Assembly (NCBI RefSeq): GCF_014698235.1
Contig: NZ_JACJSP010000020.1
Coordinates: 1 to 64,000 of the forward strand
Reading direction: 5' to 3'
DNA: 64,000 bases
From: Limnothrix sp. FACHB-406
GTDB taxonomy: Bacteria; Cyanobacteriota; Cyanobacteriia; CACIAM-69d
A program made the position numbers and the translations under genes. Positions within the stretch are counted from its first letter, which is position 1, and every line of letters starts with the position of its first letter. The notes under the pieces are model-generated. The model was not told the DNA's origin, ran no database searches, and saw only the letters and a program-made list of their open reading frames with translations. Positions 1 through 64,000 of this stretch are shown one piece after another.

Positions 1-1
1 G

Positions 2-100
2 CTACTAGATAAATTGCGATATTTGCAAGTTGTACTCGGTCGCTATGGCTCAATCAGTCATTGGAGCTATGATTTACTGCCAGAAACTCTTGTTGCCTAG
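2..100 (+). CDS. C-terminal end of an unidentified protein (cut by window edge)
   Basis: An open frame enters from the left edge and reads 32 codons (ending ...DLLPETLVA) to a TAG at 98-100. It has no start inside the window and I recognise no family from so short a tail. It could be the last residues of a real gene, since the frame is open to the edge and the following 400 bases are gene-free, but a chance open frame of this size cannot be excluded. Confidence 0.35.
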   Translation, partial: LLDKLRYLQVVLGRYGSISHWSYDLLPETLVA

Positions 101-511
101 AATATGAAGTTTTGTGTTTAGATTCAACACTTCTGGATCAAGACAGCAAGATAAAGATAGAATAAGTATAAGCTTCTGACGATTCATTGTAACCACTTCA
201 TCAGTGGCTTTTCTTTGCTTTTTTGCCCTTCAAGAATGCGCCTCAAAAGGTGGCATTGCCTTTTGCGTGGCTTTTTTCATGATTTTTTCAGGGCTGTTTG
301 GATGGCTGCTGGGATGCCCTTGATGGGTGAGTCCTGAATTCCTGGTGTTGAGTAGTTTGGCAAACGTTGCTCAACACGATCGCCCACAAGCCACGACCAA
401 TACCCTGTTCAAAATCACTGCCCGATCGTTGCTCTGGTGACCCAATGGGGAATGGCGATCCGGCTCGAAATCAAGCTTCTTTCGCTCAATCTTCTCTCTA
501 AAGTTAGGTTC
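101..511. other. gene-free stretch before the diguanylate cyclase
   Basis: About 410 bases without a convincing gene. A T-rich run around 205-290 holds short repeats of TGGCTTTT/TTTTTGCC type but no clear stem plus T-tract. It probably carries the promoter of the downstream diguanylate cyclase; no convincing -10/-35 pair was identified. Confidence 0.4.
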
Positions 512-1561
512 ATGACCAATTCCCAGGCAATTGCAGCCAATTCAGAACCCATTCGACGATTAGCGACGGGCAAGGCAGAATCGCCAGCCCGGCCGTTTGA
601 TCCCGGATCGTTTCTAGTTTTGGTGGTTGATGATGTCAGCCAAAATGTGCGCCTGTCGATCGAAATGCTAGATCAGGCGGGCTATGAAACCACATTTGCC
701 ATGACGGGAGCCGAAGCGTTGATGAGGGTGCGATCGGCCCAACCGGATTTGATTTTGCTGGATTTGATGATGCCGGGAATGAGCGGTTTGCAACTGTGCG
801 ATCGCCTGAAAGAAGATCCGATTCTGCGGGATATTCCCGTGTTGTTTGTCACGGCCAGCAACGAAGAAACCCACATGCTCGAAGCCTTCCAGCTTGGCGC
901 TGTGGACTACATCACCAAGCCCTTTCGATCGGCGGAACTCCTGGCCCGGGTGCGGGTGCATTTGGAACTCAAGCAAGCACGAGATCGCCTCAGTCAGGCC
1001 CTGAATGCCCTGCAACGAACCCACGCCCAACTGCAAAGCGCCTACACCGAATTGGGCCGCTTGGCCACCACCGACCCCCTGACCGGTTTAGCCAATCGTC
1101 GGCATTGGATGACCCTGGCCAAAAAGGAATTTCAGCGCAGTTGTCGCTACCAACATCCCCTTTCGGTGTTGATGTTGGATTTGGATCACTTCAAGGCCGT
1201 GAACGATACCTATGGCCATGCCGTGGGCGATTTGGCCTTGGCCACGGCCACCCAAGCCGCCAGCAGCATTCTGCGAACTCAGGATTGTCTGGGGCGCTAT
1301 GGGGGTGAGGAATTTGTGATGTTGTTGCCGGAGACCGATGCGGCGGCCGCGGCGATCGTGGCGGAACGGATTCGCAAGGCGATCGCCGATCCGACTATCA
1401 CCAGTTTGCCCAGCGCCCCGGGCTTAACCCTCACGGTCAGCATTGGCGGCACAAGTTGCCAGTCCACTGACACCTCGATCGAGGCGGCCTTGAACCGGGC
1501 CGATCGGGCCCTCTACCAAGCCAAAAACCGGGGCCGCAATCGAGTGATGATGGTGTTGTAG
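512..1561 (+). CDS. PleD-like response regulator diguanylate cyclase (REC-GGDEF)
   Basis: Cytosolic two-domain signalling protein of about 349 residues. The N-terminal receiver has the acidic pair in VVDD, the phospho-acceptor Asp in LLDLMMPG and the conserved Lys in YITKPF. A coiled linker leads to a GGDEF domain with the signature GGEEF, so it should make cyclic di-GMP from two GTP when the receiver is phosphorylated. An RTQD motif lies five residues before GGEEF, which is an intact inhibitory I-site for product feedback. The frame is open further upstream to an ATG at 437, but the extra 25 residues are not receiver-like, so I prefer the ATG at 512. No histidine kinase is adjacent, so the partner kinase is unknown. 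Confidence 0.9.
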   Translation: MTNSQAIAANSEPIRRLATGKAESPARPFDPGSFLVLVVDDVSQNVRLSIEMLDQAGYETTFAMTGAEALMRVRSAQPDLILLDLMMPGMSGLQLCDRLKEDPILRDIPVLFVTASNEETHMLEAFQLGAVDYITKPFRSAELLARVRVHLELKQARDRLSQALNALQRTHAQLQSAYTELGRLATTDPLTGLANRRHWMTLAKKEFQRSCRYQHPLSVLMLDLDHFKAVNDTYGHAVGDLALATATQAASSILRTQDCLGRYGGEEFVMLLPETDAAAAAIVAERIRKAIADPTITSLPSAPGLTLTVSIGGTSCQSTDTSIEAALNRADRALYQAKNRGRNRVMMVL

Positions 1562-1628
1562 CGGCCCGATTGTTTACGGTTGATTAACCTTCGGCAAGGG
1601 CCCACTGCTGGCCGAGGTGCGATAAACT

Positions 1629-1657
1629 GTTACGAAATGTAAAACTCAAAACGTAAC
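1629..1657. promoter_or_regulatory. inverted repeat upstream of the hli gene
   Basis: GTTACG (1629-1634) and CGTAAC (1652-1657) are inverted around an A-rich spacer just 16 bases before the hli start. On the minus strand the block reads GTTACGTT...TTTACATT, like two half-sites of the HLR1 element bound by RpaB in front of cyanobacterial high-light genes, but the spacing is 6 rather than 2 bases. RpaB control is therefore only an inference. Confidence 0.4.
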
Positions 1658-1673
1658 AATTCAGGAACAAACC

Positions 1674-1844
1674 ATGACTCAACCACAACCGACCACCACC
1701 CCCAACCTCGAAGAACCCAAATTTGGCTTCAATGACTATGCTGAGCGCCTGAATGGCCGCGCCGCCATGGTGGGTTTCCTGCTGGCTTTGGCGATCGAGG
1801 CGGTGACGGGTCAAGGGCTGTTGGCTTGGTTGGGCCTGCTGTAG
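1674..1844 (+). CDS. hli: High-light-inducible one-helix chlorophyll-binding protein (Hlip/SCP)
   Basis: A 56-residue protein. The centre carries the chlorophyll a/b-binding motif as ERLNGRAAMVGF, with the Glu and Arg that form the helix salt bridge and coordinate chlorophyll, followed by one membrane helix (LLALAIEAVTGQGLLAWLG). Hlips sit in the thylakoid membrane beside photosystem II assembly factors and chlorophyll synthase and quench excess excitation under stress. Length and layout match the family. Its start follows an inverted repeat that may be a light-stress operator. It stands alone, with no gene close enough on either side to share an operon. Confidence 0.93.
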   Translation: MTQPQPTTTPNLEEPKFGFNDYAERLNGRAAMVGFLLALAIEAVTGQGLLAWLGLL

Positions 1845-2223
1845 GGGCCTGCTGTTGTCCGTTGCTTGGCAACCTGCTGCAACTGGTTGAGCTTGTTGAG
1901 CGGGATTTGCCAAGCCTCATCCTTTGCGAAATGCTTTGTGAAATTAAGGGCGCAGCCCCTGCCCGATCGCTCGGTTCAAGAGGCGGGTGGGTGTGGCTGT
2001 GTCCCTTCCGTGGGCTGCGCATGAGTCGATTCCACAACCGCAGACTCCACAGCCGCAAATGTGGAAGGTTGTTGAAGGTCTTTTTTGAAGGTCTATTGAT
2101 AGCAGCAGAAAAAATTTCTAGCAGCAGAAAGGTTTATACAATCAGAATTAGGGGCGACATGGCTAGGAATTAGCCATCGTTTGGGGATCACCCTTGGGAT
2201 CAAAAGCGCTGAGGACTAAACCG
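1845..2223. other. intergenic region between hli and a membrane-protein gene
   Basis: About 380 bases without a supported gene. An 11-base direct repeat TAGCAGCAGAA occurs twice near 2098-2132, and TATACAAT just after the second copy is a plausible -10 element for the next gene. The short frames seen here lack ribosome sites and family features. Confidence 0.4.
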
Positions 2224-2592
2224 ATGGGTAAGCGTTGGCCGCGGCTGTTGCAGCAACGATATCGACGAGAGCCGATCGCCGCCTTCGTGCTAACCATGGG
2301 CCTGGTGCAGGTGACGATCGGGGGAGCGGATAGCGATGCGGGTTTGGCCGCTTTGGGGCTAATCTTTTTGGGCACGGCCGCCGCTCTCTATTGGCTGAAA
2401 TATTCCGCGCGTGTGATTGACGCGGCCCGATCGCCCCGCATGACCTACCGCAGTTCCTCCGCCAGTCGCTTGCCCGTTTTGCCCGCCGCTCCCCGGCTAA
2501 CCTCGGTTTACGGAGACCCGGTTTACACAGATCGATCGCGATCACCCCTGCCGCCCTTGCGCCTCCGCGATCGCCCCAATTCTGCCGACTAG
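2224..2592 (+). CDS. Small membrane protein of unknown function
   Basis: A 122-residue protein. Residues about 15-60 form two hydrophobic helices (AAFVLTMGLVQVTIG and LAALGLIFLGTAAALYWL). The remainder is a basic, Ser/Pro/Arg-rich cytosolic tail. The ATG at 2224 is preceded by GAGGA eight bases upstream, which decides the start over an in-frame TTG at 2194. I do not recognise the family. Arg/Asp-rich stretches in the tail coincide with CGATCG repeats, so part of its composition is driven by HIP1-like sites. Confidence 0.7.
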   Translation: MGKRWPRLLQQRYRREPIAAFVLTMGLVQVTIGGADSDAGLAALGLIFLGTAAALYWLKYSARVIDAARSPRMTYRSSSASRLPVLPAAPRLTSVYGDPVYTDRSRSPLPPLRLRDRPNSAD

Positions 2593-2684
2593 CCCTTGTC
2601 GCCAGCCTCCGCGATCCCCCAGCCCTCTTGCAAGGGCGAATCCAGAACTCTGAGCGAATCATCGTCCCGATCGAGCCGCATTGC

Positions 2685-3593
2685 ATGAGCGATCTTTGCA
2701 CCATCAGCCGTCGTGTCCAGTTTTCCGCAAGCTACCGTTACTGGTTGCCGGAACTGACGGAGGCGGAAAATCATCGGCGGTTCGGGATCGCCGCTCGATC
2801 GCCCGGCAGCACCTTCACGCTTTGGGTGCAAGTCCAGGGGCCGATCGATCCCTTTGGCATGGTGGCCAACCTATCCACCACCATCAAACGCGCCCTGCAA
2901 CGGGAAGTGCTGGAACCCTTGCACGGAGCCAACCTCAACCAAATTTGGCCAGAATTTGCCAACACCCTGCCCACCAGCGAGTGGGTGGCCCAGGTGCTGT
3001 GGCAGCGTTTGAGCCAATGTTGGCAGCGGCAGGGCTTGCAACTGCGGCAAGTGCAACTGTCGCCCGATCCCGGTTTAGTTGTGGAATATCGAGGGCAAGC
3101 TATGGAAGCTCATCTAACGGTTCATACCCACTTCAGCGCCGCCCATCGTTTGGCTCTGCCAACCCTGACTTTGGCTCAAAATAGCGAAATTTATGGCAAA
3201 TGTTCCCGCCCCAGTGGCCATGGCCACAACTATCAATTGTGGGTGACGGTGCGCGGTCAAATTGACCCTAGAACAGGGATGGTTGTTGAACTCAACCGGC
3301 TCCACGATCTCATTGAAATGCAAGTGGTGGAGCAGCTTGATCACACCTTTTTGAATCAGGATATTGCCTACTTTCAAGACATTGTGCCCACGGCGGAAAA
3401 TATTGCCGTTTATATTCGCGATCAACTGCTAGAGCCATTGCGAGAATTGGGAGTGCAGTTGGTCAAAATTCGGCTGGATGAAACCGAAAATAATTCCTGT
3501 GAAGTGTATGTGCAAACGGAGGCTCCGTGGGTCGATCGCCCCGTTACCAGCGCGATCGACCAAGGAAAAACGGCGGGCGTGGGTGCAAACTAG
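2685..3593 (+). CDS. Tandem-domain 6-pyruvoyl-tetrahydropterin synthase family protein
   Basis: About 302 residues holding two PTPS domains. The C-terminal domain (residues about 145-285) is complete: FSAAHR supplies the first zinc His, KCSRPSGHGHNY supplies the catalytic Cys and the other two zinc His, and QLDHTFLN and the final ETENNSCEV complete the active site. The family converts dihydroneopterin triphosphate to 6-pyruvoyl-tetrahydropterin (biopterin-type pterins) or, as QueD, to 6-carboxy-tetrahydropterin. The exact product cannot be told here, though the Cys...HGHNY spacing looks like the biopterin-type enzyme. The N-terminal domain aligns with the second but has lost every metal and catalytic residue (FSASYR; RSPGSTF). 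I chose the ATG at 2685 over a TTG at 2628. Confidence 0.88.
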   Translation: MSDLCTISRRVQFSASYRYWLPELTEAENHRRFGIAARSPGSTFTLWVQVQGPIDPFGMVANLSTTIKRALQREVLEPLHGANLNQIWPEFANTLPTSEWVAQVLWQRLSQCWQRQGLQLRQVQLSPDPGLVVEYRGQAMEAHLTVHTHFSAAHRLALPTLTLAQNSEIYGKCSRPSGHGHNYQLWVTVRGQIDPRTGMVVELNRLHDLIEMQVVEQLDHTFLNQDIAYFQDIVPTAENIAVYIRDQLLEPLRELGVQLVKIRLDETENNSCEVYVQTEAPWVDRPVTSAIDQGKTAGVGAN

Positions 3594-3622
3594 GGCAGTC
3601 CGTGCCAGCTATTCAAACCGCA

Positions 3623-3949
3623 TTATTCAAACCGCACCGCCGTGCCACTGACCGCCACCATCAACATGCCACCGCCGTTGGACAGGCTAATGGTTTCATA
3701 ATCAATATCAATGCCAATGATGCCGTTCGCTCCCAATTCCGCAGCGGCGGCTTTCATTTCATTCATCGCGATGTCTTTGGCCTTGCGCAGTTCTTTTTCG
3801 TAGGAACCCGATCGCCCGCCAATCACGTCTCGGATGCCAGCGAAAAAGTCCTTGAAAATGTTCGCCCCCAAGATCGCTTCTCCACTGACCACGCCGTAAT
3901 AGGAGATGATGCGCTTGCCTTCGAGGCTGGAGGTTGTGGTTAGCAACAT
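3623..3949 (-). CDS. YbjQ/UPF0145 family protein
   Basis: A 108-residue cytosolic protein of the YbjQ family, of the usual length. Recognisable features are the N-terminal [14 protein letters not shown], the [35 protein letters not shown] segment and the C-terminal VSGTAVRFE. Members assemble into pentamers and have been called heavy-metal-binding domains, but no function is established. The frame runs open upstream to about 4234, but only the ATG at 3949 begins at the family's conserved N-terminus. It converges on the pterin synthase with 29 bases between stops and diverges from the cupin. Confidence 0.88.
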
Positions 3950-4184
3950 AGTGTGATTAGGAATTCCGGTGATCGGTTCTTTTGTTGGGTTTTGCTTGAT
4001 CTCATCCCTGTTGTAGCAAGATTGGTGGGTGATCGACCGAGGGGTTGTGGGGGACTGGTCACGGGTTTTGGTGACTTTCACAGAAAAAACCAAGCCGCTC
4101 GATCGGGTCAATGGCCACTTAATTGCCACGAATGGCGGAACATTTTGCTTGAATGGCCCGCAGATGTTGCACGGGGTCTCAACC

Positions 4185-4556
4185 ATGCTGGTACGAAAGT
4201 TGGGCGATTGCGAAGAATTTGTGGCGGGCGACAATTCGATTTTGCGGGAGTTGTTGTACCCCGATAAGCAGCCGATCGACCTGCGCTATAGCTTGGCCCA
4301 TGCGATTTTGCCCGTGGGCGAAACCTCGCTGCCCCACTCCCTGACTACCTCAGAGGTCTACTACATCATGGCGGGGCGGGGAGAAATGCACATCGATGGC
4401 GAGGTGCAAATCATTGAGCCAGGGGATGCGGTTTATATTCCGCCCAACGCTAAACAATTCGTGCGCAGCTTGGGGCCCGAGCCGCTGACCTTCATCTGTT
4501 TGGTGGATCCGGCCTGGCGCAAGGAAGATGAAACGGTTTACGGGAGCGAATCCTAG
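4185..4556 (+). CDS. Small cupin-domain protein
   Basis: About 123 residues forming one cupin beta-barrel. Motif 1 is seen as [23 protein letters not shown] and motif 2 as [19 protein letters not shown]. Motif 1 keeps one His and one Glu, while the usual His of motif 2 is replaced by Gln (AKQF), so metal binding may be weak or altered. Cupins of this size are metal-dependent isomerases, dioxygenases or sugar-binding proteins; the substrate is not evident. The frame is open to 4029, but the ATG at 4185 begins at the first conserved strand. Its TAG stop is the first three bases of a 147-bp repeat element. Confidence 0.82.
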
Positions 4557-4700
4557 GGCTTGTTATCAAGTCGCCCACAACCCTGGCTCCACCGCTGACC
4601 GACCGAGAGGGACAAGGGGCTTAAGCCCCTTGTTACGCCGCTTGGGGCATGGAAAATCAACTGTTTTCGTTGAATCCCAGGAAATGAAGACAGACCCTGA
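4554..4700. repeat. Palindromic MITE-like element, family A, copy 1
   Basis: A 147-bp element that matches position for position the 146-bp element at 15145-15290. It opens with TAGGGCTTGTT, has the perfect 20-bp palindrome CAAGGGGCTTAAGCCCCTTG at its centre (4613-4632), and closes with AGACAGACCCTGA, an imperfect inverted copy of the left end. No reading frame is conserved between the two copies, which suggests a non-autonomous mobile element. Its first three bases are the stop codon of the cupin gene. The central palindrome may also act as a transcript end, although no T-run follows it. Confidence 0.72.
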
Positions 4701-4748
4701 CGACCTGTGCCAGTTACAGGAGCGATCGGGAACAGGCGGGTTGCTATT

Positions 4749-4767
4749 TTTGGTAAAAATTACTATA
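4749..4767. promoter_or_regulatory. Candidate NrtR operator upstream of pncB-nadD-nrtR
   Basis: A 19-bp imperfect palindrome, TTTGGTAA-AAA-TTACTATA, lies about 90 bases before the ATG of pncB. NrtR repressors bind AT-rich palindromes with a TATAGT...ACTATA outline, and the right arm fits that outline. Because nrtR is the third gene of this operon, autoregulation through this site is a reasonable inference. The left arm is imperfect, so the assignment is tentative. Confidence 0.4.
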
Positions 4768-4859
4768 AATAAATTGACCGGCCACCCGTCAACGGCCAGA
4801 GCGGTGTGACTGCCTCAAGATCCCTCCTGGCGATCGCCCGATCGATCGCTTCCCCAGTT

Positions 4860-6245
4860 ATGTTGACCCTCACCACGCCCGACTTGGGGCCCGCAACCCT
4901 GGACGCTCAAGTGGGCAACAGCGCCCTGCTGACGGATTTGTATCAGTTAACAATGATCGCTTGCTATTGCGATCGGGCGGTGGAGCAACAAACCGCCAGT
5001 TTTGAGCTGTTTACGCGCCGGTTGCCCGATGGGTTTGGCTACTTGGTGGCCATGGGACTGGAACAGGCCCTGCAATACCTGGAGCAGTTTCAGGTCAGCG
5101 CGTCCCAACAGGCACAACTGCGGGCCACGGGGCTGTTTGACCATGCGCCCGATCGATTTTGGGACTTGTTGGCGACGGCTCGGTTTACGGGAGACTTGTG
5201 GGCCGTGCCCGAAGGAACCGTGGTGTTTGCCCATGAACCGCTGCTGCGAATTGAGGCTCCCCTCTGGCAAGCCCAGTGGGTGGAAACCTATTTGCTGAAT
5301 GTGCTGAACTATCAAACCCTGGTGGCCACGCGATCGGCTCGGTTGCGGGATGTGGCGGGCGATCGGGCGCAAATTTTGGAATTTGGCACAAGGCGGGCCT
5401 TCAGTCCCCAGGCGGCCCTGTGGGCGGCGCGGGCGGCCTTGGCGGCCGGCTTGGATGCCACTTCTAATGTGGAGGCGGCGTTGCAATTGGGGCGACAACC
5501 GGCGGGCACGATGGCCCATGCCCTGGTGATGGCCCTGGGTGCTTCCATGGGGTCGGAGCTGGCGGCGTTTGAGGCTTTTCAGGGACTGTTTCCCCATGGG
5601 GCGCTGCTGGTGGATACTTTTGACCCGGTGCGGGCGATCGAACAGTTGGCGGAGCGAGTGCGGGCCGGCGGGGCCCCCGTGCCGGCCATCCGGTTGGATT
5701 CGGGAGACTTGGTGAGCCTGTCACAGCTAGCGCGCGATCGATTGCCGGGAACGCAAATTTTGGTCAGCGGTGATCTGGATGAAGCGGAAATCGATCGCCT
5801 ACGGGCGGCCGGTGCTGAGATTGATGGCTATGGGGTAGGCACAAAGTTGGTGACTGGCCAGCCGGTGAATGGGGTTTATAAATTAGTGGAGTTGGCGGGG
5901 CAACCGGTGGCCAAAGGCTCCAGTGGCAAGGCCACCTATCCGGGCCGAAAACAGGTGCTGCGCGATCGGGACGAGGCGGGCCGTTGGTTGGGCGATCGGC
6001 TGGTGTTGGCCGATGAAGTGTCCCGATCAGAGCTGGGATTGTTGCGGCCCGTGATGCGTGCGGGACAACGGCTGACGGATCCAGAATCCCTGCTGACCAT
6101 TGCCCAACGCACCCGATCGCAGGTTCAAAGCCTTCCGGAGGCGGTGCGATCGATCCATGACCCAACCCCAGTGCGGCCGGAACTGTCGCCTGCGCTACAA
6201 TCGCTCACGACTCGGGTGCATCAGTCGCTCCAAGCTGCTTCCTAA
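4860..6245 (+). CDS. pncB: Nicotinate phosphoribosyltransferase
   Basis: Converts nicotinate and PRPP to nicotinate mononucleotide, the first step of Preiss-Handler NAD salvage, in the cytosol. Visible family features are the N-terminal ALLTDLYQLTM, the SFELFTRRLP strand, the LEFGTRRAFSPQAAL block that contains the reactive-centre region, the AIRLDSGDL active-site strand and GVGTKLVTG near the phosphate site. Length (461 residues) is typical. I chose the ATG at 4860; a GTG at 4806 would add 18 residues that do not look conserved. It is the first gene of pncB-nadD-nrtR. Confidence 0.93.
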   Translation: MLTLTTPDLGPATLDAQVGNSALLTDLYQLTMIACYCDRAVEQQTASFELFTRRLPDGFGYLVAMGLEQALQYLEQFQVSASQQAQLRATGLFDHAPDRFWDLLATARFTGDLWAVPEGTVVFAHEPLLRIEAPLWQAQWVETYLLNVLNYQTLVATRSARLRDVAGDRAQILEFGTRRAFSPQAALWAARAALAAGLDATSNVEAALQLGRQPAGTMAHALVMALGASMGSELAAFEAFQGLFPHGALLVDTFDPVRAIEQLAERVRAGGAPVPAIRLDSGDLVSLSQLARDRLPGTQILVSGDLDEAEIDRLRAAGAEIDGYGVGTKLVTGQPVNGVYKLVELAGQPVAKGSSGKATYPGRKQVLRDRDEAGRWLGDRLVLADEVSRSELGLLRPVMRAGQRLTDPESLLTIAQRTRSQVQSLPEAVRSIHDPTPVRPELSPALQSLTTRVHQSLQAAS

Positions 6246-6372
6246 GCTGCTTCTTAAGCTGCTTCCCAAACTGTTTCAAGGCCAGCACCCCAGTGGTTGC
6301 CAATTCCGCTCCATCAACCCGTCATTTTCTACAAACCTGTATTCCTGCCGTTGTTTTGGCGGCCAGAATCCC

Positions 6373-6951
6373 ATGATGTCGATCGCGTTGTTTGGAACCA
6401 GTGCAGATCCCCCAACCTATGGCCATCAGGCGATTGTTGCTTGGTTGGCCCAACGGTTCGATCGGGTTGCGGTTTGGGCTGCGGACAATCCCTTCAAAAG
6501 TCATCGCGCTCCCCTCGACTGTCGCACGGCCATGTTGCGGGTGCTGATCGAGTCGATCGAACCACGGCCCGCCCATGTGCAGGTTTGTCCAGACCTGAGC
6601 CACCCGCGCACGGTGGTGGTGTTGGAACGGGCCCGGGAACGCTGGCCCCACGCCCAGTTCAGCCTAGTCATTGGGTCAGATTTGGTGGCCCAACTGCCCC
6701 GGTGGTATCGCTCGGCGGACATTCTGCAATTTGCCCAATTGCTGGTGATTCCTCGGCCGGGCTATCCCTTGGAAACGGCCGCGATCGAACATTTAGCCGA
6801 CCTGGGAGCCAGGGTGCAGGTGGCTGACCTCAGCAGCCCCGCCAGTTCTTCCACCGCCTATCGGGAAGCGGGCGATCGCAACAGTATCCCCCCCGAAATT
6901 GAAGCCTATATTCGGGGTGAGCAGCTTTACCTATGGCAGAACGTCGGCTAG
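6373..6951 (+). CDS. nadD: Nicotinate-nucleotide adenylyltransferase
   Basis: Transfers AMP from ATP to nicotinate mononucleotide to give deamido-NAD, the step after pncB. The 192-residue protein starts IALFGTSADPPTYGHQAIV, the nucleotidyltransferase nucleotide-binding segment in which GTSADPPTYGH stands for the usual GG(T/S)FDPxHxGH. The later YRSADIL and SSTAYRE (ISST-like) elements fit NadD. The frame is open back to 6100, but the family start is the ATG at 6373. Three copies of AAGCTGCTTC-like sequence lie near 6230-6270 between pncB and nadD. The last 19 bases overlap nrtR, so the two are translationally coupled. Confidence 0.92.
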   Translation: MMSIALFGTSADPPTYGHQAIVAWLAQRFDRVAVWAADNPFKSHRAPLDCRTAMLRVLIESIEPRPAHVQVCPDLSHPRTVVVLERARERWPHAQFSLVIGSDLVAQLPRWYRSADILQFAQLLVIPRPGYPLETAAIEHLADLGARVQVADLSSPASSSTAYREAGDRNSIPPEIEAYIRGEQLYLWQNVG

Positions 6952-7772
6952 GTTCCCATCGCCTCAATGCAAAACTCAGTGCCAAGCTTAGTGCCCAACA
7001 GAGCACCAAACAGAGCGCCAAACAGAGTGCCAAACAATCGCCTGCTCCCCTGGCGGGCGATTCCCTTGCCGATTTCAAAGTAGGAGTTGATAACGTCATT
7101 TTTTCCGTGGACAGCGACAAGCGCCGACTATTGGTGTTGCTGGTGATGCGGCAACACGAACCCTTTGCCGGTTGTTGGAGCTTGCCCGGAACCTTGGTGC
7201 GCCAAGGCGAGGCCCTGGAAGCGGCGGCCTATCGCGTCTTGGCGGAAAAAATTCGCGTCCGGCATCTGTACCTAGAGCAGCTTTATACCTTTGGTGGGCC
7301 CGGCCGCGATCCCCGGGAAGCCGCCGACAGTTTTGGGGTGCGGTACTTGTCCGTCAGCTACTTTGCCCTGGTGCGCTATGCGGAGGTGGAGGCGATCGCG
7401 GATTTTGCCACCGATGGGGCGATCGGGATTGCTTGGTATCCGTTCGATCGCCTGCCGGAACTGGCTTTTGATCACGATCGAATTGTGCAATACGGCTATC
7501 AACGCTTGCGCAACAAATTGGAATACAGCCCGATCGCCTTTGATGTGTTGCCGGAATCCTTCACCCTCAGCGATCTTTATCAGCTTTACACCATTGTTTT
7601 AGGCGAAAACTTTTCAGACTATTCCAACTTCCGCAGCCGCTTGCTGAAGCTGGGAATTTTGTTGGACACGGGCGTGAAGGTGTCGCGCGGTGCTGGTCGT
7701 CCGGCTAGTCTTTATCAATTTGATGCGATCGCCTTTCAACAATTGGAAAATAAGCCCCTCGTTTTTGTCTAA
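6933..7772 (+). CDS. nrtR: NrtR-type Nudix/winged-helix repressor of NAD metabolism
   Basis: A 279-residue regulator with the NrtR layout: a Nudix-like domain (about residues 45-180; FAGCWSLPGTLVRQGEALEAAAYRVLAEKI in place of the catalytic Nudix box, with the REUXEE acidic residues altered) followed by a winged helix (about 200-275; SDYSNFRSRLLKLGIL...GAGRPASLYQFD). Family members sense ADP-ribose or related NAD derivatives through the Nudix domain and repress NAD genes. It overlaps nadD by 19 bases. Oddly, residues about 14-36 are a Lys/Gln/Ser low-complexity tract built from a four-residue unit (12-bp DNA repeat at about 6970-7040), which looks like a repeat expansion ahead of the folded domain. 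Confidence 0.9.
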   Translation: MAERRLGSHRLNAKLSAKLSAQQSTKQSAKQSAKQSPAPLAGDSLADFKVGVDNVIFSVDSDKRRLLVLLVMRQHEPFAGCWSLPGTLVRQGEALEAAAYRVLAEKIRVRHLYLEQLYTFGGPGRDPREAADSFGVRYLSVSYFALVRYAEVEAIADFATDGAIGIAWYPFDRLPELAFDHDRIVQYGYQRLRNKLEYSPIAFDVLPESFTLSDLYQLYTIVLGENFSDYSNFRSRLLKLGILLDTGVKVSRGAGRPASLYQFDAIAFQQLENKPLVFV

Positions 7773-7835
7773 ATCTTGGGCGAAATCCTGGTCTAATAGT
7801 CAAAATCGCCTGCAAAGACCCTGCCAAAAACGCCG

Positions 7836-8537
7836 ATGACTGCGCCCAGTAACTCCCCCGATCTTGACCAGTTGCCGGCCGATCAAGCCAAGCAACCGGC
7901 CCAGCCTTGGTTTTGGCTCCTGTGGGCCGGCTTCACGCTCTATGCTTTCCTGCTGGCCCCGCCCGATCGCCCGGACACCTTGGATTTGATCATTCGCCTT
8001 TCGACGGGTCAAGTATCCGGCGAAAATCCGCTCATTGTGGCTCTTTTTAACCTGATGGGCATTTGGCCGCTGGTTTACTGTTGCTTGCTGTTTGCCGATG
8101 GGCGGGGGCAACCGGTGCGTGCTTGGCCCTTTGCGATCGGGTCAATGGCATTGGGAGCCTTTGCCCTGTTGCCTTACCTGGCCCTGCGGCGATCGAACCC
8201 ACAGTTCACGGGCGAGCGATCAGGTCTGATTCGAGTCTGGGATTCCCGTTGGCTGGCTTTGGGTCTCGCGGTTGGGGCGATCGGGCTGCTGGGTTGGGGC
8301 CTGTCCCAAGGCAACTGGTCAGATTTTGGACAACAGTGGCAAACCAGCCGATTTATCCATGTGATGAGCCTCGATTTTCTGATGCTTTCCCTGCTGTTTC
8401 CTGCCCTGGTGGGCGATGATTTGGCTCGGAGAGGTTGGTATCAGCAAACCATTTGGCAATGGCTAACATTTTTGCCTTTGGTGGGGCCTTTGGCTTACCT
8501 TAGCCTTCGCCCACCGATTCAGGTGACGAATGAGTAA
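7836..8537 (+). CDS. Conserved cyanobacterial multi-pass membrane protein
   Basis: 233 residues with about six hydrophobic helices (for example FWLLWAGFTLYAFLLAP, ALFNLMGIWPLVYCCLLF, FAIGSMALGAFALLPYLAL, LGLAVGAIGLLGWGL, FLMLSLLFPALVG and WLTFLPLVGPLAYLSL). The pattern RDTLD-like at the second segment, the aspartate-bearing CCLLFADGR, and FIHVMSLDF near the end resemble conserved membrane proteins of cyanobacteria and plastids, but I cannot name a function. It begins 63 bases after nrtR on the same strand and could be the last gene of that transcript. The start ATG at 7836 gives a soluble, Pro-rich N-terminus. Confidence 0.78.
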   Translation: MTAPSNSPDLDQLPADQAKQPAQPWFWLLWAGFTLYAFLLAPPDRPDTLDLIIRLSTGQVSGENPLIVALFNLMGIWPLVYCCLLFADGRGQPVRAWPFAIGSMALGAFALLPYLALRRSNPQFTGERSGLIRVWDSRWLALGLAVGAIGLLGWGLSQGNWSDFGQQWQTSRFIHVMSLDFLMLSLLFPALVGDDLARRGWYQQTIWQWLTFLPLVGPLAYLSLRPPIQVTNE

Positions 8538-8713
8538 CTAGCAATTATGGTGGGGGTGAACCTGGTTGGCTTTCAGCAAATTTCTGAAGTCTCTTCAGGG
8601 CTTTTTCAGAATTTTTCAGAATTTTTTTGAATTTTATAAACTTTGCAAATTCCGTTGAAAGCTTCAATCCCTTTCGGGCTGTTTCAGCATCTTTTGGAAG
8701 AGTGTTTTAACCC

Positions 8714-9811
8714 ATGAAACGTCGCCATTTAATGCAGTCGATCGGGCTAGGCTCCATGACGGCCACTGCTGCCGCCTGTGCCCCCAAACCCAGTGGTGGC
8801 CCGCCCGTTGCCGCCGACCTACCTAGAATTCAGTGGCGGGCGATCGCCAGTTGGCCCAAAGCCCTCGACACCATTTTTGGTGGCTTAGTCAGCATCTGCG
8901 ATCGGGTCAAAGAACTCAGCGACGGCCGATTCATCATCACGCCCCACACCGCCGGAGAAATTGTGGGCGCACTGGAAGTGATGGACGCAGTACAGCTCGG
9001 GGCGGCTGAATGTGGTCACAGTTCCAGCTATTACTATTTGGGCAAGCATCGAGGACTCGCGTTTGGCACTTCAGTGCCCTTTGGCCTCACGGCTCAACAA
9101 CAAAATGCTTGGCTCTATGCTGGCGGCGGCTTAACAGCTTTGCAAGCCATTTATCGCAGCTTCAATATTATTAACTTTCCCGCTGGCAACACGGGAACCC
9201 AAATGGGGGGCTGGTTTAAACGCGAAATTCAAACCCTCAGTGATTTACAAGGTTTGAAAATGCGAATTCCTGGTCTTGGTGGCGAGGTGATGTCGCGATT
9301 GGGGGTGAATGTGCAGGTGTTGCCCGGTAGCGAAGTGTTCTTGGCACTCGATCGGGGAACCATTGATGCGGCCGAGTGGGTTGGCCCCTATGACGATGCG
9401 AAATTGGGACTGAACCGCGCCGCCCGTTTCTATTACTATCCCGGTTGGTGGGAACCCGGCAGCACACTCGATTTCTTTGTCAACTTAGAAGCCTGGAACC
9501 GATTACCAAAAGCCTATCAACAGATGATTCAACTGGCAGCCCAAGAAGCCAACTATGCCATGTTGTCAAACTATGAAGCCCTCAACGCGGCAGGCCTCAA
9601 AACTCTCATTGCCAGTGGCACACAACTGCGGCCCTATTCCGCCGAAATTTTAAAACAAGCCAAAACGGAAACAGAAGCACTGTTTGCAGACTTAGCCCAG
9701 CGAGATGCAAACTTCAAGGCCATTTATGAACCTTGGAAAACCTTTCAACAATCGGTGATTGCTTGGAACAACACCAATGAATGGGTTTTTGCGGAAGCGG
9801 TTAAACCTTGA
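8714..9811 (+). CDS. TRAP transporter substrate-binding lipoprotein (DctP/TakP family)
   Basis: The periplasmic receptor of a tripartite ATP-independent transporter, 365 residues. The N-terminus has a twin-Arg-like KRRHLMQSIG and a lipobox ending AAAC at Cys22, so it is probably exported and lipid-anchored. Conserved features are QMGGWF, the LKMRIPGLGG strand with the carboxylate-binding Arg, and DAAEWVGPYDD, which resembles TakP, the 2-oxoacid-binding branch. The likely substrate class is therefore a monocarboxylic 2-oxoacid or similar acid, such as pyruvate or glutamate; this is inference. It is followed by the two membrane subunits, with dctQ starting 59 bases after its stop. Confidence 0.9.
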   Translation: MKRRHLMQSIGLGSMTATAAACAPKPSGGPPVAADLPRIQWRAIASWPKALDTIFGGLVSICDRVKELSDGRFIITPHTAGEIVGALEVMDAVQLGAAECGHSSSYYYLGKHRGLAFGTSVPFGLTAQQQNAWLYAGGGLTALQAIYRSFNIINFPAGNTGTQMGGWFKREIQTLSDLQGLKMRIPGLGGEVMSRLGVNVQVLPGSEVFLALDRGTIDAAEWVGPYDDAKLGLNRAARFYYYPGWWEPGSTLDFFVNLEAWNRLPKAYQQMIQLAAQEANYAMLSNYEALNAAGLKTLIASGTQLRPYSAEILKQAKTETEALFADLAQRDANFKAIYEPWKTFQQSVIAWNNTNEWVFAEAVKP

Positions 9812-9869
9812 ACGATCCAATCTTGCCTTTAAATCTTTCAAATCCTTTAAATTTTCCCCGTTTAAACCT

Positions 9870-10547
9870 ATGCAAACTATGCAGAATTGGCAACGGTGGC
9901 TTCAACAGCAACTCCCTCCCTGGTTACGGCTGGCTCGCCAAATCGATCGCTGGAATTTTCGCTTGGGCCAAGCCATGGGCTGGTTGGTGGTGGCCATGCT
10001 GGCGATCGGGTCTTGGAATGTGATTGGTCGCTATTTGGGCCGGGCGATCGGGCAAAATCTCACCTCCAACACCAGCATTGAGTTGCAGTGGTATCTCTTT
10101 AGCGGTGTGTTTTTGCTCGGTGCTGCCTACACAATGCAGCGGAATGGCCATGTGCGGGTAGATGTGTTCTATAAAAATTGGTCGCCCCGCACCCAGGCGA
10201 TCGCCAATTTAGTTGGAACCGTTCTGTTTCTAATGCCCTTTTCGGCTTTGGTTTTGATGGCTTCTTGGCAATGGACAGCCAATGCTTGGATGGTTCAGGA
10301 ACTCTCGCCCGATCCCGGTGGTTTGCCGCGCTATCCCATCAAAGGATTGATTTTAATTAGTTTTGTGGTTTTGATGATTCAGGGCGTTTCAGAAATCATT
10401 AAAAACTTGGCAATCATTGCCGGTTTAGGCACAGATCTCTCGTCGCAGCCGATCGCCCACTCGATCGCCCCCCATCAACCTAGCCAACCATCGGCCAGCC
10501 AAGCATCGGAGAACCCCTCGGAAAACTCATCGGAGGGCGATCGCTAA
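9870..10547 (+). CDS. TRAP transporter small membrane subunit (DctQ family)
   Basis: About 225 residues with four membrane helices: GWLVVAMLAIGSWNVIGRYLG, LQWYLFSGVFLLGAAYTM, LVGTVLFLMPFSALVLMASW and LILISFVVLMIQGVSEII. The helix-2 region with QRNGHVRVDVFY is the DctQ signature. It partners the large subunit in sodium- or proton-driven uptake of the solute delivered by the binding protein. The frame is open to 9759 inside the previous gene, but the ATG at 9870 is the reasonable start. The C-terminal 40 residues are Ser/Pro-rich and of low complexity. Stop and next start overlap as TAATG. Confidence 0.88.
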   Translation: MQTMQNWQRWLQQQLPPWLRLARQIDRWNFRLGQAMGWLVVAMLAIGSWNVIGRYLGRAIGQNLTSNTSIELQWYLFSGVFLLGAAYTMQRNGHVRVDVFYKNWSPRTQAIANLVGTVLFLMPFSALVLMASWQWTANAWMVQELSPDPGGLPRYPIKGLILISFVVLMIQGVSEIIKNLAIIAGLGTDLSSQPIAHSIAPHQPSQPSASQASENPSENSSEGDR

Positions 10548-11890
10548 TGGAAACCCTTGGATTTGACTGGCTGGGGCCCCTCATGTTTTTGGGGGCGCTG
10601 CTCTTTTTATCCCTCGGCTATCCCGTCGCCTTTTCCTTAGGTGGGGTTGCCATCGTTTTCGCCCTGATTGGAATCAATGTCGATGCGTTTGAGCCAAGCT
10701 TTTTAGCTGCCTTGCCCAGCCGCATTTTTGACATTATGAAAAACTACACGTTGCTGGCCATTCCTTATTTTATTTTCCTAGGATCCGTTCTGGAAAAGTC
10801 AGGAATTGCCGAGCAACTTTTAGAAACCGTCGGTATTTTGTTCGGCCGCTTGCGGGGTGGCTTGGCCCTGGCGGTGGTGGTGGTGGGGGCGATGCTGGCG
10901 GCCACAACGGGAGTCGTGGCGGCAACGGTCGTGGCCATGGGTCTCATTTCCCTGCCCATCATGCTGCGCTATGGCTACAATCGCGAGCTGGCCACGGGGG
11001 TGATTGCCGCTTCTGGAACCTTGGGGCAAATCATTCCGCCCAGTGTGGTGCTGGTGGTGCTGGGCGACCAACTGGGGGTTTCGGTGGGCAATCTGTTCCT
11101 GGGGGCAGTGATTCCCGGCCTGATGATGGCGGGGGCCTTTGCCTTGCATGTGTTGCTGGTGGCCTTTTTGAAGCCGGAAGCCGCGCCGGCCCTGCCGCCG
11201 GAGGTTTGCCAAATGCCGCGCCGAGAATTGCGGCAACGGGTGGTGCAGTCCATGTTGCCCCCGTTGGTGCTGATTTTGTTGGTGTTGGGGAGCATTTTCT
11301 TTGGCATTGCCACCCCCACGGAGGCGGGCGCGGTGGGTTCCTTGGGGGCGATCGCCCTGGCCTTGTTGAATCGCCAATTCAGTTGGGTTGCCCTGCGGGA
11401 CTCCTGCGAAGCCACCCTGCGCATTTCCAGCATGGCCCTATTTATTTTGATTGGCTCCACGGCCTTCAGTTTGGTTTTTCGGGGTCTCCACGGCGATCGG
11501 TTCATGTTCGAGGTTCTGTCGAACCTGCCGGGCGAGGGAGTGGGTTTCTTAGCCCTCAATATGTTGGTGGTTTTCCTGTTGGGGTTCTTTATCGACTTCT
11601 TTGAAATCGCCTTTATTGTGGTTCCGATTTTTGCCCCCGTTGCCAAAGCCCTTGGGTTTAATATGATTTGGTATGGGGTGATTTTAGGGGCGAACTTGCA
11701 AACTTCTTTCCTCACGCCACCCTTTGGATTTGCCCTGTTTTATCTACGGGGCGTTGCGCCTGCCATTGTCAAAACGGAGGAGCTATATCGGGGGGTAATT
11801 CCTTTTATTTGTCTGCAACTGCTGGTGTTGCTGATTATTATTCTGTTCCCGGATTTGGTGATGTGGTTACCATCTCTCAGCTTCGATTGA
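10547..11890 (+). CDS. TRAP transporter large membrane subunit (DctM family)
   Basis: 447 residues, about twelve membrane segments, forming the ion-coupled transport channel of the TRAP system. Family features include IPYFIFLGSVLEKSGIAEQLL, the first re-entrant region GVVAATVVAMGLISLPIML, ASGTLGQIIPPSVVLV, and the second-half elements PTEAGAVGS and QTSFLTPPFGFALFYL. It starts on the last base of the dctQ stop, so the two are translationally coupled. With the upstream binding lipoprotein this is a complete transporter. Length is normal and nothing is missing. Confidence 0.93.
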   Translation: METLGFDWLGPLMFLGALLFLSLGYPVAFSLGGVAIVFALIGINVDAFEPSFLAALPSRIFDIMKNYTLLAIPYFIFLGSVLEKSGIAEQLLETVGILFGRLRGGLALAVVVVGAMLAATTGVVAATVVAMGLISLPIMLRYGYNRELATGVIAASGTLGQIIPPSVVLVVLGDQLGVSVGNLFLGAVIPGLMMAGAFALHVLLVAFLKPEAAPALPPEVCQMPRRELRQRVVQSMLPPLVLILLVLGSIFFGIATPTEAGAVGSLGAIALALLNRQFSWVALRDSCEATLRISSMALFILIGSTAFSLVFRGLHGDRFMFEVLSNLPGEGVGFLALNMLVVFLLGFFIDFFEIAFIVVPIFAPVAKALGFNMIWYGVILGANLQTSFLTPPFGFALFYLRGVAPAIVKTEELYRGVIPFICLQLLVLLIIILFPDLVMWLPSLSFD

Positions 11891-11969
11891 TTAGACAGTA
11901 GGCCTCTTTCGCAAATCAGTAAAAAGCCTTCATCCTCTTCTCAAAATAGGCTGATCGACGCTCATTTCT

Positions 11970-12050
11970 TAGTATCGCGACTGCCTTAATTCTCTGGGTC
12001 AAAGCCGCAGAGCCAGTCGTCATATCATAACAAGGGGCTTAAGCCCCTTG
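11970..12050. repeat. Half copy of palindromic MITE-like element, family B
   Basis: The segment from TAGTATCGCGACTGCC to the end of the perfect 20-bp palindrome CAAGGGGCTTAAGCCCCTTG (12031-12050) matches one end and the centre of the complete element at 30761-30909. In particular TGGGTCAAAG...GCNGAGCCAGTCGT is shared with the reverse complement of that copy. Beyond the palindrome the second arm is replaced by a 24-bp tandem array. It lies in the gene-free stretch between dctM and a convergent glycosyltransferase gene. Confidence 0.65.
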
Positions 12051-12142
12051 CTGCCTAACGAGCTGGTAACCTTGCTGCCTAACGAGCTGGTAACCTTGCT
12101 GCCTAACGAGCTGGTAACCTTGCTGCCTAACGAGCTGGTAAC
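12047..12142. repeat. Four perfect tandem copies of a 24-bp unit
   Basis: Four identical copies (12047-12070, 12071-12094, 12095-12118, 12119-12142) of a unit that begins CTTGCTGCCTAACGAG and ends CTGGTAAC. The unit is a near match to the arm next to the palindrome in the element at 30761-30909 read on the minus strand (CTTGCTGCTTAACGAT...). The array therefore looks like local amplification of one arm of the mobile element rather than an unrelated microsatellite. The copies abut with no spacers. Confidence 0.9.
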
Positions 12143-12180
12143 GTTAATAGTCATTCGACGGGAAAACCAGGCAAAGAAAT

Positions 12181-13194
12181 TTAGGAATTCAGGGCTGGGC
12201 GATCGCGCTGTTGATCCTGCCGAGAATACACTTGACCATCATCCCAAAGGCCAACCAAAGCCGTGATTAAAGCTTTAGCAAAACCCATGCAGTAGCAGCC
12301 AAACCGTACCAATACTTTTAGGGGTGAACCGCTCTTGTAGCAGGGGGGATGACCCAAAACATGGCAGTCAAACAGTTTGGCAAAAAAGCGAATCTGTTGC
12401 CCAAGGCTGAGGTGTTTAAATCCGAGCCAAAAATGGTTGTGATAAAAGGTGGTTTGGTAGCCGATCGAACGGGTGCTGATGTCATGGCAACCGCCGGTTT
12501 CTTCGCCTAAATGCACCAAATGGGCGGCGGGGTCATACCAAATTTTGAAGCCGGTTTTACGCAGGCTTAAGCAAAAGTCGGACTCTTCGCGAACAGCGCT
12601 GCCCCGATAGCGCTCATCAAACCGCAGGCCGTGCTGCACAAACAGGTTGCGGCGAAAGGACATGTTACAACCTCGGGCAGTGATCACCGGTTGGGGCTGG
12701 GTGGCCCGCACGAGGTCAATGTGATACCAGGCGATCGCGGGGTCAGAGGCTTCCGGCACTTGGTAATCAAATTCGCCCACATGTTTGGTGCATTCTTGCT
12801 CCAATTTCATGCGATCGAACACGCGCCCGGCCACCGCTCCAATCTGGGGATCGCCATAGTTCGCCACATGAGCCGCAATGAAACCTGGCTCCAGGCGCAC
12901 ATCGTCATCAATAAAAATCAGAATTTCACCGCTCGATCGCCGGGCCGCAAAGTTTCGGGCCCCTGGCAAGCTCGCCCACCGCAGGCGATGCCATTGGATT
13001 TTGCCCCCATCGGCCCATTGGGCCAGTTTCGCTTCGGTTTCGGGCAGGTGCTGCGGGGTTTGGTCAACGACGATCACTTCAAAATCAGGATAGTCCTGGG
13101 CTAGAACATCCTCGATCGAGGTGCAAAGCACTTGTTCGCGCCCGTAGGTGGGCACAATGACTGAAACCTTTGGCAACTGGGAAACCTGACTCAT
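12181..13194 (-). CDS. Family 2 glycosyltransferase
   Basis: 337-residue GT-A enzyme. The N-terminus KVSVIVPTYGREQVLCTSIEDVL is the nucleotide-sugar fold, FIDDDV is the metal-binding DxD-type motif, and the later ARGCNMSFRR and EESDFCLSL supply the acceptor site and catalytic base region. Such enzymes transfer sugars to polysaccharide, lipid or protein acceptors; substrate specificity cannot be read from sequence. There is no clear membrane helix, although residues about 265-300 are moderately hydrophobic. It converges with the TRAP operon and is upstream of nothing obviously related to envelope sugars. Confidence 0.88.
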   Translation of the reverse strand: MSQVSQLPKVSVIVPTYGREQVLCTSIEDVLAQDYPDFEVIVVDQTPQHLPETEAKLAQWADGGKIQWHRLRWASLPGARNFAARRSSGEILIFIDDDVRLEPGFIAAHVANYGDPQIGAVAGRVFDRMKLEQECTKHVGEFDYQVPEASDPAIAWYHIDLVRATQPQPVITARGCNMSFRRNLFVQHGLRFDERYRGSAVREESDFCLSLRKTGFKIWYDPAAHLVHLGEETGGCHDISTRSIGYQTTFYHNHFWLGFKHLSLGQQIRFFAKLFDCHVLGHPPCYKSGSPLKVLVRFGCYCMGFAKALITALVGLWDDGQVYSRQDQQRDRPALNS

Positions 13195-13293
13195 ATCCGC
13201 AACCGTGGGGGGATGGCTAGGATGGCTGGAGCGATTCGATCGAACCGTAAATCTTAATCCAAGAGCATCCGAGCGTTGTCCGGTGAAGGGCCG

Positions 13294-13851
13294 CTAGGGG
13301 CGGGGGCGGTCAACATACCGCGCCGCGAGCGCCCCGCCGATGAACCCAAAAAGATGCATTTGCCAGGACACGCCCGAGCGCAACGGTAGCACCCCAAAAA
13401 TCAAACTGCCATAGAGGCTGAAAATAAAAATCGAAAGCAAAATGCCGCTGGCGCTGCGTTCAAACCAACCCCGAAACAGCACATAGCTGAGATAGCCAAA
13501 CACCAAACCACTTGCGCCGATGTGGATGGAGTTGCTGGGGCCAATCAGCCAGGTTCCCAGACCGCTAATTAGGGCGATCGCGCCGGTCACTTTCCAAAAG
13601 GTTTCGCGCCCACGCACCAACACCAACCAACCCAGCACCCCCAGGGGCACGGTGTTGGCCATCAAATGGGCCAGGTCGCCATGGAGCAAGGGGGCAAAGA
13701 CAATCCCCCGCAGGCCGATGACATTGCGGGGAACAATGCCCAACACATCGAGATAGCCCCGGAAAACGAACTGATCAACAATTTCCAGCAGCCACAGGAG
13801 GCCAATCAGCGATGCCAAAAATCGCCCTTGGGATTTGAGTTCTTCGGTCAC
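13294..13851 (-). CDS. Rhomboid-family intramembrane serine protease
   Basis: 185-residue membrane protein with about six helices. The catalytic Ser is in GASG (Ser114) and the catalytic His in WQMHLFGFIGG (His166), while HGDLAHLMANT carries the conserved His and Asn that line the oxyanion site. These are the diagnostic rhomboid residues, so it should cut membrane-spanning substrates within the bilayer; the substrate is unknown. The protein is at the short end of the family with no cytosolic domain. It lies about 100 bases upstream of the glycosyltransferase on the same strand. Confidence 0.9.
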   Translation of the reverse strand: MTEELKSQGRFLASLIGLLWLLEIVDQFVFRGYLDVLGIVPRNVIGLRGIVFAPLLHGDLAHLMANTVPLGVLGWLVLVRGRETFWKVTGAIALISGLGTWLIGPSNSIHIGASGLVFGYLSYVLFRGWFERSASGILLSIFIFSLYGSLIFGVLPLRSGVSWQMHLFGFIGGALAARYVDRPRP

Positions 13852-14334
13852 ATGCTCAAGGAGTGATTACTGAAGTTGACGACTGGAAAGGATTCCCAGA
13901 GGAACGCCATTGGAAAGGAGCACGGTGCGCGTTTTCCACTATAGCCAGGATAGCGAACGGAACCGTCGGTAGGGGGCGCGATCGGGCGATTGTTGCGGTG
14001 TGCTGAATTCGAGGTGATGGCGATTGGGCGATCGACCGTTTTGGAAATCTGTCCCGCACAATCGCTAGTGAGATGGAAATGTTGGCTAGGCTGAAGACAG
14101 CCAGGCTTTTGATTCTCTGCATTCCAACGCCTTGGCCGTCCACTGCTGCTTTTCAACGACCAATCGCCCATGGGTTCCCGGACTCAGTTCAAAATTCCAG
14201 AACCTGGGTTCAGGGTCTGCGTTGAGTTTGCCAGTTCGGGCAAGTTTCCCCTGCGCTTACCTCCTGGCCAGTCGGCCTCCGTGACCAGGGAGGATGGCAA
14301 GCGATCGCTGAAGACTTATTCGGGCCCCGTCGCC
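13852..14334. other. gene-free region between rhomboid and L,D-transpeptidase genes
   Basis: About 480 bases between divergently transcribed genes. Frames of 95-107 residues exist on the minus strand but have no ribosome site, no hydrophobic or domain pattern and Arg/Ser/Pro-rich composition, so I regard them as chance. The region must hold promoters for both neighbours; none stood out. Confidence 0.45.
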
Positions 14335-15147
14335 ATGTTTCCTAATTGTTCTCCTCGTTTGGCTGCCCAGTTGCCCCTTGCTGTTCGATCGGGCCCTGCT
14401 GCTGCGCGTCGGTGGCGGGGACTTTGGGGCGGGGCGATCGCCCTGTGGTTGGGTTGGCCCGGCGTTGCGTTGGCTTATCTCCAGTCGATCGACCCGGTTC
14501 CCAGCCCCAGTCCCAGCCGCCCTGTGACACCCACACCCACACCAACGCGCCCGCCGACTCCGACTCCCACCCTGACTCCCAGCCCAACTCCCACCCGTCC
14601 CCCAACTCCGACTCCGACCCCAACGCGCCCACCGACTCCAACTCCCACCCCAACGCGCCCGCCGACTCCGACCCCAACTCCCACCCGTCCCCCAACTCCG
14701 ACTCCCACCCCAACACGCCCGCCCGATCGCGCGGCTCCCTGCCTGAACGAGGGCGATCGCTACCGGGCCCGCATGTGTGAGTTGCGAGCTTCAGACGAGC
14801 GCTGGATTGAAATTCACCTCAGCAATCAGCGATTGATCGCCTGGGAAGGGAATAAGCCCGTTTATGCGGTGATTGTGTCCACGGGCAAACCGGGCACGCC
14901 AACTTGGCCGGGAATTTTCCGAATTCAGCGCAAGCTCCCGATCGATCGAATGCGCGGGGCCGATTACGACGTGCCCAATGTTCCCCATGTGATGTACTAC
15001 CACCGGGGCTATGCGATTCACGGGGCTTACTGGCATCAGCGCTTTGGCACGCCGGTCAGCCACGGTTGCACCAATGTGGCCCCAGATCATGCCCGCTGGC
15101 TGTTCAACTGGGCCGACGTGGGCACCCCGATCGTGATCCGCCCCTAG
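14335..15147 (+). CDS. Secreted L,D-transpeptidase (YkuD domain) with Pro/Thr-rich linker
   Basis: About 270 residues. A membrane/signal segment ([23 protein letters not shown]) is followed by a linker made of repeated PTPTPTRPP units, then a YkuD catalytic domain. The active site is seen as [20 protein letters not shown], with His229, His243 and Cys245. Family members make 3-3 peptidoglycan cross-links or attach proteins to the wall in the periplasm. The Pro/Thr linker, encoded by imperfect CCAACTCCGACTCCC-type repeats, probably spans the wall. An upstream ATG at 14170 is possible but adds residues that look non-coding. The stop codon is the first three bases of a family A element. Confidence 0.9.
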
Positions 15148-15290
15148 GGATTGTCATCAAATTCCCTGAAACCCCTACTCCACCCTGAATTGATCGCTAG
15201 GGACAAGGGGCTGAAGCCCCTTGTTGTGATGATTTGGGTATGGCAGATCAACTACCTTCACTGGATGCCAGGAAATCGCGACAGGCCCTA
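15145..15290. repeat. Palindromic MITE-like element, family A, copy 2
   Basis: A 146-bp element matching the one at 4554-4700. Ends are TAGGGATTGTC (left) and GACAGGCCCTA (right), inverted with 9 of 11 positions matching. The centre is the 20-bp palindrome with one change (CTGAAG for CTTAAG, 15204-15223). Shared segments between copies include ATCAACT and CCAGGAAAT in the right half. As in the other copy, the first three bases supply the stop codon of the preceding gene. No open reading frame is conserved. Confidence 0.72.
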
Positions 15291-15306
15291 ATTCTCCCGA
15301 TCAGGA

Positions 15307-16314
15307 TTGGCTAATCAGCCTACGGACGAGAATCCTTGGTTAAATGGTCTCGAACTGTTTGGCAGCGAGAACCAAGTCATGATCTTTGTCGGGTTGATTT
15401 TGGGTGTCGTGATCGGCGGTGCGATCGCCTGGTATTTGATGCAACAGCAGGTGGCCGACCTGGAACGCCAGCAAAAGCAATATCTCGATCGGCAACGGCA
15501 AACCCTGGAGCAAGATTTTGAGGTGCAAAAGCAGACGGCTCGCAAAAACTTCGATCGGGAATTGCAAGCCCTGCAAACGGAAATTGCCCAACTGAAAGCA
15601 CAAACCGCCCCCACCGCCGCACCGCCCACTCCCGATCCTGCACGCTCTGCTCCGCGCCCGGCGGCAACCGGTCAACCGGCGGCCCAGCTCCCGGATCCTT
15701 GGGGTGGAGCCGGTGCGCCCGCGCCAACGCCTGCCCCGGAACCCGCACCAGAGCCAGTTGCAGAACCAGAGCCAACGGCGGCCCCAGGGGAACCCGTTGC
15801 AGAACCCACACCGGAACCCGTGGCCGAGCCGATCGCCGAGCCAGAACCCGCCTCGGAACCCACACCGGAACCCGCGGCCGAACCGATCGCGGAGCAAGCT
15901 GCGGAACCAGTCACTGAATCGGTCACTGAACCGGTCACTGAGCCAGTCACGACTCCTGAGCCGATCGCCCCAATCGCGCCCAGCAATCAACCCAGCCCGA
16001 TCGAGCAAGTGACCCAACTCGCCACCAAGGTTCGGGCGATCGGCCAGCGAGCCGAGGGCCAAAAACTGATCAACGAGCTGTTGACCTTCACCAGCAGCCC
16101 CGATGCCACCGTACGCGCCGCCGCGATCGAGGCCCTCAGCGCCGTCCACAGCCCTGAAGTGGCGAGCTGCCTCGAAAAAGCCCTCCATGATGCGGCCCCG
16201 ATCGTGGTGCGAGCGGCTGCCAAAGGGTTGGAGCGCTTCAAAAGCCAAGCCCCGATCGCCCAACCGATTGAAGAATCACCGCTGCCTCCCAACGGCGGCC
16301 CCAAACAGCCCTAG
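15307..16314 (+). CDS. Membrane-anchored coiled-coil protein with Pro/Glu linker and HEAT-like C-terminus
   Basis: Up to 335 residues. One membrane helix (VMIFVGLILGVVIGGAIAWYLM, about 23-44) is followed by a coiled coil rich in Gln/Lys/Glu (about 46-100), then about 140 residues of PAPEPAPEPVAEP-type low complexity, and finally about 75 residues of helical HEAT-like repeat (ATVRAAAIEALSAVHSPEVASCLEKALHDAAPIVVRAAAKGLERF). This layout suggests a scaffold that holds a protein-binding domain away from the membrane. No function is known to me. The start is unsure: a TTG at 15307 keeps residues before the helix, while the first ATG is at 15379 inside the helix. Confidence 0.72.
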   Translation: MANQPTDENPWLNGLELFGSENQVMIFVGLILGVVIGGAIAWYLMQQQVADLERQQKQYLDRQRQTLEQDFEVQKQTARKNFDRELQALQTEIAQLKAQTAPTAAPPTPDPARSAPRPAATGQPAAQLPDPWGGAGAPAPTPAPEPAPEPVAEPEPTAAPGEPVAEPTPEPVAEPIAEPEPASEPTPEPAAEPIAEQAAEPVTESVTEPVTEPVTTPEPIAPIAPSNQPSPIEQVTQLATKVRAIGQRAEGQKLINELLTFTSSPDATVRAAAIEALSAVHSPEVASCLEKALHDAAPIVVRAAAKGLERFKSQAPIAQPIEESPLPPNGGPKQP

Positions 16315-16465
16315 GTCTGGCGATCCGGAAGCCAGCGCATGATTTCCCTTCAGTGCGATTGCTCCTCATGGGTCAAACCCCTCAATAACTGAGGACTGAA
16401 AAATAGGGAAATCAATTGTAAAGAATTTCCCGAAAATCCGGATTCATTCCAGAACTAACTGAACT

Positions 16466-16505
16466 CACAGGGCGGAAAGTTTTTCCTTCTGCCCTGTGTT
16501 TTATT
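16466..16505 (+). terminator. Rho-independent terminator downstream of the coiled-coil protein gene
   Basis: CACAGGGC (16466-16473) pairs perfectly with GCCCTGTG (16491-16498) around a T-rich loop and is followed by TTTTATTT. It lies 150 bases after the upstream stop codon. Confidence 0.7.
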
Positions 16506-17441
16506 TCATACATCATTTTGAAATGAATGTTTGATTTCGCACTTCATCGCTTGAAAGCCTTAAAATTGCGTTCATTCGTGTCGCATTTTGCACATCTTTA
16601 TCCATTGCTTCACCCATTATTAAAAAAGTTGTTGTAACTTAAATTTAATCTTGTCAATTTTATGCAGAATCCTTTAAACTAATTGTAAGGATTTCAAAAA
16701 GTCCTCTACAAAAAGTCTTAACGTCTTTTGGGGCTGCTCTAGTTAGACCGCTTCCATTGGCTCATTCAAACAATTTGATTAGCCTTAATTGAGCGCATAA
16801 GTTTCTTCACAGCACTGAAGAACAGCCCACAACGATCGACCCAAATTCAAAATTCATCAGATTCGTCAGAGCTAACTCGTCACAACCAAGACAGATTTAC
16901 AAGATCTGCATGATCCAATCGCTCGGATCTATCGATTCAGATCTATTGATTCGGGTCTATCAATCTAGATCTATCCATCCAGATCCATCGATCCAAATCT
17001 ATCCGTTTAACCGACTCAACAGGATCAACCCTGTCCTCCGCTGCACAGCGTTGCAGGACAATGCACTGAGGGAATGCTGAGGGAAGAACCACCACAGGCG
17101 TGACTCCTTTCAACGCCCCAACCAGTTTTACGTCTGCCGGGATCGCTCCAATCAATTGAGACTTGATTGCCACTCATCATTGAGCCTCCATTGATCGCCA
17201 GGTTGTCTTCGTTGGGAACGAAGAATAGCCTTCGCATCACTTTGCATTTTGTGCCCGATCACGCGGTTAAGTCTTGCGTGCTCATGGTGCATTCAAATTC
17301 TTGAATTCCAGTTGCATTTCGCAACGACGATTAAGGTCATTCACAAATCGTTGACCTCTCAAGTCTGGTGCTGAAAACCGTCGTAGCCGTCATGCAGGGT
17401 GGCTGCCTTTCTTTGACCTATCAGCGTTGGACAGAACTCCT
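16506..17441. other. Long AT-rich gene-free region before the RTX protease
   Basis: About 930 bases, clearly more AT-rich than its surroundings up to 16900. I found no supported gene; a 76-codon minus-strand frame (16943-17173) reads straight through a tandem repeat and is rejected. The region contains the 14-bp array at 16926-17009 and presumably a long regulatory region for the secreted protease downstream. Confidence 0.5.
16926..17009. repeat. Six degenerate tandem copies of a 14-bp unit
   Basis: Six head-to-tail units of 14 bases, consensus GATCTATCGATTCA, each differing by one to several bases (starts at 16926, 16940, 16954, 16968, 16982, 16996). The divergence between units suggests an old array. 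It shares its 14-bp period, but not its sequence, with arrays at 36999 and 63695. Confidence 0.85.
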
Positions 17442-19019
17442 ATGGCTCTTCAGATGTCCCCGGCCGGGATCGACCAAAACAGCGCGATCGCTCCGGAAGT
17501 TTCCACTCTCCGTTGGCGCACTGCTGCCAACACCAAAGCCATTCCCCTCAGCGGCAACAACAACATTGATGCTTTGCTGACGGTGCATATTAATAATCCG
17601 ACAATCACCCAAGCGTGGAATGTGCCCCCTGGCGGGGTGATTACCTACAGTTTTCCCAATGCCAACACAGTCAATAATTTGACATCGGTTGCCCAGGGAG
17701 CCATCACCAACCCGGCAGAAATTCCCGAACCGGTGAAACAGGCCGTGCGGCAAGTGTTGCAAAACTATTCCCAAGTGATTCCGGTTCAGTTTCAAGAAGT
17801 GCCGGACGAAGTGGGCGGAACACTGCGCGTTACCTTGGGCAAGAGTCCGCAATTGCCCGATGCCTTGGCCTGTGCCTATACCCCAGGAAGCACCTATGGG
17901 GGACAGGTGTTTTTGTCGGCCAATGGAATGTTTGACCCCAACTTTTTTACGAAGGGGCCCGGCAGCGCTGGCTATGGCACTTTAATTCATGAATTGGGCC
18001 ATGCCATGGGGCTGAAACATCCTCGGGAATATGGCAGTGAAGCGGGGGATGTGCCCGGTAAAGCGCCTTCCAATGTGGCGGTTTTGGCTCCAGAATTGGA
18101 TCATCGCCACAACACGGTGATGTCCTACAACGGGCGGGATTTTAGCAGTTTCCAGAATTCCCGCACCCTGATGAACTACGACATTCAGTCCCTGCAATAT
18201 CTCTACGGGGCTAATACCAGTTGGCGATCGGGTAATGATTTGTACACCTGGAATGCCACTTCGTTTTTAGGGGTGGAAGCCATTTGGGATGGGGGCGGAA
18301 CTGACACCTTGGAAATGGGATCGTTGCCAGCCTCCGATCGCTACTATTTCGATTTGAAACCCGGCGGTTTGTTAACCACCCAAACGGGGCGCAAGGGTCG
18401 CTTTTTTGATATCTATCCCAGCTACCAACCCCTCTATCCCATGTTCGATCGGGGCAAGTCGATCGCCTTTGGGGTCACCCTGGAAAATCTCAATGGCACT
18501 GATGGAGCCGACGAGGTACTTGGCAACGATGCCGACAACGTGATTTTGGGGCGCGGGGGTAACGACAGCCTCAGCGGCGGCCTCGGTCAAGACACCCTCT
18601 GGGGCGGGTTGGACGATGATTGGCTGAGCGGCGAGGCGGGCAACGACCAACTCCAGGGCAACGCGGGCCTCGATACCCTCATTGGCGGTTTGGGCAACGA
18701 CCAGCTCAACGGCGGCCGCGATGCCGACTGGCTCCAAGGGGACGCGGGCGATGATGTGCTGTTTGGTGAATTTGGGGATGACCTGTTGCTTGGGGGCGAC
18801 GGAGCCGATCGATTCGTGTTGGGCACGGGCATGGGCCAAGACACGATTCAGGACTTTCAGTCGGGCATTGATGGCATTTATCTGGTCAATGGGTTGACCC
18901 CCAGCGCGATCGCCCTGCGACCCCAGGGAACGAACACGTTGGTGCAAGTGGCCAGCAGCAATGAGACTTTGGCGATCGTCACCGGCGCACTCTCGATCGC
19001 TGACTTTCACCTAGCCTGA
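17442..19019 (+). CDS. Secreted serralysin-like metalloprotease with RTX repeats
   Basis: About 525 residues. The catalytic domain has the metzincin zinc site HELGHAMGLKH (His183, Glu184, His187, His193) and the Met-turn MSYN near residue 227. Residues about 345-470 are a run of calcium-binding RTX nonapeptides (GGxGxDxLx type: GGLGQDTLWGG, GGLGNDQLNGG, GGDGADRFVLG). There is no N-terminal signal peptide, and the C-terminus after the repeats is hydrophobic, as expected of a type I secretion substrate. It therefore probably leaves the cell through an ABC/TolC channel and folds outside on binding calcium. No secretion genes are adjacent. The ATG at 17442 is preferred to a TTG at 17427. Confidence 0.92.
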   Translation: MALQMSPAGIDQNSAIAPEVSTLRWRTAANTKAIPLSGNNNIDALLTVHINNPTITQAWNVPPGGVITYSFPNANTVNNLTSVAQGAITNPAEIPEPVKQAVRQVLQNYSQVIPVQFQEVPDEVGGTLRVTLGKSPQLPDALACAYTPGSTYGGQVFLSANGMFDPNFFTKGPGSAGYGTLIHELGHAMGLKHPREYGSEAGDVPGKAPSNVAVLAPELDHRHNTVMSYNGRDFSSFQNSRTLMNYDIQSLQYLYGANTSWRSGNDLYTWNATSFLGVEAIWDGGGTDTLEMGSLPASDRYYFDLKPGGLLTTQTGRKGRFFDIYPSYQPLYPMFDRGKSIAFGVTLENLNGTDGADEVLGNDADNVILGRGGNDSLSGGLGQDTLWGGLDDDWLSGEAGNDQLQGNAGLDTLIGGLGNDQLNGGRDADWLQGDAGDDVLFGEFGDDLLLGGDGADRFVLGTGMGQDTIQDFQSGIDGIYLVNGLTPSAIALRPQGTNTLVQVASSNETLAIVTGALSIADFHLA

Positions 19020-19240
19020 GCACTCTAGGGGAATGTCTGAGCAGTCGCTTGCGGCACTGGCCAAGCACCATCCGATCCCGACCCGGGGCCCATGCCACAG
19101 TTCCTCTGGCTGCCCGTGGTAAAATGGGAGGCTGAAATCTCGATTTCACGGCAATTTCGCCCAACCGAGGCCGTTCTAAATGAGGCTTGCCGTCGATCTG
19201 TCCTTTGGGGCTTTTGCGCCACCACGATGCGAACGATTTG

Positions 19241-19274
19241 CTAGCCCTTGATGTGTACTAGCCCTTGATGTGTA
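19241..19274. repeat. Perfect tandem duplication of 17 bp upstream of gyrA
   Basis: CTAGCCCTTGATGTGTA occurs twice head to tail (19241-19257 and 19258-19274), about 120 bases before the gyrA start. It may duplicate a regulator site or be a neutral slip; the sequence alone does not decide. Confidence 0.85.
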
Positions 19275-19284
19275 TTTGATCCCG

Positions 19285-19354
19285 AACGAAAGCCGGGCCG
19301 ATCGCCCGTTTGGCCTTTCGTTTGGGGTCGTGCCGTTTTTAGGCACTTGTTTTT
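19285..19354 (+). promoter_or_regulatory. gyrA: Two consecutive hairpins in the gyrA leader
   Basis: AACGAAAG pairs with CTTTCGTT across 19285-19322, with GCC/GGCC extending the stem. Directly after it GTGCC (19330-19334) pairs with GGCAC (19342-19346) and is followed by TTGTTTTT. The second hairpin has the form of a weak intrinsic terminator 40 bases before the gyrA ATG. This could be an attenuator for gyrA or the end of an upstream transcript. Confidence 0.4.
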
Positions 19355-19393
19355 AGGCCATAAATTTTCAGGCACTTTCTGCACCAGAGACCT

Positions 19394-22015
19394 ATGAGTA
19401 CTGCCGAAGACCGGATTGTCGCGACCGACCTACGCCAGGAAATGTCGCGATCGTACCTGGAATACGCCATGAGCGTGATCGTGGGGCGGGCGCTGCCGGA
19501 TGCCCGCGACGGTCTGAAGCCGGTACACCGCCGGATTCTGTATGCCATGCATGAGTTGGGTTTGGCGGCCGATCGCCCCTTCCGGAAATGCGCCCGGGTG
19601 GTGGGGGAAGTGCTGGGGAAATATCACCCCCACGGCGACACGGCGGTCTATGACGCGCTGGTGCGGATGGCCCAAGATTTTTCGATGCGCCACCCGTTGA
19701 TTAACGGTCACGGGAACTTCGGTTCGATCGACAACGACCCGCCCGCCGCCATGCGGTACACGGAATGTCGGCTGCAAGCCCTGACCAGCGAGTCGCTGCT
19801 GCAAGACATTGAGTCGGAAACCGTTGATTTCATCGACAACTTCGACGGCTCCCAGCAAGAACCGACGGTGATGCCCGCGCGGCTGCCACAACTGTTGCTG
19901 AATGGTTCTTCCGGGATCGCGGTCGGTATGGCCACCAACATTCCGCCCCACAACTTGGGTGAGCTGGTGGATGGTCTTTGTGCCCTGATCCAGAATCCCG
20001 AAATTACCAATCAGGAACTGATCCGTTGGATTCCGGGGCCGGACTTCCCCACGGGGGCACAGATTTTTGGTACGTCGGGGATTCGGGAAGCCTACCTCAC
20101 CGGGCGTGGCTCGATCACCATGCGCGGTGTGGCCAGTGTGGAGACGATCGAACGGCGCGGCGCACCCGATCGCGAGGCGATCATCATCACGGAGCTGCCC
20201 TACCAAACCAACAAGGCAGCGCTGATTGAGCGGATTGCCGAGTTGGTGAACGACAAGAAATTAGAAGGCATTTCCGACATTCGCGACGAGAGCGATCGCG
20301 ACGGGATGCGGATCGTAATTGAGCTGAAGCGCGATGCCCGGGCGCAGGTGGTGCTGAACAACCTCTACAAGCACACGCCGATTCAAGCGAACTTTGGCGC
20401 GAATATGTTGGCGCTGGTGAACGGCGAGCCGCGCACCCTGACCCTGAAGGACTTTTTGCAGGTCTTTTTGGATTTCCGGGTGGAGGCGATCGAACGGCGC
20501 ACCCGCTACGAACTGCGGAAAGCCGAAGAGCGCGATCACATCCTGCAAGGCTACCTGATCGCCCTCAGCAACATGGACACGATCATCGCCCTGATTCGCC
20601 ACGCGGCGGACACCCCCACCGCCAAACAGGGGCTAATGAGCGATTACAGCCTCTCGGAAGCCCAAGCCGACGCGATTTTGCAGATGCAACTGCGCCGTCT
20701 GACGGCCTTGGAAGCGGACAAGATCGAGCAAGAACACCAGGAATTGCAAGCCAAAATTACCGATTTGCAAGACATCCTGGCCCGGCGCGATCGGGTGCTG
20801 ACGATCATTGAAGAGGAAGTGAGCCACCTGAAGGCTCGGTTTGCCACGCCGCGCCGCACCACCATTTCCCGCGACAGCGCCCAACTGGAAGAAATTGACC
20901 TGATCGCCAACGATCGCGCCACGATCGTGATTACGGAGCAGGGCTACATCAAGCGGATGCCCGTCAGTACCTTCGAGACCCAAAACCGCGCCACCCGGGG
21001 CAAAACCGGCGCGAAGATGAAAGACGACGACGAGGTGCAGCATTTCCTGACTTGCTGCGATCGCGATCGAGTCTTGTTCTTCAGCGATCGGGGCGTGGTC
21101 TACGCCCTCAGCGCCTACCAAATTCCCGCCAGCTCCCGCGCGGCCCGAGGCACGGCGATCGTTCAACTGCTGCCAATTCCCCACGACGAAAAAATCACCT
21201 CGGTGATCGCCGTTTCGGAATTCTCGGAAGATCTTTACCTGGTGATGTTGACCCAACAGGGCTACATCAAAAAAACCGTGCTCTCGGCCTTTGGCAACAT
21301 CCGCGCCAACGGTCTAATCGCCATCTCCCTGGAGGAAGGCGACCAACTGCGCTGGGTGCGCCTGACCCGCGAGGAAGACAGTATTTTGATCGGCTCCCGA
21401 TCGGGTATGGCGATTCACTTCCGAGCCGATCGCGATCAACTGCGGCCCCTGGGGCGGACGGCGCGGGGCGTGCGAGCCATGAGCCTTCGCAGCGGTGATG
21501 AGCTGGTGGCGCTTGATATTTTGCCCGCCGCGATCGCCTCGCGGGTCGGTCAGGCCGGCGATGATGCGGCCGACGACAACGAGCCGATCGAGGAAACCAG
21601 CGACGACAGCACCGAAACCAGCAGCCCCGGCCCCTGGGTGTTGGTGATCACCGCTCGGGGTTACGGCAAGCGCGTGCCCGTGGAGCAATTCAAGCTCTAT
21701 AACCGGGCCACCAAGGGCAAAATTGCCACCAAGTTCAAATCCGCCAAGGGCATTGACGATTCTTTGGCGGGGCTGTTGGTGGTGAATGACTCCGACGAAA
21801 TCACGATCGCCACGAAGCGTGCCACGATCGTCCGGCAGTCCGTGAACGCAATTCCGGTGCAATCGCGCGGGGCAACGGGCGTGATGGTGCAGCGGATTGT
21901 GGATGACACGATCGCCGCCGTGGCCCTCGTGCCGCCGGAAGACACCAGCGGCGACAGCCTCGATAGCAACACCGACTCTGAGGATCAAGTTGCTCAACCG
22001 GACGAAAATTCCTAG
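19394..22015 (+). CDS. gyrA: DNA gyrase subunit A
   Basis: Breakage-reunion subunit of the gyrase heterotetramer, which introduces negative supercoils. The 873-residue protein has the winged-helix catalytic region with the active-site Tyr122 (AMRYTE), and the quinolone-determining region reads [12 protein letters not shown], so position 83 is Thr and position 87 is Asp in E. coli numbering. The C-terminal half is a beta-pinwheel with repeated GYxKR/GxGxK blades; the GyrA box is degenerate ([12 protein letters not shown]). An acidic, Ser/Asp-rich insert lies near residues 720-745 and the tail is acidic. The start ATG at 19394 gives the standard N-terminus. It is followed by a strong terminator. 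Confidence 0.97.
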
Positions 22016-22108
22016 GCAATTGCTGATGGGCAAATGCGCCTAGGGCAACCTAGTCCAAAATTGATCCCCAGTCGATCCCATAAATCCCATCAACAAATCC
22101 CATCAACA

Positions 22109-22150
22109 AAATGGGGGGTATGGCCGAAAACCACACCCCCATTTCTCTTT
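22109..22150 (+). terminator. Rho-independent terminator of gyrA
   Basis: AAATGGGGG (22109-22117) pairs with CCCCCATTT (22136-22144) and is followed by CTCTTT. It lies about 95 bases after the gyrA stop. A 13-bp tandem repeat (AAATCCCATCAAC at 22082 and 22095) immediately precedes it. Confidence 0.75.
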
Positions 22151-22286
22151 GCCAAACCTTGGCTTAACGGCTAAACGCTGACCGTACAGGTTTGAGCTGG
22201 CGCTCCGGTTAATTAATTTGATCAACAAATTGATCAAAGCTGACACCAACCGGCGCATTAGGCTGGGCGATCGCCCGGAACCAAAC

Positions 22287-22769
22287 CTAGTCGAGATAGC
22301 CCATCAGATTGGAATCTTCGCCCAAATCATTGGAAGCCATTGGCCGGTTGCTGGGCAGCCAATCACTGGTCGTAATGTCCAGCGTGTTAGCCGTCACTGG
22401 GCGATGGCCCGACAGAGTGATGGTTTCCACCACTTCCAAGTTGCTGGCCGACACCGGGCGCGCACCGTAGGCGGCCACCGTGCCCACTACCTTCAGCTCG
22501 CTCGTTTCCACGGGGCGATGCTTCGGTAGATTGCTTTGAACCAAAGACAGGTGGCTGACTTCAACGGGGCGATTGTTGGGCAGGTCGCTTTCGATGAACT
22601 TAACAGTATCTTCGCCGACGGGACGGTTGCCATAGGTGGGGGCGAGGGGGCGCTTGCGGACAACCGCAGGCAGGGCCCGTTGCTCGCGATCGTCGCGATC
22701 GTCGAGGCGCACTTCATCGCGATCGTCGCGGGCGCGGTTGTTGGTGTCGGTGACGTTGCGGTTGCTCAT
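22287..22769 (-). CDS. NRPV-repeat protein of unknown function
   Basis: A 160-residue soluble protein. Residues 1-40 are charged and rich in Arg/Asp (RDDRDE, LDDRDDRE). Residues 47-150 consist of six units of 18-19 residues with the pattern (N/H/A)-R-P-V-x4-L-x-V-V-x4-L-P-G: NRPVGEDTVKF, NRPVEVSHLSL, HRPVETSELKV, ARPVSASNLEV, HRPVTANTLDI, NRPMASNDL. The regular hydrophobic spacing suggests a small solenoid or beta-rich repeat fold. I have the impression that similar repeats exist in other cyanobacteria but know no function. There is no signal peptide or membrane helix. It faces a convergent gyrA and is divergent from uvrB. Confidence 0.8.
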   Translation of the reverse strand: MSNRNVTDTNNRARDDRDEVRLDDRDDREQRALPAVVRKRPLAPTYGNRPVGEDTVKFIESDLPNNRPVEVSHLSLVQSNLPKHRPVETSELKVVGTVAAYGARPVSASNLEVVETITLSGHRPVTANTLDITTSDWLPSNRPMASNDLGEDSNLMGYLD

Positions 22770-23238
22770 GAAAACGTACCTCAGATGCCGATACTAGTGC
22801 CGTTGGAAGGGGCTGATAGGAGCCGAAGCCCAGTTTGATAACCAGTTTTATAAATTGAACTGTCAAACCCAGGTCATCCTATCAAATGCGCGTGGATCGC
22901 GGTGGCTTCGATCGACAGGGGCGATCGAGCAAGGGAGACAGGGCTGGCGAACGGACGGCGCGAACTGGCCCAATGCGGAAATGCCGCGCTGCCAATTCGA
23001 GCGCGTTCGGGCGGGTAGATTGCGTTGTCTCTACAGTTATATTTTAGCGGAGCTATAAAAAGATTATTAAAAAAATCATTGCTCTTATAAGTAGCTTTAA
23101 AGCAAAGCACCACCCTCTCCCTGCAAAACCATGGCCATTCATGGGATTCAGCAGCTACCGTACGATTCAGCATCCTCTCAAATCTCCCCACCGACTCCAG
23201 ACACTAGCGCCGGATCCCCTGTTGGCGAAGGACAAACC
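22770..23238. other. Divergent intergenic region (NRPV protein / uvrB)
   Basis: About 470 bases with no supported gene. An AT-rich block near 23040-23100 (TATAAAAAGATTATTAAAAAAATC) is the most promoter-like part and probably serves uvrB. The uvrB frame extends upstream to 23131, but those codons do not match the family. Confidence 0.45.
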
Positions 23239-25242
23239 ATGACCACCTTTGAACTGCAAGCACCGTTTGAACCCACGGGTGACCAACCGAAGGCGATCGC
23301 CCGTTTGGTGGAAGCCGCGCGATCGGGTCAGCGATACCAAACCCTGTTGGGAGCCACCGGCACCGGCAAAACCTTCACCATCGCCAGCACCATTGCCCAG
23401 CTCGATCGCCCGGCCCTGGTTTTGGCCCACAACAAAACCCTCGCAGCCCAGTTGTGTAACGAATTGCGGGAATTTTTCCCAAATAATGCCGTTGAATATT
23501 TCATTTCCTACTACGACTATTACCAACCGGAAGCCTATATTCCCGTCACCGATACTTACATTCAAAAAACGGCTTCCATTAACGAAGAAATTGATATGTT
23601 GCGGCACTCGGCCACTCGATCGCTCTTTGAACGACGGGACGTGATTGTGGTTGCCTCCATTAGCTGCATTTACGGGTTGGGAATCCCCACGGAATATTTA
23701 AATGCGGCGATTCCCTTTCGGGTGGGTCATGAATTAAATTTGCGGCAAACATTGCGAGATCTGGCCTCTGTGCAGTACGAGCGCAATGATGTGGAAATTG
23801 GCCGAGGAAAATTCCGCGTCAAGGGCGATGTGCTGGAAATTGGCCCCGCCTATGAAGATCGAATTATTCGGATTGAGTTCTTTGGCGATGAAGTGGAAGC
23901 GATTCGCTATGTGGATCCCTTGACCGGGGAAATTTTGCAGAGCCTAGAGGCGGTGAATCTTTACCCCGCTCGCCACTTTGTGACCCCGGAAGATCGCCTG
24001 GAGGAGGCAATTCAAGCCATCGCTCGGGAATTGGCTGCACAGAAAATCGCCTTAGAAGCGGAAGGAAAACTCCTGGAAGCCCAACGCATTGACCAACGCA
24101 CTCGATACGATTTGGAAATGCTGGCCCAGGTGGGCTACTGCAACGGCGTAGAAAACTATTCGCGTCATTTGGCCGGACGACAAGCGGGCGAACCTCCGGA
24201 ATGTCTAATTGATTATTTTCCGGAAGATTGGTTGCTGATTGTTGATGAGTCCCATGTGACTGTTCCCCAATTAAGGGGGATGTATAACGGTGACCAAGCT
24301 CGCAAAAAGGTGCTGATTGATCATGGATTCCGCTTGCCCAGTGCGGCCGACAATCGCCCGCTCAAGGCCGAAGAATTTTGGAACAAGGTGAATCAATGCA
24401 TCTTTGTTTCGGCCACGCCGGGAGATTGGGAGTTGGAAATTTCCCAAGGGCAAATTGTGGAGCAAGTCATTCGGCCCACGGGCGTGATTGATCCGGAGAT
24501 TTTTGTGCGTCCCACGGAAGGGCAGGTGGATGATTTGTTGGCGGAAATTGTCCAGCGGGTCGATCGCCAAGAACGCACCCTGATCACCACCTTAACAAAG
24601 CGGATGGCGGAGGATTTGGCGGATTATTTCCAAGAGCGCAAGGTGCGGGTGCAATATCTCCATTCGGAAATTCAGTCGATCGAACGCATTGAAATTTTGC
24701 AAGCTTTGCGAGCGGGCAAGTTTGATGTGTTGATCGGGGTGAATTTGTTGCGGGAAGGGTTGGACTTGCCGGAAGTTTCCCTAGTGGCCATTTTGGATGC
24801 GGACAAGGAAGGGTTTTTGCGGGCCGAGCGATCGCTGATTCAAACCATTGGCCGGGCGGCGCGTCATGTGCGAGGTCAAGCGATTCTTTATGCCGATCGG
24901 CTGACCGACAGCATGGACAAGGCGATTTCCGAAACGGAGCGGCGACGCAAAATCCAAATTGCCTACAACCAAAAACACGGCATTACGCCCCAACCGATCA
25001 TCAAGAAATCCGGTAATTCAATTCTGGAATTCTTGGATTTGTCTCGGCGGCTCAGTGCCAAAGATTTGGAGCAAGCCTACGAACATGCGGCGGACTTATC
25101 CTTGGATGATGTGCCGATGTTGATTGAGAAGTTGGAGGCCCAAATGAAGGAGGCGGCCAAAAATTTGGAGTTTGAAGAGGCCGCCAAATATCGCGATCGA
25201 ATCAAGCATTTGCGCGATCGACTGTTGGGACAACGGCATTAA
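23239..25242 (+). CDS. uvrB: Excinuclease ABC subunit B
   Basis: DNA-damage-recognition helicase of nucleotide excision repair; it receives DNA from UvrA and recruits UvrC. The 667-residue protein has the Walker A GATGTGKT near residue 40, the beta-hairpin region [12 protein letters not shown] that inserts into damaged DNA, the Walker B DESH, helicase motif [11 protein letters not shown], and a C-terminal UVR motif ([23 protein letters not shown]) for UvrC contact. The ATG at 23239 has GAAGGA upstream and begins at the conserved [14 protein letters not shown]. It converges on purK with only nine bases between the stops. Confidence 0.97.
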
Positions 25243-25251
25243 GCGGGCTGC

Positions 25252-26457
25252 TTAATGGTCTGATCCATACCAAATTGATTCCAGGCGATCGATCGCCCGT
25301 TGCAGTTCCGCCAAGCTATCCGCCAACACGGTCACATGGCCAAGCTTGCGGCCCGGGGTGGCGCTGGTTTTGCCATACCAATGCACTCGGCTGCGGGGAA
25401 CCGCGGCCAAGCGATCGCGCTGCTCCTGATAGTCACTGGTGGCCACCTCAAAGCCCAACAAATTCACCATCGCCGCACAGGCACAGTGCAAATCCACCGG
25501 ACCAAGGGGCAACCCCGCCACGGCCCGCAAATGCTGCTCGAATTGGGAGGTATGGCAGGCATCGATCGAGAAGTGGCCGGAATTGTGCGTGCGGGGAGCC
25601 ACTTCATTCACCGACACCTGACCCTCGGCGGTCACAAACAGCTCAATCCCAAAAATCCCGATCGCCCCAATTTGCGACAACAGGCGATGGGCGATTTCCT
25701 GGCAGTGGGTGGCCACGGTTGGCGGAATGGGGGCCGGCGCAATTACCCGCCGACAAACCTGGTTCACCTGCTGGGTTTCCACGATCGGGTAAATGGCCAC
25801 CTCACCCGTCGCCGATCGGGCCGCCACCGCCGCCAATTCTCGCTCAAAGGGCACAAAGGCTTCCAAAATCAGCGGCTGCCATTGCCACTGATCCCCAACC
25901 GCCAGCAATGTCGCCCGATCAGCCACCACCCTTGTACCTTGGCCGTCATAGCCATGGCGACGGGTTTTCAGCACGGCCGGAAAGGTTAGGGGCTGACCGT
26001 TTTCCCACCGATCGATCTGCATCGCCTGCGCCCGATCGGTAATGGCCGCAAAGGCCGGAACCGGCAAGCCAATTTGCTGCAAAAAACAGCGCTGATCATA
26101 CTTATCCAGCAGGGGTTCCAAGCTTTTGAGGCTGGGGCGAAAACAGGCTCCCGATCGGGCCAATTCCCCCAACGCCGCCAAATCCACAAACTCATTTTCA
26201 AAGGTGACCAAATCCACCCGATCGAGCAATTGGCGCGTCACGGCAGCATCCCCAACCGCCCCTTGCACCACCGCCGCCGATCCCACCCGCGCCACCGCCG
26301 GGTCATCCAATTTCGGAGTTTGCACCACCAACGACAAGCCCAATTTCGGGGCTGCTTCCGCCATCATCCAAGCCAATTGGCCACCGCCAATCACACCAAT
26401 TGTCCGCACCGGCCGCTGGATGGGTTCCGCCGCCGCTGCAACCTCTACGAGGGTCAT
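25252..26457 (-). CDS. purK: 5-(carboxyamino)imidazole ribonucleotide synthase
   Basis: ATP-grasp enzyme that carboxylates aminoimidazole ribonucleotide with bicarbonate in purine synthesis; PurE then rearranges the product. Visible features are the N-terminal nucleotide loop IGVIGGGQLAWMM, TFENEFVD, the ATP-grasp segment KTRRHGYDGQGTRVV, and the metal/ATP end GIFGIELFVTAEGQVSVNEVAPRTHNSGHFS. Length (401 residues) is a little above average because of an N-terminal extension. I chose the ATG at 26457, ten codons inside the longest frame. Confidence 0.95.
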   Translation of the reverse strand: MTLVEVAAAAEPIQRPVRTIGVIGGGQLAWMMAEAAPKLGLSLVVQTPKLDDPAVARVGSAAVVQGAVGDAAVTRQLLDRVDLVTFENEFVDLAALGELARSGACFRPSLKSLEPLLDKYDQRCFLQQIGLPVPAFAAITDRAQAMQIDRWENGQPLTFPAVLKTRRHGYDGQGTRVVADRATLLAVGDQWQWQPLILEAFVPFERELAAVAARSATGEVAIYPIVETQQVNQVCRRVIAPAPIPPTVATHCQEIAHRLLSQIGAIGIFGIELFVTAEGQVSVNEVAPRTHNSGHFSIDACHTSQFEQHLRAVAGLPLGPVDLHCACAAMVNLLGFEVATSDYQEQRDRLAAVPRSRVHWYGKTSATPGRKLGHVTVLADSLAELQRAIDRLESIWYGSDH

Positions 26458-26517
26458 TTTTCTTACTCCCAAAGGAACATATCTCAATCAGCGCTTCAGC
26501 AATCCGTTGATGAACCT

Positions 26518-27162
26518 TCAAGGACAGCCGAGCGATTCTTTGGTGTCGATGCCCGTGCGAGGATTCGTCCCCCGGGCGATCGCGCAGAGCTGTTTGACCT
26601 GTGCCCCATCCAGAATGGCCAGCTCAAAATCAGCCCCTTGAATGTTCACATCCTGAAAACTGGATCCCAACAAAATAGCCTCAACCAAAATGGCATCGCT
26701 CAGATCGGTGCCAATGAACTTCACGGAATCCATGAATGCATTGGTTAAATCGGCTCCATGCAAATTCGTGTCTTTGAGGAAGGATCCACTAAAAGATGCA
26801 CCGGGCATTTCCGTATTTTCAAAGGTCACATCCGTTAGGTTGGCGTTGGAAAATTCCGCCGATTGCAACCGTTGATTGGAAAAATCTTGCCCAGACAATT
26901 CCGCATTGCTGTAGGACACTGGCGGCGCATATTCCTTGAATTGGGCCCAGGCCGCTGACGGGGCGATCGCTAAACCTATCACCCACGTCCCAATCAACAA
27001 CAACACCGCCCACAGGCCCAGACCCCGCTCGCCCAATTGCCTCCGACCGTCCGGTTGGATCGTCGCTGGGGAACCTGAGGCAGTGCCGATTTTGGCACGC
27101 AGCCCAACGGGAACCAACCGGGCGATCGACTGGCCGATCGAAAATTTCTTCTGAACAATCAT
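26518..27162 (-). CDS. Exported pentapeptide-repeat protein (TL17-like)
   Basis: 214 residues: a basic N-terminus, a membrane/signal helix (LGLWAVLLLIGTWVIGLAIAPSAAWA, about 48-73) with an AWA cleavage site, then about 15 pentapeptide repeats of A(D/N)LxX type (YSNAELSGQDFSNQRLQSAEF and so on) that fold as a right-handed beta helix. The C-terminus CAIARGTNPRTGIDTKESLGC, with two Cys, resembles thylakoid-lumen pentapeptide proteins of cyanobacteria and plants such as TL17. It is probably lumenal or periplasmic; the function is not known. It lies downstream of nothing in operon and diverges from the holin-like gene. Confidence 0.88.
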   Translation of the reverse strand: MIVQKKFSIGQSIARLVPVGLRAKIGTASGSPATIQPDGRRQLGERGLGLWAVLLLIGTWVIGLAIAPSAAWAQFKEYAPPVSYSNAELSGQDFSNQRLQSAEFSNANLTDVTFENTEMPGASFSGSFLKDTNLHGADLTNAFMDSVKFIGTDLSDAILVEAILLGSSFQDVNIQGADFELAILDGAQVKQLCAIARGTNPRTGIDTKESLGCP

Positions 27163-27356
27163 GGCTTCCAGGCCCTGCCTATGGCGGGATTCTCCCTATC
27201 AGATTAGCGGTCTTTGCGACCAATCCCAACGCTCGCCAACTCCAGCCAAGCCACTAGGATGGAAGCACAAACGGCCGGCCCCGATCGCCCCGCCAGTGCT
27301 GCCATGGCCTCGCTCAGGGTCGCCCCGGAGACCGCAGAGGAGTTAGAACTCACATC

Positions 27357-27722
27357 ATGCAACGCTTCATCATCACTTGGATCATTTCGGCCCTGGCCCT
27401 GGCCCTGACGGCGCAACTCGTCCCCGGCATTCATTTGGCAGGCTGGACCACCGCCGCGATCGCCGCTCTGATTTTTGGGCTAATCAACGCCACCGTGCGC
27501 CCCATTTTGTTCTTGTTCACCTTGCCGCTGAACATTCTGTCCTTGGGCCTCTTTTCCTTGGTGATTAATGCCTTTTGCCTAATGCTGGTGGCCTATTTCA
27601 GCCCCACTGGTTTTGCGATCGAGGGCTTCATTCCCGCCCTGATTGGTTCGATCGTCCTCGCGATCGCCTCCAGCGGCTTGCACAGCCTCTTTGGCATCTT
27701 GGGTCTGGAACCTGAATCCTAA
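27357..27722 (+). CDS. YvlD/phage-holin-4-like small membrane protein
   Basis: 121 residues with four membrane helices and a short C-terminus. The pattern FIITWIISALALALTAQLVPGI, the AAIAALIFGLINATVRPILFLFTLPLNILSLGLF segment with its conserved NAxxRP and PLN, and FxLVINAFCLMLVAYF are characteristic of the YvlD family (Pfam phage_holin_4_2 type). Despite the name, chromosomal members are not lysis proteins; the role is thought to lie in membrane stress and is unproven here. The start ATG at 27357 gives the standard N-terminus. Confidence 0.88.
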   Translation: MQRFIITWIISALALALTAQLVPGIHLAGWTTAAIAALIFGLINATVRPILFLFTLPLNILSLGLFSLVINAFCLMLVAYFSPTGFAIEGFIPALIGSIVLAIASSGLHSLFGILGLEPES

Positions 27723-27853
27723 AGCGGACATCAATTAGGTTGGGTCCTTCAGATTGCGCTTTCCAGACATACCCTGAAGGCCCAACAGCCAAAGAGCCGG
27801 TTATCTTAGAACTTCAGCGGATCGATTTTTGTCGATTCCTGATCAATCCCACC

Positions 27854-27899
27854 ATTAATCCCGATGGATCAAGCCGTTGGGTGACTCATCGGGATTAAT
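27854..27899. terminator. 13-bp perfect inverted repeat between holin-like and GGDEF genes
   Basis: ATTAATCCCGATG (27854-27866) and CATCGGGATTAAT (27887-27899) are perfect inverses around a 20-base loop. Position, about 130 bases downstream of the holin-like gene, suits a terminator, but there is no T-run after the stem, so it could equally be an operator or an RNA-processing site. The rest of the 450-base gap holds repeated TTCTCG and CTCGAGATTTT words but no gene. Confidence 0.5.
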
Positions 27900-28175
27900 T
27901 GCTACTTTGAAGATCCGCCGGGCGATCACCCTTTCTCGGTTCATAGGCGCATCGCTTCAGCCCAGCATTTTTGGCATCTTCTCGGGAAATTCTCGGCGTT
28001 TACTCGAGATTTTCTTGGAGCTGGCTCAGGGTTTTCTCGGGGTTTTTTCGGCGTTTCATTCGTTTCTCGAGATTTTGCTTGAACTCAGGGGGCGGCTTGG
28101 CCCTGCTGAGTTTTCCCCGTATCTTGCGGCAATTTTCCGATCCTGCCTTCCTCAACCCACCGTTGTAATGAGCCA

Positions 28176-29798
28176 ATGTCGTTTTGTTCTGGGCTATCGG
28201 CGGCAATTTGGATTGTTGATGAACATCCGGAGCCACTCCGGGAACTGTGCCAAACCCTGACCCACCGAGGATATCAGGTGCGGTTTCAGACTGGGCACTT
28301 GGCATTGTCCAGCGTCTTACACAACGGTTCGCAACATCCCCAGTTCCAACCCTTGGATCTGTTGGTGATTGGGCCCGGCCTTTGGCCCAACCTAACCACG
28401 GGAATTTGGGGCCCCGCGCTCCAACGATTGGGAAATCTGGGCTGTCCTTGGGTGGCGATCGGGCAAGTCAGCCAACCAGAGCAGCGAATTGCGCTCTTTC
28501 GGCTGGGCGGTGCGGACTATTTGGAATGTCCCCTCCACTTGCATGAGGCGATCGTTCGGCTAGAGCGGCAATTAATCCTTCAGCGGCAACGGGCAGAACT
28601 GCAAACGCAAATCCAACAGCTTCAGCGGGATATGCGAGACTACCATCGCGTTGAGATGGAGATGCAGCTTTTGCTGGCCCTGACCCAGGCCATTACGGAA
28701 GCCACGGAGATTGAAGGGGCGTTTCATGCGGTCTTGGACTGTGTTTATCACACGATCGGGTGGGACTATGGCGAAATTTGGATGCCCGACCCCAACCGCA
28801 ACCACCTGGCGATGACGCGATCGCACTACGCCATCTCAGACCTAGCCCTCAGTGAATTTGATGACGCGAGCCAATCTTTCGTCTTTGAGCGCGATTGCGG
28901 CGTGGTGGGTCGTGTGTGGCAAACGGGCCGCCCCCTCTGGATTGAGGATGCCACCAAAATTCAAGATGCCTTTTTTGTGCGACAAGAACTCGTGCTGCGG
29001 GCGGGGCTGCGCACCAACTTGAGCGTGCCGATCATTGCCAATGGGCAAATTTTGGCGGTGCTCTGTTTGTTTCACCGCGTGGCCATGCCCTGCGATGGTC
29101 GCCTAATTAAGCTCATGGGAGCCGTGGCGGCCCAAATGGGGGTTTTGCTTCAGCGCAAAAAAGCGGAATTGGAATTACGACGGGCCAACCTGCAACTGGA
29201 AGTGTTGGCCAAACTGGATGGGCTGACGCAAATCCCCAACCGCCGCTGCTTTGATCACTACCTGTTGCGCGAGTGGCAACGCCTAGCCCAAAATCGCTGC
29301 CTGATTGGCGTAGGGCTGTGCGACGTGGATCACTTCAAGCAATATAACGATGCCTATGGCCACCAAGCGGGGGATGAATGTTTGGTGCAGGTGGCCCGAG
29401 CCTTGAGCCACGCGGTCTCCGAATCAGCCAACCTGGTGGCCCGCTATGGGGGCGAGGAGTTTGCGATCGTTTTTTCGGACACCAACTTGGAGCAGGTCAA
29501 GGCGATCGCCCACACAATCCAGCAGGCGATCGCCCAGTTAGCGCTGGCCCATGCCCAATCCTCCGTCAGCGAGCACATCACCCTGAGCATGGGTTTTGCG
29601 ATCGCCTCGCCCCATTTGCCCGACAGCTCCCCAGATGAGCTATTGCGCTGGGCCGATCAAGCTCTCTATCAAGCAAAATATGCCGGTCGCAATCAGTTTC
29701 GGGTTGCGGCCCTGTCCCGGGCCGTCTGCGAAGGTTGCGAGGAAGTAGGCAGCGAAATCGATCCAGGCATCGGCCAACAATCAATAATTTATAGTTAG
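28176..29798 (+). CDS. Diguanylate cyclase with pseudo-receiver and GAF domains
   Basis: 540 residues. Residues about 10-125 have the receiver fold (IWIVDEHPEPLRELC, then DLLVIGPGLW) but the phospho-acceptor Asp is replaced by Gly and the conserved Lys-Pro is ECP, so it cannot be phosphorylated normally. A coiled coil (about 130-160) leads to a GAF domain (about 165-330) and a GGDEF domain with GGEEF (about 425). It should make cyclic di-GMP in response to a ligand or light sensed by the GAF domain. No GAF chromophore Cys in a clear bilin motif is evident. There is no RxxD I-site before GGEEF. Its last 18 bases overlap the convergent methyltransferase gene. Confidence 0.88.
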   Translation: MSFCSGLSAAIWIVDEHPEPLRELCQTLTHRGYQVRFQTGHLALSSVLHNGSQHPQFQPLDLLVIGPGLWPNLTTGIWGPALQRLGNLGCPWVAIGQVSQPEQRIALFRLGGADYLECPLHLHEAIVRLERQLILQRQRAELQTQIQQLQRDMRDYHRVEMEMQLLLALTQAITEATEIEGAFHAVLDCVYHTIGWDYGEIWMPDPNRNHLAMTRSHYAISDLALSEFDDASQSFVFERDCGVVGRVWQTGRPLWIEDATKIQDAFFVRQELVLRAGLRTNLSVPIIANGQILAVLCLFHRVAMPCDGRLIKLMGAVAAQMGVLLQRKKAELELRRANLQLEVLAKLDGLTQIPNRRCFDHYLLREWQRLAQNRCLIGVGLCDVDHFKQYNDAYGHQAGDECLVQVARALSHAVSESANLVARYGGEEFAIVFSDTNLEQVKAIAHTIQQAIAQLALAHAQSSVSEHITLSMGFAIASPHLPDSSPDELLRWADQALYQAKYAGRNQFRVAALSRAVCEGCEEVGSEIDPGIGQQSIIYS

Positions 29799-30536
29799 TT
29801 GAAATTGAGGTGAAGGTGCATAGGCAGGATTGGGATGATCAATATTACTGACATGGATATCCCTCCACCCTAGTCCAGCAAACGACAGGAGCCGAAAAAA
29901 GTTATCCTTCGTCATCCAATCTCCCTTGATATCATTACCAAACGGGCCGGCAGAATGGAACGGAAAGGAATATATTTCTGAGCCATGATCGGTTTCAATA
30001 GGGTGATCTTTATACTTAGTAGATACTGTAACGCCATCTACGAGTTTGAAGGCTTTGTACCCTCCCAAAGCCACGAATGTGCAAAAAACATCAATGCTAT
30101 GAGATTCAGCAGAGATGTAAGGAGGATAGATTCTGTGCAAAAAAAGCTCTCTCAAGATGATGTTATCGTAATGTTCAATATCAATCTTGATATAGTAAGG
30201 GGTTCCGTAACACTCAAGGATATCAATAACATTCTTCGCTGGCAAATAGACTTCCTCAAAGTGATCAATGATGGAGGGAGCTGGTTGAGGAAATTGACTT
30301 AAAACATGATTAGACTTGTGAATATAGAAAGGGAGAGGCTTTGTAGAATGACCAACATTTAAAATACAGTTTTCTACAACGAGTCTTTCTTCAGAAATTT
30401 CTTTTTGAAAACGATCTTTAATTTGATCGCAGAGTAGAGGATTCGCTTCAATAGCCACCACAAGATCAGCTTTTAGGAGATAGTAAGGTAGGTCATCTCC
30501 GTTGTTTGATCCAAAGTCGTAGAGCACTTTTTTCAT
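29781..30536 (-). CDS. FkbM-type methyltransferase domain protein
   Basis: About 251 residues. The N-terminus VLYDFGSNNGDDLPYYL is the SAM-binding motif I, VVAIEANP is motif II and YYIKIDIEHYDNIIL corresponds to the FkbM catalytic region. Such proteins O-methylate sugars or other small molecules and occur in glycan clusters; the substrate is unknown. The coding DNA is visibly richer in A and T than neighbours and poor in CGATCG sites, which suggests recent transfer. I prefer the ATG at 30536; another Met nine codons upstream (30563) is possible. It converges with the diguanylate cyclase by 18 bases. Confidence 0.8.
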   Translation of the reverse strand: MKKVLYDFGSNNGDDLPYYLLKADLVVAIEANPLLCDQIKDRFQKEISEERLVVENCILNVGHSTKPLPFYIHKSNHVLSQFPQPAPSIIDHFEEVYLPAKNVIDILECYGTPYYIKIDIEHYDNIILRELFLHRIYPPYISAESHSIDVFCTFVALGGYKAFKLVDGVTVSTKYKDHPIETDHGSEIYSFPFHSAGPFGNDIKGDWMTKDNFFRLLSFAGLGWRDIHVSNIDHPNPAYAPSPQFQLTINY

Positions 30537-30760
30537 GAAGCCAACATCCTGAAAATCAGCCACGATTATTCAACAAATGCCATAGATCCACAAGATCCCT
30601 ATGCCATCCGTTGCATAAATATATTAGAAATGGGCAAAGCTGAACTGGCTCAGAAATGAAGCCACTGGGCAGCACCGCACCCATCAATTAGACCACGATC
30701 ACTCCAGAAGTTGATCGCGCCCACAGGCAACCGCTTGAAGTCAGTAGCAAAAAGCCGAAG

Positions 30761-30909
30761 CGTAGTAGCATAGCTGCCTTAATTCACTGGGTTAAATGAC
30801 ATGGCTGTTACTGTCACCTGATCGTTAAGCAGCAAGGGGCTTAAGCCCCTTGTTACCACGACTGGCTCCGCAACTTTGACCCAATATTTTAAGGATGTCG
30901 CGCTAGTAG
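30761..30909. repeat. Complete palindromic MITE-like element, family B
   Basis: About 149 bp with imperfect inverted ends (GTAGTAGC...CTGCCTTAATTCACTGGGTTAAA on the left; minus strand TACTAGCGCGACATCCTTAAAATATTGGGTCAAA on the right) and the perfect 20-bp palindrome CAAGGGGCTTAAGCCCCTTG at its centre (30833-30852). One half recurs at 11970-12050. No coding frame is present. It lies between the methyltransferase gene and csaB in a 430-base gap that holds no gene. Confidence 0.65.
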
Positions 30910-30970
30910 TCCCACAGAAGAATCAGACCTTGGCCATAACCATTGCTTTAGCCTTAGGCCGAACACCCAA

Positions 30971-32089
30971 CTAATCGCGCAGCACACGGGCCAACATTAG
31001 CCCGTGCAGTTGGGCCCGATCGCACAATTGCGCCACCTGGGCCGGGGCGATCGGGTTGGGTTGTTCATAGGCCGTTAGCCAAGCAGCGGCGATCGCTTCG
31101 GGATTCGTCGGCAAGGATGCAAGGGGCGCTGGCGGTGTTGCGCCAACTTGCTTGTTCACTTCAACGCCATCGATCGATTCGTCGCAGAGAGTCCACCCCG
31201 GCGCACCCACCGACTCCAGCAACACCCGCACCTTGGGGTCATAGCTGAGACCCCAACAGCGCGACCCCTCCGCCGCCGCCATGATCAGGGCATGGAGCCG
31301 CATCCCGATCGTCAGGTTCATTTGCCGAAATAGGCCCTTCAGTTGTCGGGGATCGCTGTAGCTAACAATGCGCGATCGATTGGGCCCGAGATGTTGGGCC
31401 AGGCGTTGGGCAATTGCGCCATCGGCGATCGGCTGGAAGGGCACAAACACAATCAGAGCACCGGTTTGGCTTTGGAAGCGATCAAGCGCCACGGCTAATT
31501 TTTCCAGGCGATCGGGCGTGAGGCTGGGGTGCGATCGCAAGGCCACCGCCACCTTGGGGCCCGGCGCAACCTCCGGAACCGGCATGCTGGCCAAGGCCCA
31601 AACAGGATCCGGGGCCAACTCAAACCCCTTGACTTGCCAGGTTTTGAGCAACTGGGCCGACTCCCGATCGCGCACCGTCACCCCATCGCAAGCCCGAAAG
31701 GTCGATCGCGCAATGCCCTTCACCCACCCGCGCCGCAACGGGCCAATTCCCTGGGCCCAAGCCACCCGCCGCAGTCCCCACTGACGCGCCGCCCCCATCA
31801 ACCCTGCGTAGTAGAGCGGACTAGCCCAACTGGTGGCATCTTGCATCAGGCTGCCCCCGCCCCAAACCAAGGCCTGACTCGATCGCAACGCCCCCCACAG
31901 GGCCGATCGATCCATCCGATCCACCGCCATCACCCCATAGCGATCATGGGTTTCCACCGGGTTCCCCGACAGCACCAGCGGCTCCACCCCGATCGGCAGC
32001 AATTGCAACAGCGTCGCCAACAAGGCCTCATCGCCCCCATTCCCTTGACCGTAATAGCCACACAACACAACTCGCTGCACAGACCCCAT
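30971..32089 (-). CDS. csaB: Polysaccharide pyruvyl transferase
   Basis: Adds pyruvate ketals to cell-wall or exopolysaccharide, which in many bacteria provides the anchor for S-layer-homology proteins. The 372-residue protein begins VVLCGYYGQGNGGDEALLATLL, the family's nucleotide-binding loop, and continues with LVWGGGSLMQDATS, AWAQGIGPL, VTVRDRESA and LTIGMRLHALIMAAAEG, all characteristic of CsaB. Cyanobacterial outer membranes are rich in SLH porins, which would fit such a wall modification. The start ATG gives MGSVQRVVLCGYYG, the usual N-terminus. Confidence 0.92.
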   Translation of the reverse strand: MGSVQRVVLCGYYGQGNGGDEALLATLLQLLPIGVEPLVLSGNPVETHDRYGVMAVDRMDRSALWGALRSSQALVWGGGSLMQDATSWASPLYYAGLMGAARQWGLRRVAWAQGIGPLRRGWVKGIARSTFRACDGVTVRDRESAQLLKTWQVKGFELAPDPVWALASMPVPEVAPGPKVAVALRSHPSLTPDRLEKLAVALDRFQSQTGALIVFVPFQPIADGAIAQRLAQHLGPNRSRIVSYSDPRQLKGLFRQMNLTIGMRLHALIMAAAEGSRCWGLSYDPKVRVLLESVGAPGWTLCDESIDGVEVNKQVGATPPAPLASLPTNPEAIAAAWLTAYEQPNPIAPAQVAQLCDRAQLHGLMLARVLRD

Positions 32090-32761
32090 CCCTTCGATCG
32101 CATCGAGCTTAAAATACCGAGATTTCAGTCCCCAGCGTCAAGACAAAACCACGGTTTTTCTATCTCCAGGCTCCACATCCGGCAAAAGCTATTTAAATTT
32201 AATGAAATCTAGTCGATTTTCCCTCTCGTCAACTTGCCAGAATAATGCAATAAGAATTCCGAGTCATTTCAAGAATAATTTCCCTTAAAAGCTTAAAATT
32301 ACTCTAGGAAGATCTTTGCAATTTAGAGCAGTGATCTTAGCCAGAGCAATGATTTGAATCATTGATTGATTTTCATAATTCATCACAATAGTTTTATCCA
32401 CTCCATATCAGCAATTTATTTCAATAAGCCCCTTTAAAGTCTATCCATCACCATTAAGCGAATTACTCTAGGATCATCCCAACCCTCGCTTTTCCAGAAG
32501 AGGTTACATTTTTTACACTGCTTCTTCAAATCTTTAACTATTTAGTGTAACACTGCCAAATTCCTTGCTTTTCAAGGGTTTGTAAGTTTTTACCTCAGCT
32601 TCATCAAGGACAGCCGCAATTCATTTAATCTTCAACGTCAAAGCAAGAGATTACCTCTTTAATAAAACTAGATTGATGAAAAAGTTACCCAGCCAGTAAC
32701 CAGGGTGCAACCCCAATAAATCGACACCGTTTCATCAACTGCTTCTTAGGAGTGAGACCCC
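32090..32761. other. AT-rich promoter region of the surface-protein genes
   Basis: About 670 bases with no supported gene, far richer in A/T than the window average and almost free of CGATCG. It contains many TTCATCA/TTAAAA words but no clear hairpin. A good ribosome site (TTAGGAGTGAG) precedes the next start. Long AT-rich leaders of this kind are common before highly expressed surface proteins. Confidence 0.5.
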
Positions 32762-33661
32762 ATGAAACCCCAACAACTTTTAGCCAGCCTCGCAACCGCC
32801 ACCCTCTGCACCCTGGGTGTTGGTTTGCAAGCAGCCAACGCAGGCACGGTTTACAACGGCTGGAATTACGGCATTGATTCCTTCAAAGACGGCGTGAGCG
32901 GCTCTTTGGGTGGAATGTTTGAAATGTATGGTTTCGGAATTAAGCAAGACGGCGAAACCATCTACGTTGGTATCGATGCCCGATTGCCCATTACCGGCCA
33001 GCTTGATAACGGCGCACTCAACAAGTCCATCACCTGGGGCGACATGTTCTTTAACTTCAGTGGCAACCCGCTGCTGAATGCCCAAGGAAATCTGTTCGGC
33101 GTTCGCTTTGCCAGCACCAACGATTCAGTCGTGAAGCCCTTGGGCCTCTACAGCCAAGTGAGCGGCAAGAACGTTGCCAGCCAAAACCGTGGGTTTGCAT
33201 CCTATGCGGATCAGTCGAAATACGTGACCGGTGCCAAGGGCATTGCTGGCATGGGCGAACTGACCGACGCAGAAGCCAAGGTTTATTTCAAAGATGCATC
33301 GCTGAACGTGATCAGCAAAGGACAGCAGGTAGTGGAATCGGTGTTTGAATCCCTCGACAGCGCCACCCTGTCGGCCTTGGGCTTCAACCTAAATGGCGCG
33401 TTGAACGGTGCTAAGCCCCCAGAAAGCAATGCCAATGGCGCAAAACGGCAAACCTTTGGCTTCAAGTTCACCCGGGGCGAAGGGATGGTGGGTGACTTTG
33501 TGGCCCACGTCTTCGCAGAATGCTTGAACGATGGGATGGCTGTGCGGGGCAACTTGGCTCCGAAGCCAGAACCCACGCCGGAACCTGTTTCCCTGTTAGG
33601 TCTGGCGGCTGTGGGCGCTGCGGTGGCCACTCGTCGCTACCGTGCGGCCAAAGTTGGTTAA
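32762..33661 (+). CDS. PEP-CTERM exosortase-dependent surface protein (XDD3-like), paralog 1
   Basis: 299 residues with a signal peptide (QQLLASLATATLCTLGVGLQAANAG), a mature domain starting TVYNGWNYGIDSFKDG, and a C-terminal PEP-CTERM sorting signal: PEPVSLLGLAAVGAAVA followed by RRYR. Exosortase would cut at the PEP motif and the protein would end at the cell surface or in the sheath. The mature domain resembles the cyanobacterial XDD3 family (GWNY-IDSF, ITWGDMFFNFSG, GVRFASTND). AGGAGTGAG lies at a good distance from the ATG at 32762. The next gene is a close paralog. Function is unknown. Confidence 0.88.
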   Translation: MKPQQLLASLATATLCTLGVGLQAANAGTVYNGWNYGIDSFKDGVSGSLGGMFEMYGFGIKQDGETIYVGIDARLPITGQLDNGALNKSITWGDMFFNFSGNPLLNAQGNLFGVRFASTNDSVVKPLGLYSQVSGKNVASQNRGFASYADQSKYVTGAKGIAGMGELTDAEAKVYFKDASLNVISKGQQVVESVFESLDSATLSALGFNLNGALNGAKPPESNANGAKRQTFGFKFTRGEGMVGDFVAHVFAECLNDGMAVRGNLAPKPEPTPEPVSLLGLAAVGAAVATRRYRAAKVG

Positions 33662-34104
33662 TTTAACTGACTGGTCGAAAGGGCCAATCTAATAGGCTGA
33701 TATTGGCAACCTTGGCTTAGTTTGAGCCTGAGCCATGCCCGACAAAATCCAGCAATCCATCAACTCGGGGCGATCGAGCGGCAGTTTCCCAAGAGCCAGC
33801 TCATCGCCCCAGTTGTTTTGATCTCAGGACTTTGCATTCTTGAAAAATCATTAAAATTCCGATCCCATGGGAGATTGGAAAAATATCAGATAACTAAATT
33901 AATTTTTCATCGAAGCTTCATTAAGTAAAAGTCGAATTCACAGAATCTTTAAAATTCTTTCCGGAAGTTATGACTTTAATAAGCTTAACGAACACATCCG
34001 ATGTTAAACATCCGGCAAGCGAAAAGCGGCCTCAACACTCAGTTGAGCAGGATGATTAGCCGTACTTCATTCCACTACAACGTCTTTTGGGAGCGTTAGA
34101 GACC
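33662..34104. other. Gap between the two surface-protein paralogs
   Basis: About 440 bases with no supported gene. The last 250 bases are AT-rich, like the region before paralog 1, and probably contain a separate promoter for paralog 2. No strong hairpin with a T-run was seen. Confidence 0.4.
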
Positions 34105-35013
34105 ATGAAAATTCAGCAGATTTTTGCCGGCGTTGCCACTGCAACCCTCTGCACCTTCGGAGTGGGACTACAAGCAGCCCATGCCGGCACGGTCTATAAC
34201 GGCTGGAATTATGGGATTGACTCCTTCAAAGATGGCGTGAGCAACGGCAACGTCGGCGGCCTGTTTGAAATGTATGGTCTGGGGATCAAGCAAGATGGCG
34301 AGACCATCTATGTGGGAATTGATGCCCGCCTGCCGCTGACGGGTATGGCAACCGGGGGAGTCACCAACGGTTCGATCGCCTGGGGAGACCTGTTCTTTAA
34401 CTTCACCGGCAGCCCGCTGCTGAATGCTCAAGGCAGCCTGTTCGGTGTGCGCTTTGCCAGCAACAATGATGCATCGGTGAAGCCCTTGGGTCTGTACAGT
34501 GGCGTTTCGGGCAAAAACGTTGGTACGAGCAACCAAGGGTTCAGTTCCTACGCCGAGCAGTCGAAGCATGTGAGCGATCGCGGTGGTTTGCCCGGTGCGG
34601 GTGAGCTGACCGATGCGGAAGCCAAGACCTACTTCAAAGATGCTTCTTTGGGTGTGATTACCCAAGGGCAACAGGTGGTGGGGTCAGTATTTGAGGCTCT
34701 TGATGGCGCGGCTTTGTCGGCTTTGGGCTTCAACCTGAATGGCGCGCTGGGTGGTGCAACGCCGCCCCAAAGCGATGCGGGTGGCGCAACTCGCCAGACA
34801 TTCGGCTTTAAGTTCACCCGGGGCGAAGGGATGGTGGGTGACTTTGTGGCCCACGTTTTCGCAGAATGCCTGAATGACGGGATGGCTGTGCGCGGCAACT
34901 TGGCTCCGAAGAAGGAAGCATCCACGCCGGAACCGATTTCCCTGTTGGGCTTGGCGGCTGTGGGCGCTGCGGTGGCCAGCCGTCGGCAACGGGCTACGGT
35001 GAAAGTTGGCTAA
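34105..35013 (+). CDS. PEP-CTERM exosortase-dependent surface protein (XDD3-like), paralog 2
   Basis: 302 residues, similar throughout to the protein encoded just upstream, with the same signal peptide type (MKIQQIFAGVATATLCTFGVGLQAAHAG), the same TVYNGWNYGIDSFKDGVS start and the same C-terminal PEP-CTERM signal (PEPISLLGLAAVGAAVASRRQR). The segment TFGFKFTRGEGMVGDFVAHVFAECLNDGMAVRGNLAPK is identical between the two. They clearly arose by tandem duplication and have diverged in the middle and in loops. The ATG at 34105 is preferred over a TTG at 34087. Confidence 0.88.
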   Translation: MKIQQIFAGVATATLCTFGVGLQAAHAGTVYNGWNYGIDSFKDGVSNGNVGGLFEMYGLGIKQDGETIYVGIDARLPLTGMATGGVTNGSIAWGDLFFNFTGSPLLNAQGSLFGVRFASNNDASVKPLGLYSGVSGKNVGTSNQGFSSYAEQSKHVSDRGGLPGAGELTDAEAKTYFKDASLGVITQGQQVVGSVFEALDGAALSALGFNLNGALGGATPPQSDAGGATRQTFGFKFTRGEGMVGDFVAHVFAECLNDGMAVRGNLAPKKEASTPEPISLLGLAAVGAAVASRRQRATVKVG

Positions 35014-35193
35014 AGGTTGTCTGTTGACTAAAGAACGGTTCAACGGTTCATCGGTTTGTTGATGGCGAATCCATAGCCAATCCATCGCTAAATCTTGCCT
35101 GCTGATTTGCCTGCTGACGGGGCTGAGTCGCGCGTTGGAGCTTTAGATTCAGGAGCTTTGGATTAGTTGATTCGGTGAGCTTAACCAACTCAG

Positions 35194-35228
35194 AACGGAG
35201 GGTTTCCCTGGAGGAATCCTCCGTTTTT
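35194..35228 (+). terminator. Rho-independent terminator after the surface-protein pair
   Basis: AACGGAGG (35194-35201) pairs with CCTCCGTT (35218-35225), and the T-run (35224-35228) continues from the stem. It lies 180 bases after paralog 2 and 157 bases before the next start; the remainder of this 370-base gap holds no gene. Confidence 0.8.
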
Positions 35229-35384
35229 GATTGGGCCAAGAGGGTTCGATCGGGGCGGATTCTGGGGCGATCGAGGCAGAGAGTCGCAGAAACTGGAGAA
35301 TGGCGAGCCAAAAAATTGCCGAAAAGTATCGGTAAAGTCTTTCAAAATAGAGCGATTCCACAAAAATCGACAGGTATCAACTGG

Positions 35385-36959
35385 ATGAACTCGGCGGCTT
35401 CAGTGATCGCAACGGTGAATTCTGGCTTGGCGAAATTAACGGCCCGGCCGTTGGCTCCCTGGCACTGGCGATCGCTCCCGCTGGCCGATCGCTCGGGGGC
35501 GGCGGTGTTTGCGGCCCTGTTTGCGGAAGAGCTGGCTCAGGGGGAAATTGCCGTTTTGTTGGAAAGTCCCCCTGCGCCGGAGCAGTGGTGTGCGGCGGCC
35601 CAGGAGTTGGCTCGCTATTCGATTTGTGCGGGTCGTCCCCGATCGGGACGGGTTTGGACTCCGGCAGTGGGGGACATTTTGCCCATGTTGGGAGATCGAC
35701 TGGCGGAAGGCGGGGCGGCGGAGCGGTTGAATGCTGCTCAGGATGAACCGGGGCCAGCATTGCCGTTTCGAGGAGGTTGGCTGGGGTGGCTGGGCTATGA
35801 CCTGGCTTGGGAGGTGGAGCAGTTACCCCAATTGCGATCGGATGAGTTGCCGTTTCCCGTGGCCTTTTGGTATGAGCCAGATTGCTTTGCGGTGTTGGAT
35901 CACGGGGGCGATCGGCTGTGGCTGGCGGCAACGGTGGCGGCGGATCTCGATCGGCTCGTGGCCCAGCTAGACAAAGCTACCGCAGCGCCCCCGCTGGCGG
36001 AATCGTCGGGGGCGATCGAACCAACCAGCACCCTCATTCCTCAATTCACCAGCGACCAAGCCGCCTATACCGCCGCCGTTCGCCAAGCCCAAGAGCACAT
36101 CCGCGCGGGGGATATTTTCCAGGCTAATTTGTCCCTGCGGTTTTCGGTTCCTTGCCCCGCCAGCGGTTGGACGCTTTATCAGGCCCTGCGCCAAATTAAT
36201 CCCTCTCCCTTCGCCAGCTATTGGCAAACCCCTTGGGGCGAGGTGGTGAGCTGTTCGCCGGAACGGTTGGTGCAATTGCGCGATCGCCAGGCCAGCACTC
36301 GCCCGATCGCGGGAACCCGCCCCCGAGGGATTGATCGCCCCGCCGATTTGGCCAACGAGGTGGAATTGCTGAATCACCCCAAGGAACGGGCTGAACATGC
36401 CATGTTGGTAGACTTGGAGCGCAATGATCTGGGGCGGGTTTGCGATTGGGGCAGTGTGCAGGTGGATGAGTTCTTGACCGTGGAGCGCTACAGCCACGTG
36501 ATGCACTTGGTGAGCAACGTGGTGGGACAACTTGCGCTCGATCGCACGGCGATCGACCTGATTCGGGCCACCTTCCCCGGCGGCACGATCACCGGTTGCC
36601 CGAAGGTGCGCTGCATGGAGATCATTGAAGCCCTGGAGCCGGTGCGCCGCAGTCTGTTCTATGGCTCCTGTGGTTACCTGGACGCAGGCGGTAATTTGGA
36701 TTTGAATATTCTGATTCGGACGCTGTTGATTCCCCGCACGGCGCGATCGGGGGATTCGCAATTGGGCGATCGGCTGGTTTGGGGCCAGGTGGGCGCGGGG
36801 ATTGTGGCCGACTCCGACCCCGATCGGGAGTGGTGGGAATCGCTCTCGAAGGCCCATGCCCAATTGGCAGCGCTGCGACGGGTGTTGGGGTTGGATGGGG
36901 CTGGCCGGGCCGAGCCGTTCCCGTTCCCTGATCCCAATCAGCCCAATTACTCAAATTAA
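35385..36959 (+). CDS. Chorismate-utilising enzyme of the PabB/TrpE family
   Basis: About 524 residues with the N-terminal anthranilate-synthase-I domain (LLESP motif near residue 60) and the C-terminal chorismate-binding domain (SCSPERLVQL, PIAGTRPRG, NELLNHPKERAEHAMLVDLERNDLGR, YSHVMHLVSNV, FPGGTITGCPKVRCMEII, YGSCGYLD). It makes aminodeoxychorismate for folate or anthranilate for tryptophan with a glutamine amidotransferase partner that is not adjacent. The active-site motif is PIAGT, with Ala where E. coli PabB has a nucleophilic Lys (PIKGT); TrpE has Ala. I therefore leave the symbol open. The frame is open to 35175, but the family begins near the ATG at 35385. Confidence 0.85.
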   Translation: MNSAASVIATVNSGLAKLTARPLAPWHWRSLPLADRSGAAVFAALFAEELAQGEIAVLLESPPAPEQWCAAAQELARYSICAGRPRSGRVWTPAVGDILPMLGDRLAEGGAAERLNAAQDEPGPALPFRGGWLGWLGYDLAWEVEQLPQLRSDELPFPVAFWYEPDCFAVLDHGGDRLWLAATVAADLDRLVAQLDKATAAPPLAESSGAIEPTSTLIPQFTSDQAAYTAAVRQAQEHIRAGDIFQANLSLRFSVPCPASGWTLYQALRQINPSPFASYWQTPWGEVVSCSPERLVQLRDRQASTRPIAGTRPRGIDRPADLANEVELLNHPKERAEHAMLVDLERNDLGRVCDWGSVQVDEFLTVERYSHVMHLVSNVVGQLALDRTAIDLIRATFPGGTITGCPKVRCMEIIEALEPVRRSLFYGSCGYLDAGGNLDLNILIRTLLIPRTARSGDSQLGDRLVWGQVGAGIVADSDPDREWWESLSKAHAQLAALRRVLGLDGAGRAEPFPFPDPNQPNYSN

Positions 36960-36998
36960 TGCAGGCTAAATCATGCAGGCTCACTGGGTTTAGTTCCA

Positions 36999-37040
36999 AA
37001 TCCCGTTCAGCCAATCCCGTTCAGCCAATCCCGTTGGGCG
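36999..37040. repeat. Three tandem copies of a 14-bp unit
   Basis: AATCCCGTTCAGCC at 36999-37012 and 37013-37026, followed by the variant AATCCCGTTGGGCG at 37027-37040. The array is 40 bases downstream of the chorismate-enzyme stop codon. Confidence 0.8.
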
Positions 37041-37099
37041 AATTTAGCAGGCCCCAACAGGGCGGAGTTTTAGACCCAAATTCTTCCGTGATAGACTGA

Positions 37100-37367
37100 G
37101 GCAAGCGCTGCCTAGCTATTCCCCAAGTCCCCGGCTTTGAGCCTTGGCTTTCCGCTTCGGGCTTTGGGCAACAGTGCGGCAACCGCAAACGCTTGGGCCC
37201 CAGTCCCCACCACAGCAGCATCTCAACCTCCATTGCGTTCGGTTGCGGCTGCTGTGCGGGTGTCTAGACCCATCGCCTCCAGCCTTTGCCCACCAGCCTT
37301 TCCCGGCCAGCGGCAAGGAAAGGTCAATTGGCGCGTTGCAAGTCGGTACAGTGAACCGGCTTTTTTT
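37100..37367 (+). ncRNA. Candidate structured small RNA with its own terminator
   Basis: This 687-base gap has no credible gene but shows ordered pairing. GGCAA..GCTG (37100-37110) can pair with CAGC..TTGCC (37280-37290), closing a 191-nt domain. Inside it CACAGCAGC (37211-37219) pairs perfectly with GCTGCTGTG (37248-37256), with CAACC/GGTTG nested within; TGCGG-CAA-CCGCA forms a further hairpin near 37174-37187, and CCCAAG can pair with CTTGGG. A strong intrinsic terminator follows at 37341-37367. Size and closing stem resemble a 6S-type RNA, but I could not match known conserved bases, so identity is open. Confidence 0.45.
37341..37367 (+). terminator. Strong rho-independent terminator
   Basis: AGTCGGT (37341-37347) pairs with ACCGGCT (37355-37361) around the loop ACAGTGA, with one G-T pair, and is followed by seven Ts (37361-37367). 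It lies 380 bases after the previous gene and 280 before the next, so it most likely ends a non-coding transcript in this gap. A 13-bp tandem duplication (TTAGGCACGATTC at 37523 and 37536) follows further on. Confidence 0.82.
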
Positions 37368-37646
37368 ATGGCCCAATGGGGATCAGCTCCCTCCGTGGGT
37401 CGTGATCAGCACTGCTTTGCACTTTGATTGCTTTTCGCTCTGTCTGACCACGCCCCATGCCCTCACTCAAGGGCAATTTCTCCAACGGTGATCTTGCCGG
37501 ATTCATCTCAGAGCGTCGTTACTTAGGCACGATTCTTAGGCACGATTCTGGGGACAGATCCGCAAGCGCGATCGGCCCTGTTTCCCTTCGGGCCGGATCA
37601 CTGATCACGCGGTTGGGGGCCATTGCCCGCTCTATCGTTTGGTTTC

Positions 37647-38111
37647 ATGGCTCATCCCGCAATTCCCCGCATTTTGGAACTTGCCACCCCGATCGCCACC
37701 GATTTGGGACTGGAGATCGTGGGGGCAACCTTCCACACCAATGAAAGCCCCCCTGTTTTGCGCCTCGAACTCCGCAACCCGATCGCCGATACCAGTCTGG
37801 ATGACTGCGAACGGTTGAGCCGGGCCTTGGAGCCGGTGCTCGATGAGGCGGATGCCATCCCCGGAGCCTACGTGCTGGAAGTGTCTAGCCCTGGCCTGTC
37901 GGAGTTTTTGGAGACCGATCGGGAGTTCACCTCCTTCAAGGGGTTTGAAGTCACCGTCACCACCCGCGAGCCACACAAGGGCAAATCCCTTTGGCAGGGC
38001 AGCTTGCTCGATCGCGACGCGGAAACCCTGCGCATCAACCAAAAAGGCCGAGTGATCAGCATTCCGCGCGATTTGGTGGAACGGGTGCGCCTAGCCGACG
38101 GAGCCGAGTAG
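37647..38111 (+). CDS. rimP: Ribosome maturation factor RimP
   Basis: 154-residue protein that helps 30S subunit assembly. The N-terminal alpha/beta domain (LATPIATDLGLEIVGATFHTNESPPVLRLEL, DDCERLSRALEPVLDEAD, YVLEVSSPGLSEFL) and the C-terminal SH3-like barrel (FKGFEVTVTTREPHKGKSLWQGSLL...IPRDLVERVRLA) are both complete. It starts the conserved rimP-nusA-ylxR-infB operon. I chose the ATG at 37647 rather than a TTG at 37623. The 117-base gap to nusA is longer than usual in this operon. Confidence 0.93.
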   Translation: MAHPAIPRILELATPIATDLGLEIVGATFHTNESPPVLRLELRNPIADTSLDDCERLSRALEPVLDEADAIPGAYVLEVSSPGLSEFLETDREFTSFKGFEVTVTTREPHKGKSLWQGSLLDRDAETLRINQKGRVISIPRDLVERVRLADGAE

Positions 38112-38227
38112 CTCAGCGGCCGGCTATCCTGCGCGATCGCCCCATTGCCCATCCCCACACCCGCGATCGCGCCGAATGCTTCACCACTCCCCATTCACCT
38201 TTACGAATCTTTAGGAACCCCACACCC

Positions 38228-39769
38228 ATGTCCATGGTTCGCCTAACCGGCCTGCAAGAAATGATCGACGGCATCAGCCGCGAACGCAACTTGCCGAAAA
38301 CCGCCGTTGAAGCCGCCCTGCGTGAGGCCCTGCTCAAGGGCTATGAGCGTTATCGCCGCACCCAAAGCTTGGATGTGCGCAATATCTTTGACGAAACTTA
38401 CTTCGACAACTTCGACGTGGAATTGGACACGGAAGAAGAAGGCTTCCGGGTTTTGGCCACCAAGAGCATTGTGGAAGAAGTGGCCGACCCAGACCACGAA
38501 ATTGCCCTCAGCGATGTGCAAGAAGTGGCCGCCGAAGCCCAACTGGGCGACACGGTAATTTTGGATGTCACCCCCGATCGGGACGACTTTGGGCGCATGG
38601 CCGCCATCCAAACCAAGCAAGTGCTGGCCCAAAAGCTGCGCGACCAGCAGCGCAAGCTGATCCAAGAGGAATTCCAAGAGCTAGAAAGCACGGTGCTCCA
38701 AGGGCGCATCCTGCGGTTCGAGCGCCAATCGGTCATTGTGGCCGTCACCAGCGGCTACAGCCAACCGGAAGTGGAAGCGGAACTGCCCAAACGGGAACAG
38801 TTACCCAACGACACTTACCGCGCCAACGGAACCATCAAGGTCTACCTCAAGAAAGTTTGCGAAGGATCCCAGCGGGGGCCGCAACTCTTGGTTTCCCGGG
38901 CCGATGCGGGGTTGGTGGTTTACCTGTTCGCCAACGAAGTGCCGGAAATTGAAGATGACATTGTGCGAATTGTGGCCGTGGCTCGGGAAGCCAACCCGCC
39001 CTCGCGCCATGTGGGCCCGCGCACCAAGATTGCCGTTGACACGGTGGAGCGCGATGTGGATCCTGTGGGGGCTTGCATCGGGGCCCGGGGGTCGCGAATT
39101 CAAGTGGTTGTGAACGAACTGCGGGGCGAAAAAATCGATGTGATTCGCTGGTCTCCGGATCCGGCCACCTACATCGCCAACGCCCTCAGCCCGGCCCGGG
39201 TGGTGGAAGTGCGTCTGATGAATCCCGAGGAGCGCCAAGCCCATGTGCTGGTGGGTGATGATCAGCTCAGTTTGGCGATCGGGAAAGAGGGGCAAAATGT
39301 GCGCCTGGCTGCTCGACTCACGGGCTGGAAAATCGATATTCGCGATGTGGCTAAGTACGATCGCGACGAAGAAGATGCCAAGATGGCCAGCTATCTGGCG
39401 GAACGGGAGGCAGCCCTTGCCCTGGCAGCGGCCGAAGCGGCCGATGACTTTGCAGACGAGGAACCGGAAACCGACGATTTTGCCGACGAGGACGCTGAGT
39501 TCAGCCCTGGGGAGATTGACCCATCGGCAGCCGCAGACGATGAAACAGATGATGAGTTTGATGGCGATGATCTTGGCGATGATCTTGAGGACGACCAAGA
39601 GCAGGCTCCCCTGGACTCGGCGGCGGATGCTGACGACGATGATCAAGAGGAAGATGATCAAGACAGCGATGATTCAGACCCTGATGATCTAGCCGAGAAC
39701 GACTCCGCAGACGAGGACTTCGACGGCGACGATCCGGATAGCGAGGCGCTGGATCAGGAGGCCAATTGA
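38228..39769 (+). CDS. nusA: Transcription termination/antitermination factor NusA
   Basis: Binds RNA polymerase and nascent RNA and modulates pausing, termination and antitermination. The 513-residue protein has the N-terminal polymerase-binding domain (residues about 1-130), S1 domain (LQGRILRFERQSVIVAV, about 155-225) and two KH domains (VGARGSRIQVVVNEL region and LAIGKEGQNVRLAARLTGWKIDI, about 280-380). The last 130 residues are a very acidic low-complexity tail (runs such as DDADDDDQEEDDQDSDDSD) instead of the E. coli AR repeats. It begins at the ATG at 38228; the frame is open upstream inside rimP but not coding. The short ylxR gene follows almost at once. Confidence 0.96.
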   Translation: MSMVRLTGLQEMIDGISRERNLPKTAVEAALREALLKGYERYRRTQSLDVRNIFDETYFDNFDVELDTEEEGFRVLATKSIVEEVADPDHEIALSDVQEVAAEAQLGDTVILDVTPDRDDFGRMAAIQTKQVLAQKLRDQQRKLIQEEFQELESTVLQGRILRFERQSVIVAVTSGYSQPEVEAELPKREQLPNDTYRANGTIKVYLKKVCEGSQRGPQLLVSRADAGLVVYLFANEVPEIEDDIVRIVAVAREANPPSRHVGPRTKIAVDTVERDVDPVGACIGARGSRIQVVVNELRGEKIDVIRWSPDPATYIANALSPARVVEVRLMNPEERQAHVLVGDDQLSLAIGKEGQNVRLAARLTGWKIDIRDVAKYDRDEEDAKMASYLAEREAALALAAAEAADDFADEEPETDDFADEDAEFSPGEIDPSAAADDETDDEFDGDDLGDDLEDDQEQAPLDSAADADDDDQEEDDQDSDDSDPDDLAENDSADEDFDGDDPDSEALDQEAN

Positions 39770-39773
39770 TCCC

Positions 39774-40067
39774 TTGCCGCCCAACTATCGCCGTTGTTTG
39801 ATTTGTCGTCGGGTGGCCCATCGATCGGAGTTTTGGCGCATCGTGCGGGTGGCCCACTCCGGTTCGGTGCAACTCGACCAAGGCATGGGGCGATCGGCCT
39901 ATCTTTGCCCCTGTGCAGACTGCCTACGAGCAGCCCAGCGCAAGGATCGAATCGGGCGATCGCTCAAGGCCCCCGTCCCCGACCCTCTCTATGACCTGCT
40001 TTGGCAACGGCTGACCGCCCGGGTTCCCAACCCGGACTCTCTGGGAAATCCAACCCCACCAGAGTGA
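39774..40067 (+). CDS. ylxR: YlxR-family RNA-binding protein
   Basis: About 97 residues of the YlxR/DUF448 family: YRRCLICRRVAHRSEFWRIVR at the N-terminus, then GRSAYLCPCADCLRAAQRKDRIGRSLK, with four or more Cys and many Arg that fit RNA binding. In other bacteria it has been linked to RNase P and to transcription of the operon. The start is unsure: the frame has no ATG near the family N-terminus, so a TTG at 39774, five bases after the nusA stop, is likely. It lies between nusA and infB, the usual place. Confidence 0.88.
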   Translation: MPPNYRRCLICRRVAHRSEFWRIVRVAHSGSVQLDQGMGRSAYLCPCADCLRAAQRKDRIGRSLKAPVPDPLYDLLWQRLTARVPNPDSLGNPTPPE

Positions 40068-40176
40068 ACCGCCCCCATCGCACGTCATAATAGGAAGGGA
40101 CTAGACGGCTCGATCGAAATGTTTCAAATGACGGTGGGCTATGATGTCGTGACGCAATAGGATTCGAGGAAACTGG

Positions 40177-43100
40177 ATGAGCACAGGCCGCGTGAGAATT
40201 TACGATTTAGCGAGAGAACTACATCTGGAAAATCGCGAGATCTTGGTGATCTGCGAGCAACTAAACATTCCCTTCAAAAGCCACAGCAGCACCATCACCG
40301 AATCTGAAGCCGCTCAAATCCGCGCAGCCGCTCGTCAACAGTTTGCGAATCGTCCTGCGCCCTCCAGTCCTGGCCAATCCTCTGCACCCTCGGTGAATCC
40401 AGCCTCCTCCAACCCTCCTGATTTGTCCCCCTCCGATACGCCCACAGAAGGGCGCGATTCAGCACCGGCTATGCAAAAAAAGCAGCAAATTCTCGAGATT
40501 CGCAAACCAAAGCTACGCCCCAACACCGAAGGAGCAGCCCCCGAAGCCACGCCCCCCGTCAGCCGTCCTGCACCCCCGAAACTCGTTTCGCCCAAGCGGG
40601 CCGAACCCGCTCGCCCCGAAGCGGCTAAGTCTGAGACGGCTAAGTCTGAGGCAGCTAAGTCTGAGGCGGTCAAGCCCGAAATCGTTGCTCCTGTGAATGT
40701 CCCCGCCCAGCCGTCCGATTCGCCCGCAGCGCCCCCCGCGGCCTCGGTTGACCTGGCCCCGGCTGAACCCAGCGCCCCCCGCCGCCCCGCCGCCTCGGGC
40801 GATCGCCCCGCCGCCTCGGCAACACCGGAACCCATTGCCGAAAAGAAAGCCGAACTGAAAACCCCGCCCCGTCCCGGCACAGCGCCGCGCCCGGTCAAAA
40901 AGCCCGAGCTGGTGGGGCCGCCATCGCGGCCGGCCAAGCCCGCCGAAAGCAAGCCTGCTGAACCCCGCGCGGGTGCGCCCAGTCGCCCATCCCGCCCCAC
41001 CCGGCCCGGCGAGGCCAAAGGCCCCGCAGCCGGTGGCCCTGGCAAAGGGGCCCCGCCAACCATCGTGGAGTTGCGCCGGCCGAAACCCGTGCGCCCCACC
41101 GAAGCCACAGCCGACGGTAGCGCTGACGGCACGGCCGCAGCCCCCGCGGCCAAACTGCTGGAAAAACCCACACGTCCGGCCAGCAGCGGCGAAGATTATG
41201 AAAACAAGCTAAATCGACCGACCCTGAATCGCCCCACCAAGAAGGGCAAAGATTGGGAAGCGGAAGAGGAAGAGCGGGCCAGAATTGCCAAGGACAAGGC
41301 TGGCAAGAACAAGCGCCGTAACCAGGTGGAATTCGAAGACGAAGACGACTTCGAGGAAGATGATGAACTGATGATGGAAGGGGTGGACGGTCAGCCGGCT
41401 CCCTTCCAGGTCAGCCTATCGATCGCCCGGCCGCCGAAGCCCAAGGGTGTTACCCCGCCGAAGCCAGCTCCGCAGCCCAAACCGGTTACCAAGAAAGGGG
41501 CCTCGCGCCCGCCTCAACGGGAACGTCGGGAACAACAGGTCAAGAAGGAACGACCGGAGCTGATCACCCTCACGGAGGGTCTGACGGTGGCCGAGTTGGC
41601 CGAAAAGCTGGCCGTTCCAGAAACGGAAGTGGTGAAGCGCCTGTTCTTGAAAGGGATGGCCGTCAGCATTACCCAAACCCTCGATGTTCCGACAGCCACC
41701 ATGGTGGCCGAGGAGTTGGGGGTGATGGTGGAAACCGCCGAGAAGGAATCGGAAGCCCGCAAGGTGACCGAAATGCTCGATGTGGCCGACCTGGAGAGCC
41801 TCCAGCGCCGCCCGCCGGTTGTCACGATCATGGGTCACGTAGACCACGGGAAAACCACCCTGCTCGACTCGATCCGCAAAACCAAGGTGGCCCAAGGGGA
41901 AGCCGGTGGCATTACCCAGCACATTGGGGCTTACCACGTGCAGGTGGATCAAGAGGGCGGCAGCAAGAAGGTGGTCTTCTTGGATACACCGGGTCACGAA
42001 GCCTTCACGGCCATGCGTGCTCGGGGGGCACGGGTCACGGACATTGCCATTTTGGTGGTGGCGGCCGATGACGGGGTGCAGCCCCAAACGATCGAGGCTC
42101 TCAGCCATGCCCGCGCGGCGGAAGTGCCGATCGTGGTGGCCATTAACAAGATTGACAAGGAAGGCGCAAATCCCGATCGGGTGAAACAGGAACTGGCCGA
42201 GCGCGGCCTTGTGCCGGAAGAGTGGGGCGGGGACACGATTATGGTTCCCGTGAGTGCCCTCAAGGGTCTCTATTTGGATGACCTGCTGGAGAACCTGCTG
42301 TTGGTGGCAGAAGTGGAAGACTTGATGGCTAATCCCGATCGCCTGGCGCGCGGGACGGTCATTGAAGCCCACCTTGATCGGGCCCGTGGTCCGGTGGCCA
42401 CCCTGCTGGTGCAAAACGGAACCCTGCGAGTTGGCGACATCCTCCTCGCCGGCCCGGCTCTGGGCAAGGTGCGGGCGATGATTGACGATCGTGGTCATCG
42501 CGTTGATGCCGCCACTCCTTCCTTCGCTGTTGAGGTGTTGGGTCTGAGCGAAGTTCCGGCCGCTGGGGAAGAATTTGAAGTCTTCGCCAACGAAAAAGAT
42601 GCCCGGGCGATCGCCTCTCAGCGCAGCGACCAACAGCGCCAAAGCCGTCTGCAACAGGCCATGGCTTCCCGTCGCGTCAGCCTCACCAGCATTTCTGGTC
42701 AGGCACAAGAGGGCGAGCTGAAGGAACTGAACCTCGTGCTCAAGGCCGATGTGCAAGGCTCCCTGGAAGCCATTCTGGGATCTTTGCAACAACTGCCCCA
42801 AAACGAAGTGCAAGTGCGCGTGTTGTTGGCTGCACCGGGCGAAATCTCCGAAACGGATATTGACTTGGCTGCCGCCAGTAGCGCCGTGGTTGTGGGCTTC
42901 AACACCACCCTCGCGCCTGGTGCTCGTCGCTCCGCCGATGAAGCGGGCATTGATGTCCGCGAATACAGCGTGATCTACAAACTGCTGGACGACATCCAAG
43001 CCGCCATGGAAGGGATGCTCGATCCGGAAGAGGTGGAAGAACCGCTGGGTCAAGCGGAAGTTCGGGGTGTGTTCCCGGTGGGTCGCGGCACGGTGGCCGG

Positions 43101-43335
43101 TTGCTATGTGCAGTCGGGCAAGCTGATTCGCGATTGTCTGCTGCGGGTGCGCCGAGGCAAGGAACTGGTGTTCCAAGGCCGCATGGATTCGCTGAAGCGG
43201 TTCAAGGAAGACACCAAGGAAGTGAACAGCGGCTACGAGTGCGGTGTGAACTCCTCGGGCTTCAACGACTGGCAAATGGGCGACATCATCGAGGCTTACC
43301 GCCTGGTGGCCAAGCGTCGCACCCTGTCCCTCTAG
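40177..43335 (+). CDS. infB: Translation initiation factor IF-2
   Basis: GTPase that places initiator tRNA on the ribosome. The 1052-residue protein has an N-terminal [19 protein letters not shown] domain, then about 370 residues of Pro/Ala/Lys-rich low complexity with acidic patches, a second IF2N domain ([26 protein letters not shown]), and the GTPase core: G1 GHVDHGKT at residues 553-560, DTPGH, NKID, followed by domains II-IV. The tail [14 protein letters not shown] is standard. The long disordered N-terminus is typical of cyanobacterial IF-2. It ends the rimP operon and is followed by a strong terminator. Confidence 0.97.
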
Positions 43336-43450
43336 GACATTTTCGGAAGGTTAATCAGCGAATCAGCCCACTGCTTCGCTGAGGGCGATCGAGTTCATAG
43401 TCCGATCGATTCCGGTTCGATCGCCCCATCACCCTTGATCTGGGTTTTCA

Positions 43451-43499
43451 TCAGCCCCGACTAGTCACTAACCACGTGCTAATCGGGGCTGATTCTTTT
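43451..43499 (+). terminator. Rho-independent terminator of the rimP-infB operon
   Basis: TCAGCCCCGA (43451-43460) pairs perfectly with TCGGGGCTGA (43483-43492), followed by TTCTTTT. It lies 115 bases after the infB stop, within a 308-base gap that holds no gene. Confidence 0.88.
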
Positions 43500-43643
43500 G
43501 TCTGGCATCACAGCCCGATCGCATCGGGTCTGTTAAAACTGACGGAATAGTCCAGCGGGGAAACCGAAACCCAAGGTGGCTCTGGATCGTCATTGAGCCA
43601 TTCTGAGCCTGCTGATTATTTTTGCTGTTTTTGATTGCTTTGA

Positions 43644-44471
43644 ATGATTACGCTCTACACTGCTCCGTCCCGTTGGGGGCTGGCTAGCGTCAGTCCGGCT
43701 TGCATGGAATTGGAAACTTGGTTGCGCATTGCCGAGTTACCCTACCAAACAGCCTTAGCCACCGCTCAGGATCTGGCTCAGGCCCCCTATGGCAAAATTC
43801 CTTTTATTGAAGAAGCAGGGCAAAAATGGGGCGACACCGCGTTAATTATTGAGCGCTTTCGCCAAACCCAAGGTGTTGATTTGGAAGCTGGTTTGAGCCA
43901 GGCTGATCGCGCGATCGCCCTGGCTTTCCGTCGCCTGATTAAGGAACATCTCTACTGGGGTGGAATTGCGATTCGCTACCGCGATGAAGAAAACTGGCAA
44001 GACTATCAAAACTTAGTCTTGACTCTGGTTCCCAGTCACTGGAGCAAGGCCCAGAGCGTGGCCTTTGCGGAGAAATTTCGCCAAAGCATTCTGCAACAGA
44101 TGACGCAACAGGGCCTGGGCCGACTGAGTGACGCTGATTTATATCAACTCATTACGGCGGATTTGCAGGCCCTTTCGGATTTTCTGGCCGATAAGCCCTT
44201 TTTTATGGGCGATCGCCCAACCACGCTGGATGCCACAGCCTACGGTCACATCGGGAATTTCATTGAGCCACCCTATTCCAGCCCGATCGTGGACTTTGCC
44301 CGCCAAAAAACCAACCTCTGCGACCACTACCAGCGCATGTCAGCACGCTTTTTTGCCGACAGGGAGACCGAGCAGAAAGCGTCTATGCTGGTTACAAAGC
44401 TTGCCCAGCCGTTGGATAGCGCCTTCGCTGAAGAAGCAGGGCCGATCGGGTTGTCCATGAATGAACTTTGA
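43644..44471 (+). CDS. Glutathione S-transferase-like protein (metaxin/Fax type)
   Basis: 275 residues. The N-terminal thioredoxin-like domain (MITLYTAPSRWGLASVSPACMELETWLRIAELPYQ...APYGKIPFIEEAGQKWGDTALIIERF) has the GST glutathione-site layout, and the helical C-terminal domain ends with DKPFFMGDRPTTLDATAYGHIGNF, the conserved N-capping box and the hydrophobic helix of the fold. The wide gap before SPxC and the 4-to-5 helix region resemble the failed-axon-connections/metaxin branch, whose substrates are unknown. It is a single gene after the infB terminator. Confidence 0.85.
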   Translation: MITLYTAPSRWGLASVSPACMELETWLRIAELPYQTALATAQDLAQAPYGKIPFIEEAGQKWGDTALIIERFRQTQGVDLEAGLSQADRAIALAFRRLIKEHLYWGGIAIRYRDEENWQDYQNLVLTLVPSHWSKAQSVAFAEKFRQSILQQMTQQGLGRLSDADLYQLITADLQALSDFLADKPFFMGDRPTTLDATAYGHIGNFIEPPYSSPIVDFARQKTNLCDHYQRMSARFFADRETEQKASMLVTKLAQPLDSAFAEEAGPIGLSMNEL

Positions 44472-44540
44472 TCAATGAATTTTGATCAAACCAGCCGTCA
44501 TTCAACTGGCCGTAGTCCAATCAGTTTGGTCTGGACTAGC

Positions 44541-44615
44541 CTTGATGAAACCGGTCTTGATTAAAACAGCCTTGATTCAACTGGCTTTCATTCAACCGGC
44601 TTTCATTCAACCGGC
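44541..44615. repeat. Five tandem copies of a 15-bp unit upstream of a membrane-protein gene
   Basis: Five head-to-tail 15-base units of the form YTTSATTMAACCGGC (starts at 44541, 44556, 44571, 44586, 44601); the last two are identical (TTTCATTCAACCGGC). More degenerate copies continue upstream to about 44485. The array occupies most of the gap between the GST-like gene and the low-complexity-tail protein. Confidence 0.82.
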
Positions 44616-44666
44616 TGAGCAACTAACACACAGAACGAACCAAACAGAGAGGGAAGGAGGTCGATC

Positions 44667-45728
44667 GTGCAGGGGCCAAAACGCGATCCGTATCTTTGGG
44701 TGCATTTGGCGGGGTTGGCAGCGCTGCCCCTCTGTGCGGAGTTGTGTTTACTGGGGCTGGCGGCGGGGGATCCTCTGCTGCCGGGTGGCTGGGACTGGCT
44801 GTTGGTGGGGCTGTTGGGAACTGCTCCAATCGTGGCCATGCAGTGGTTACGCCCGTTTTATCCCTTTTCGGTTTTGCTGGTGAGCCTGCGGGCCGATCGC
44901 CTCAACGAAACGCAGCAACGAATTTTGCAACGCTGGGCCGGCTGGGAAACCAAGGCGATCGCGCTGGTTGCGTCCCTTTTGGTGCTTTGGGCTTTGCAAC
45001 GGCTGGATCAACTCTCCCCCTTGGCGGCGGAAATTGCCCCCCTGGATCAACGGGCGATCGGGCTGTTGGTGGTGTGGTTGGGAGCGCTTTTGGGCAGCCT
45101 GCTGCTCACCGTTGCCCTCGTGTCTTTGTGGGTGTTGCTCACTCCGCAGACCGCCTTCAGCGCGATCGAGCCTTTTCCCGTTGGCAACGTTCCCGGCAGC
45201 TTCCTGCGCCTCAGTGTCCGGCTCACCAAAGTCTTACCGGATTTGGAAAATGCCCCAGTGGCCGCGCCCGCCAAGGTTCCTGAACCAGAGTCAGCAACGC
45301 CCCCAGCCCCTCCAGAAACCACCAATGCGCCCCAGGAAGAGGCCGCCGCGATCGCCCCGGAGAATCTCCCGAGTCCTGGTGATCCCGAGCCACTGGATGC
45401 CACTGAGCCAGCGAGCACGACTGAGCCACTGGATCCCCCTGAATTAGTGACGGATTCGGCGGCTGTTGAGGAGAGCGAGTCTCCTGAGGAGAGCGAGTCT
45501 ACGGAATCTGGGCCGATCGCAAGCACTCCTAATGAGCCTGAGTCGATCGAGTCTACGGAACCTGAGCCGATCGAGTCTACGGAACCAGACTCCACCGAAC
45601 CGGAACCCACCGAAGCGACCAGCAATCCCGAAACAGCAAACCAAGCCGCCGATGATGATGATTGGGGCGATATGGTCAGCGATAGTGACAACCACAGCGA
45701 TGGCGGTAATGATGGCGATGGCCACTAG
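44667..45728 (+). CDS. Low-complexity-tail membrane protein
   Basis: 353 residues. The N-terminal 170 residues hold about four membrane helices (LWVHLAGLAALPLCAELCLLGLAAG, WLLVGLLGTAPIVAMQWL, AIALVASLLVLWALQRL, AIGLLVVWLGALLGSLLLTVALVSLWVLL), followed by a conserved VGNVPGSFLRLSVRLTKVLPDLE. The rest is Pro/Glu/Ser/Thr-rich low complexity (repeats like ESTEPEPIESTEP) ending in an acidic tip (ADDDDWGDMVSDSDN). This is the cyanobacterial family known by that name; no function is established. The start is a GTG at 44667 with a strong ribosome site GGGAAGGAGG six bases before it, so the start is well supported although not ATG. Confidence 0.88.
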   Translation: MQGPKRDPYLWVHLAGLAALPLCAELCLLGLAAGDPLLPGGWDWLLVGLLGTAPIVAMQWLRPFYPFSVLLVSLRADRLNETQQRILQRWAGWETKAIALVASLLVLWALQRLDQLSPLAAEIAPLDQRAIGLLVVWLGALLGSLLLTVALVSLWVLLTPQTAFSAIEPFPVGNVPGSFLRLSVRLTKVLPDLENAPVAAPAKVPEPESATPPAPPETTNAPQEEAAAIAPENLPSPGDPEPLDATEPASTTEPLDPPELVTDSAAVEESESPEESESTESGPIASTPNEPESIESTEPEPIESTEPDSTEPEPTEATSNPETANQAADDDDWGDMVSDSDNHSDGGNDGDGH

Positions 45729-45780
45729 GTTCAGAGCATCGGCTTAAACAGTTTGGTTGAACAAAAAGTTGAACAAAAGC

Positions 45781-45815
45781 AAAACCCGACCTAGCGCAAT
45801 GCCAAGTCGGGTTTT
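45781..45815. terminator. Bidirectional terminator between membrane-protein gene and tmRNA
   Basis: AAAACCCGAC (45781-45790) and GTCGGGTTTT (45806-45815) are perfect inverses. The A- and T-runs are part of the stem, so it works from either side: for the membrane protein on the plus strand and for the tmRNA on the minus strand. Confidence 0.85.
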
Positions 45816-45868
45816 GAGCGAGTTAATGCGTTTTTCTGATTAGCAATCAGTGATTAACCGTAACGGAG

Positions 45869-46264
45869 TGGAGCTGGAGGGAGTCGAACCCATCGTCCGC
45901 ACCAAGTAGTTATACCTTGTTCATTCACAGGCTTAGTCTCGTTGACCCTTGAGACAGGGACCGCTACTTAATCCCTAGCGGTAGGATGCCTCGATTAAAG
46001 TCTTTGCTAGCAGGCCAACCGAAGAAGACCGGACAGCGCATCCGTTGGGGTTAAACTCGGTGACCTTAACGGAGTCGGACAGCGAGTGCTCAACCGTCTA
46101 GTTAGAGGTGTTACAAAACTTAGGCAACAGCCACAGTCTTGCGAGCGAAAGGAACGATGTTGTTCGCATCTACTTTTTTGAGCCATTGATTTACGAGAGT
46201 TAGCCCGCTCTCGGCCTGCATCACTCAGTACCTGTTCCCAGCACGTCGAAACCGTGACAGCCCC
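45869..46264 (-). ncRNA. ssrA: Transfer-messenger RNA
   Basis: 396-nt tmRNA on the minus strand. The 5' end reads GGGGCTGTCACGGTTTCGACG and its first seven bases pair with CAGCTCC at the 3' end, with a G-U pair at position 3-70 as required for alanine charging; the TPsiC arm GGGTTCGACTCCCTCC is clear and CCA is not encoded. The tag reading frame (46120-46167, minus) encodes ANNIVPFARKTVAVA then TAA, starting with the resume codon GCG, which matches cyanobacterial tags. It rescues stalled ribosomes with SmpB. A bidirectional terminator lies just downstream. Confidence 0.95.
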
Positions 46265-46541
46265 GTGGTGTTAGCAGTGTTTTCCAGCGCTTTTAGGGTT
46301 GCGATCGCCCCAAGCTAGGTTTGGCAACGGCCATTCCAGGAGGGCAACAGCAGACTAAGTTGAGCTTTCAGGAATCAAGGCATTAATTAGTGCATCCCCA
46401 ATTAATTTGTTCCTCGGTGCTCTTAAGCTGGCTGCTATGGGAGTAGATAACCATCGTTGAATGCTCCTGTATTCTATCGCGATTGGCGGGCGATCGGGCA
46501 AGGGCAATTGGGCGATCGGGGCGAAATTTCCCTACTGGTGG

Positions 46542-46928
46542 CTACGGTTTTACACCCTGGAAAGCTGCCAGCCCAAGCGCGAGCCAACTGACAATGAGAC
46601 CCACACCCCCGATCGGGGTAATGACACCCAAAATTTTGGGCGCGCCGAAACTGAGGGCATAAAGGCTGCCACTGAACAGCACCATCCCCAACAGGGCAGA
46701 CACCCCGGAGATCGGGAGGCTCGGGGCCACGGGTTTGGGCATCGCGCCCATCGCCACCGCAACCATCCCCAACAGCAGCGCATGGATGAGTTGATAGCGG
46801 GCAGCCGTTTCAAAAATCGCCAAGGCGCGATCGCTCAGTTTTTCCGCTAATACATGGCTGCCGAAGGCCCCAGCCGCCACCGCCATTGCTCCTAAAAATC
46901 CAGCCCCGCCTAAAAACCAACGTTCCAT
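46542..46928 (-). CDS. DUF423 family membrane protein
   Basis: 128 residues with four membrane helices. The N-terminus WFLGGAGFLGAMAVAAGAFGSHVLAEKLSDRALAIFETAARYQLIHALLLGMVAVAMG contains the family motif GAFGSH followed by the YQxxHALxL segment, and the third and fourth helices include LLGMVLFSGSLYALS and ITPIGGVGLIVSWLALGLAA. The function of DUF423 proteins is unknown. An in-frame Met 19 codons upstream (46985) is less likely because the residues there (NNSGINKSG) look like chance. It is the nearest gene upstream of the tmRNA region but on the same strand and well separated. Confidence 0.9.
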   Translation of the reverse strand: MERWFLGGAGFLGAMAVAAGAFGSHVLAEKLSDRALAIFETAARYQLIHALLLGMVAVAMGAMPKPVAPSLPISGVSALLGMVLFSGSLYALSFGAPKILGVITPIGGVGLIVSWLALGLAAFQGVKP

Positions 46929-47120
46929 TTGATTCACACCAGATTTATTGATACCAGAATTATTAAAACCAGATTTTCTTGACACCGAATTTTAATGAAT
47001 TCGGCCTTCCCTTAATTCCGAAAGCCATACTCAAGCACAAAGAAATCGGGATGAAAGCCAGCCAGAGGCTCTCGCAATTTAACCAATTCAGATTCAGGGC
47101 CGTGAATTGCTAGGCAGAAC

Positions 47121-48593
47121 CTAGGCAGAAGCGTGATGAATTGCCATGATCTGATCCGCAGCCCGTTGACCCGATCGATAGGCTCCGTGAACCGTGGCCG
47201 CGTGATTGCGAGAGGTGGCTTCCCCGGCAAAAAACAGGCGATCGGCCACGGGTTTGGTCAGTTGACCGCGATCGCTCAAGGTCGCCCCCACTCGCAGGAA
47301 GGAATAGGAACCGCCCGCAAAGGGATCGCGCCCCCAGCGAGTCACCCAAACCGCCGTTGGGTCAGGAATTTTGGGGCCAAACATCCGTCGCAGAGCCTTG
47401 AGGGCACTGGCGGCCTGTTGCCCGTCGCTGAGAGCTTCCAGCTCGTGGCCCTGTTGCGCCGCATTAAACCCCAGCAAAATGGGGCGATCACTGACCCGCT
47501 GGAAATTCACCCACTCATTCCACAGACCCGGCGGATCGGAAACAAACCCGATCCAATCCGGCTCTGAGGGCCAAAAGGAGCGAGGGAATTCTAAATAGAT
47601 TTTGTTCAGAATACCCATTCCCAGTCGATTGATGGCGCTTTGGTGGGTCTCGGGCAGGGCCGGGGCAAAGGTCACTTGACCCGACTGCAACACCCCGATC
47701 GGCAAGGTCACCACGGCCGCGATCCCAACCCATTCGCCGCGATTGGTGGTGATTTTGACTCCCTGTTGATCATGCTCAATTCGGCGCACCACCTGGTTGA
47801 GCTGCAATGTCAAACCACTGGATAAGCGACGGGCGATCGAGTCGTAGCCGGTGGGGAACAGCACATCTGCCCCCTCAAAACCGTCGCCCGCATCCCACTC
47901 ATTGGCCGATAGCTCCGCCATCGATCCGGCATATTCATGCTCGATCGACCCCTTCAGTAATGTCCAAACCGCCCGTTCATCGTCGGCCGTGAGGTTAGCC
48001 CGCTGAACCAAGGCTTGCAAGTCCGCTAGCAGTGGGCGATCGGTGGAACGCTTTTCCCGCAACCGGTTCTGTTGAGCCAACACCTGCTCTAACACCTGCT
48101 CTAGGCGATCGTGCCGGGCATCATCAACTAACCGACCATCCCAGTCATAAAGCCACTGATTTTCGGCATCCGTGGCCACGGTGGGAATTTGCCACTGCTG
48201 AGCCAAGGCGGTGATCGGGTTGCCCTGGATGCCATGGATCCAACTGGCTCCCAAATCCAGCGCCACCCCCTTCAGGGCCGAGGGTCGCAAAGACCACAAA
48301 CGCCCCCCGACCCGATCGCGCCCCTCCAGCACTACCGGATCCCATCCGCGCGATCGCAACTGACGGGCGGCGGCCAACCCGGCAATTCCCGCCCCAATAA
48401 TCAAGACCCGGCGGGACGAGTCCGCCTGCGTTAACCCCGTCATTGGTGAGGATTGTGTTGATGGGGACTGTGTTGATGGGACTTGTTTGGATGACGATTG
48501 TTGAGCATTCAGCCCCCATCCCTGACCACAACTCACCAGACCAGCACCGGCCACACCACCCAGCATTAACCGCAAGAATCGATCGCGCTTCAT
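47121..48593 (-). CDS. FAD-dependent amine oxidase, exported
   Basis: 490 residues with an N-terminal membrane segment (LRLMLGGVAGAGLVSCG, ending in a lipobox-like Cys), a Ser/Gln-rich linker, and the flavin amine oxidase fold. The FAD loop is VLIIGAGIAGLAAARQL, with RDRVGGRLWSL and GASWIHG following. The flavin/substrate region PTAVWVTRWGRDPFAGGSYSF and the final RLFFAGEATSRNHAATVHGAYRSGQRAA are diagnostic. It probably oxidises a primary or polyamine, releasing peroxide, outside the cytoplasm. The ATG at 48593 (MKRDRFLRLML) gives a better signal than the TTG at 48599. Confidence 0.9.
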   Translation of the reverse strand: MKRDRFLRLMLGGVAGAGLVSCGQGWGLNAQQSSSKQVPSTQSPSTQSSPMTGLTQADSSRRVLIIGAGIAGLAAARQLRSRGWDPVVLEGRDRVGGRLWSLRPSALKGVALDLGASWIHGIQGNPITALAQQWQIPTVATDAENQWLYDWDGRLVDDARHDRLEQVLEQVLAQQNRLREKRSTDRPLLADLQALVQRANLTADDERAVWTLLKGSIEHEYAGSMAELSANEWDAGDGFEGADVLFPTGYDSIARRLSSGLTLQLNQVVRRIEHDQQGVKITTNRGEWVGIAAVVTLPIGVLQSGQVTFAPALPETHQSAINRLGMGILNKIYLEFPRSFWPSEPDWIGFVSDPPGLWNEWVNFQRVSDRPILLGFNAAQQGHELEALSDGQQAASALKALRRMFGPKIPDPTAVWVTRWGRDPFAGGSYSFLRVGATLSDRGQLTKPVADRLFFAGEATSRNHAATVHGAYRSGQRAADQIMAIHHASA

Positions 48594-48805
48594 GGCCAAC
48601 GCGCCACCCTTTACCGCTCGTTTTTTCCAGGATAGGCCGCCAACTCCAGGCCTGGATTAGCCCTCTCCCAGTTGACCAGAGGCAATCAACGGCAGCTCCT
48701 AGCCATCTCCATTAATCTTCCTGAATTACCCACTGATTCCCATGATTCGGGCCCGGTAATTGGGTTACCATCGAAGACCCGCGCTTGCATTGGGTCCGCT
48801 CTGCC

Positions 48806-49642
48806 ATGTATCGTCCCAATCCAGAAAAAAAGCCGCTACGTAGAGCGCTGTTACTGCAACGCCAGGTTATGCCGCAAAACAAATGGCACAACCTCAGCAC
48901 GGCCCTGCGCGATCGGATCCAGTCTCTCCCAGAGTGGCAAACGGCACAGGTGATTTTTGCCTATGTGAGCCATCGTTTGGAGCCGGATATTTTGCCCTTG
49001 GCGCAAACGGAGTTGGGACGCAACAAAATTTGGGTGTTGCCCCGTTGCCAAGGGGAATTGCTGATTTGGCATCGCTGGCAACCGGGTGAACCGCTGGAAC
49101 CGGGGGCCTATGGGGTTCAGGAACCCGCTAGCGATGCGCCCGTGGTGGAACCAACGGCGGCGGATTTAGTTTTGGCCCCCTGCGTTGGGGCCGATCGCCT
49201 GGGCTATCGGCTAGGCTACGGGGGAGGGTACTACGATCGACTGTTGGCGGAGGTGCGCTCCAATACCCACACGATCGGCGTATGTTTCGACTTTGCCCTA
49301 TTGGACGCGCTACCCACGGATCCTTGGGATCGGCAATTTGAAGCCTTTTGCACCGAAAGCCAGGTGATTCACCCCCAATCCCACGGCCCCACCCAAATTC
49401 GGATCACGATCAAACTTTTTGCCGTCTATCAAGAAACATTCGGCAAATCAGAGCTAATTTGGGAATTGCCCGCTGGTATCACGGCCGGTGAAGTTTGTGA
49501 TCTGATGATCCAAAAACATCCCAACCTGGAACATTGGCGAAACATGACCCGCTTCGGCATTAACTTTCAGTTTGTGCCCGATAGTACCCTGCTGCGGGAT
49601 GGGGATGAACTGGTTTTAATTCCACCGGTCAGCGGCGGTTAA
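48806..49642 (+). CDS. 5-formyltetrahydrofolate cyclo-ligase fused to MoaD
   Basis: 278 residues with two unrelated domains in one frame. Residues about 5-190 are 5-formyl-THF cyclo-ligase (MTHFS): KPLRRALLLQRQ at the start, then GADRLGYRLGYGGGYYDRLL, the ATP/folate loop, and a closing DPWDRQFEAFCTESQ. Residues about 197-278 are a MoaD sulfur carrier (ITIKLFAVYQETFGKSEL, then DGDELVLIPPVSGG) with the free Gly-Gly C-terminus that is adenylylated by MoeB and thiolated for molybdopterin synthase. No stop, start codon with a ribosome site or frameshift lies between. MoaE is not adjacent. I chose the ATG at 48806, not the TTG at 48785. The join could be tested by mass or RNA evidence. Confidence 0.9.
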   Translation: MYRPNPEKKPLRRALLLQRQVMPQNKWHNLSTALRDRIQSLPEWQTAQVIFAYVSHRLEPDILPLAQTELGRNKIWVLPRCQGELLIWHRWQPGEPLEPGAYGVQEPASDAPVVEPTAADLVLAPCVGADRLGYRLGYGGGYYDRLLAEVRSNTHTIGVCFDFALLDALPTDPWDRQFEAFCTESQVIHPQSHGPTQIRITIKLFAVYQETFGKSELIWELPAGITAGEVCDLMIQKHPNLEHWRNMTRFGINFQFVPDSTLLRDGDELVLIPPVSGG

Positions 49643-49671
49643 TTGTTCCGTTGTGATTTCCAAGTTGGATC

Positions 49672-49702
49672 GCGCCTGACTCAGTCATGCTGGGTCAGGC
49701 GC
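49672..49702. terminator. Bidirectional inverted repeat between convergent genes
   Basis: GCGCCTGAC (49672-49680) and GTCAGGCGC (49694-49702) are perfect inverses in the 106-base gap between the cyclo-ligase/MoaD gene and the convergent MBL-fold gene. There is no T-run, so it is a stable hairpin of terminator position rather than a classical terminator. Confidence 0.6.
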
Positions 49703-49748
49703 AGTATTGATGCGATTAATGCGTCTGAAATCCTTTGTCTGCTTCCAG

Positions 49749-50603
49749 TCAGGGAATTTTGAATTCCATCCCTTCACGAGCCAGGAAAGAATCGGGCGAT
49801 CGCTCCTTCAGTTGCCGTTCCACTTCATCCAGAAAATCATCGCTGTGGTTTGGCTCGTGGTGAAAGACCGCCAGATGCTTTACGCCCGCCACTTCCGCCA
49901 ACTTGACTCCCTCTTGCCAAGTGGAGTGACCCCAACCCACCTTGGACGATCGGGGGTTGTTGTATTCCTCATCGGTGTACATGGCATCGTAAATCAGCAC
50001 GTCTGCCTCACGAGACAGTTGCACCACGTGCTCATCCATTCGATCAGGCAAATGCTCTGTATCCGTGGCATAGACCACCGTTTTTCCGTTCCAGGTAATC
50101 CGGTAGCCCATGGCTCCGTTGGGATGATTGAGCAGCCCCGTCTCAATTTCAATATCCCCATCCACCACAAACTGATCCCCAGCCGTTAGGTCATAAAAAT
50201 CGACCTCCGCCTTGATCTGTCCCACGGGAATTGGGGAATGGGGATTCAGAATTCGATCGCAAAAATGATGTTTCAGCGGCTCGCCCGTATTCGTTTGGCA
50301 CCCATACACCGTCAGCCGATTGCCCGGCGTGAACAGGGGCGCGAAGAACGGCACACCCTGAATGTGATCCCAGTGGTAATGCGTGAAAAACAGAAAAGCA
50401 TCCAGCGTTTCGCCAGGAGCCATTGACTCAGCCAAAGACCGCAGGCCCGTACCGCCATCAAAAATTAAGCGCCGCCCGCCAACACACAACTCCACGCAGG
50501 ACGTGTTGCCGCCATACCGCACAGTGGACTTGCCCGGTGCAGGAATGCTGCCTCGCACGCCCCAGAAACGGACTAGAAAATCGGGTGAAAGCGCAATCTC
50601 CAT
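49749..50603 (-). CDS. Metallo-beta-lactamase-fold hydrolase
   Basis: 284 residues. The zinc site is read as FTHYHWDHIQG (HxHxDH), with a later HPNGAMGYRI, DTEH and FHHEPNHSD supplying the remaining ligands. The N-terminal FWGVRGSIPAPG and YGGNTSC are typical of a cyanobacterial branch of MBL-fold proteins; the substrate could be a phosphodiester or thioester. The frame is open upstream to 50711, but those residues are not conserved and the ATG at 50603 starts at the fold. It converges with the cyclo-ligase/MoaD gene. Confidence 0.88.
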   Translation of the reverse strand: MEIALSPDFLVRFWGVRGSIPAPGKSTVRYGGNTSCVELCVGGRRLIFDGGTGLRSLAESMAPGETLDAFLFFTHYHWDHIQGVPFFAPLFTPGNRLTVYGCQTNTGEPLKHHFCDRILNPHSPIPVGQIKAEVDFYDLTAGDQFVVDGDIEIETGLLNHPNGAMGYRITWNGKTVVYATDTEHLPDRMDEHVVQLSREADVLIYDAMYTDEEYNNPRSSKVGWGHSTWQEGVKLAEVAGVKHLAVFHHEPNHSDDFLDEVERQLKERSPDSFLAREGMEFKIP

Positions 50604-51171
50604 ATTGCCTACATCAAACAAGACCGGAGCAAGCAGATCCGGATTGGACGGGCTAGGTGATCGCAATTCTCTTAGTGAGTGCAGCACCAAGGCACTGACC
50701 CAATCGAGCAACTGAGTATTCTCTAGCCAGGGTTATCGAGCTGCGCGATCGGTTGAAAAGCCTAATCGCTGCGGATCTGAGTTGATCACTAACACTAAGT
50801 TGATCACTGAGCTGATCGTGACTGATCGTGCGGATCGAGGGTTTGCTGAGAATGCTTAACGCAAATTGCCCGATGCTATGAGGCAAACTTATGGCCCCAG
50901 AACACCTCCTGTTGAGCCTAGCATAGACCGCGAGGATGGGCACTAACTACCTAGTTCCATTCCCGATCGCGCTGTTCCGTGCAAATTATCGGGAGCCGGC
51001 CAAAATCTAGCGCATGTTTGCACCAAAGCTCAGATTTTGGCCATCCCACCCTAAACTTCAGCCCAAAATTGGCTCGATCGCCAGCGTCAAAAAATTCCAG
51101 CAACCGAAACAATTGAACCCCAACTTTCTGATCGGGCGCTGGTTCCGGGCTTCTTCTGGCGCTGCAACAGC
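50604..51171. other. Gap between MBL-fold gene and universal stress protein gene
   Basis: About 570 bases with no supported gene. Near 50780-50830 the words GTTGATCACT and CTGATCGTG are each repeated two or three times. An 82-codon plus-strand frame at 51014-51262 runs antisense into the stress-protein gene and is not convincing. Confidence 0.45.
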
Positions 51172-51693
51172 CTACGGATTAGCCACCGGTTTGCTGGAGT
51201 TGGCTTCCTCCGATACTTCCTGGGTCACCAAAACCGCACAGGGACAATGGTGCAGCACATAGTTACTGACACTGCCCATGAATAGCTCACTCAGCGTCGA
51301 TTGACGACGATGCCCCACCACCACCAAATCCGCTTCCCAGGTGTGGGCAAGCTGACAAATGACCTTACCGGGCGAACCATGGTTTTGCGACCACTCGGCA
51401 GGAATTTGGCGTTCTGCGGCCACGTCGGCCAAAACTTTGAGCTGTTGTAGATTTTGGTCAATATAGGATTGCCAAGCCTCGTGATAGCGCTGCAACAAAG
51501 CATCATCAGGCAGAAAAGCCGGCACAAAAAATAAATCGTCGCCGGGGGGCATAGGGGCATTGCCTTCGCCGGGAAACAGCACATGCAGCAACATGACCGA
51601 CGCGCCTAGTTTTTCAGCCAGGTCAATCCCCTGACGAAAAGGAGCATGGTCAACGGAAGGATCTTCAATGGCAATCAAAATTTTGTGATACAT
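51172..51693 (-). CDS. Universal stress protein (UspA family)
   Basis: About 174 residues in one Usp domain. The N-terminus YHKILIAIED and the C-terminal ATP-binding motif VVGHRRQSTLSELFMGSVSNYVLHHCPCAVLV (G-2x-G-9x-G(S/T) pattern, with Arg at the second Gly) are clear. It probably binds ATP as a dimer and has a role in stress survival; the exact role is unknown. The start at 51693 is the first Met in the family register; a longer frame to 51774 has no conserved residues. A long loop between strands 2 and 3 (residues about 47-90) is a typical cyanobacterial variation. Confidence 0.9.
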   Translation of the reverse strand: MYHKILIAIEDPSVDHAPFRQGIDLAEKLGASVMLLHVLFPGEGNAPMPPGDDLFFVPAFLPDDALLQRYHEAWQSYIDQNLQQLKVLADVAAERQIPAEWSQNHGSPGKVICQLAHTWEADLVVVGHRRQSTLSELFMGSVSNYVLHHCPCAVLVTQEVSEEANSSKPVANP

Positions 51694-51959
51694 GGCTAGG
51701 CTCCTTGAGGGCTGGCTGGGATCAAAAAAGCGGGCCGCGTCAGCCAGAGTTAACGAGGGATCGCTGCAAATCAAAACCGGGGCCGTCCCAGAATGATCAG
51801 CGATCGCCGAATTTAGTCATACCAAAAAATAGTTAAGTGCTTGTTAAGTTTCAGGCCGAATTAGAAACCATCTCTAGTGTCTCTGATTCTCAATTCAATG
51901 TCTAGAAGTTGCCATATTTATTGATAATTCCATGAGCAGCAAGTTCCATCATTTTGTAT

Positions 51960-52154
51960 TCAATTAAATTCATCAATAAATTCACTATCTGGGTTATTGT
52001 CTATTTTTTGATTAATGAGATGCATTTTATTTTTTATCTTGGCTATTTTTGAATCCACATTCAAATCCAGATGCGAATCAATATTTTCTGCCAGGATATA
52101 ATTTAAGGGTATAGTCTGGCGAGAATTTTTGACCCCATTGAATTTCTCCTTCAA
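51960..52154 (-). CDS. Small hypothetical protein in an AT-rich pocket
   Basis: A 64-codon frame beginning MKEKFNGVKNSRQTIPLN and rich in Asn, Asp, Ile and Lys, with no Cys, Trp or recognisable motif. It lies in the most AT-rich few hundred bases of this part of the window, in contrast to the flanking GC-rich genes, so it may be a transferred fragment, a decayed gene or a chance frame. There is no clear ribosome site. I give it low confidence. Confidence 0.35.
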   Translation of the reverse strand: MKEKFNGVKNSRQTIPLNYILAENIDSHLDLNVDSKIAKIKNKMHLINQKIDNNPDSEFIDEFN

Positions 52155-52266
52155 GAAAAGCTCGGTCTTTTATGAAGATTGATGGCGATTAGAAGCCTCT
52201 AAAACAGTAGGAATCAGCAAGAATGACGGAAATTCTTGAGCTGTGAAATAGCCGATCGCCCTCGTG

Positions 52267-55200
52267 CTATGAGCGAGCTTCTAGGTCGGCTTCCGCTTCC
52301 AGGGCGATCGCTTGCAGTTGATCCAACCGTTGGGGATCGGCAGGGATCCATAAACCGCGCTGATGGGCTTCTAGCAAACGCTCTGCCATATCTCGCAGGG
52401 CCCAGGGATTTTTCTGGCGCACAAAGTCCTGAACGGTGCGATCGAGCAGATAAGCCTCTGCCACACCGTCATACATGAAGTCTTCGACACAGCGGGCCGT
52501 GGCATCGTAGGCAAACAAATAATCGAGGGTGGCGGCCATTTCAAAGGCTCCCTTGTAGCCGTGGCGCATGGCGGAGGCGATCCATTTGGGGTTCACAACG
52601 CGCGATCGATACACTCGGGCAATTTCTTCCGCAAGCGATCGGGTGCGGGGGCGATCGGGTTGCGCATGGTCTCCAAAATAGACGGTGGGTTGTTGTCCGG
52701 AAATGACGCGCACGGCGGCCGTTAAGCCCCCTTGAAATTGATAGTAATCATCGGAGTCTAAAAGGTCATGCTCGCGGTTATCTTGGTTCTGCAAAACCAC
52801 TTGCATTTCCCGTAATCGCTGCTCAAAGGCTTCCGGGGCCGATCGCCCAATTGGGGCCGCCAGGCCATTGCTGGGTGCATCGCCGCTGACGGGGCCCGAA
52901 CGACCCGCGCAACTGTAGGCATAGCTGCTCCAGTTCAGATAGGCCCGGGCCAAGTCCTGGTCGCTTTGCCAGTTTTGAGCCTCAATCAGGCCCTGAAGGC
53001 CTGCGCCGTAGGCTCCAGGCTTGGAACCAAAGATGCGGTAGTGGGCGCGGGTGCTGGCCTGCTCCTGGGTCAGGCCGCTGGCTTGCCATTGGGCGGTTTC
53101 CTGACGCACACGCTGGGCGATCGGGTTGTCGGCGGCGGCTTCATCCAACGCGGCAACCAGGTAAACCGCCCGATCGAACAGTTCAATTAGGTTGGGAAAG
53201 GCATCCCGAAAGAACCCAGAAATTCGCAGGGTCACATCCACCCTGGGCCGCCCGATCGCGGACAGGGGCAACACTTCCACCCCCACCACCCGCCGCGCCG
53301 CCCCATCCCAGCGGGGCCGCACCCCCAACAGCGCCAACGCTTCCGCTAAGTCATCGCCTCCGGTGCGCATGGTGGAAGTGCCCCAAACCGACAGCCCAAG
53401 GGTGGTTGGATAATCGCCATTTTCCTGAACATAGCGTTCGATCAGGGTGTCGGCGGCCTTGCGCCCCACTTCCCAAGCGCTTTCCGTGGGCAGAGATCGC
53501 AAATCCACCGAGTAGAAATTGCGGCCGGTGGGCAGCACGTCCGCGCGGCCGCGGCTGGGAGCCCCCGATGGCCCCGGCGGCACAAATTCGCCATTGAGTC
53601 CCTGCAAGAGCCGATCGATTTCCTGGGGGGTTTGGCGCAAGGCGGGCAGGAGCCGATCGCGCACCCAAGCCAAAGCCTGATCCGTGTGGGATCCCACGGA
53701 CGGCCAGGGGCGATCGGCAATGAGGGCCGCCACGGCTTCGCTGGCCTGGGTTTCCAGAACGGCGATCGCGTCTCCCAAGGTGCGGCAGGTGGCTAGGTGG
53801 GGCCAGCGATCGACCTCCGGCAACGGATCGCCCCAATCGGCCGTGAGGGGATCGAAGCTCAGTTGCCAATCTTGGGCGATCGCCCGCGTCAGGCCCCCTT
53901 GGCCGCCTTGGGCAGAACGGGCGATCGCCACGGTCAAATCACGCAATTGATCGCCCGTGGGACAATGCCCAAAAATATGCAAGCCATCCCGAATTTGGGC
54001 TTCCTTCAGTTCGCAAAGATAGCCATCCAGAGCGGCGATCAGATCTTCAATGGCTGATTGGCTTTCGAGAACGATCTGAGCTGAGTTTGATCCCCGAGTT
54101 AAGGAATAATTAGCAGCTCCTAGTTTGGTTTTGAGGTCCCGATCGAGCTGATTATCTTCAATCAGTTTCAATAATTTAGGAGCGATCACCCGAGTTCTCT
54201 TGGGATCTAAACTTTGCGCTTCATAATATTCATCAATCAGGCCCTCAATTAAACTCAAATCGCCATACAGTTCTGCCCTAGTTAATGGTGGGGTTAGGTG
54301 ATCTAAAATTACCGCTTGGGCCCGTCGTTTGGCTTGCGAGCCTTCACCGGGATCATTCACAATAAATGGATAAAAATGAGGAACTGGCCCAAGGGCAATT
54401 TCCGGGAAGCAATTCTCTGAGAGAGCAATGCCTTTTCCGGGCAACCATTCTAAATTGCCATGCTTCCCAAAATGGATGATCGCTTGAGCGGCAAATTGCG
54501 ATCGCAGCCACTCATAAAACGCTAAATATTCATGGGTAGGTTCCAAGTCTGGCGCGTGATAGTTCAAACTAGGATCCCGATCGTATCCTCGGGCCGGTTG
54601 AATGCCCACAAAAACCTTGCCCCATTGCAACCCTGAAATGGGAATTACCGGCTCTTTTTCAATCACCGTTTGGGGAAACCACTGCTCATGATCCGGTTTC
54701 GGGTTGGTCAGGGATCCCCAGCGTTGATTGATGGCCCTTTGCACCTCGATCGGCAAGGTTTCAAACCAGGTTTGGTAGTTCGTGAATGATAGATATTGGC
54801 GAATGGATCGCCCTGTCCAGCCCTCAGGATCATTGGTCGTTCCTTGGGTCAGTTGCTGAATGAGTTGGTCACCAGTTTTTGGCAATTGTTCTAAATCACC
54901 CAAGTCATAGCCCGATCGCGCCAAAGCCCACAGAAAATCAACACAACTTTGGGGCGTATCCAAGCCAACACCATTGGCCAAGCGCCCATCTCGATTTGGA
55001 TAATTGGCCAACACAATAGCGATCGGGCGATCGCCAGGAGCCGATCGCCGCAACTTCACCCAATTAGCCGCCAGTTTTGCCACAAAATCCAAGCGATCGG
55101 GAATGGGTTCAAGCGCGATCGTTTCTGTTTCTAAATCTCGATCGCGCTGTTGCACCGATTTGCAAGCCACCAGCCGAGTTGCCACCCGACCGTCCACCTC

Positions 55201-56181
55201 CGGCAGCGCCACCTGCATTGCCATATCTCGAGGGGATAACCCTTGCTGATTGGCGAGCCATTGATCTTGGGTTCCGCTGCTCAAAATAATTTGTAAAACA
55301 GGCACATTTAACCGCTGCCAAAGGGAATGGGGTTGCGCCTGGCCAAGGGTAGATTGGGCCTTGGTGATTGCAAATCCCGTTGAAGCCAATAACAGATCGA
55401 TCGCCTGAGATTCCAGGGCAGAACCCACCTCTTCCTGAATATCCAAGTCTTGCAGCGAAGCCACGTAGATGGGCAATGGTTGTAAATTCACCGCCAACAG
55501 GGCATGGCATAGTTGATCGATCGCCGCCAAGTTTCCCGCTTGATAATAGGCTCGATAAAATAAAATTCCAACAATCCCAACGGTTCCAATCGATTTAGAA
55601 ACTGATGAGCTTTCAAGAGCATTATTTTTAGGATATTGGTAAAGCCCCCAACGCTCGATCGGCTGAGGGTTGGGAGGCTGATATTGCGTTTGAAAATAGG
55701 TATCTGATAACTTCAAGAGTGCATTTTGAACATTCTCTACGCCACCTTCATTCAAATAGCGCCAAATCTGGTCACACAAACTCAAGGGAGCCGTTGAATG
55801 GGAAACCAAGTCAGGATCTGGGCGATCGTCTCCGGGCAAAACCAACAGCCCAATGCCCGATCGCTCAGCTAGATCTCGCACCACCTCTAGCCCATAGCTC
55901 CAATAGGCACGGCCCCCCAACAAGCGCAAAACAATTACCTGCGCTTGCGACAAAACGTCCTCAGCATAGGTATCGATCGTCAGTTGCTGTTGCAGTTGCA
56001 AGAGGTTAGTGGCGCGGATGGCTGGAAAATTTTCCGGCAACGATCGACGGGCGATCGACAGCGTTTGAATATCCGTATCTTTGGCCGTCAAAACAATGAT
56101 CGGAGCCGGAGTTTGCTCAACAAAAATAACGCCTTCTGTATTCGGTTCCCAGCCACCGGGCAACGCAGCAATCCTATGCAT
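52267..56181 (-). CDS. cobN: Cobaltochelatase large subunit CobN
   Basis: 1304 residues. CobN inserts cobalt into hydrogenobyrinic acid a,c-diamide on the aerobic B12 route, working with AAA+ subunits CobS/CobT (or, in cyanobacteria, possibly ChlI/ChlD). The family blocks are plain: FYRAYYQAGNLAAID, IILSSGTQDQWL, VLANYPNRDGRLANGVGLDTP, IHFGKHGNLEWLPGKGIALS, VNDPGEGSQAKRRAQAVILDHLTPP and the C-terminal AYSCAGRSGPVSGDAPS and HGYKGAFEMAATLDYLFAYD. The start (MHRIAALPGGWEPNTEGV) is the usual one. It is isolated from other cobalamin genes and no B12 riboswitch pattern was found in front. Confidence 0.95.
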   Translation of the reverse strand: MHRIAALPGGWEPNTEGVIFVEQTPAPIIVLTAKDTDIQTLSIARRSLPENFPAIRATNLLQLQQQLTIDTYAEDVLSQAQVIVLRLLGGRAYWSYGLEVVRDLAERSGIGLLVLPGDDRPDPDLVSHSTAPLSLCDQIWRYLNEGGVENVQNALLKLSDTYFQTQYQPPNPQPIERWGLYQYPKNNALESSSVSKSIGTVGIVGILFYRAYYQAGNLAAIDQLCHALLAVNLQPLPIYVASLQDLDIQEEVGSALESQAIDLLLASTGFAITKAQSTLGQAQPHSLWQRLNVPVLQIILSSGTQDQWLANQQGLSPRDMAMQVALPEVDGRVATRLVACKSVQQRDRDLETETIALEPIPDRLDFVAKLAANWVKLRRSAPGDRPIAIVLANYPNRDGRLANGVGLDTPQSCVDFLWALARSGYDLGDLEQLPKTGDQLIQQLTQGTTNDPEGWTGRSIRQYLSFTNYQTWFETLPIEVQRAINQRWGSLTNPKPDHEQWFPQTVIEKEPVIPISGLQWGKVFVGIQPARGYDRDPSLNYHAPDLEPTHEYLAFYEWLRSQFAAQAIIHFGKHGNLEWLPGKGIALSENCFPEIALGPVPHFYPFIVNDPGEGSQAKRRAQAVILDHLTPPLTRAELYGDLSLIEGLIDEYYEAQSLDPKRTRVIAPKLLKLIEDNQLDRDLKTKLGAANYSLTRGSNSAQIVLESQSAIEDLIAALDGYLCELKEAQIRDGLHIFGHCPTGDQLRDLTVAIARSAQGGQGGLTRAIAQDWQLSFDPLTADWGDPLPEVDRWPHLATCRTLGDAIAVLETQASEAVAALIADRPWPSVGSHTDQALAWVRDRLLPALRQTPQEIDRLLQGLNGEFVPPGPSGAPSRGRADVLPTGRNFYSVDLRSLPTESAWEVGRKAADTLIERYVQENGDYPTTLGLSVWGTSTMRTGGDDLAEALALLGVRPRWDGAARRVVGVEVLPLSAIGRPRVDVTLRISGFFRDAFPNLIELFDRAVYLVAALDEAAADNPIAQRVRQETAQWQASGLTQEQASTRAHYRIFGSKPGAYGAGLQGLIEAQNWQSDQDLARAYLNWSSYAYSCAGRSGPVSGDAPSNGLAAPIGRSAPEAFEQRLREMQVVLQNQDNREHDLLDSDDYYQFQGGLTAAVRVISGQQPTVYFGDHAQPDRPRTRSLAEEIARVYRSRVVNPKWIASAMRHGYKGAFEMAATLDYLFAYDATARCVEDFMYDGVAEAYLLDRTVQDFVRQKNPWALRDMAERLLEAHQRGLWIPADPQRLDQLQAIALEAEADLEARS

Positions 56182-56387
56182 TGGTCTTTTGATCGTCGTG
56201 AGCGCTAGTGGAACAATGAGCAGCGTTTAGACAAGAGCGTTTAGACAAGAGCGTTTAGAAAATTGGGCAACTTAATCCCGTTCGATCGCATCGGCCCTTA
56301 AAATTTCAAGGCGATCTTTGATTCGTCTTGCCAAAGACCGATCTTAGTCCTGGGTTCGTTCAATCTTTCATCGATTTAGTGGGAGCC

Positions 56388-57170
56388 ATGGCCGGACATA
56401 GTAAATGGGCAAACATTAAGCGCCAAAAGGCCCGGGTGGATGCGGTGCGCGGCAGTGTCTTTACCAAACTGTCGCGGGAGATTATTGTGGCGGCCCGCAG
56501 TGGTGCGGATCCTACCGGTAATTTCCAACTGCGAACCGCGATCGACAAGGCCAAGGCGGCCGGCGTGCCCAATGCCAACATCGATCGGGCGATCGCCAAG
56601 GGAGCCGGTCGGCTGGCGGGGGAAGGGGCGGAACTGGAAGCCATTCGCTATGAGGGCTATGGCCCCGGTGGCGTGGCCGTGCTGATTGAAGCCCTCACGG
56701 ACAATCGCAACCGCACCGCTGCTGACCTGCGCGTGGCCTTCAGCAAAAACGGCGGCAACCTGGGGGAAACCGGCTGCGTGGGCTGGATGTTTGAAAACAA
56801 GGGCGTGGTCACCATCGTGGGCGAGGCGATCGAGGAAGATGCGCTGCTGGAAGCCTCGATCGAGGGGGAAGGAGAATCCTATGATCCCTTCTCTGGCCAA
56901 GACCAAAAGGGATTTGACCTCGTGGGGTTTGAAGTCAAAACAGCCCCAGATAACTTGGAAAATTTGGAATCAGTGTTGAAGGCGCGTGGCTTTCGGGTGT
57001 GGCAATCGGAAACTCGTTGGTTTCCCACCAACACCGTCGCCGTAACCGATCGCGATCAAGCCAAAGCCCTCATCAAAATGATGGACACGATCGAAGACTT
57101 AGACGACGTGCAAAGCGTCGCCACCAACTTTGAAATGACCGACGATCTGATGGCGGAAGTGATGGCTTAG
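56388..57170 (+). CDS. YebC/PmpR-family DNA-binding regulator
   Basis: 260 residues, starting MAGHSKWANIKRQKARVDAVRGSVFTKLSREIIVAARSGADPTGN, the family's invariant N-terminus, and continuing AIDKAKAAGVPNANIDRAIAKGAG and the VEIYIEG-equivalent IRYEGYGPGGVAVLIEALTDNRNRTAADLR. YebC proteins are transcription regulators, and some have been implicated in ribosome stalling relief. The frame begins at 56328, but the ATG at 56388 is the family start. It diverges from cobN. Confidence 0.95.
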   Translation: MAGHSKWANIKRQKARVDAVRGSVFTKLSREIIVAARSGADPTGNFQLRTAIDKAKAAGVPNANIDRAIAKGAGRLAGEGAELEAIRYEGYGPGGVAVLIEALTDNRNRTAADLRVAFSKNGGNLGETGCVGWMFENKGVVTIVGEAIEEDALLEASIEGEGESYDPFSGQDQKGFDLVGFEVKTAPDNLENLESVLKARGFRVWQSETRWFPTNTVAVTDRDQAKALIKMMDTIEDLDDVQSVATNFEMTDDLMAEVMA

Positions 57171-57186
57171 GCGATCGGCCCCACAA

Positions 57187-57254
57187 TCGGGAGGATCGCA
57201 GGCGAGCATGGACGATCGCTTCGGGAGGATCGCAGGCGAGCATGGACGATCGCT
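57187..57254. repeat. Perfect tandem duplication of 34 bp
   Basis: Two identical 34-base units (57187-57220 and 57221-57254) start TCGGGAGGATCGCAGGCGAG and end CATGGACGATCGCT. Each ends in a CGATCGC site. The array lies directly downstream of yebC. Confidence 0.93.
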
Positions 57255-57306
57255 CAGGAGTCAGACTAAACCCCATCGCTGACCCGATCAGACTGTTCGA
57301 TCCACT

Positions 57307-57378
57307 AGCCTGTAGTCCACTGGCCTGTAGCCCTATAGCCTGTAGTCCTAGTTTTTGAGCCTGTAGTCCTAGTTTTTG
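57307..57378. repeat. Tandem AGCCTGTAGTCC repeats running into a stop codon
   Basis: Four copies of AGCCTGTAGTCC or a variant start at 57307, 57322, 57337 and 57358. The last two are perfect 21-base units (each with TAGTTTTTG added) and the final unit contains the stop codon of the minus-strand ATPase gene (CTA at 57369-57371). The repeat therefore formed by duplicating the end of the gene or was inserted across it. Confidence 0.85.
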
Positions 57379-57809
57379 GATTGGGACTCTTCCCGAGGGG
57401 GCAACGTCGCCAACAGCACCAGGCAGTTTTTGCCATCCACCTGCAACCGATATTCCACCCGATCCATCAGCCGGTTCAAAATCAACCAGCCATAGCCATT
57501 TTCCTGCTTGGCTTCCGGCACTGGCGGCAGGTAATTATCCAAACTGAAGCCCTGGCCGCGATCCCAAATCTCGATCGCCAGCTCCCGATCCTGCACCTCC
57601 ACCGACATCTCCACCGGCAGGTGGGGGCGATCCTTGTGGGCATGGCGCACCACGTTGGAATAGGCCTCCGCCAACACCAGCCGCAGACGGTTCGACTGGC
57701 GGGCCCAATCCACTCGATCGCCTAGCTCAATTTCCAGGGAACCGAGTAACCACTGCTCAACAATGGTTAGAAACTTCAAGTTGCTTGGGACTTGGATTTC
57801 AGTTCTCAT
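57369..57809 (-). CDS. RsbW-like anti-sigma/serine kinase ATPase
   Basis: 146 residues with the HATPase_c fold of RsbW/SpoIIAB-type switch kinases: the N-box LRLVLAEAYSNVVRHAH, the G1 box IEIWDRGQGF and the G2 region KQENGYGWLILNRLMDRVEY. Such proteins phosphorylate an antagonist or bind a sigma factor and are the partner of an RsbU-type phosphatase. The phosphatase-like gene lies directly upstream, with four bases between its stop and this start, so the two form a partner-switching pair. The ATG at 57809 begins at the fold, although the frame is open to 57905. Confidence 0.88.
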   Translation of the reverse strand: MRTEIQVPSNLKFLTIVEQWLLGSLEIELGDRVDWARQSNRLRLVLAEAYSNVVRHAHKDRPHLPVEMSVEVQDRELAIEIWDRGQGFSLDNYLPPVPEAKQENGYGWLILNRLMDRVEYRLQVDGKNCLVLLATLPPREESQSKN

Positions 57810-57813
57810 CGGT

Positions 57814-59538
57814 TTACAGAACCTCCAGCAGCAGTAGGGTCTGGTCGTCTTCTTGCTCGTCGGGCGCAACCTGTTGCAAGGTCGCCAACAAGCGCTTGAG
57901 ATCAAACGGGCTTCCTTGTTGCTTCAACAGTTCCCACAGGCCCTCCTGTTGCAACATTGAACCGTTCACCAAACTTGTTCCCGGGAGTTGTATGTTCGCC
58001 ACTGTTGCTTCCGTAATTCCGTCACTAGCCATCAGCAGAGCCTCCCCTGGCTCTAGAGTCTGTTCCCCCCCCGTACCTTTCCACTCCGGCAAGATACCCA
58101 GCGGCACTCCCCGAGCCTTGAGATAGGTTGGCTCAATTTCCTTGAGATCGCCACCGGCCAGGACTTTTTCCTGAACCACCTGGGGCGACCAAACCACGGG
58201 GTAGACGTGACCCGCGTTGGCATAGCTCAAGCGTCTCGTGCTGGGAGTGTAGCGTGCTAGGGCAATCGTAATGAATCGATTGCTATTAAACAAATTTTCA
58301 AACAGGGCCCGATTCAGCCGCCGAATCGCTTCATCTGGCTCCGGAGACTCTGCCCGAGCCAGTTCTTGGCGCAAAACAGAGATCGAACTGGCCATAAATA
58401 GGGCCGCCGGAACCCCCTTTCCGGACACATCCCCAACCGCTAACCACACATCCCCCTGAGGATGGATAAAGACTTCAAAAAAGTCGCCCCCCACCTCGCG
58501 CGCGGGCTGACATTCCGCCTGCACACGCACCCCGAGTACTTCTGGCCAATGTTGGCGCAACAAGTCTGCCTGCACCTGCCGCGCCACTTCCAATTCCATG
58601 CGGAACTGCTGGGTTTGGGCTTCGGTGCGCTGATACAGACGGGCTTGGGAAAGGGCCAAGGCCGCCTGTTCTGTTAGCTCCGAAATCAGCGCTACTTCAT
58701 CGGTTTGCCAGCCGGGTTGTCCTTGGCGCACCAGGGACAACAGGGCCAAACATTCTTGCTGATAGACCAAAGGGATGAGCAACTCATCGATGGCTCCCCC
58801 TGGGCTGTCGCTGCCATCGGTGTTGACTTGGGTTTGCTGAATGGTCAAGTGCTCCAGGGCCGCTTGCACCGGATCCCGCAATTGCCCGTCTTCGTGGGTC
58901 AGGCTCCAGTCATCCCGATCGAGTGGGTAGCGCAGGGGTTCTCCTTTGGCTTGCCCCCCTTCCACGGGCTGCAACAAGGCGCAATGGGCGTTCAGGGTGG
59001 TGGTAATGGTCTGGGCGATGGTGGGCAACATGCTGTCGTAATTCAGGGATTCCCGAATTGCGCTCATCATGGCGTTAAACAGGGATTCGCGGCGCAGGGC
59101 CCGGTTTAACTCGTTCGTGCGGCGCTTAACCACACGATAGGTTTCGGCCGCTTGGTTCACGACGGATTTGAGTTCGTCGGGACTCCAGGGCTTTGTCAGA
59201 TATCGGAAAACTTTACCGGAGTTGATGGCTCCTACGAGGTCTTCTACGTCGGTGTAGCCGGTCAGAATAATGCGGATCGTGTCGGGGAATCGATCGACGG
59301 TTTTGCTCAAAAACTCAGTGCCGTTCATGCCCGGCATCCGCTGGTCTGAGACGATCACGGCCATTTCCCCGTCGCGATCGAGCACTTCCAAGGCATTGAA
59401 ACCACTGTCAGCCTTATAAACCGCGAAGTCGCGACGGAAGGTTCGATACAACAAATCGAGGTTATCCGGTTCGTCATCAACCACCATCAATTTGAGTTTT
59501 GTTTCTGCTCTTGGTGTGGTTTGGACGACTAAGCTCAT
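57814..59538 (-). CDS. Response regulator with GAF and PP2C (RsbU/SpoIIE-type) phosphatase domains
   Basis: About 574 residues: a receiver (VVDDEPDN, the phospho-acceptor Asp in VIVSDQRMPGMNG, and the Lys in YLTKPW), a GAF domain (about 175-330), and a SpoIIE-type PP2C domain (about 350-570; FRMELEVARQVQADLL, AREVGGDFFEVF, VGDVSGKGVPAALFMA, ANAGH, LMASDGITEA, DQTLLLLEVL). Phosphorylation would activate the phosphatase, which dephosphorylates a STAS antagonist and switches the neighbouring ATPase. No STAS gene is adjacent. The ATG at 59538 is preferred over 59556. It forms a two-gene unit with the RsbW-like gene. Confidence 0.93.
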   Translation of the reverse strand: MSLVVQTTPRAETKLKLMVVDDEPDNLDLLYRTFRRDFAVYKADSGFNALEVLDRDGEMAVIVSDQRMPGMNGTEFLSKTVDRFPDTIRIILTGYTDVEDLVGAINSGKVFRYLTKPWSPDELKSVVNQAAETYRVVKRRTNELNRALRRESLFNAMMSAIRESLNYDSMLPTIAQTITTTLNAHCALLQPVEGGQAKGEPLRYPLDRDDWSLTHEDGQLRDPVQAALEHLTIQQTQVNTDGSDSPGGAIDELLIPLVYQQECLALLSLVRQGQPGWQTDEVALISELTEQAALALSQARLYQRTEAQTQQFRMELEVARQVQADLLRQHWPEVLGVRVQAECQPAREVGGDFFEVFIHPQGDVWLAVGDVSGKGVPAALFMASSISVLRQELARAESPEPDEAIRRLNRALFENLFNSNRFITIALARYTPSTRRLSYANAGHVYPVVWSPQVVQEKVLAGGDLKEIEPTYLKARGVPLGILPEWKGTGGEQTLEPGEALLMASDGITEATVANIQLPGTSLVNGSMLQQEGLWELLKQQGSPFDLKRLLATLQQVAPDEQEDDQTLLLLEVL

Positions 59539-60160
59539 CGCGTGCTCCACTTGCACTGCTGGACAGGGTTGGCGGGGGTCGTGGGGGTGACCCCGGGGAT
59601 GGGGATGGGGATGGGCATCGGGTTAGGTTTTTGCAAACAAGGTTACCCGATCGACAAAGGGGGCTAGAAAGGAGGCTAGTTTTTATTACTTAGCCTTTTC
59701 GATTCTGACGACCATGATCCGGTTGATCGCGCCATTCCTGAGTGAGGAATGGGCCGCTTCCAAGCTGGGAAGAGAATTGATCTTCGGAACTGGTGTAGCG
59801 ATCGATACAAGTGGGCCAAGGCTCACTCGGGACAAGGGGGAATTCCCACGTTCTACCCTAGCCTACCCGATGTGCTGAAACACTGGGCGTGAAATCCTAG
59901 ACACAAACCAACTGATTCAGCCCATGCCCTGGCCGTTGACGAACCAATGACTAGATGCGCTGGCTAAGCGACTGGCTGAGCGACTGGCCGAGCAACTGAT
60001 TAGTTTTTACCCAGTTTTGGCTTGAGGAATCATTGGGCTGGAGAAATCATTGGGTTTTGAATCATCCCGCTCATCAATCCTTCAGTGGCCGAGAAATTTC
60101 AGCAGTCCCCAAAGGAAAATACAGAAAAAGTTCAAAAGAACCCCATTGGCATTGATTCGG
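59539..60160. other. Gene-free gap with short 12-bp repeats
   Basis: About 620 bases between the phosphatase gene and rsmH, with no supported gene. Three tandem 12-base units (CTGGCTAAGCGA, CTGGCTGAGCGA, CTGGCCGAGCAA) occupy 59960-59995, and AATCATTGGGCT/AATCATTGGGTT repeats occur near 60028-60055. A GGGGATGGGGATGGGGATGGG run lies near 59590-59615. It probably contains the phosphatase promoter. Confidence 0.45.
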
Positions 60161-61189
60161 CTAGATTCTCTCTGCAATTCGCAATTTTGCGGATCGCGAT
60201 CGGGAATTTTGACCCATTTCAGCATCGTTGGGGCAGATGGGCTTTTTGGTGATGACTTTGAGTTGGGTTGATTCTCGCAGTCGGTGCTTCACAATTCGAT
60301 CCTCAAGGCTGTGGAAGCTGATGACGGCAAGGCGGCCCTGGGGAGCGAGCCAATTGGGGGCCCGATCGAGCAGGGTTTCCAAAACTGCCAACTCTTGGTT
60401 CACCACAATCCGCAGGGCCTGAAAGGTGCGGGTGGCGGGATGGATGCGCCCATGACGATATTTACCGGGCACGCAGCGGGCGATCGCGTTGGCCAGCTCG
60501 AGGGTGGTTTGGAAAGGCTGCGTTTGCCGTTGCTCCACGATCGCCCGAGCAATCCGCCGAGATAATCGTTCTTCACCATAGGTATAGATCGCGTTGGCCA
60601 GGGGCACTTCTTGCCAATGGTTCACCACATCGGCGGCGGATTCCGTGAGCCGATCGTCCATGCGCATGTCCAAGGGGCCATCGTGGCGAAAGCTGAAACC
60701 CCGATCAGGCTGGTCAAACTGCATGGAGCTAACGCCCAAGTCTGCCAAAATGCCGTCAAATTGCTGATCGCCGGGGTTGAACTGCGCAAAGTTGCTGCGC
60801 ACGAAGGTGACGCGATCGCCCCAAGGGGCCAACCGTTCCCGCGCGATCGCCAAGGCGCGATCGTCACAATCGAGGCCCACCACCCGCACCTCTGGATCGG
60901 CCGCCAGCAGGGCCACCGTGTGGCCCCCAGCACCCAGCGTGGCATCCAGATAGCACCCGCCCGATCGAGGTTGCAGACCCGCGATACATTCGTCTCGGAG
61001 CACGGACAAGTGGCCCCAGTCGATCGACTCAGCGGGGAACGCCTTCGCCTCCGATCGGCTCCCATTAATCGATTCATCCAGGCCAGAATCCACAGGGCCA
61101 GAGTCCACAAAGTCAGGCTCCACAGAATCAGATCCCACAGGATCAGATGCAACGGGACTAGGCTCAGGGGCAGAACTTGCGGAACTCAT
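60161..61189 (-). CDS. rsmH: 16S rRNA (cytosine1402-N4)-methyltransferase
   Basis: The core is the RsmH/MraW fold: HLSVLRDECIAGL, GCYLDATLGAGGHT, VVGLDCDDRALAIARERL, FDGILADLGVSSMQFD, DGPLDMRMD, YGEERLSRRIARAIV, TRTFQALRIVVNQEL, LAVISFHSLEDRIVKHR. It methylates C1402 of 16S rRNA at the decoding site. The conserved core begins unusually late in the frame. Several in-frame Met codons lie upstream (61303 and others) and the frame is open to 61375; from the ATG at 61189 there is still about 58 residues of Ser/Asp/Pro low complexity before the core. The true start is unsettled. Confidence 0.9.
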   Translation of the reverse strand: MSSASSAPEPSPVASDPVGSDSVEPDFVDSGPVDSGLDESINGSRSEAKAFPAESIDWGHLSVLRDECIAGLQPRSGGCYLDATLGAGGHTVALLAADPEVRVVGLDCDDRALAIARERLAPWGDRVTFVRSNFAQFNPGDQQFDGILADLGVSSMQFDQPDRGFSFRHDGPLDMRMDDRLTESAADVVNHWQEVPLANAIYTYGEERLSRRIARAIVEQRQTQPFQTTLELANAIARCVPGKYRHGRIHPATRTFQALRIVVNQELAVLETLLDRAPNWLAPQGRLAVISFHSLEDRIVKHRLRESTQLKVITKKPICPNDAEMGQNSRSRSAKLRIAERI

Positions 61190-61205
61190 GGCAGCGGCGG
61201 TCATA

Positions 61206-61250
61206 GCAAACATCGGCGAGGCAAACATCGGCGAAGCAAACATCGGCAAG
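61206..61250. repeat. Three tandem copies of a 15-bp unit in the rsmH leader
   Basis: GCAAACATCGGCGAG repeats at 61206, 61221 and 61236, the last two copies differing by one base each. If rsmH starts at an upstream Met, this array encodes repeated ASPMF; if it starts at 61189, the array lies in the leader. Confidence 0.85.
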
Positions 61251-61524
61251 GTGCAACATTGGCGGCCACCGGGCTGAGGCCAAGGGAACCAACGGAGTTC
61301 CATTATCCGCCCGGGTGGGAATTCGCCGATCGCGGGTCGATCGTGCCAAGTCAACCACTGCCGGGCCCAAGTCAAGATTTCCAGACCGATCGACCCTCAG
61401 GATCCAAATCAGATCTAGCAAGCCCTTGGTTTCCTCCTCTACAATCAACCCAACCTTTAACGACGATCCCTACCGTTCCCTTCATCGGATTTGCCGTTAA
61501 AGCCATTGTTTAGGAGCAACCATC

Positions 61525-62790
61525 GTGAGTCCCCAAGTCCTCGCTGATCCCGCCTCGATCGCCCCAGTTGCCTTTTCCACCGAGGCCTTTGACGCAGCCG
61601 TCATGAAAACCTACGGCCGCTTCGCGATCGCCCTGGAGCGTGGCGAAGGTAGCCGCGTTTGGGACACCGAGGGCCGCAGCTATTTGGACTTTGTGGCGGG
61701 CATTGCCACCTGCACCCTGGGCCATGCCCACCCAGTGATGACCAGCGCCGTGAGCCAGCAGATTCAAAAACTGCACCACGTTTCCAATCTTTACTACATC
61801 CCTGAACAAGGGGCGTTGGCGGCCTGGTTGGTGGAACATTCCTGCGCCGATCGGGCGTTTTTCTGTAACTCCGGAGCCGAAGCCAACGAGGGCGCAATCA
61901 AACTGGCCCGTAAATATGCCCACACGGTGTTGGGCATTGATGAACCGGTGATCCTCACGGCCCACGCCAGCTTCCACGGGCGCACCTTGGCCACCATCAC
62001 CGCCACCGGTCAGCCCAAATATCAAAAGAACTTCAGCCCTCTGGTTCCGGGGTTTGAATATATCCCTTACAACGACATTGCGGCCCTGGAAGCGACGATC
62101 GCCCGCTTGGAAACCAACGGCCCCCGCGTCGCTGCCATCATGCTGGAAGCGCTTCAGGGAGAAGGGGGCGTGCGTCCGGGCGATCGGGCTTATTTCCAAC
62201 GGGTTCGGGAAATTTGCGACGATCGGGGCATCTTGTTGATTCTTGATGAAGTGCAAGTGGGCGTTGGCCGCACGGGGCAACTGTGGGGCTACGAAAACCT
62301 GGGCATTGAGCCGGATATTTTCACTTCTGCCAAGGGCTTGGGCGGCGGCATCCCGATCGGGGCCCTGCTGTGCAAGGCCAAGTGCAATGTGTTTGAACCG
62401 GGTGACCACGCCAGCACCTACGGCGGTAATCCCTTTGCCTGTGGGGTGGCGATGGCCGTTTGCCAAACGGTTGGCGCACCGGGCTTTTTGGACAATGTGC
62501 GCGATCGGGGCGAGCAATTGCGGGCGGGTCTGAAGGCCCTGGCGGTTCAATATCCCAACTTGATTGCGGAAGTGCGCGGTTGGGGTCTAATCAACGGCCT
62601 GGTGCTGAGGGAAGATGCGGGCCTCAGCTCGATCGATTTGGTCAAAACCGCCATGGCCGCCGGTCTGTTGCTGGTGCCGGCCGGGCCGCAGGTGGTGCGA
62701 TTTGTGCCGCCCCTGATCGTCACTGCCGCCGAAATTGACGAAGCGTTGGCCGCCATCACCCAAGCGATTGCCACCTTGCAAGCGGCCTAG
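61525..62790 (+). CDS. argD: Acetylornithine aminotransferase
   Basis: PLP-dependent class III transaminase that makes N-acetylornithine in arginine synthesis and possibly succinyl-diaminopimelate. The 421-residue protein shows FVAGIATCTLGHAHP, SGAEANEGAIKLARKY, FHGRTLATITATGQ, LILDEVQVGVGRTG, and the PLP Lys in TSAKGLGGG (Lys270), then STYGGNPFACG. The start is a GTG at 61525 with GGAGCAACC upstream. It diverges from rsmH and is followed by a T-rich terminator. Confidence 0.95.
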   Translation: MSPQVLADPASIAPVAFSTEAFDAAVMKTYGRFAIALERGEGSRVWDTEGRSYLDFVAGIATCTLGHAHPVMTSAVSQQIQKLHHVSNLYYIPEQGALAAWLVEHSCADRAFFCNSGAEANEGAIKLARKYAHTVLGIDEPVILTAHASFHGRTLATITATGQPKYQKNFSPLVPGFEYIPYNDIAALEATIARLETNGPRVAAIMLEALQGEGGVRPGDRAYFQRVREICDDRGILLILDEVQVGVGRTGQLWGYENLGIEPDIFTSAKGLGGGIPIGALLCKAKCNVFEPGDHASTYGGNPFACGVAMAVCQTVGAPGFLDNVRDRGEQLRAGLKALAVQYPNLIAEVRGWGLINGLVLREDAGLSSIDLVKTAMAAGLLLVPAGPQVVRFVPPLIVTAAEIDEALAAITQAIATLQAA

Positions 62791-63223
62791 GGCGATCGGG
62801 TTGGCTATGCCGATTGCACGAATTGCGTCAATTTGACGAGTTGATTTGATTAATCGATTGGATTCAACAGGGCGATCGGGAAACAAGCTGGATTCGCCCA
62901 TCCCCAACGATCCAAATGATCTAATCTGGCGGGATAGGCATGGCTTATCCCGTTTTTGTTTTTTTGATTGAACGAACCCAGAGCCTGATCAGCAACTCAA
63001 GTTGGCGGCTAAAGTGGCTAGAACCGACCGCCAAAATTTGCTACCAACTTTGCCAATAAAATTTGCTAACAAGGTGTGGAGGCTCAAGCAGCCCCTGACT
63101 CAGTGGCCCATCATCCAACAGCCGAAATTCAGCGGTAGCCCCTCGGCCGAGGCCTTTTAGCCGTCATGATTTGCCTTTGCCAGCAGGCCAGCCCCTCCGC
63201 GATCACATCTTGCAAAAATTCCC
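62791..63223. other. Gap downstream of argD
   Basis: About 430 bases with no supported gene apart from the terminator at 62930-62965. The rest has no striking repeat. Confidence 0.45.
62930..62965 (+). terminator. Rho-independent terminator of argD
   Basis: CGGGATA (62930-62936) pairs with TATCCCG (62946-62952) around a nine-base loop and is followed by TTTTTGTTTTTTT. It lies 140 bases after the argD stop. Confidence 0.92.
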
Positions 63224-63679
63224 ATGAAAATCATTAAGAAAATTCTGGCGGGCAGCTTTCTCACCCTGGGCGGCTTCTTTTGGCTGGTCGCTCTTTTGGT
63301 TCCGTTGTCGCCCTTGGAACCGGGACAAACCGTTGCCGATCGGGAGCGCGAAAACCAAAGCGCTATTTTGGGATGCGTTGTCTTTGGTGCGCCCTTTGTG
63401 GCGGGTGGTGGCTGGCTGCTTTGGGATCTTAAAAAACAACATCAAACACAACAAAAAAATCAAGAGCGCCAACAACAGGAACAGCTACGCCAATGCCTGA
63501 TGGAGTTGTTAGCTGAAGGACAAGGCCAGGTCACCCTATTTGAATTTGCCATGCGATCGGGCTTGGAGGCCGATCGGGCCCGCGCCTATCTCGATCGCAT
63601 GTCGATTGAATTTGGGGCAGAATACCAGATTGGACAGCAGGGAGAAACGCGATACTTTTTCCCGATCAGTCACCATTAA
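63224..63679 (+). CDS. Small membrane protein with a C-terminal helical domain
   Basis: 151 residues with two membrane helices (ILAGSFLTLGGFFWLVALLVPLS and ILGCVVFGAPFVAGGGWLLWDL), a Gln-rich coiled stretch, and a C-terminal segment of about 55 residues (LRQCLMELLAEGQGQVTLFEFAMRSGLEADRARAYLDRMSIEFGAEYQ) that looks like a small winged-helix-like domain. I do not recognise a named family. The start at 63224 is the first Met of a normal signal-anchor-like N-terminus (MKIIKKILAG). A 14-bp minisatellite begins 16 bases after its stop. Confidence 0.78.
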   Translation: MKIIKKILAGSFLTLGGFFWLVALLVPLSPLEPGQTVADRERENQSAILGCVVFGAPFVAGGGWLLWDLKKQHQTQQKNQERQQQEQLRQCLMELLAEGQGQVTLFEFAMRSGLEADRARAYLDRMSIEFGAEYQIGQQGETRYFFPISHH

Positions 63680-63694
63680 TCTCAGAATTAATCT

Positions 63695-63778
63695 CAGATT
63701 CCAGATTTCAGATTCCAGATTTCAGATTCCAGATTTCAGATTCCAGATTTCAGATTCTAGATTTCAGATTCTAGATCT
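63695..63778. repeat. Six tandem copies of a 14-bp unit
   Basis: Units of CAGATTCCAGATTT at 63695, 63709, 63723 and 63737, then two with CAGATTCTAGAT(T/C)T at 63751 and 63765. Each unit is itself two 7-base halves (CAGATTC, CAGATTT), so the base period is 7. It lies just after the membrane-protein gene. Confidence 0.92.
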
Positions 63779-63923
63779 CAAATTATGGTTGATTATGGGG
63801 TGAATTCAAGGTTCCAAAATTAGCCCAATTCCGTTGTGCTTTTTGCTGGTTCTTCAGAGCCTGATTCCTTAGATTAAGCCTTTAGAAGCCTCAGAAATTC
63901 AAGATTCCACCCAAAATCAGGTT

Positions 63924-64000
63924 ATGAAACTTCTTGTTCAATCACGTCCTCTTCTGCCAATAGCAATGGGCATTGCCACAATTTTGAGTCTTGCGATCGC
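63924..64000 (+). CDS. Start of an unidentified protein with a signal-like N-terminus (cut by window edge)
   Basis: A frame opens at the ATG at 63924 and reads MKLLVQSRPLLPIAMGIATILSLAI to the window edge. The basic start followed by a hydrophobic run is typical of a signal peptide or membrane anchor. Only 25 codons are visible, so the protein cannot be named; the 150 bases before it are gene-free and AT-rich. Confidence 0.5.
   Translation, partial: MKLLVQSRPLLPIAMGIATILSLAI

Follow-up and report, generated by a model that had tools for sequence, protein, structure and literature searches.

A 5-formyltetrahydrofolate cyclo-ligase and a MoaD sulfur carrier joined in one protein of Limnothrix

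In the genome of Limnothrix sp. FACHB-406, a single open reading frame carries both 5-formyltetrahydrofolate cyclo-ligase (5-formyl-THF cyclo-ligase, MTHFS) and the sulfur carrier MoaD, the small subunit of molybdopterin (MPT) synthase. This raises the question of whether the two are really one protein and, if so, whether their union couples folate one-carbon metabolism with molybdenum cofactor (Moco) synthesis or is simply tolerated because both domains work alone, two options between which an earlier note on this DNA did not choose. The window analysed here is the whole stretch of 64,000 nucleotides that contains the frame.

The gene (48806..49642, plus strand) runs from ATG to TAA and encodes 278 amino acids plus stop. 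Its N-terminal MTHFS domain (residues 8-184; 48827..49357, plus strand), delimited by profile matches, conservation and fold, matches the whole of PF01812 (Pfam; E=1.1e-38, profile positions 1-186 of 186) and the whole of the bacterial MTHFS model TIGR02727 (MTHFS_bact, NCBIfam; 168 bits against an equivalog cut-off of 84.9, positions 1-182 of 182), with the motif GYRLGYGGGYYDR intact. After a linker of 15 residues (185-199; 49358..49402, plus strand), the MoaD domain (residues 200-278; 49403..49639, plus strand), delimited by profiles, alignment and fold, matches the whole of PF02597 (Pfam; E=1.2e-14, residues 202-278, positions 1-76 of 76). The moaD model TIGR01682 (NCBIfam) is likewise matched end to end, with 47.9 bits, which lies below its equivalog cut-off of 66.15, a model threshold and not a biochemical feature; the fused half is therefore called MoaD by orthology and context and not by TIGR01682. 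Of the positions conserved in at least 95% of the free cyanobacterial proteins, 36 of 39 are kept in the MTHFS half, including GYGGGYYDR, and 25 of 26 in the MoaD half. The AlphaFold model (mean pLDDT 88.6, pTM 0.67) contains two confident domains, for which Foldseek retrieves MTHFS structures (1sou and 2jcb, E 1e-14 to 1e-16) and MoaD structures (6jbz and 5mpo, E about 1e-6), respectively. Confidence drops at the junction (67 in block 191-200) and is also low in the C-terminal tail, as would be expected of a flexible MoaD end. A beta-grasp domain with Gly-Gly at the very end of the chain is found by sequence, by PF02597 and by fold. MTHFS and MoaD are joined in one protein, which is a real fusion, and what the earlier note read from the frame is right: end-to-end Pfam matches place a complete MTHFS and a complete MoaD ending in Gly-Gly in one frame of 278 residues, and the chain ends in PPVSGG after MTHFS and linker, so that a folate enzyme carries MoaD with its C-terminus free.

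The fusion is not a product of assembly. It is intact in three assemblies, that of the strain itself (G000), a second one that is 99% identical (G001), and a more distant one with 72% protein identity (G002), and because all three carry the same unbroken fusion, assembly error or frameshift is excluded. No stop or frameshift was found in any of them between 49380 and 49420, where a break would, according to the earlier note, have refuted the fusion. The gene differs between G000 and G001 at 27 of 837 nucleotides, nearly all silent, with two amino acid changes, and the gene of G002 agrees in length and start and again has a linker of 15 residues. Local alignment and comparison of the three genomes also reveal a conserved non-coding block 24-49 nt before the start codon (48757..48782, plus strand), of whose 26 bases 24 are shared by G002, despite its different flanking genes. 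This block probably serves the fusion gene as promoter or as the region where transcription starts, with TACCAT (48766-48771) as a possible -10 box; a consensus promoter scan found nothing upstream of the gene, and a candidate upstream NtcA box (GTAN8TAC) was rejected because its spacing is 7 and its GTA is not conserved in G002. On the other side, 29 nt past the stop codon, lies a perfect 9-bp hairpin, GCGCCTGAC...GTCAGGCGC (49672..49702, plus strand), whose pairing is kept in G001 through base changes. It has a terminator-like stem without a T-run and was not reported by a terminator scan that requires one.

Whether the fused domain matters to the cell depends on what else could act as MoaD. 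In the genome, rated 100% complete, three genes pass the ThiS cut-off: the fusion and two genes of the ThiS/MoaD fold, one adjoining threonine synthase (thrC) and one adjoining thiE, both neighbours being named from their translations. The latter gene is ThiS by its context. The former, located downstream of the threonine synthase gene (2122-3174, minus strand) at 1498-1773 (minus strand) of locus L002 on contig G000:C17, encodes a 91-residue protein ending in VAGG, and a homologue stands beside thrC in each of the family's six genomes. Both were considered as a second MoaD and ruled out by these positions, and the search for a separate moaD in this genome, which the earlier note had called for, revealed none, these two being the only other ThiS-fold genes. 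The same set of ThiS/MoaD-fold genes recurs across the family, with MoaD free in G003, G004 and G005; thiS was not seen in G005, an assembly 93% complete. The genome also contains moaA, a free MoaE of 164 residues, an E1 protein whose C-terminus is rhodanese-like, and a molybdopterin oxidoreductase resembling NarB (narB), the rhodanese part and NarB being named from translation. Since these genes are present and no other MoaD is, the fused domain, the only MoaD candidate of an organism with an apparent need for one, must presumably supply it. A second E1-like protein of the ThiF fold (390 residues; 997-2169, minus strand, of locus L122 on contig G000:C2) has no obvious rhodanese domain or carrier partner. 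MTHFS itself is present in a single copy; an additional, broken match below threshold occurs in G004.

The distribution of the fusion is narrow. It is found in all three members of the Limnothrix-type genus, which form only two separate lineages, G000/G001 and G002. In the search of other cyanobacteria for the same domain order that the earlier note had proposed, it was seen in this genus only: in 390 genomes of the class, no genome outside the genus passed a whole-protein test at E=1e-60, a test that could miss fusions with a linker of other length, which would be split into two weaker pieces. The MoaD half has a match in 138 of 386 genomes of the phylum. Long frames in ten genomes (G135, G120, G321, G159, G166, G290, G033, G017, G026 and G048) were rejected as fusions after inspection of their translations by eye, in which the upstream parts look like chance open frames ahead of a free moaD, and a long frame in G147 gave no match to the MoaD end motif. 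A plasmid collection yielded a single weak partial match and no fusion, and a contig search reaching close relatives only had its match in Limnothrix sp. CACIAM 69d alone.

The sister genus offers a clue to the origin of the fusion. In G003, MTHFS and moaD follow each other in this order on one strand, separated by 164 nt, and in G005 they lie on the same strand with a gap of 4 nt from the first possible start, whereas G004, which belongs to a third genus of the family, has them unlinked, on different contigs. Outside the family, no linkage of MTHFS and moaD was seen in the cyanobacteria searched. The MTHFS tree groups the family, plus one outsider, at 95 SH-aLRT; in the MoaD tree the fusion genus is not placed with the sister genus, the domain being too short to resolve this. 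Adjacency in the sister genus, set against the unlinked genes of the third, makes a joining of neighbours in the ancestor of the Limnothrix-type genus the most likely origin of the fusion, and the adjacent pair of the sister genus is a plausible precursor, a direction of change suggested by this gene order. The flanks are an amine oxidase and a metallo-beta-lactamase-fold gene in G000, an ABC transporter and a CheA-like kinase in G002, and a TPR-like protein and an HrcA-like repressor around the pair in G003 and G005 (those of G002, G003 and G005 named from translations). Since they differ in all three settings, linkage in the common ancestor of the two genera is something that we infer rather than see.

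We consider it probable, at roughly 0.7, that the product is a bifunctional protein derived from joined neighbour genes, in which the tethered MoaD is the only MoaD of the cell and no coupling of the two functions is needed. The N-terminal half would act as an ordinary MTHFS, clearing 5-formyl-THF in an ATP-dependent reaction to 5,10-methenyl-THF. The free C-terminal Gly-Gly of the other half would be adenylated and thiocarboxylated by the E1-rhodanese protein while MoaD is still tethered to MTHFS, and the charged domain would then insert into the stand-alone MoaE for the production of molybdopterin, mainly for the nitrate reductase NarB. As MTHFS would sit at the N-terminus of MoaD, away from the reactive end, and Gly-Gly is free, no cleavage would be needed; both activities and the absence of processing in the cell are predicted from sequence. 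The fusion would persist because the halves could be separated only by gaining a new start site, and neither of them suffers from the union.

An alternative is that the fusion is a precursor that merely makes two proteins, with MoaD freed by a protease or by an internal translation start. There are precedents in MoaX of M. tuberculosis and MoaD-MoaE of Deinococcus radiodurans, in which, as in the Limnothrix protein, MoaD lies within a longer polypeptide. In MoaX-type fusions the N-terminal MoaD becomes active only once it is cut off after Gly-Gly (PMC4326299), and the D. radiodurans fusion is cleaved as well (PMC8832034). However, that cleavage is required when MoaD is N-terminal, joined there to its own partner, whereas in the Limnothrix fusion MoaD is C-terminal, its partner is a folate enzyme and its Gly-Gly is already free; the MoaX-type arrangement, an N-terminal MoaD with internal Gly-Gly, was looked for in the fusion sequence and is absent, Gly-Gly being the chain end. 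The linker can be read in both directions. Between G000 and G002, pN/pS is 0.21 for MTHFS, 0.23 for MoaD and about 0.95 for the linker, which is 27% identical; the two halves are thus under purifying selection, and the linker drifts neutrally. Such low constraint might be shown by an exposed cleavage site, but no conserved site is found in the linker. As for internal initiation, GTG187 of G000, preceded by GAAAG, is a possible weak start, as is the ATT at residue 198, the only one common to both species. However, GTG187 is CTT in G002 and its context is not conserved either, and the linker contains no Met and no ATG, GTG or TTG shared by G000 and G002, which argues against free MoaD by internal initiation. 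We therefore regard processing as unlikely.

Another observation bears on whether the MoaD half is still a MoaD. Over the same core region, G000 and G002 are 96% identical in MoaE and 73% in MoaD (49403-49639 in the window), a divergence ratio of 6.8, which would be about 3.4 with full-length MoaE (92%). The ratio exceeds that of all 46 within-genus pairs with free MoaD (0.5 to 4.7), pairs that are not independent. In agreement, pN/pS of MoaD is 0.23 in the fusion against 0.09 unfused in the sister genus, whereas that of MTHFS is alike in the two (0.21 and 0.24). At silent sites the fusion has diverged about as much as most other genes (pS 0.62-0.73; thrC, 0.42), which indicates that the fusion was not replaced by a distant copy; horizontal replacement of the gene in one lineage as the cause of its high protein divergence finds no support on this ground, pS matching that of moaE, the thrC-linked gene, thiS and thiE. 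Faster divergence of MoaD at similar silent divergence would point to looser constraint or adaptation after fusion, a lead and not a result, as it stems from one contrast of about 21 substitutions with silent sites near saturation. A half that changes faster than free MoaD could have an altered function, and it could be decaying or now serve as a structural cap or a modifier of proteins, in which case Moco would be made via a different ThiS-fold protein, for example the thrC-linked one. This we hold to be highly improbable: as described above, all but one of the 26 strongly conserved MoaD positions remain, as does the PPVSGG end, pN/pS is well below 1, and the thrC-linked gene is also present in relatives with free MoaD.

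These data also bear on the first option of the earlier note, a physical coupling of folate one-carbon metabolism to Moco synthesis through the fusion, in which, for instance, MTHFS would sense folate and thereby control the charging of MoaD or the assembly of MPT synthase, or the two activities would be held at a fixed ratio. Both pathways produce reduced pterins from GTP, the MTHFS-moaD pair is adjacent in the sister genus too, and the fusion has been retained over near-saturated synonymous divergence (pS about 0.7). However, the linkage was seen in one family only, the chemistries of MTHFS and MoaD have no common substrate or intermediate, the linker is not conserved, and the literature search found no paper joining the two proteins. 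Coupling, for which no positive evidence emerged here, thus seems distinctly unlikely, and it is very unlikely that the tethered MoaD is tuned by the activity or ligand state of the folate enzyme, so that nitrate assimilation would track one-carbon or photorespiratory status, with the raised MoaD divergence as adaptation to that role. If true, coupling would link one-carbon metabolism to nitrate assimilation; nothing here requires it. The second option, under which the fusion is tolerated since each domain functions by itself, has the better support, given the adjacent genes in the sister genus, the neutral linker and the lack of linkage in the other cyanobacteria searched.

How the fusion relates to known proteins is best seen half by half. 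The MTHFS half shares the complete domain and the nucleotide/folate motif with stand-alone bacterial MTHFS (YgfA, YqgN; TIGR02727) and is about 40-51% identical to most other cyanobacterial MTHFS, from which the protein differs in being extended by linker and MoaD. The MoaD half resembles stand-alone cyanobacterial MoaD in equal length, PPVSGG end and identity (mostly 50-67%; 55-67% for the best of its nearest relatives), and differs from it in its place C-terminal to MTHFS and its faster divergence. Beta-grasp sulfur carriers joined to enzymes are known from MoaD-MoeB(R) of Thaumarchaeota and others and from ThiS-sulfite reductase of some actinobacteria, the latter with the carrier at the C-terminus, as in Limnothrix; their partners, unlike MTHFS, take part in the same relay or in sulfur metabolism. 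For prokaryotic ubiquitin-like domains, one survey records fusions of MoaD/ThiS with MoaE, ThiG, sulfite reductase and aldehyde ferredoxin oxidoreductase, with no mention of folate (PMC1779556), and a survey of archaeal fusions lists MoaD-MoaE and MoaD-MoeB(R) (PMC11237513). A literature search by unabbreviated names returned no description of MoaD and 5-formyl-THF cyclo-ligase as a single protein. Within the literature searched, the pairing is new, while fusions of sulfur carriers to enzymes as such are already known.

Since MoaD has to receive its charge from an E1 and then push its tail into MoaE, a permanent N-terminal load of 200 residues would be a natural test of how much bulk the sulfur relay tolerates. 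With the two genes joined, adjacent and unlinked across three sister genera, this family offers a clear case for the study of gene fusion.
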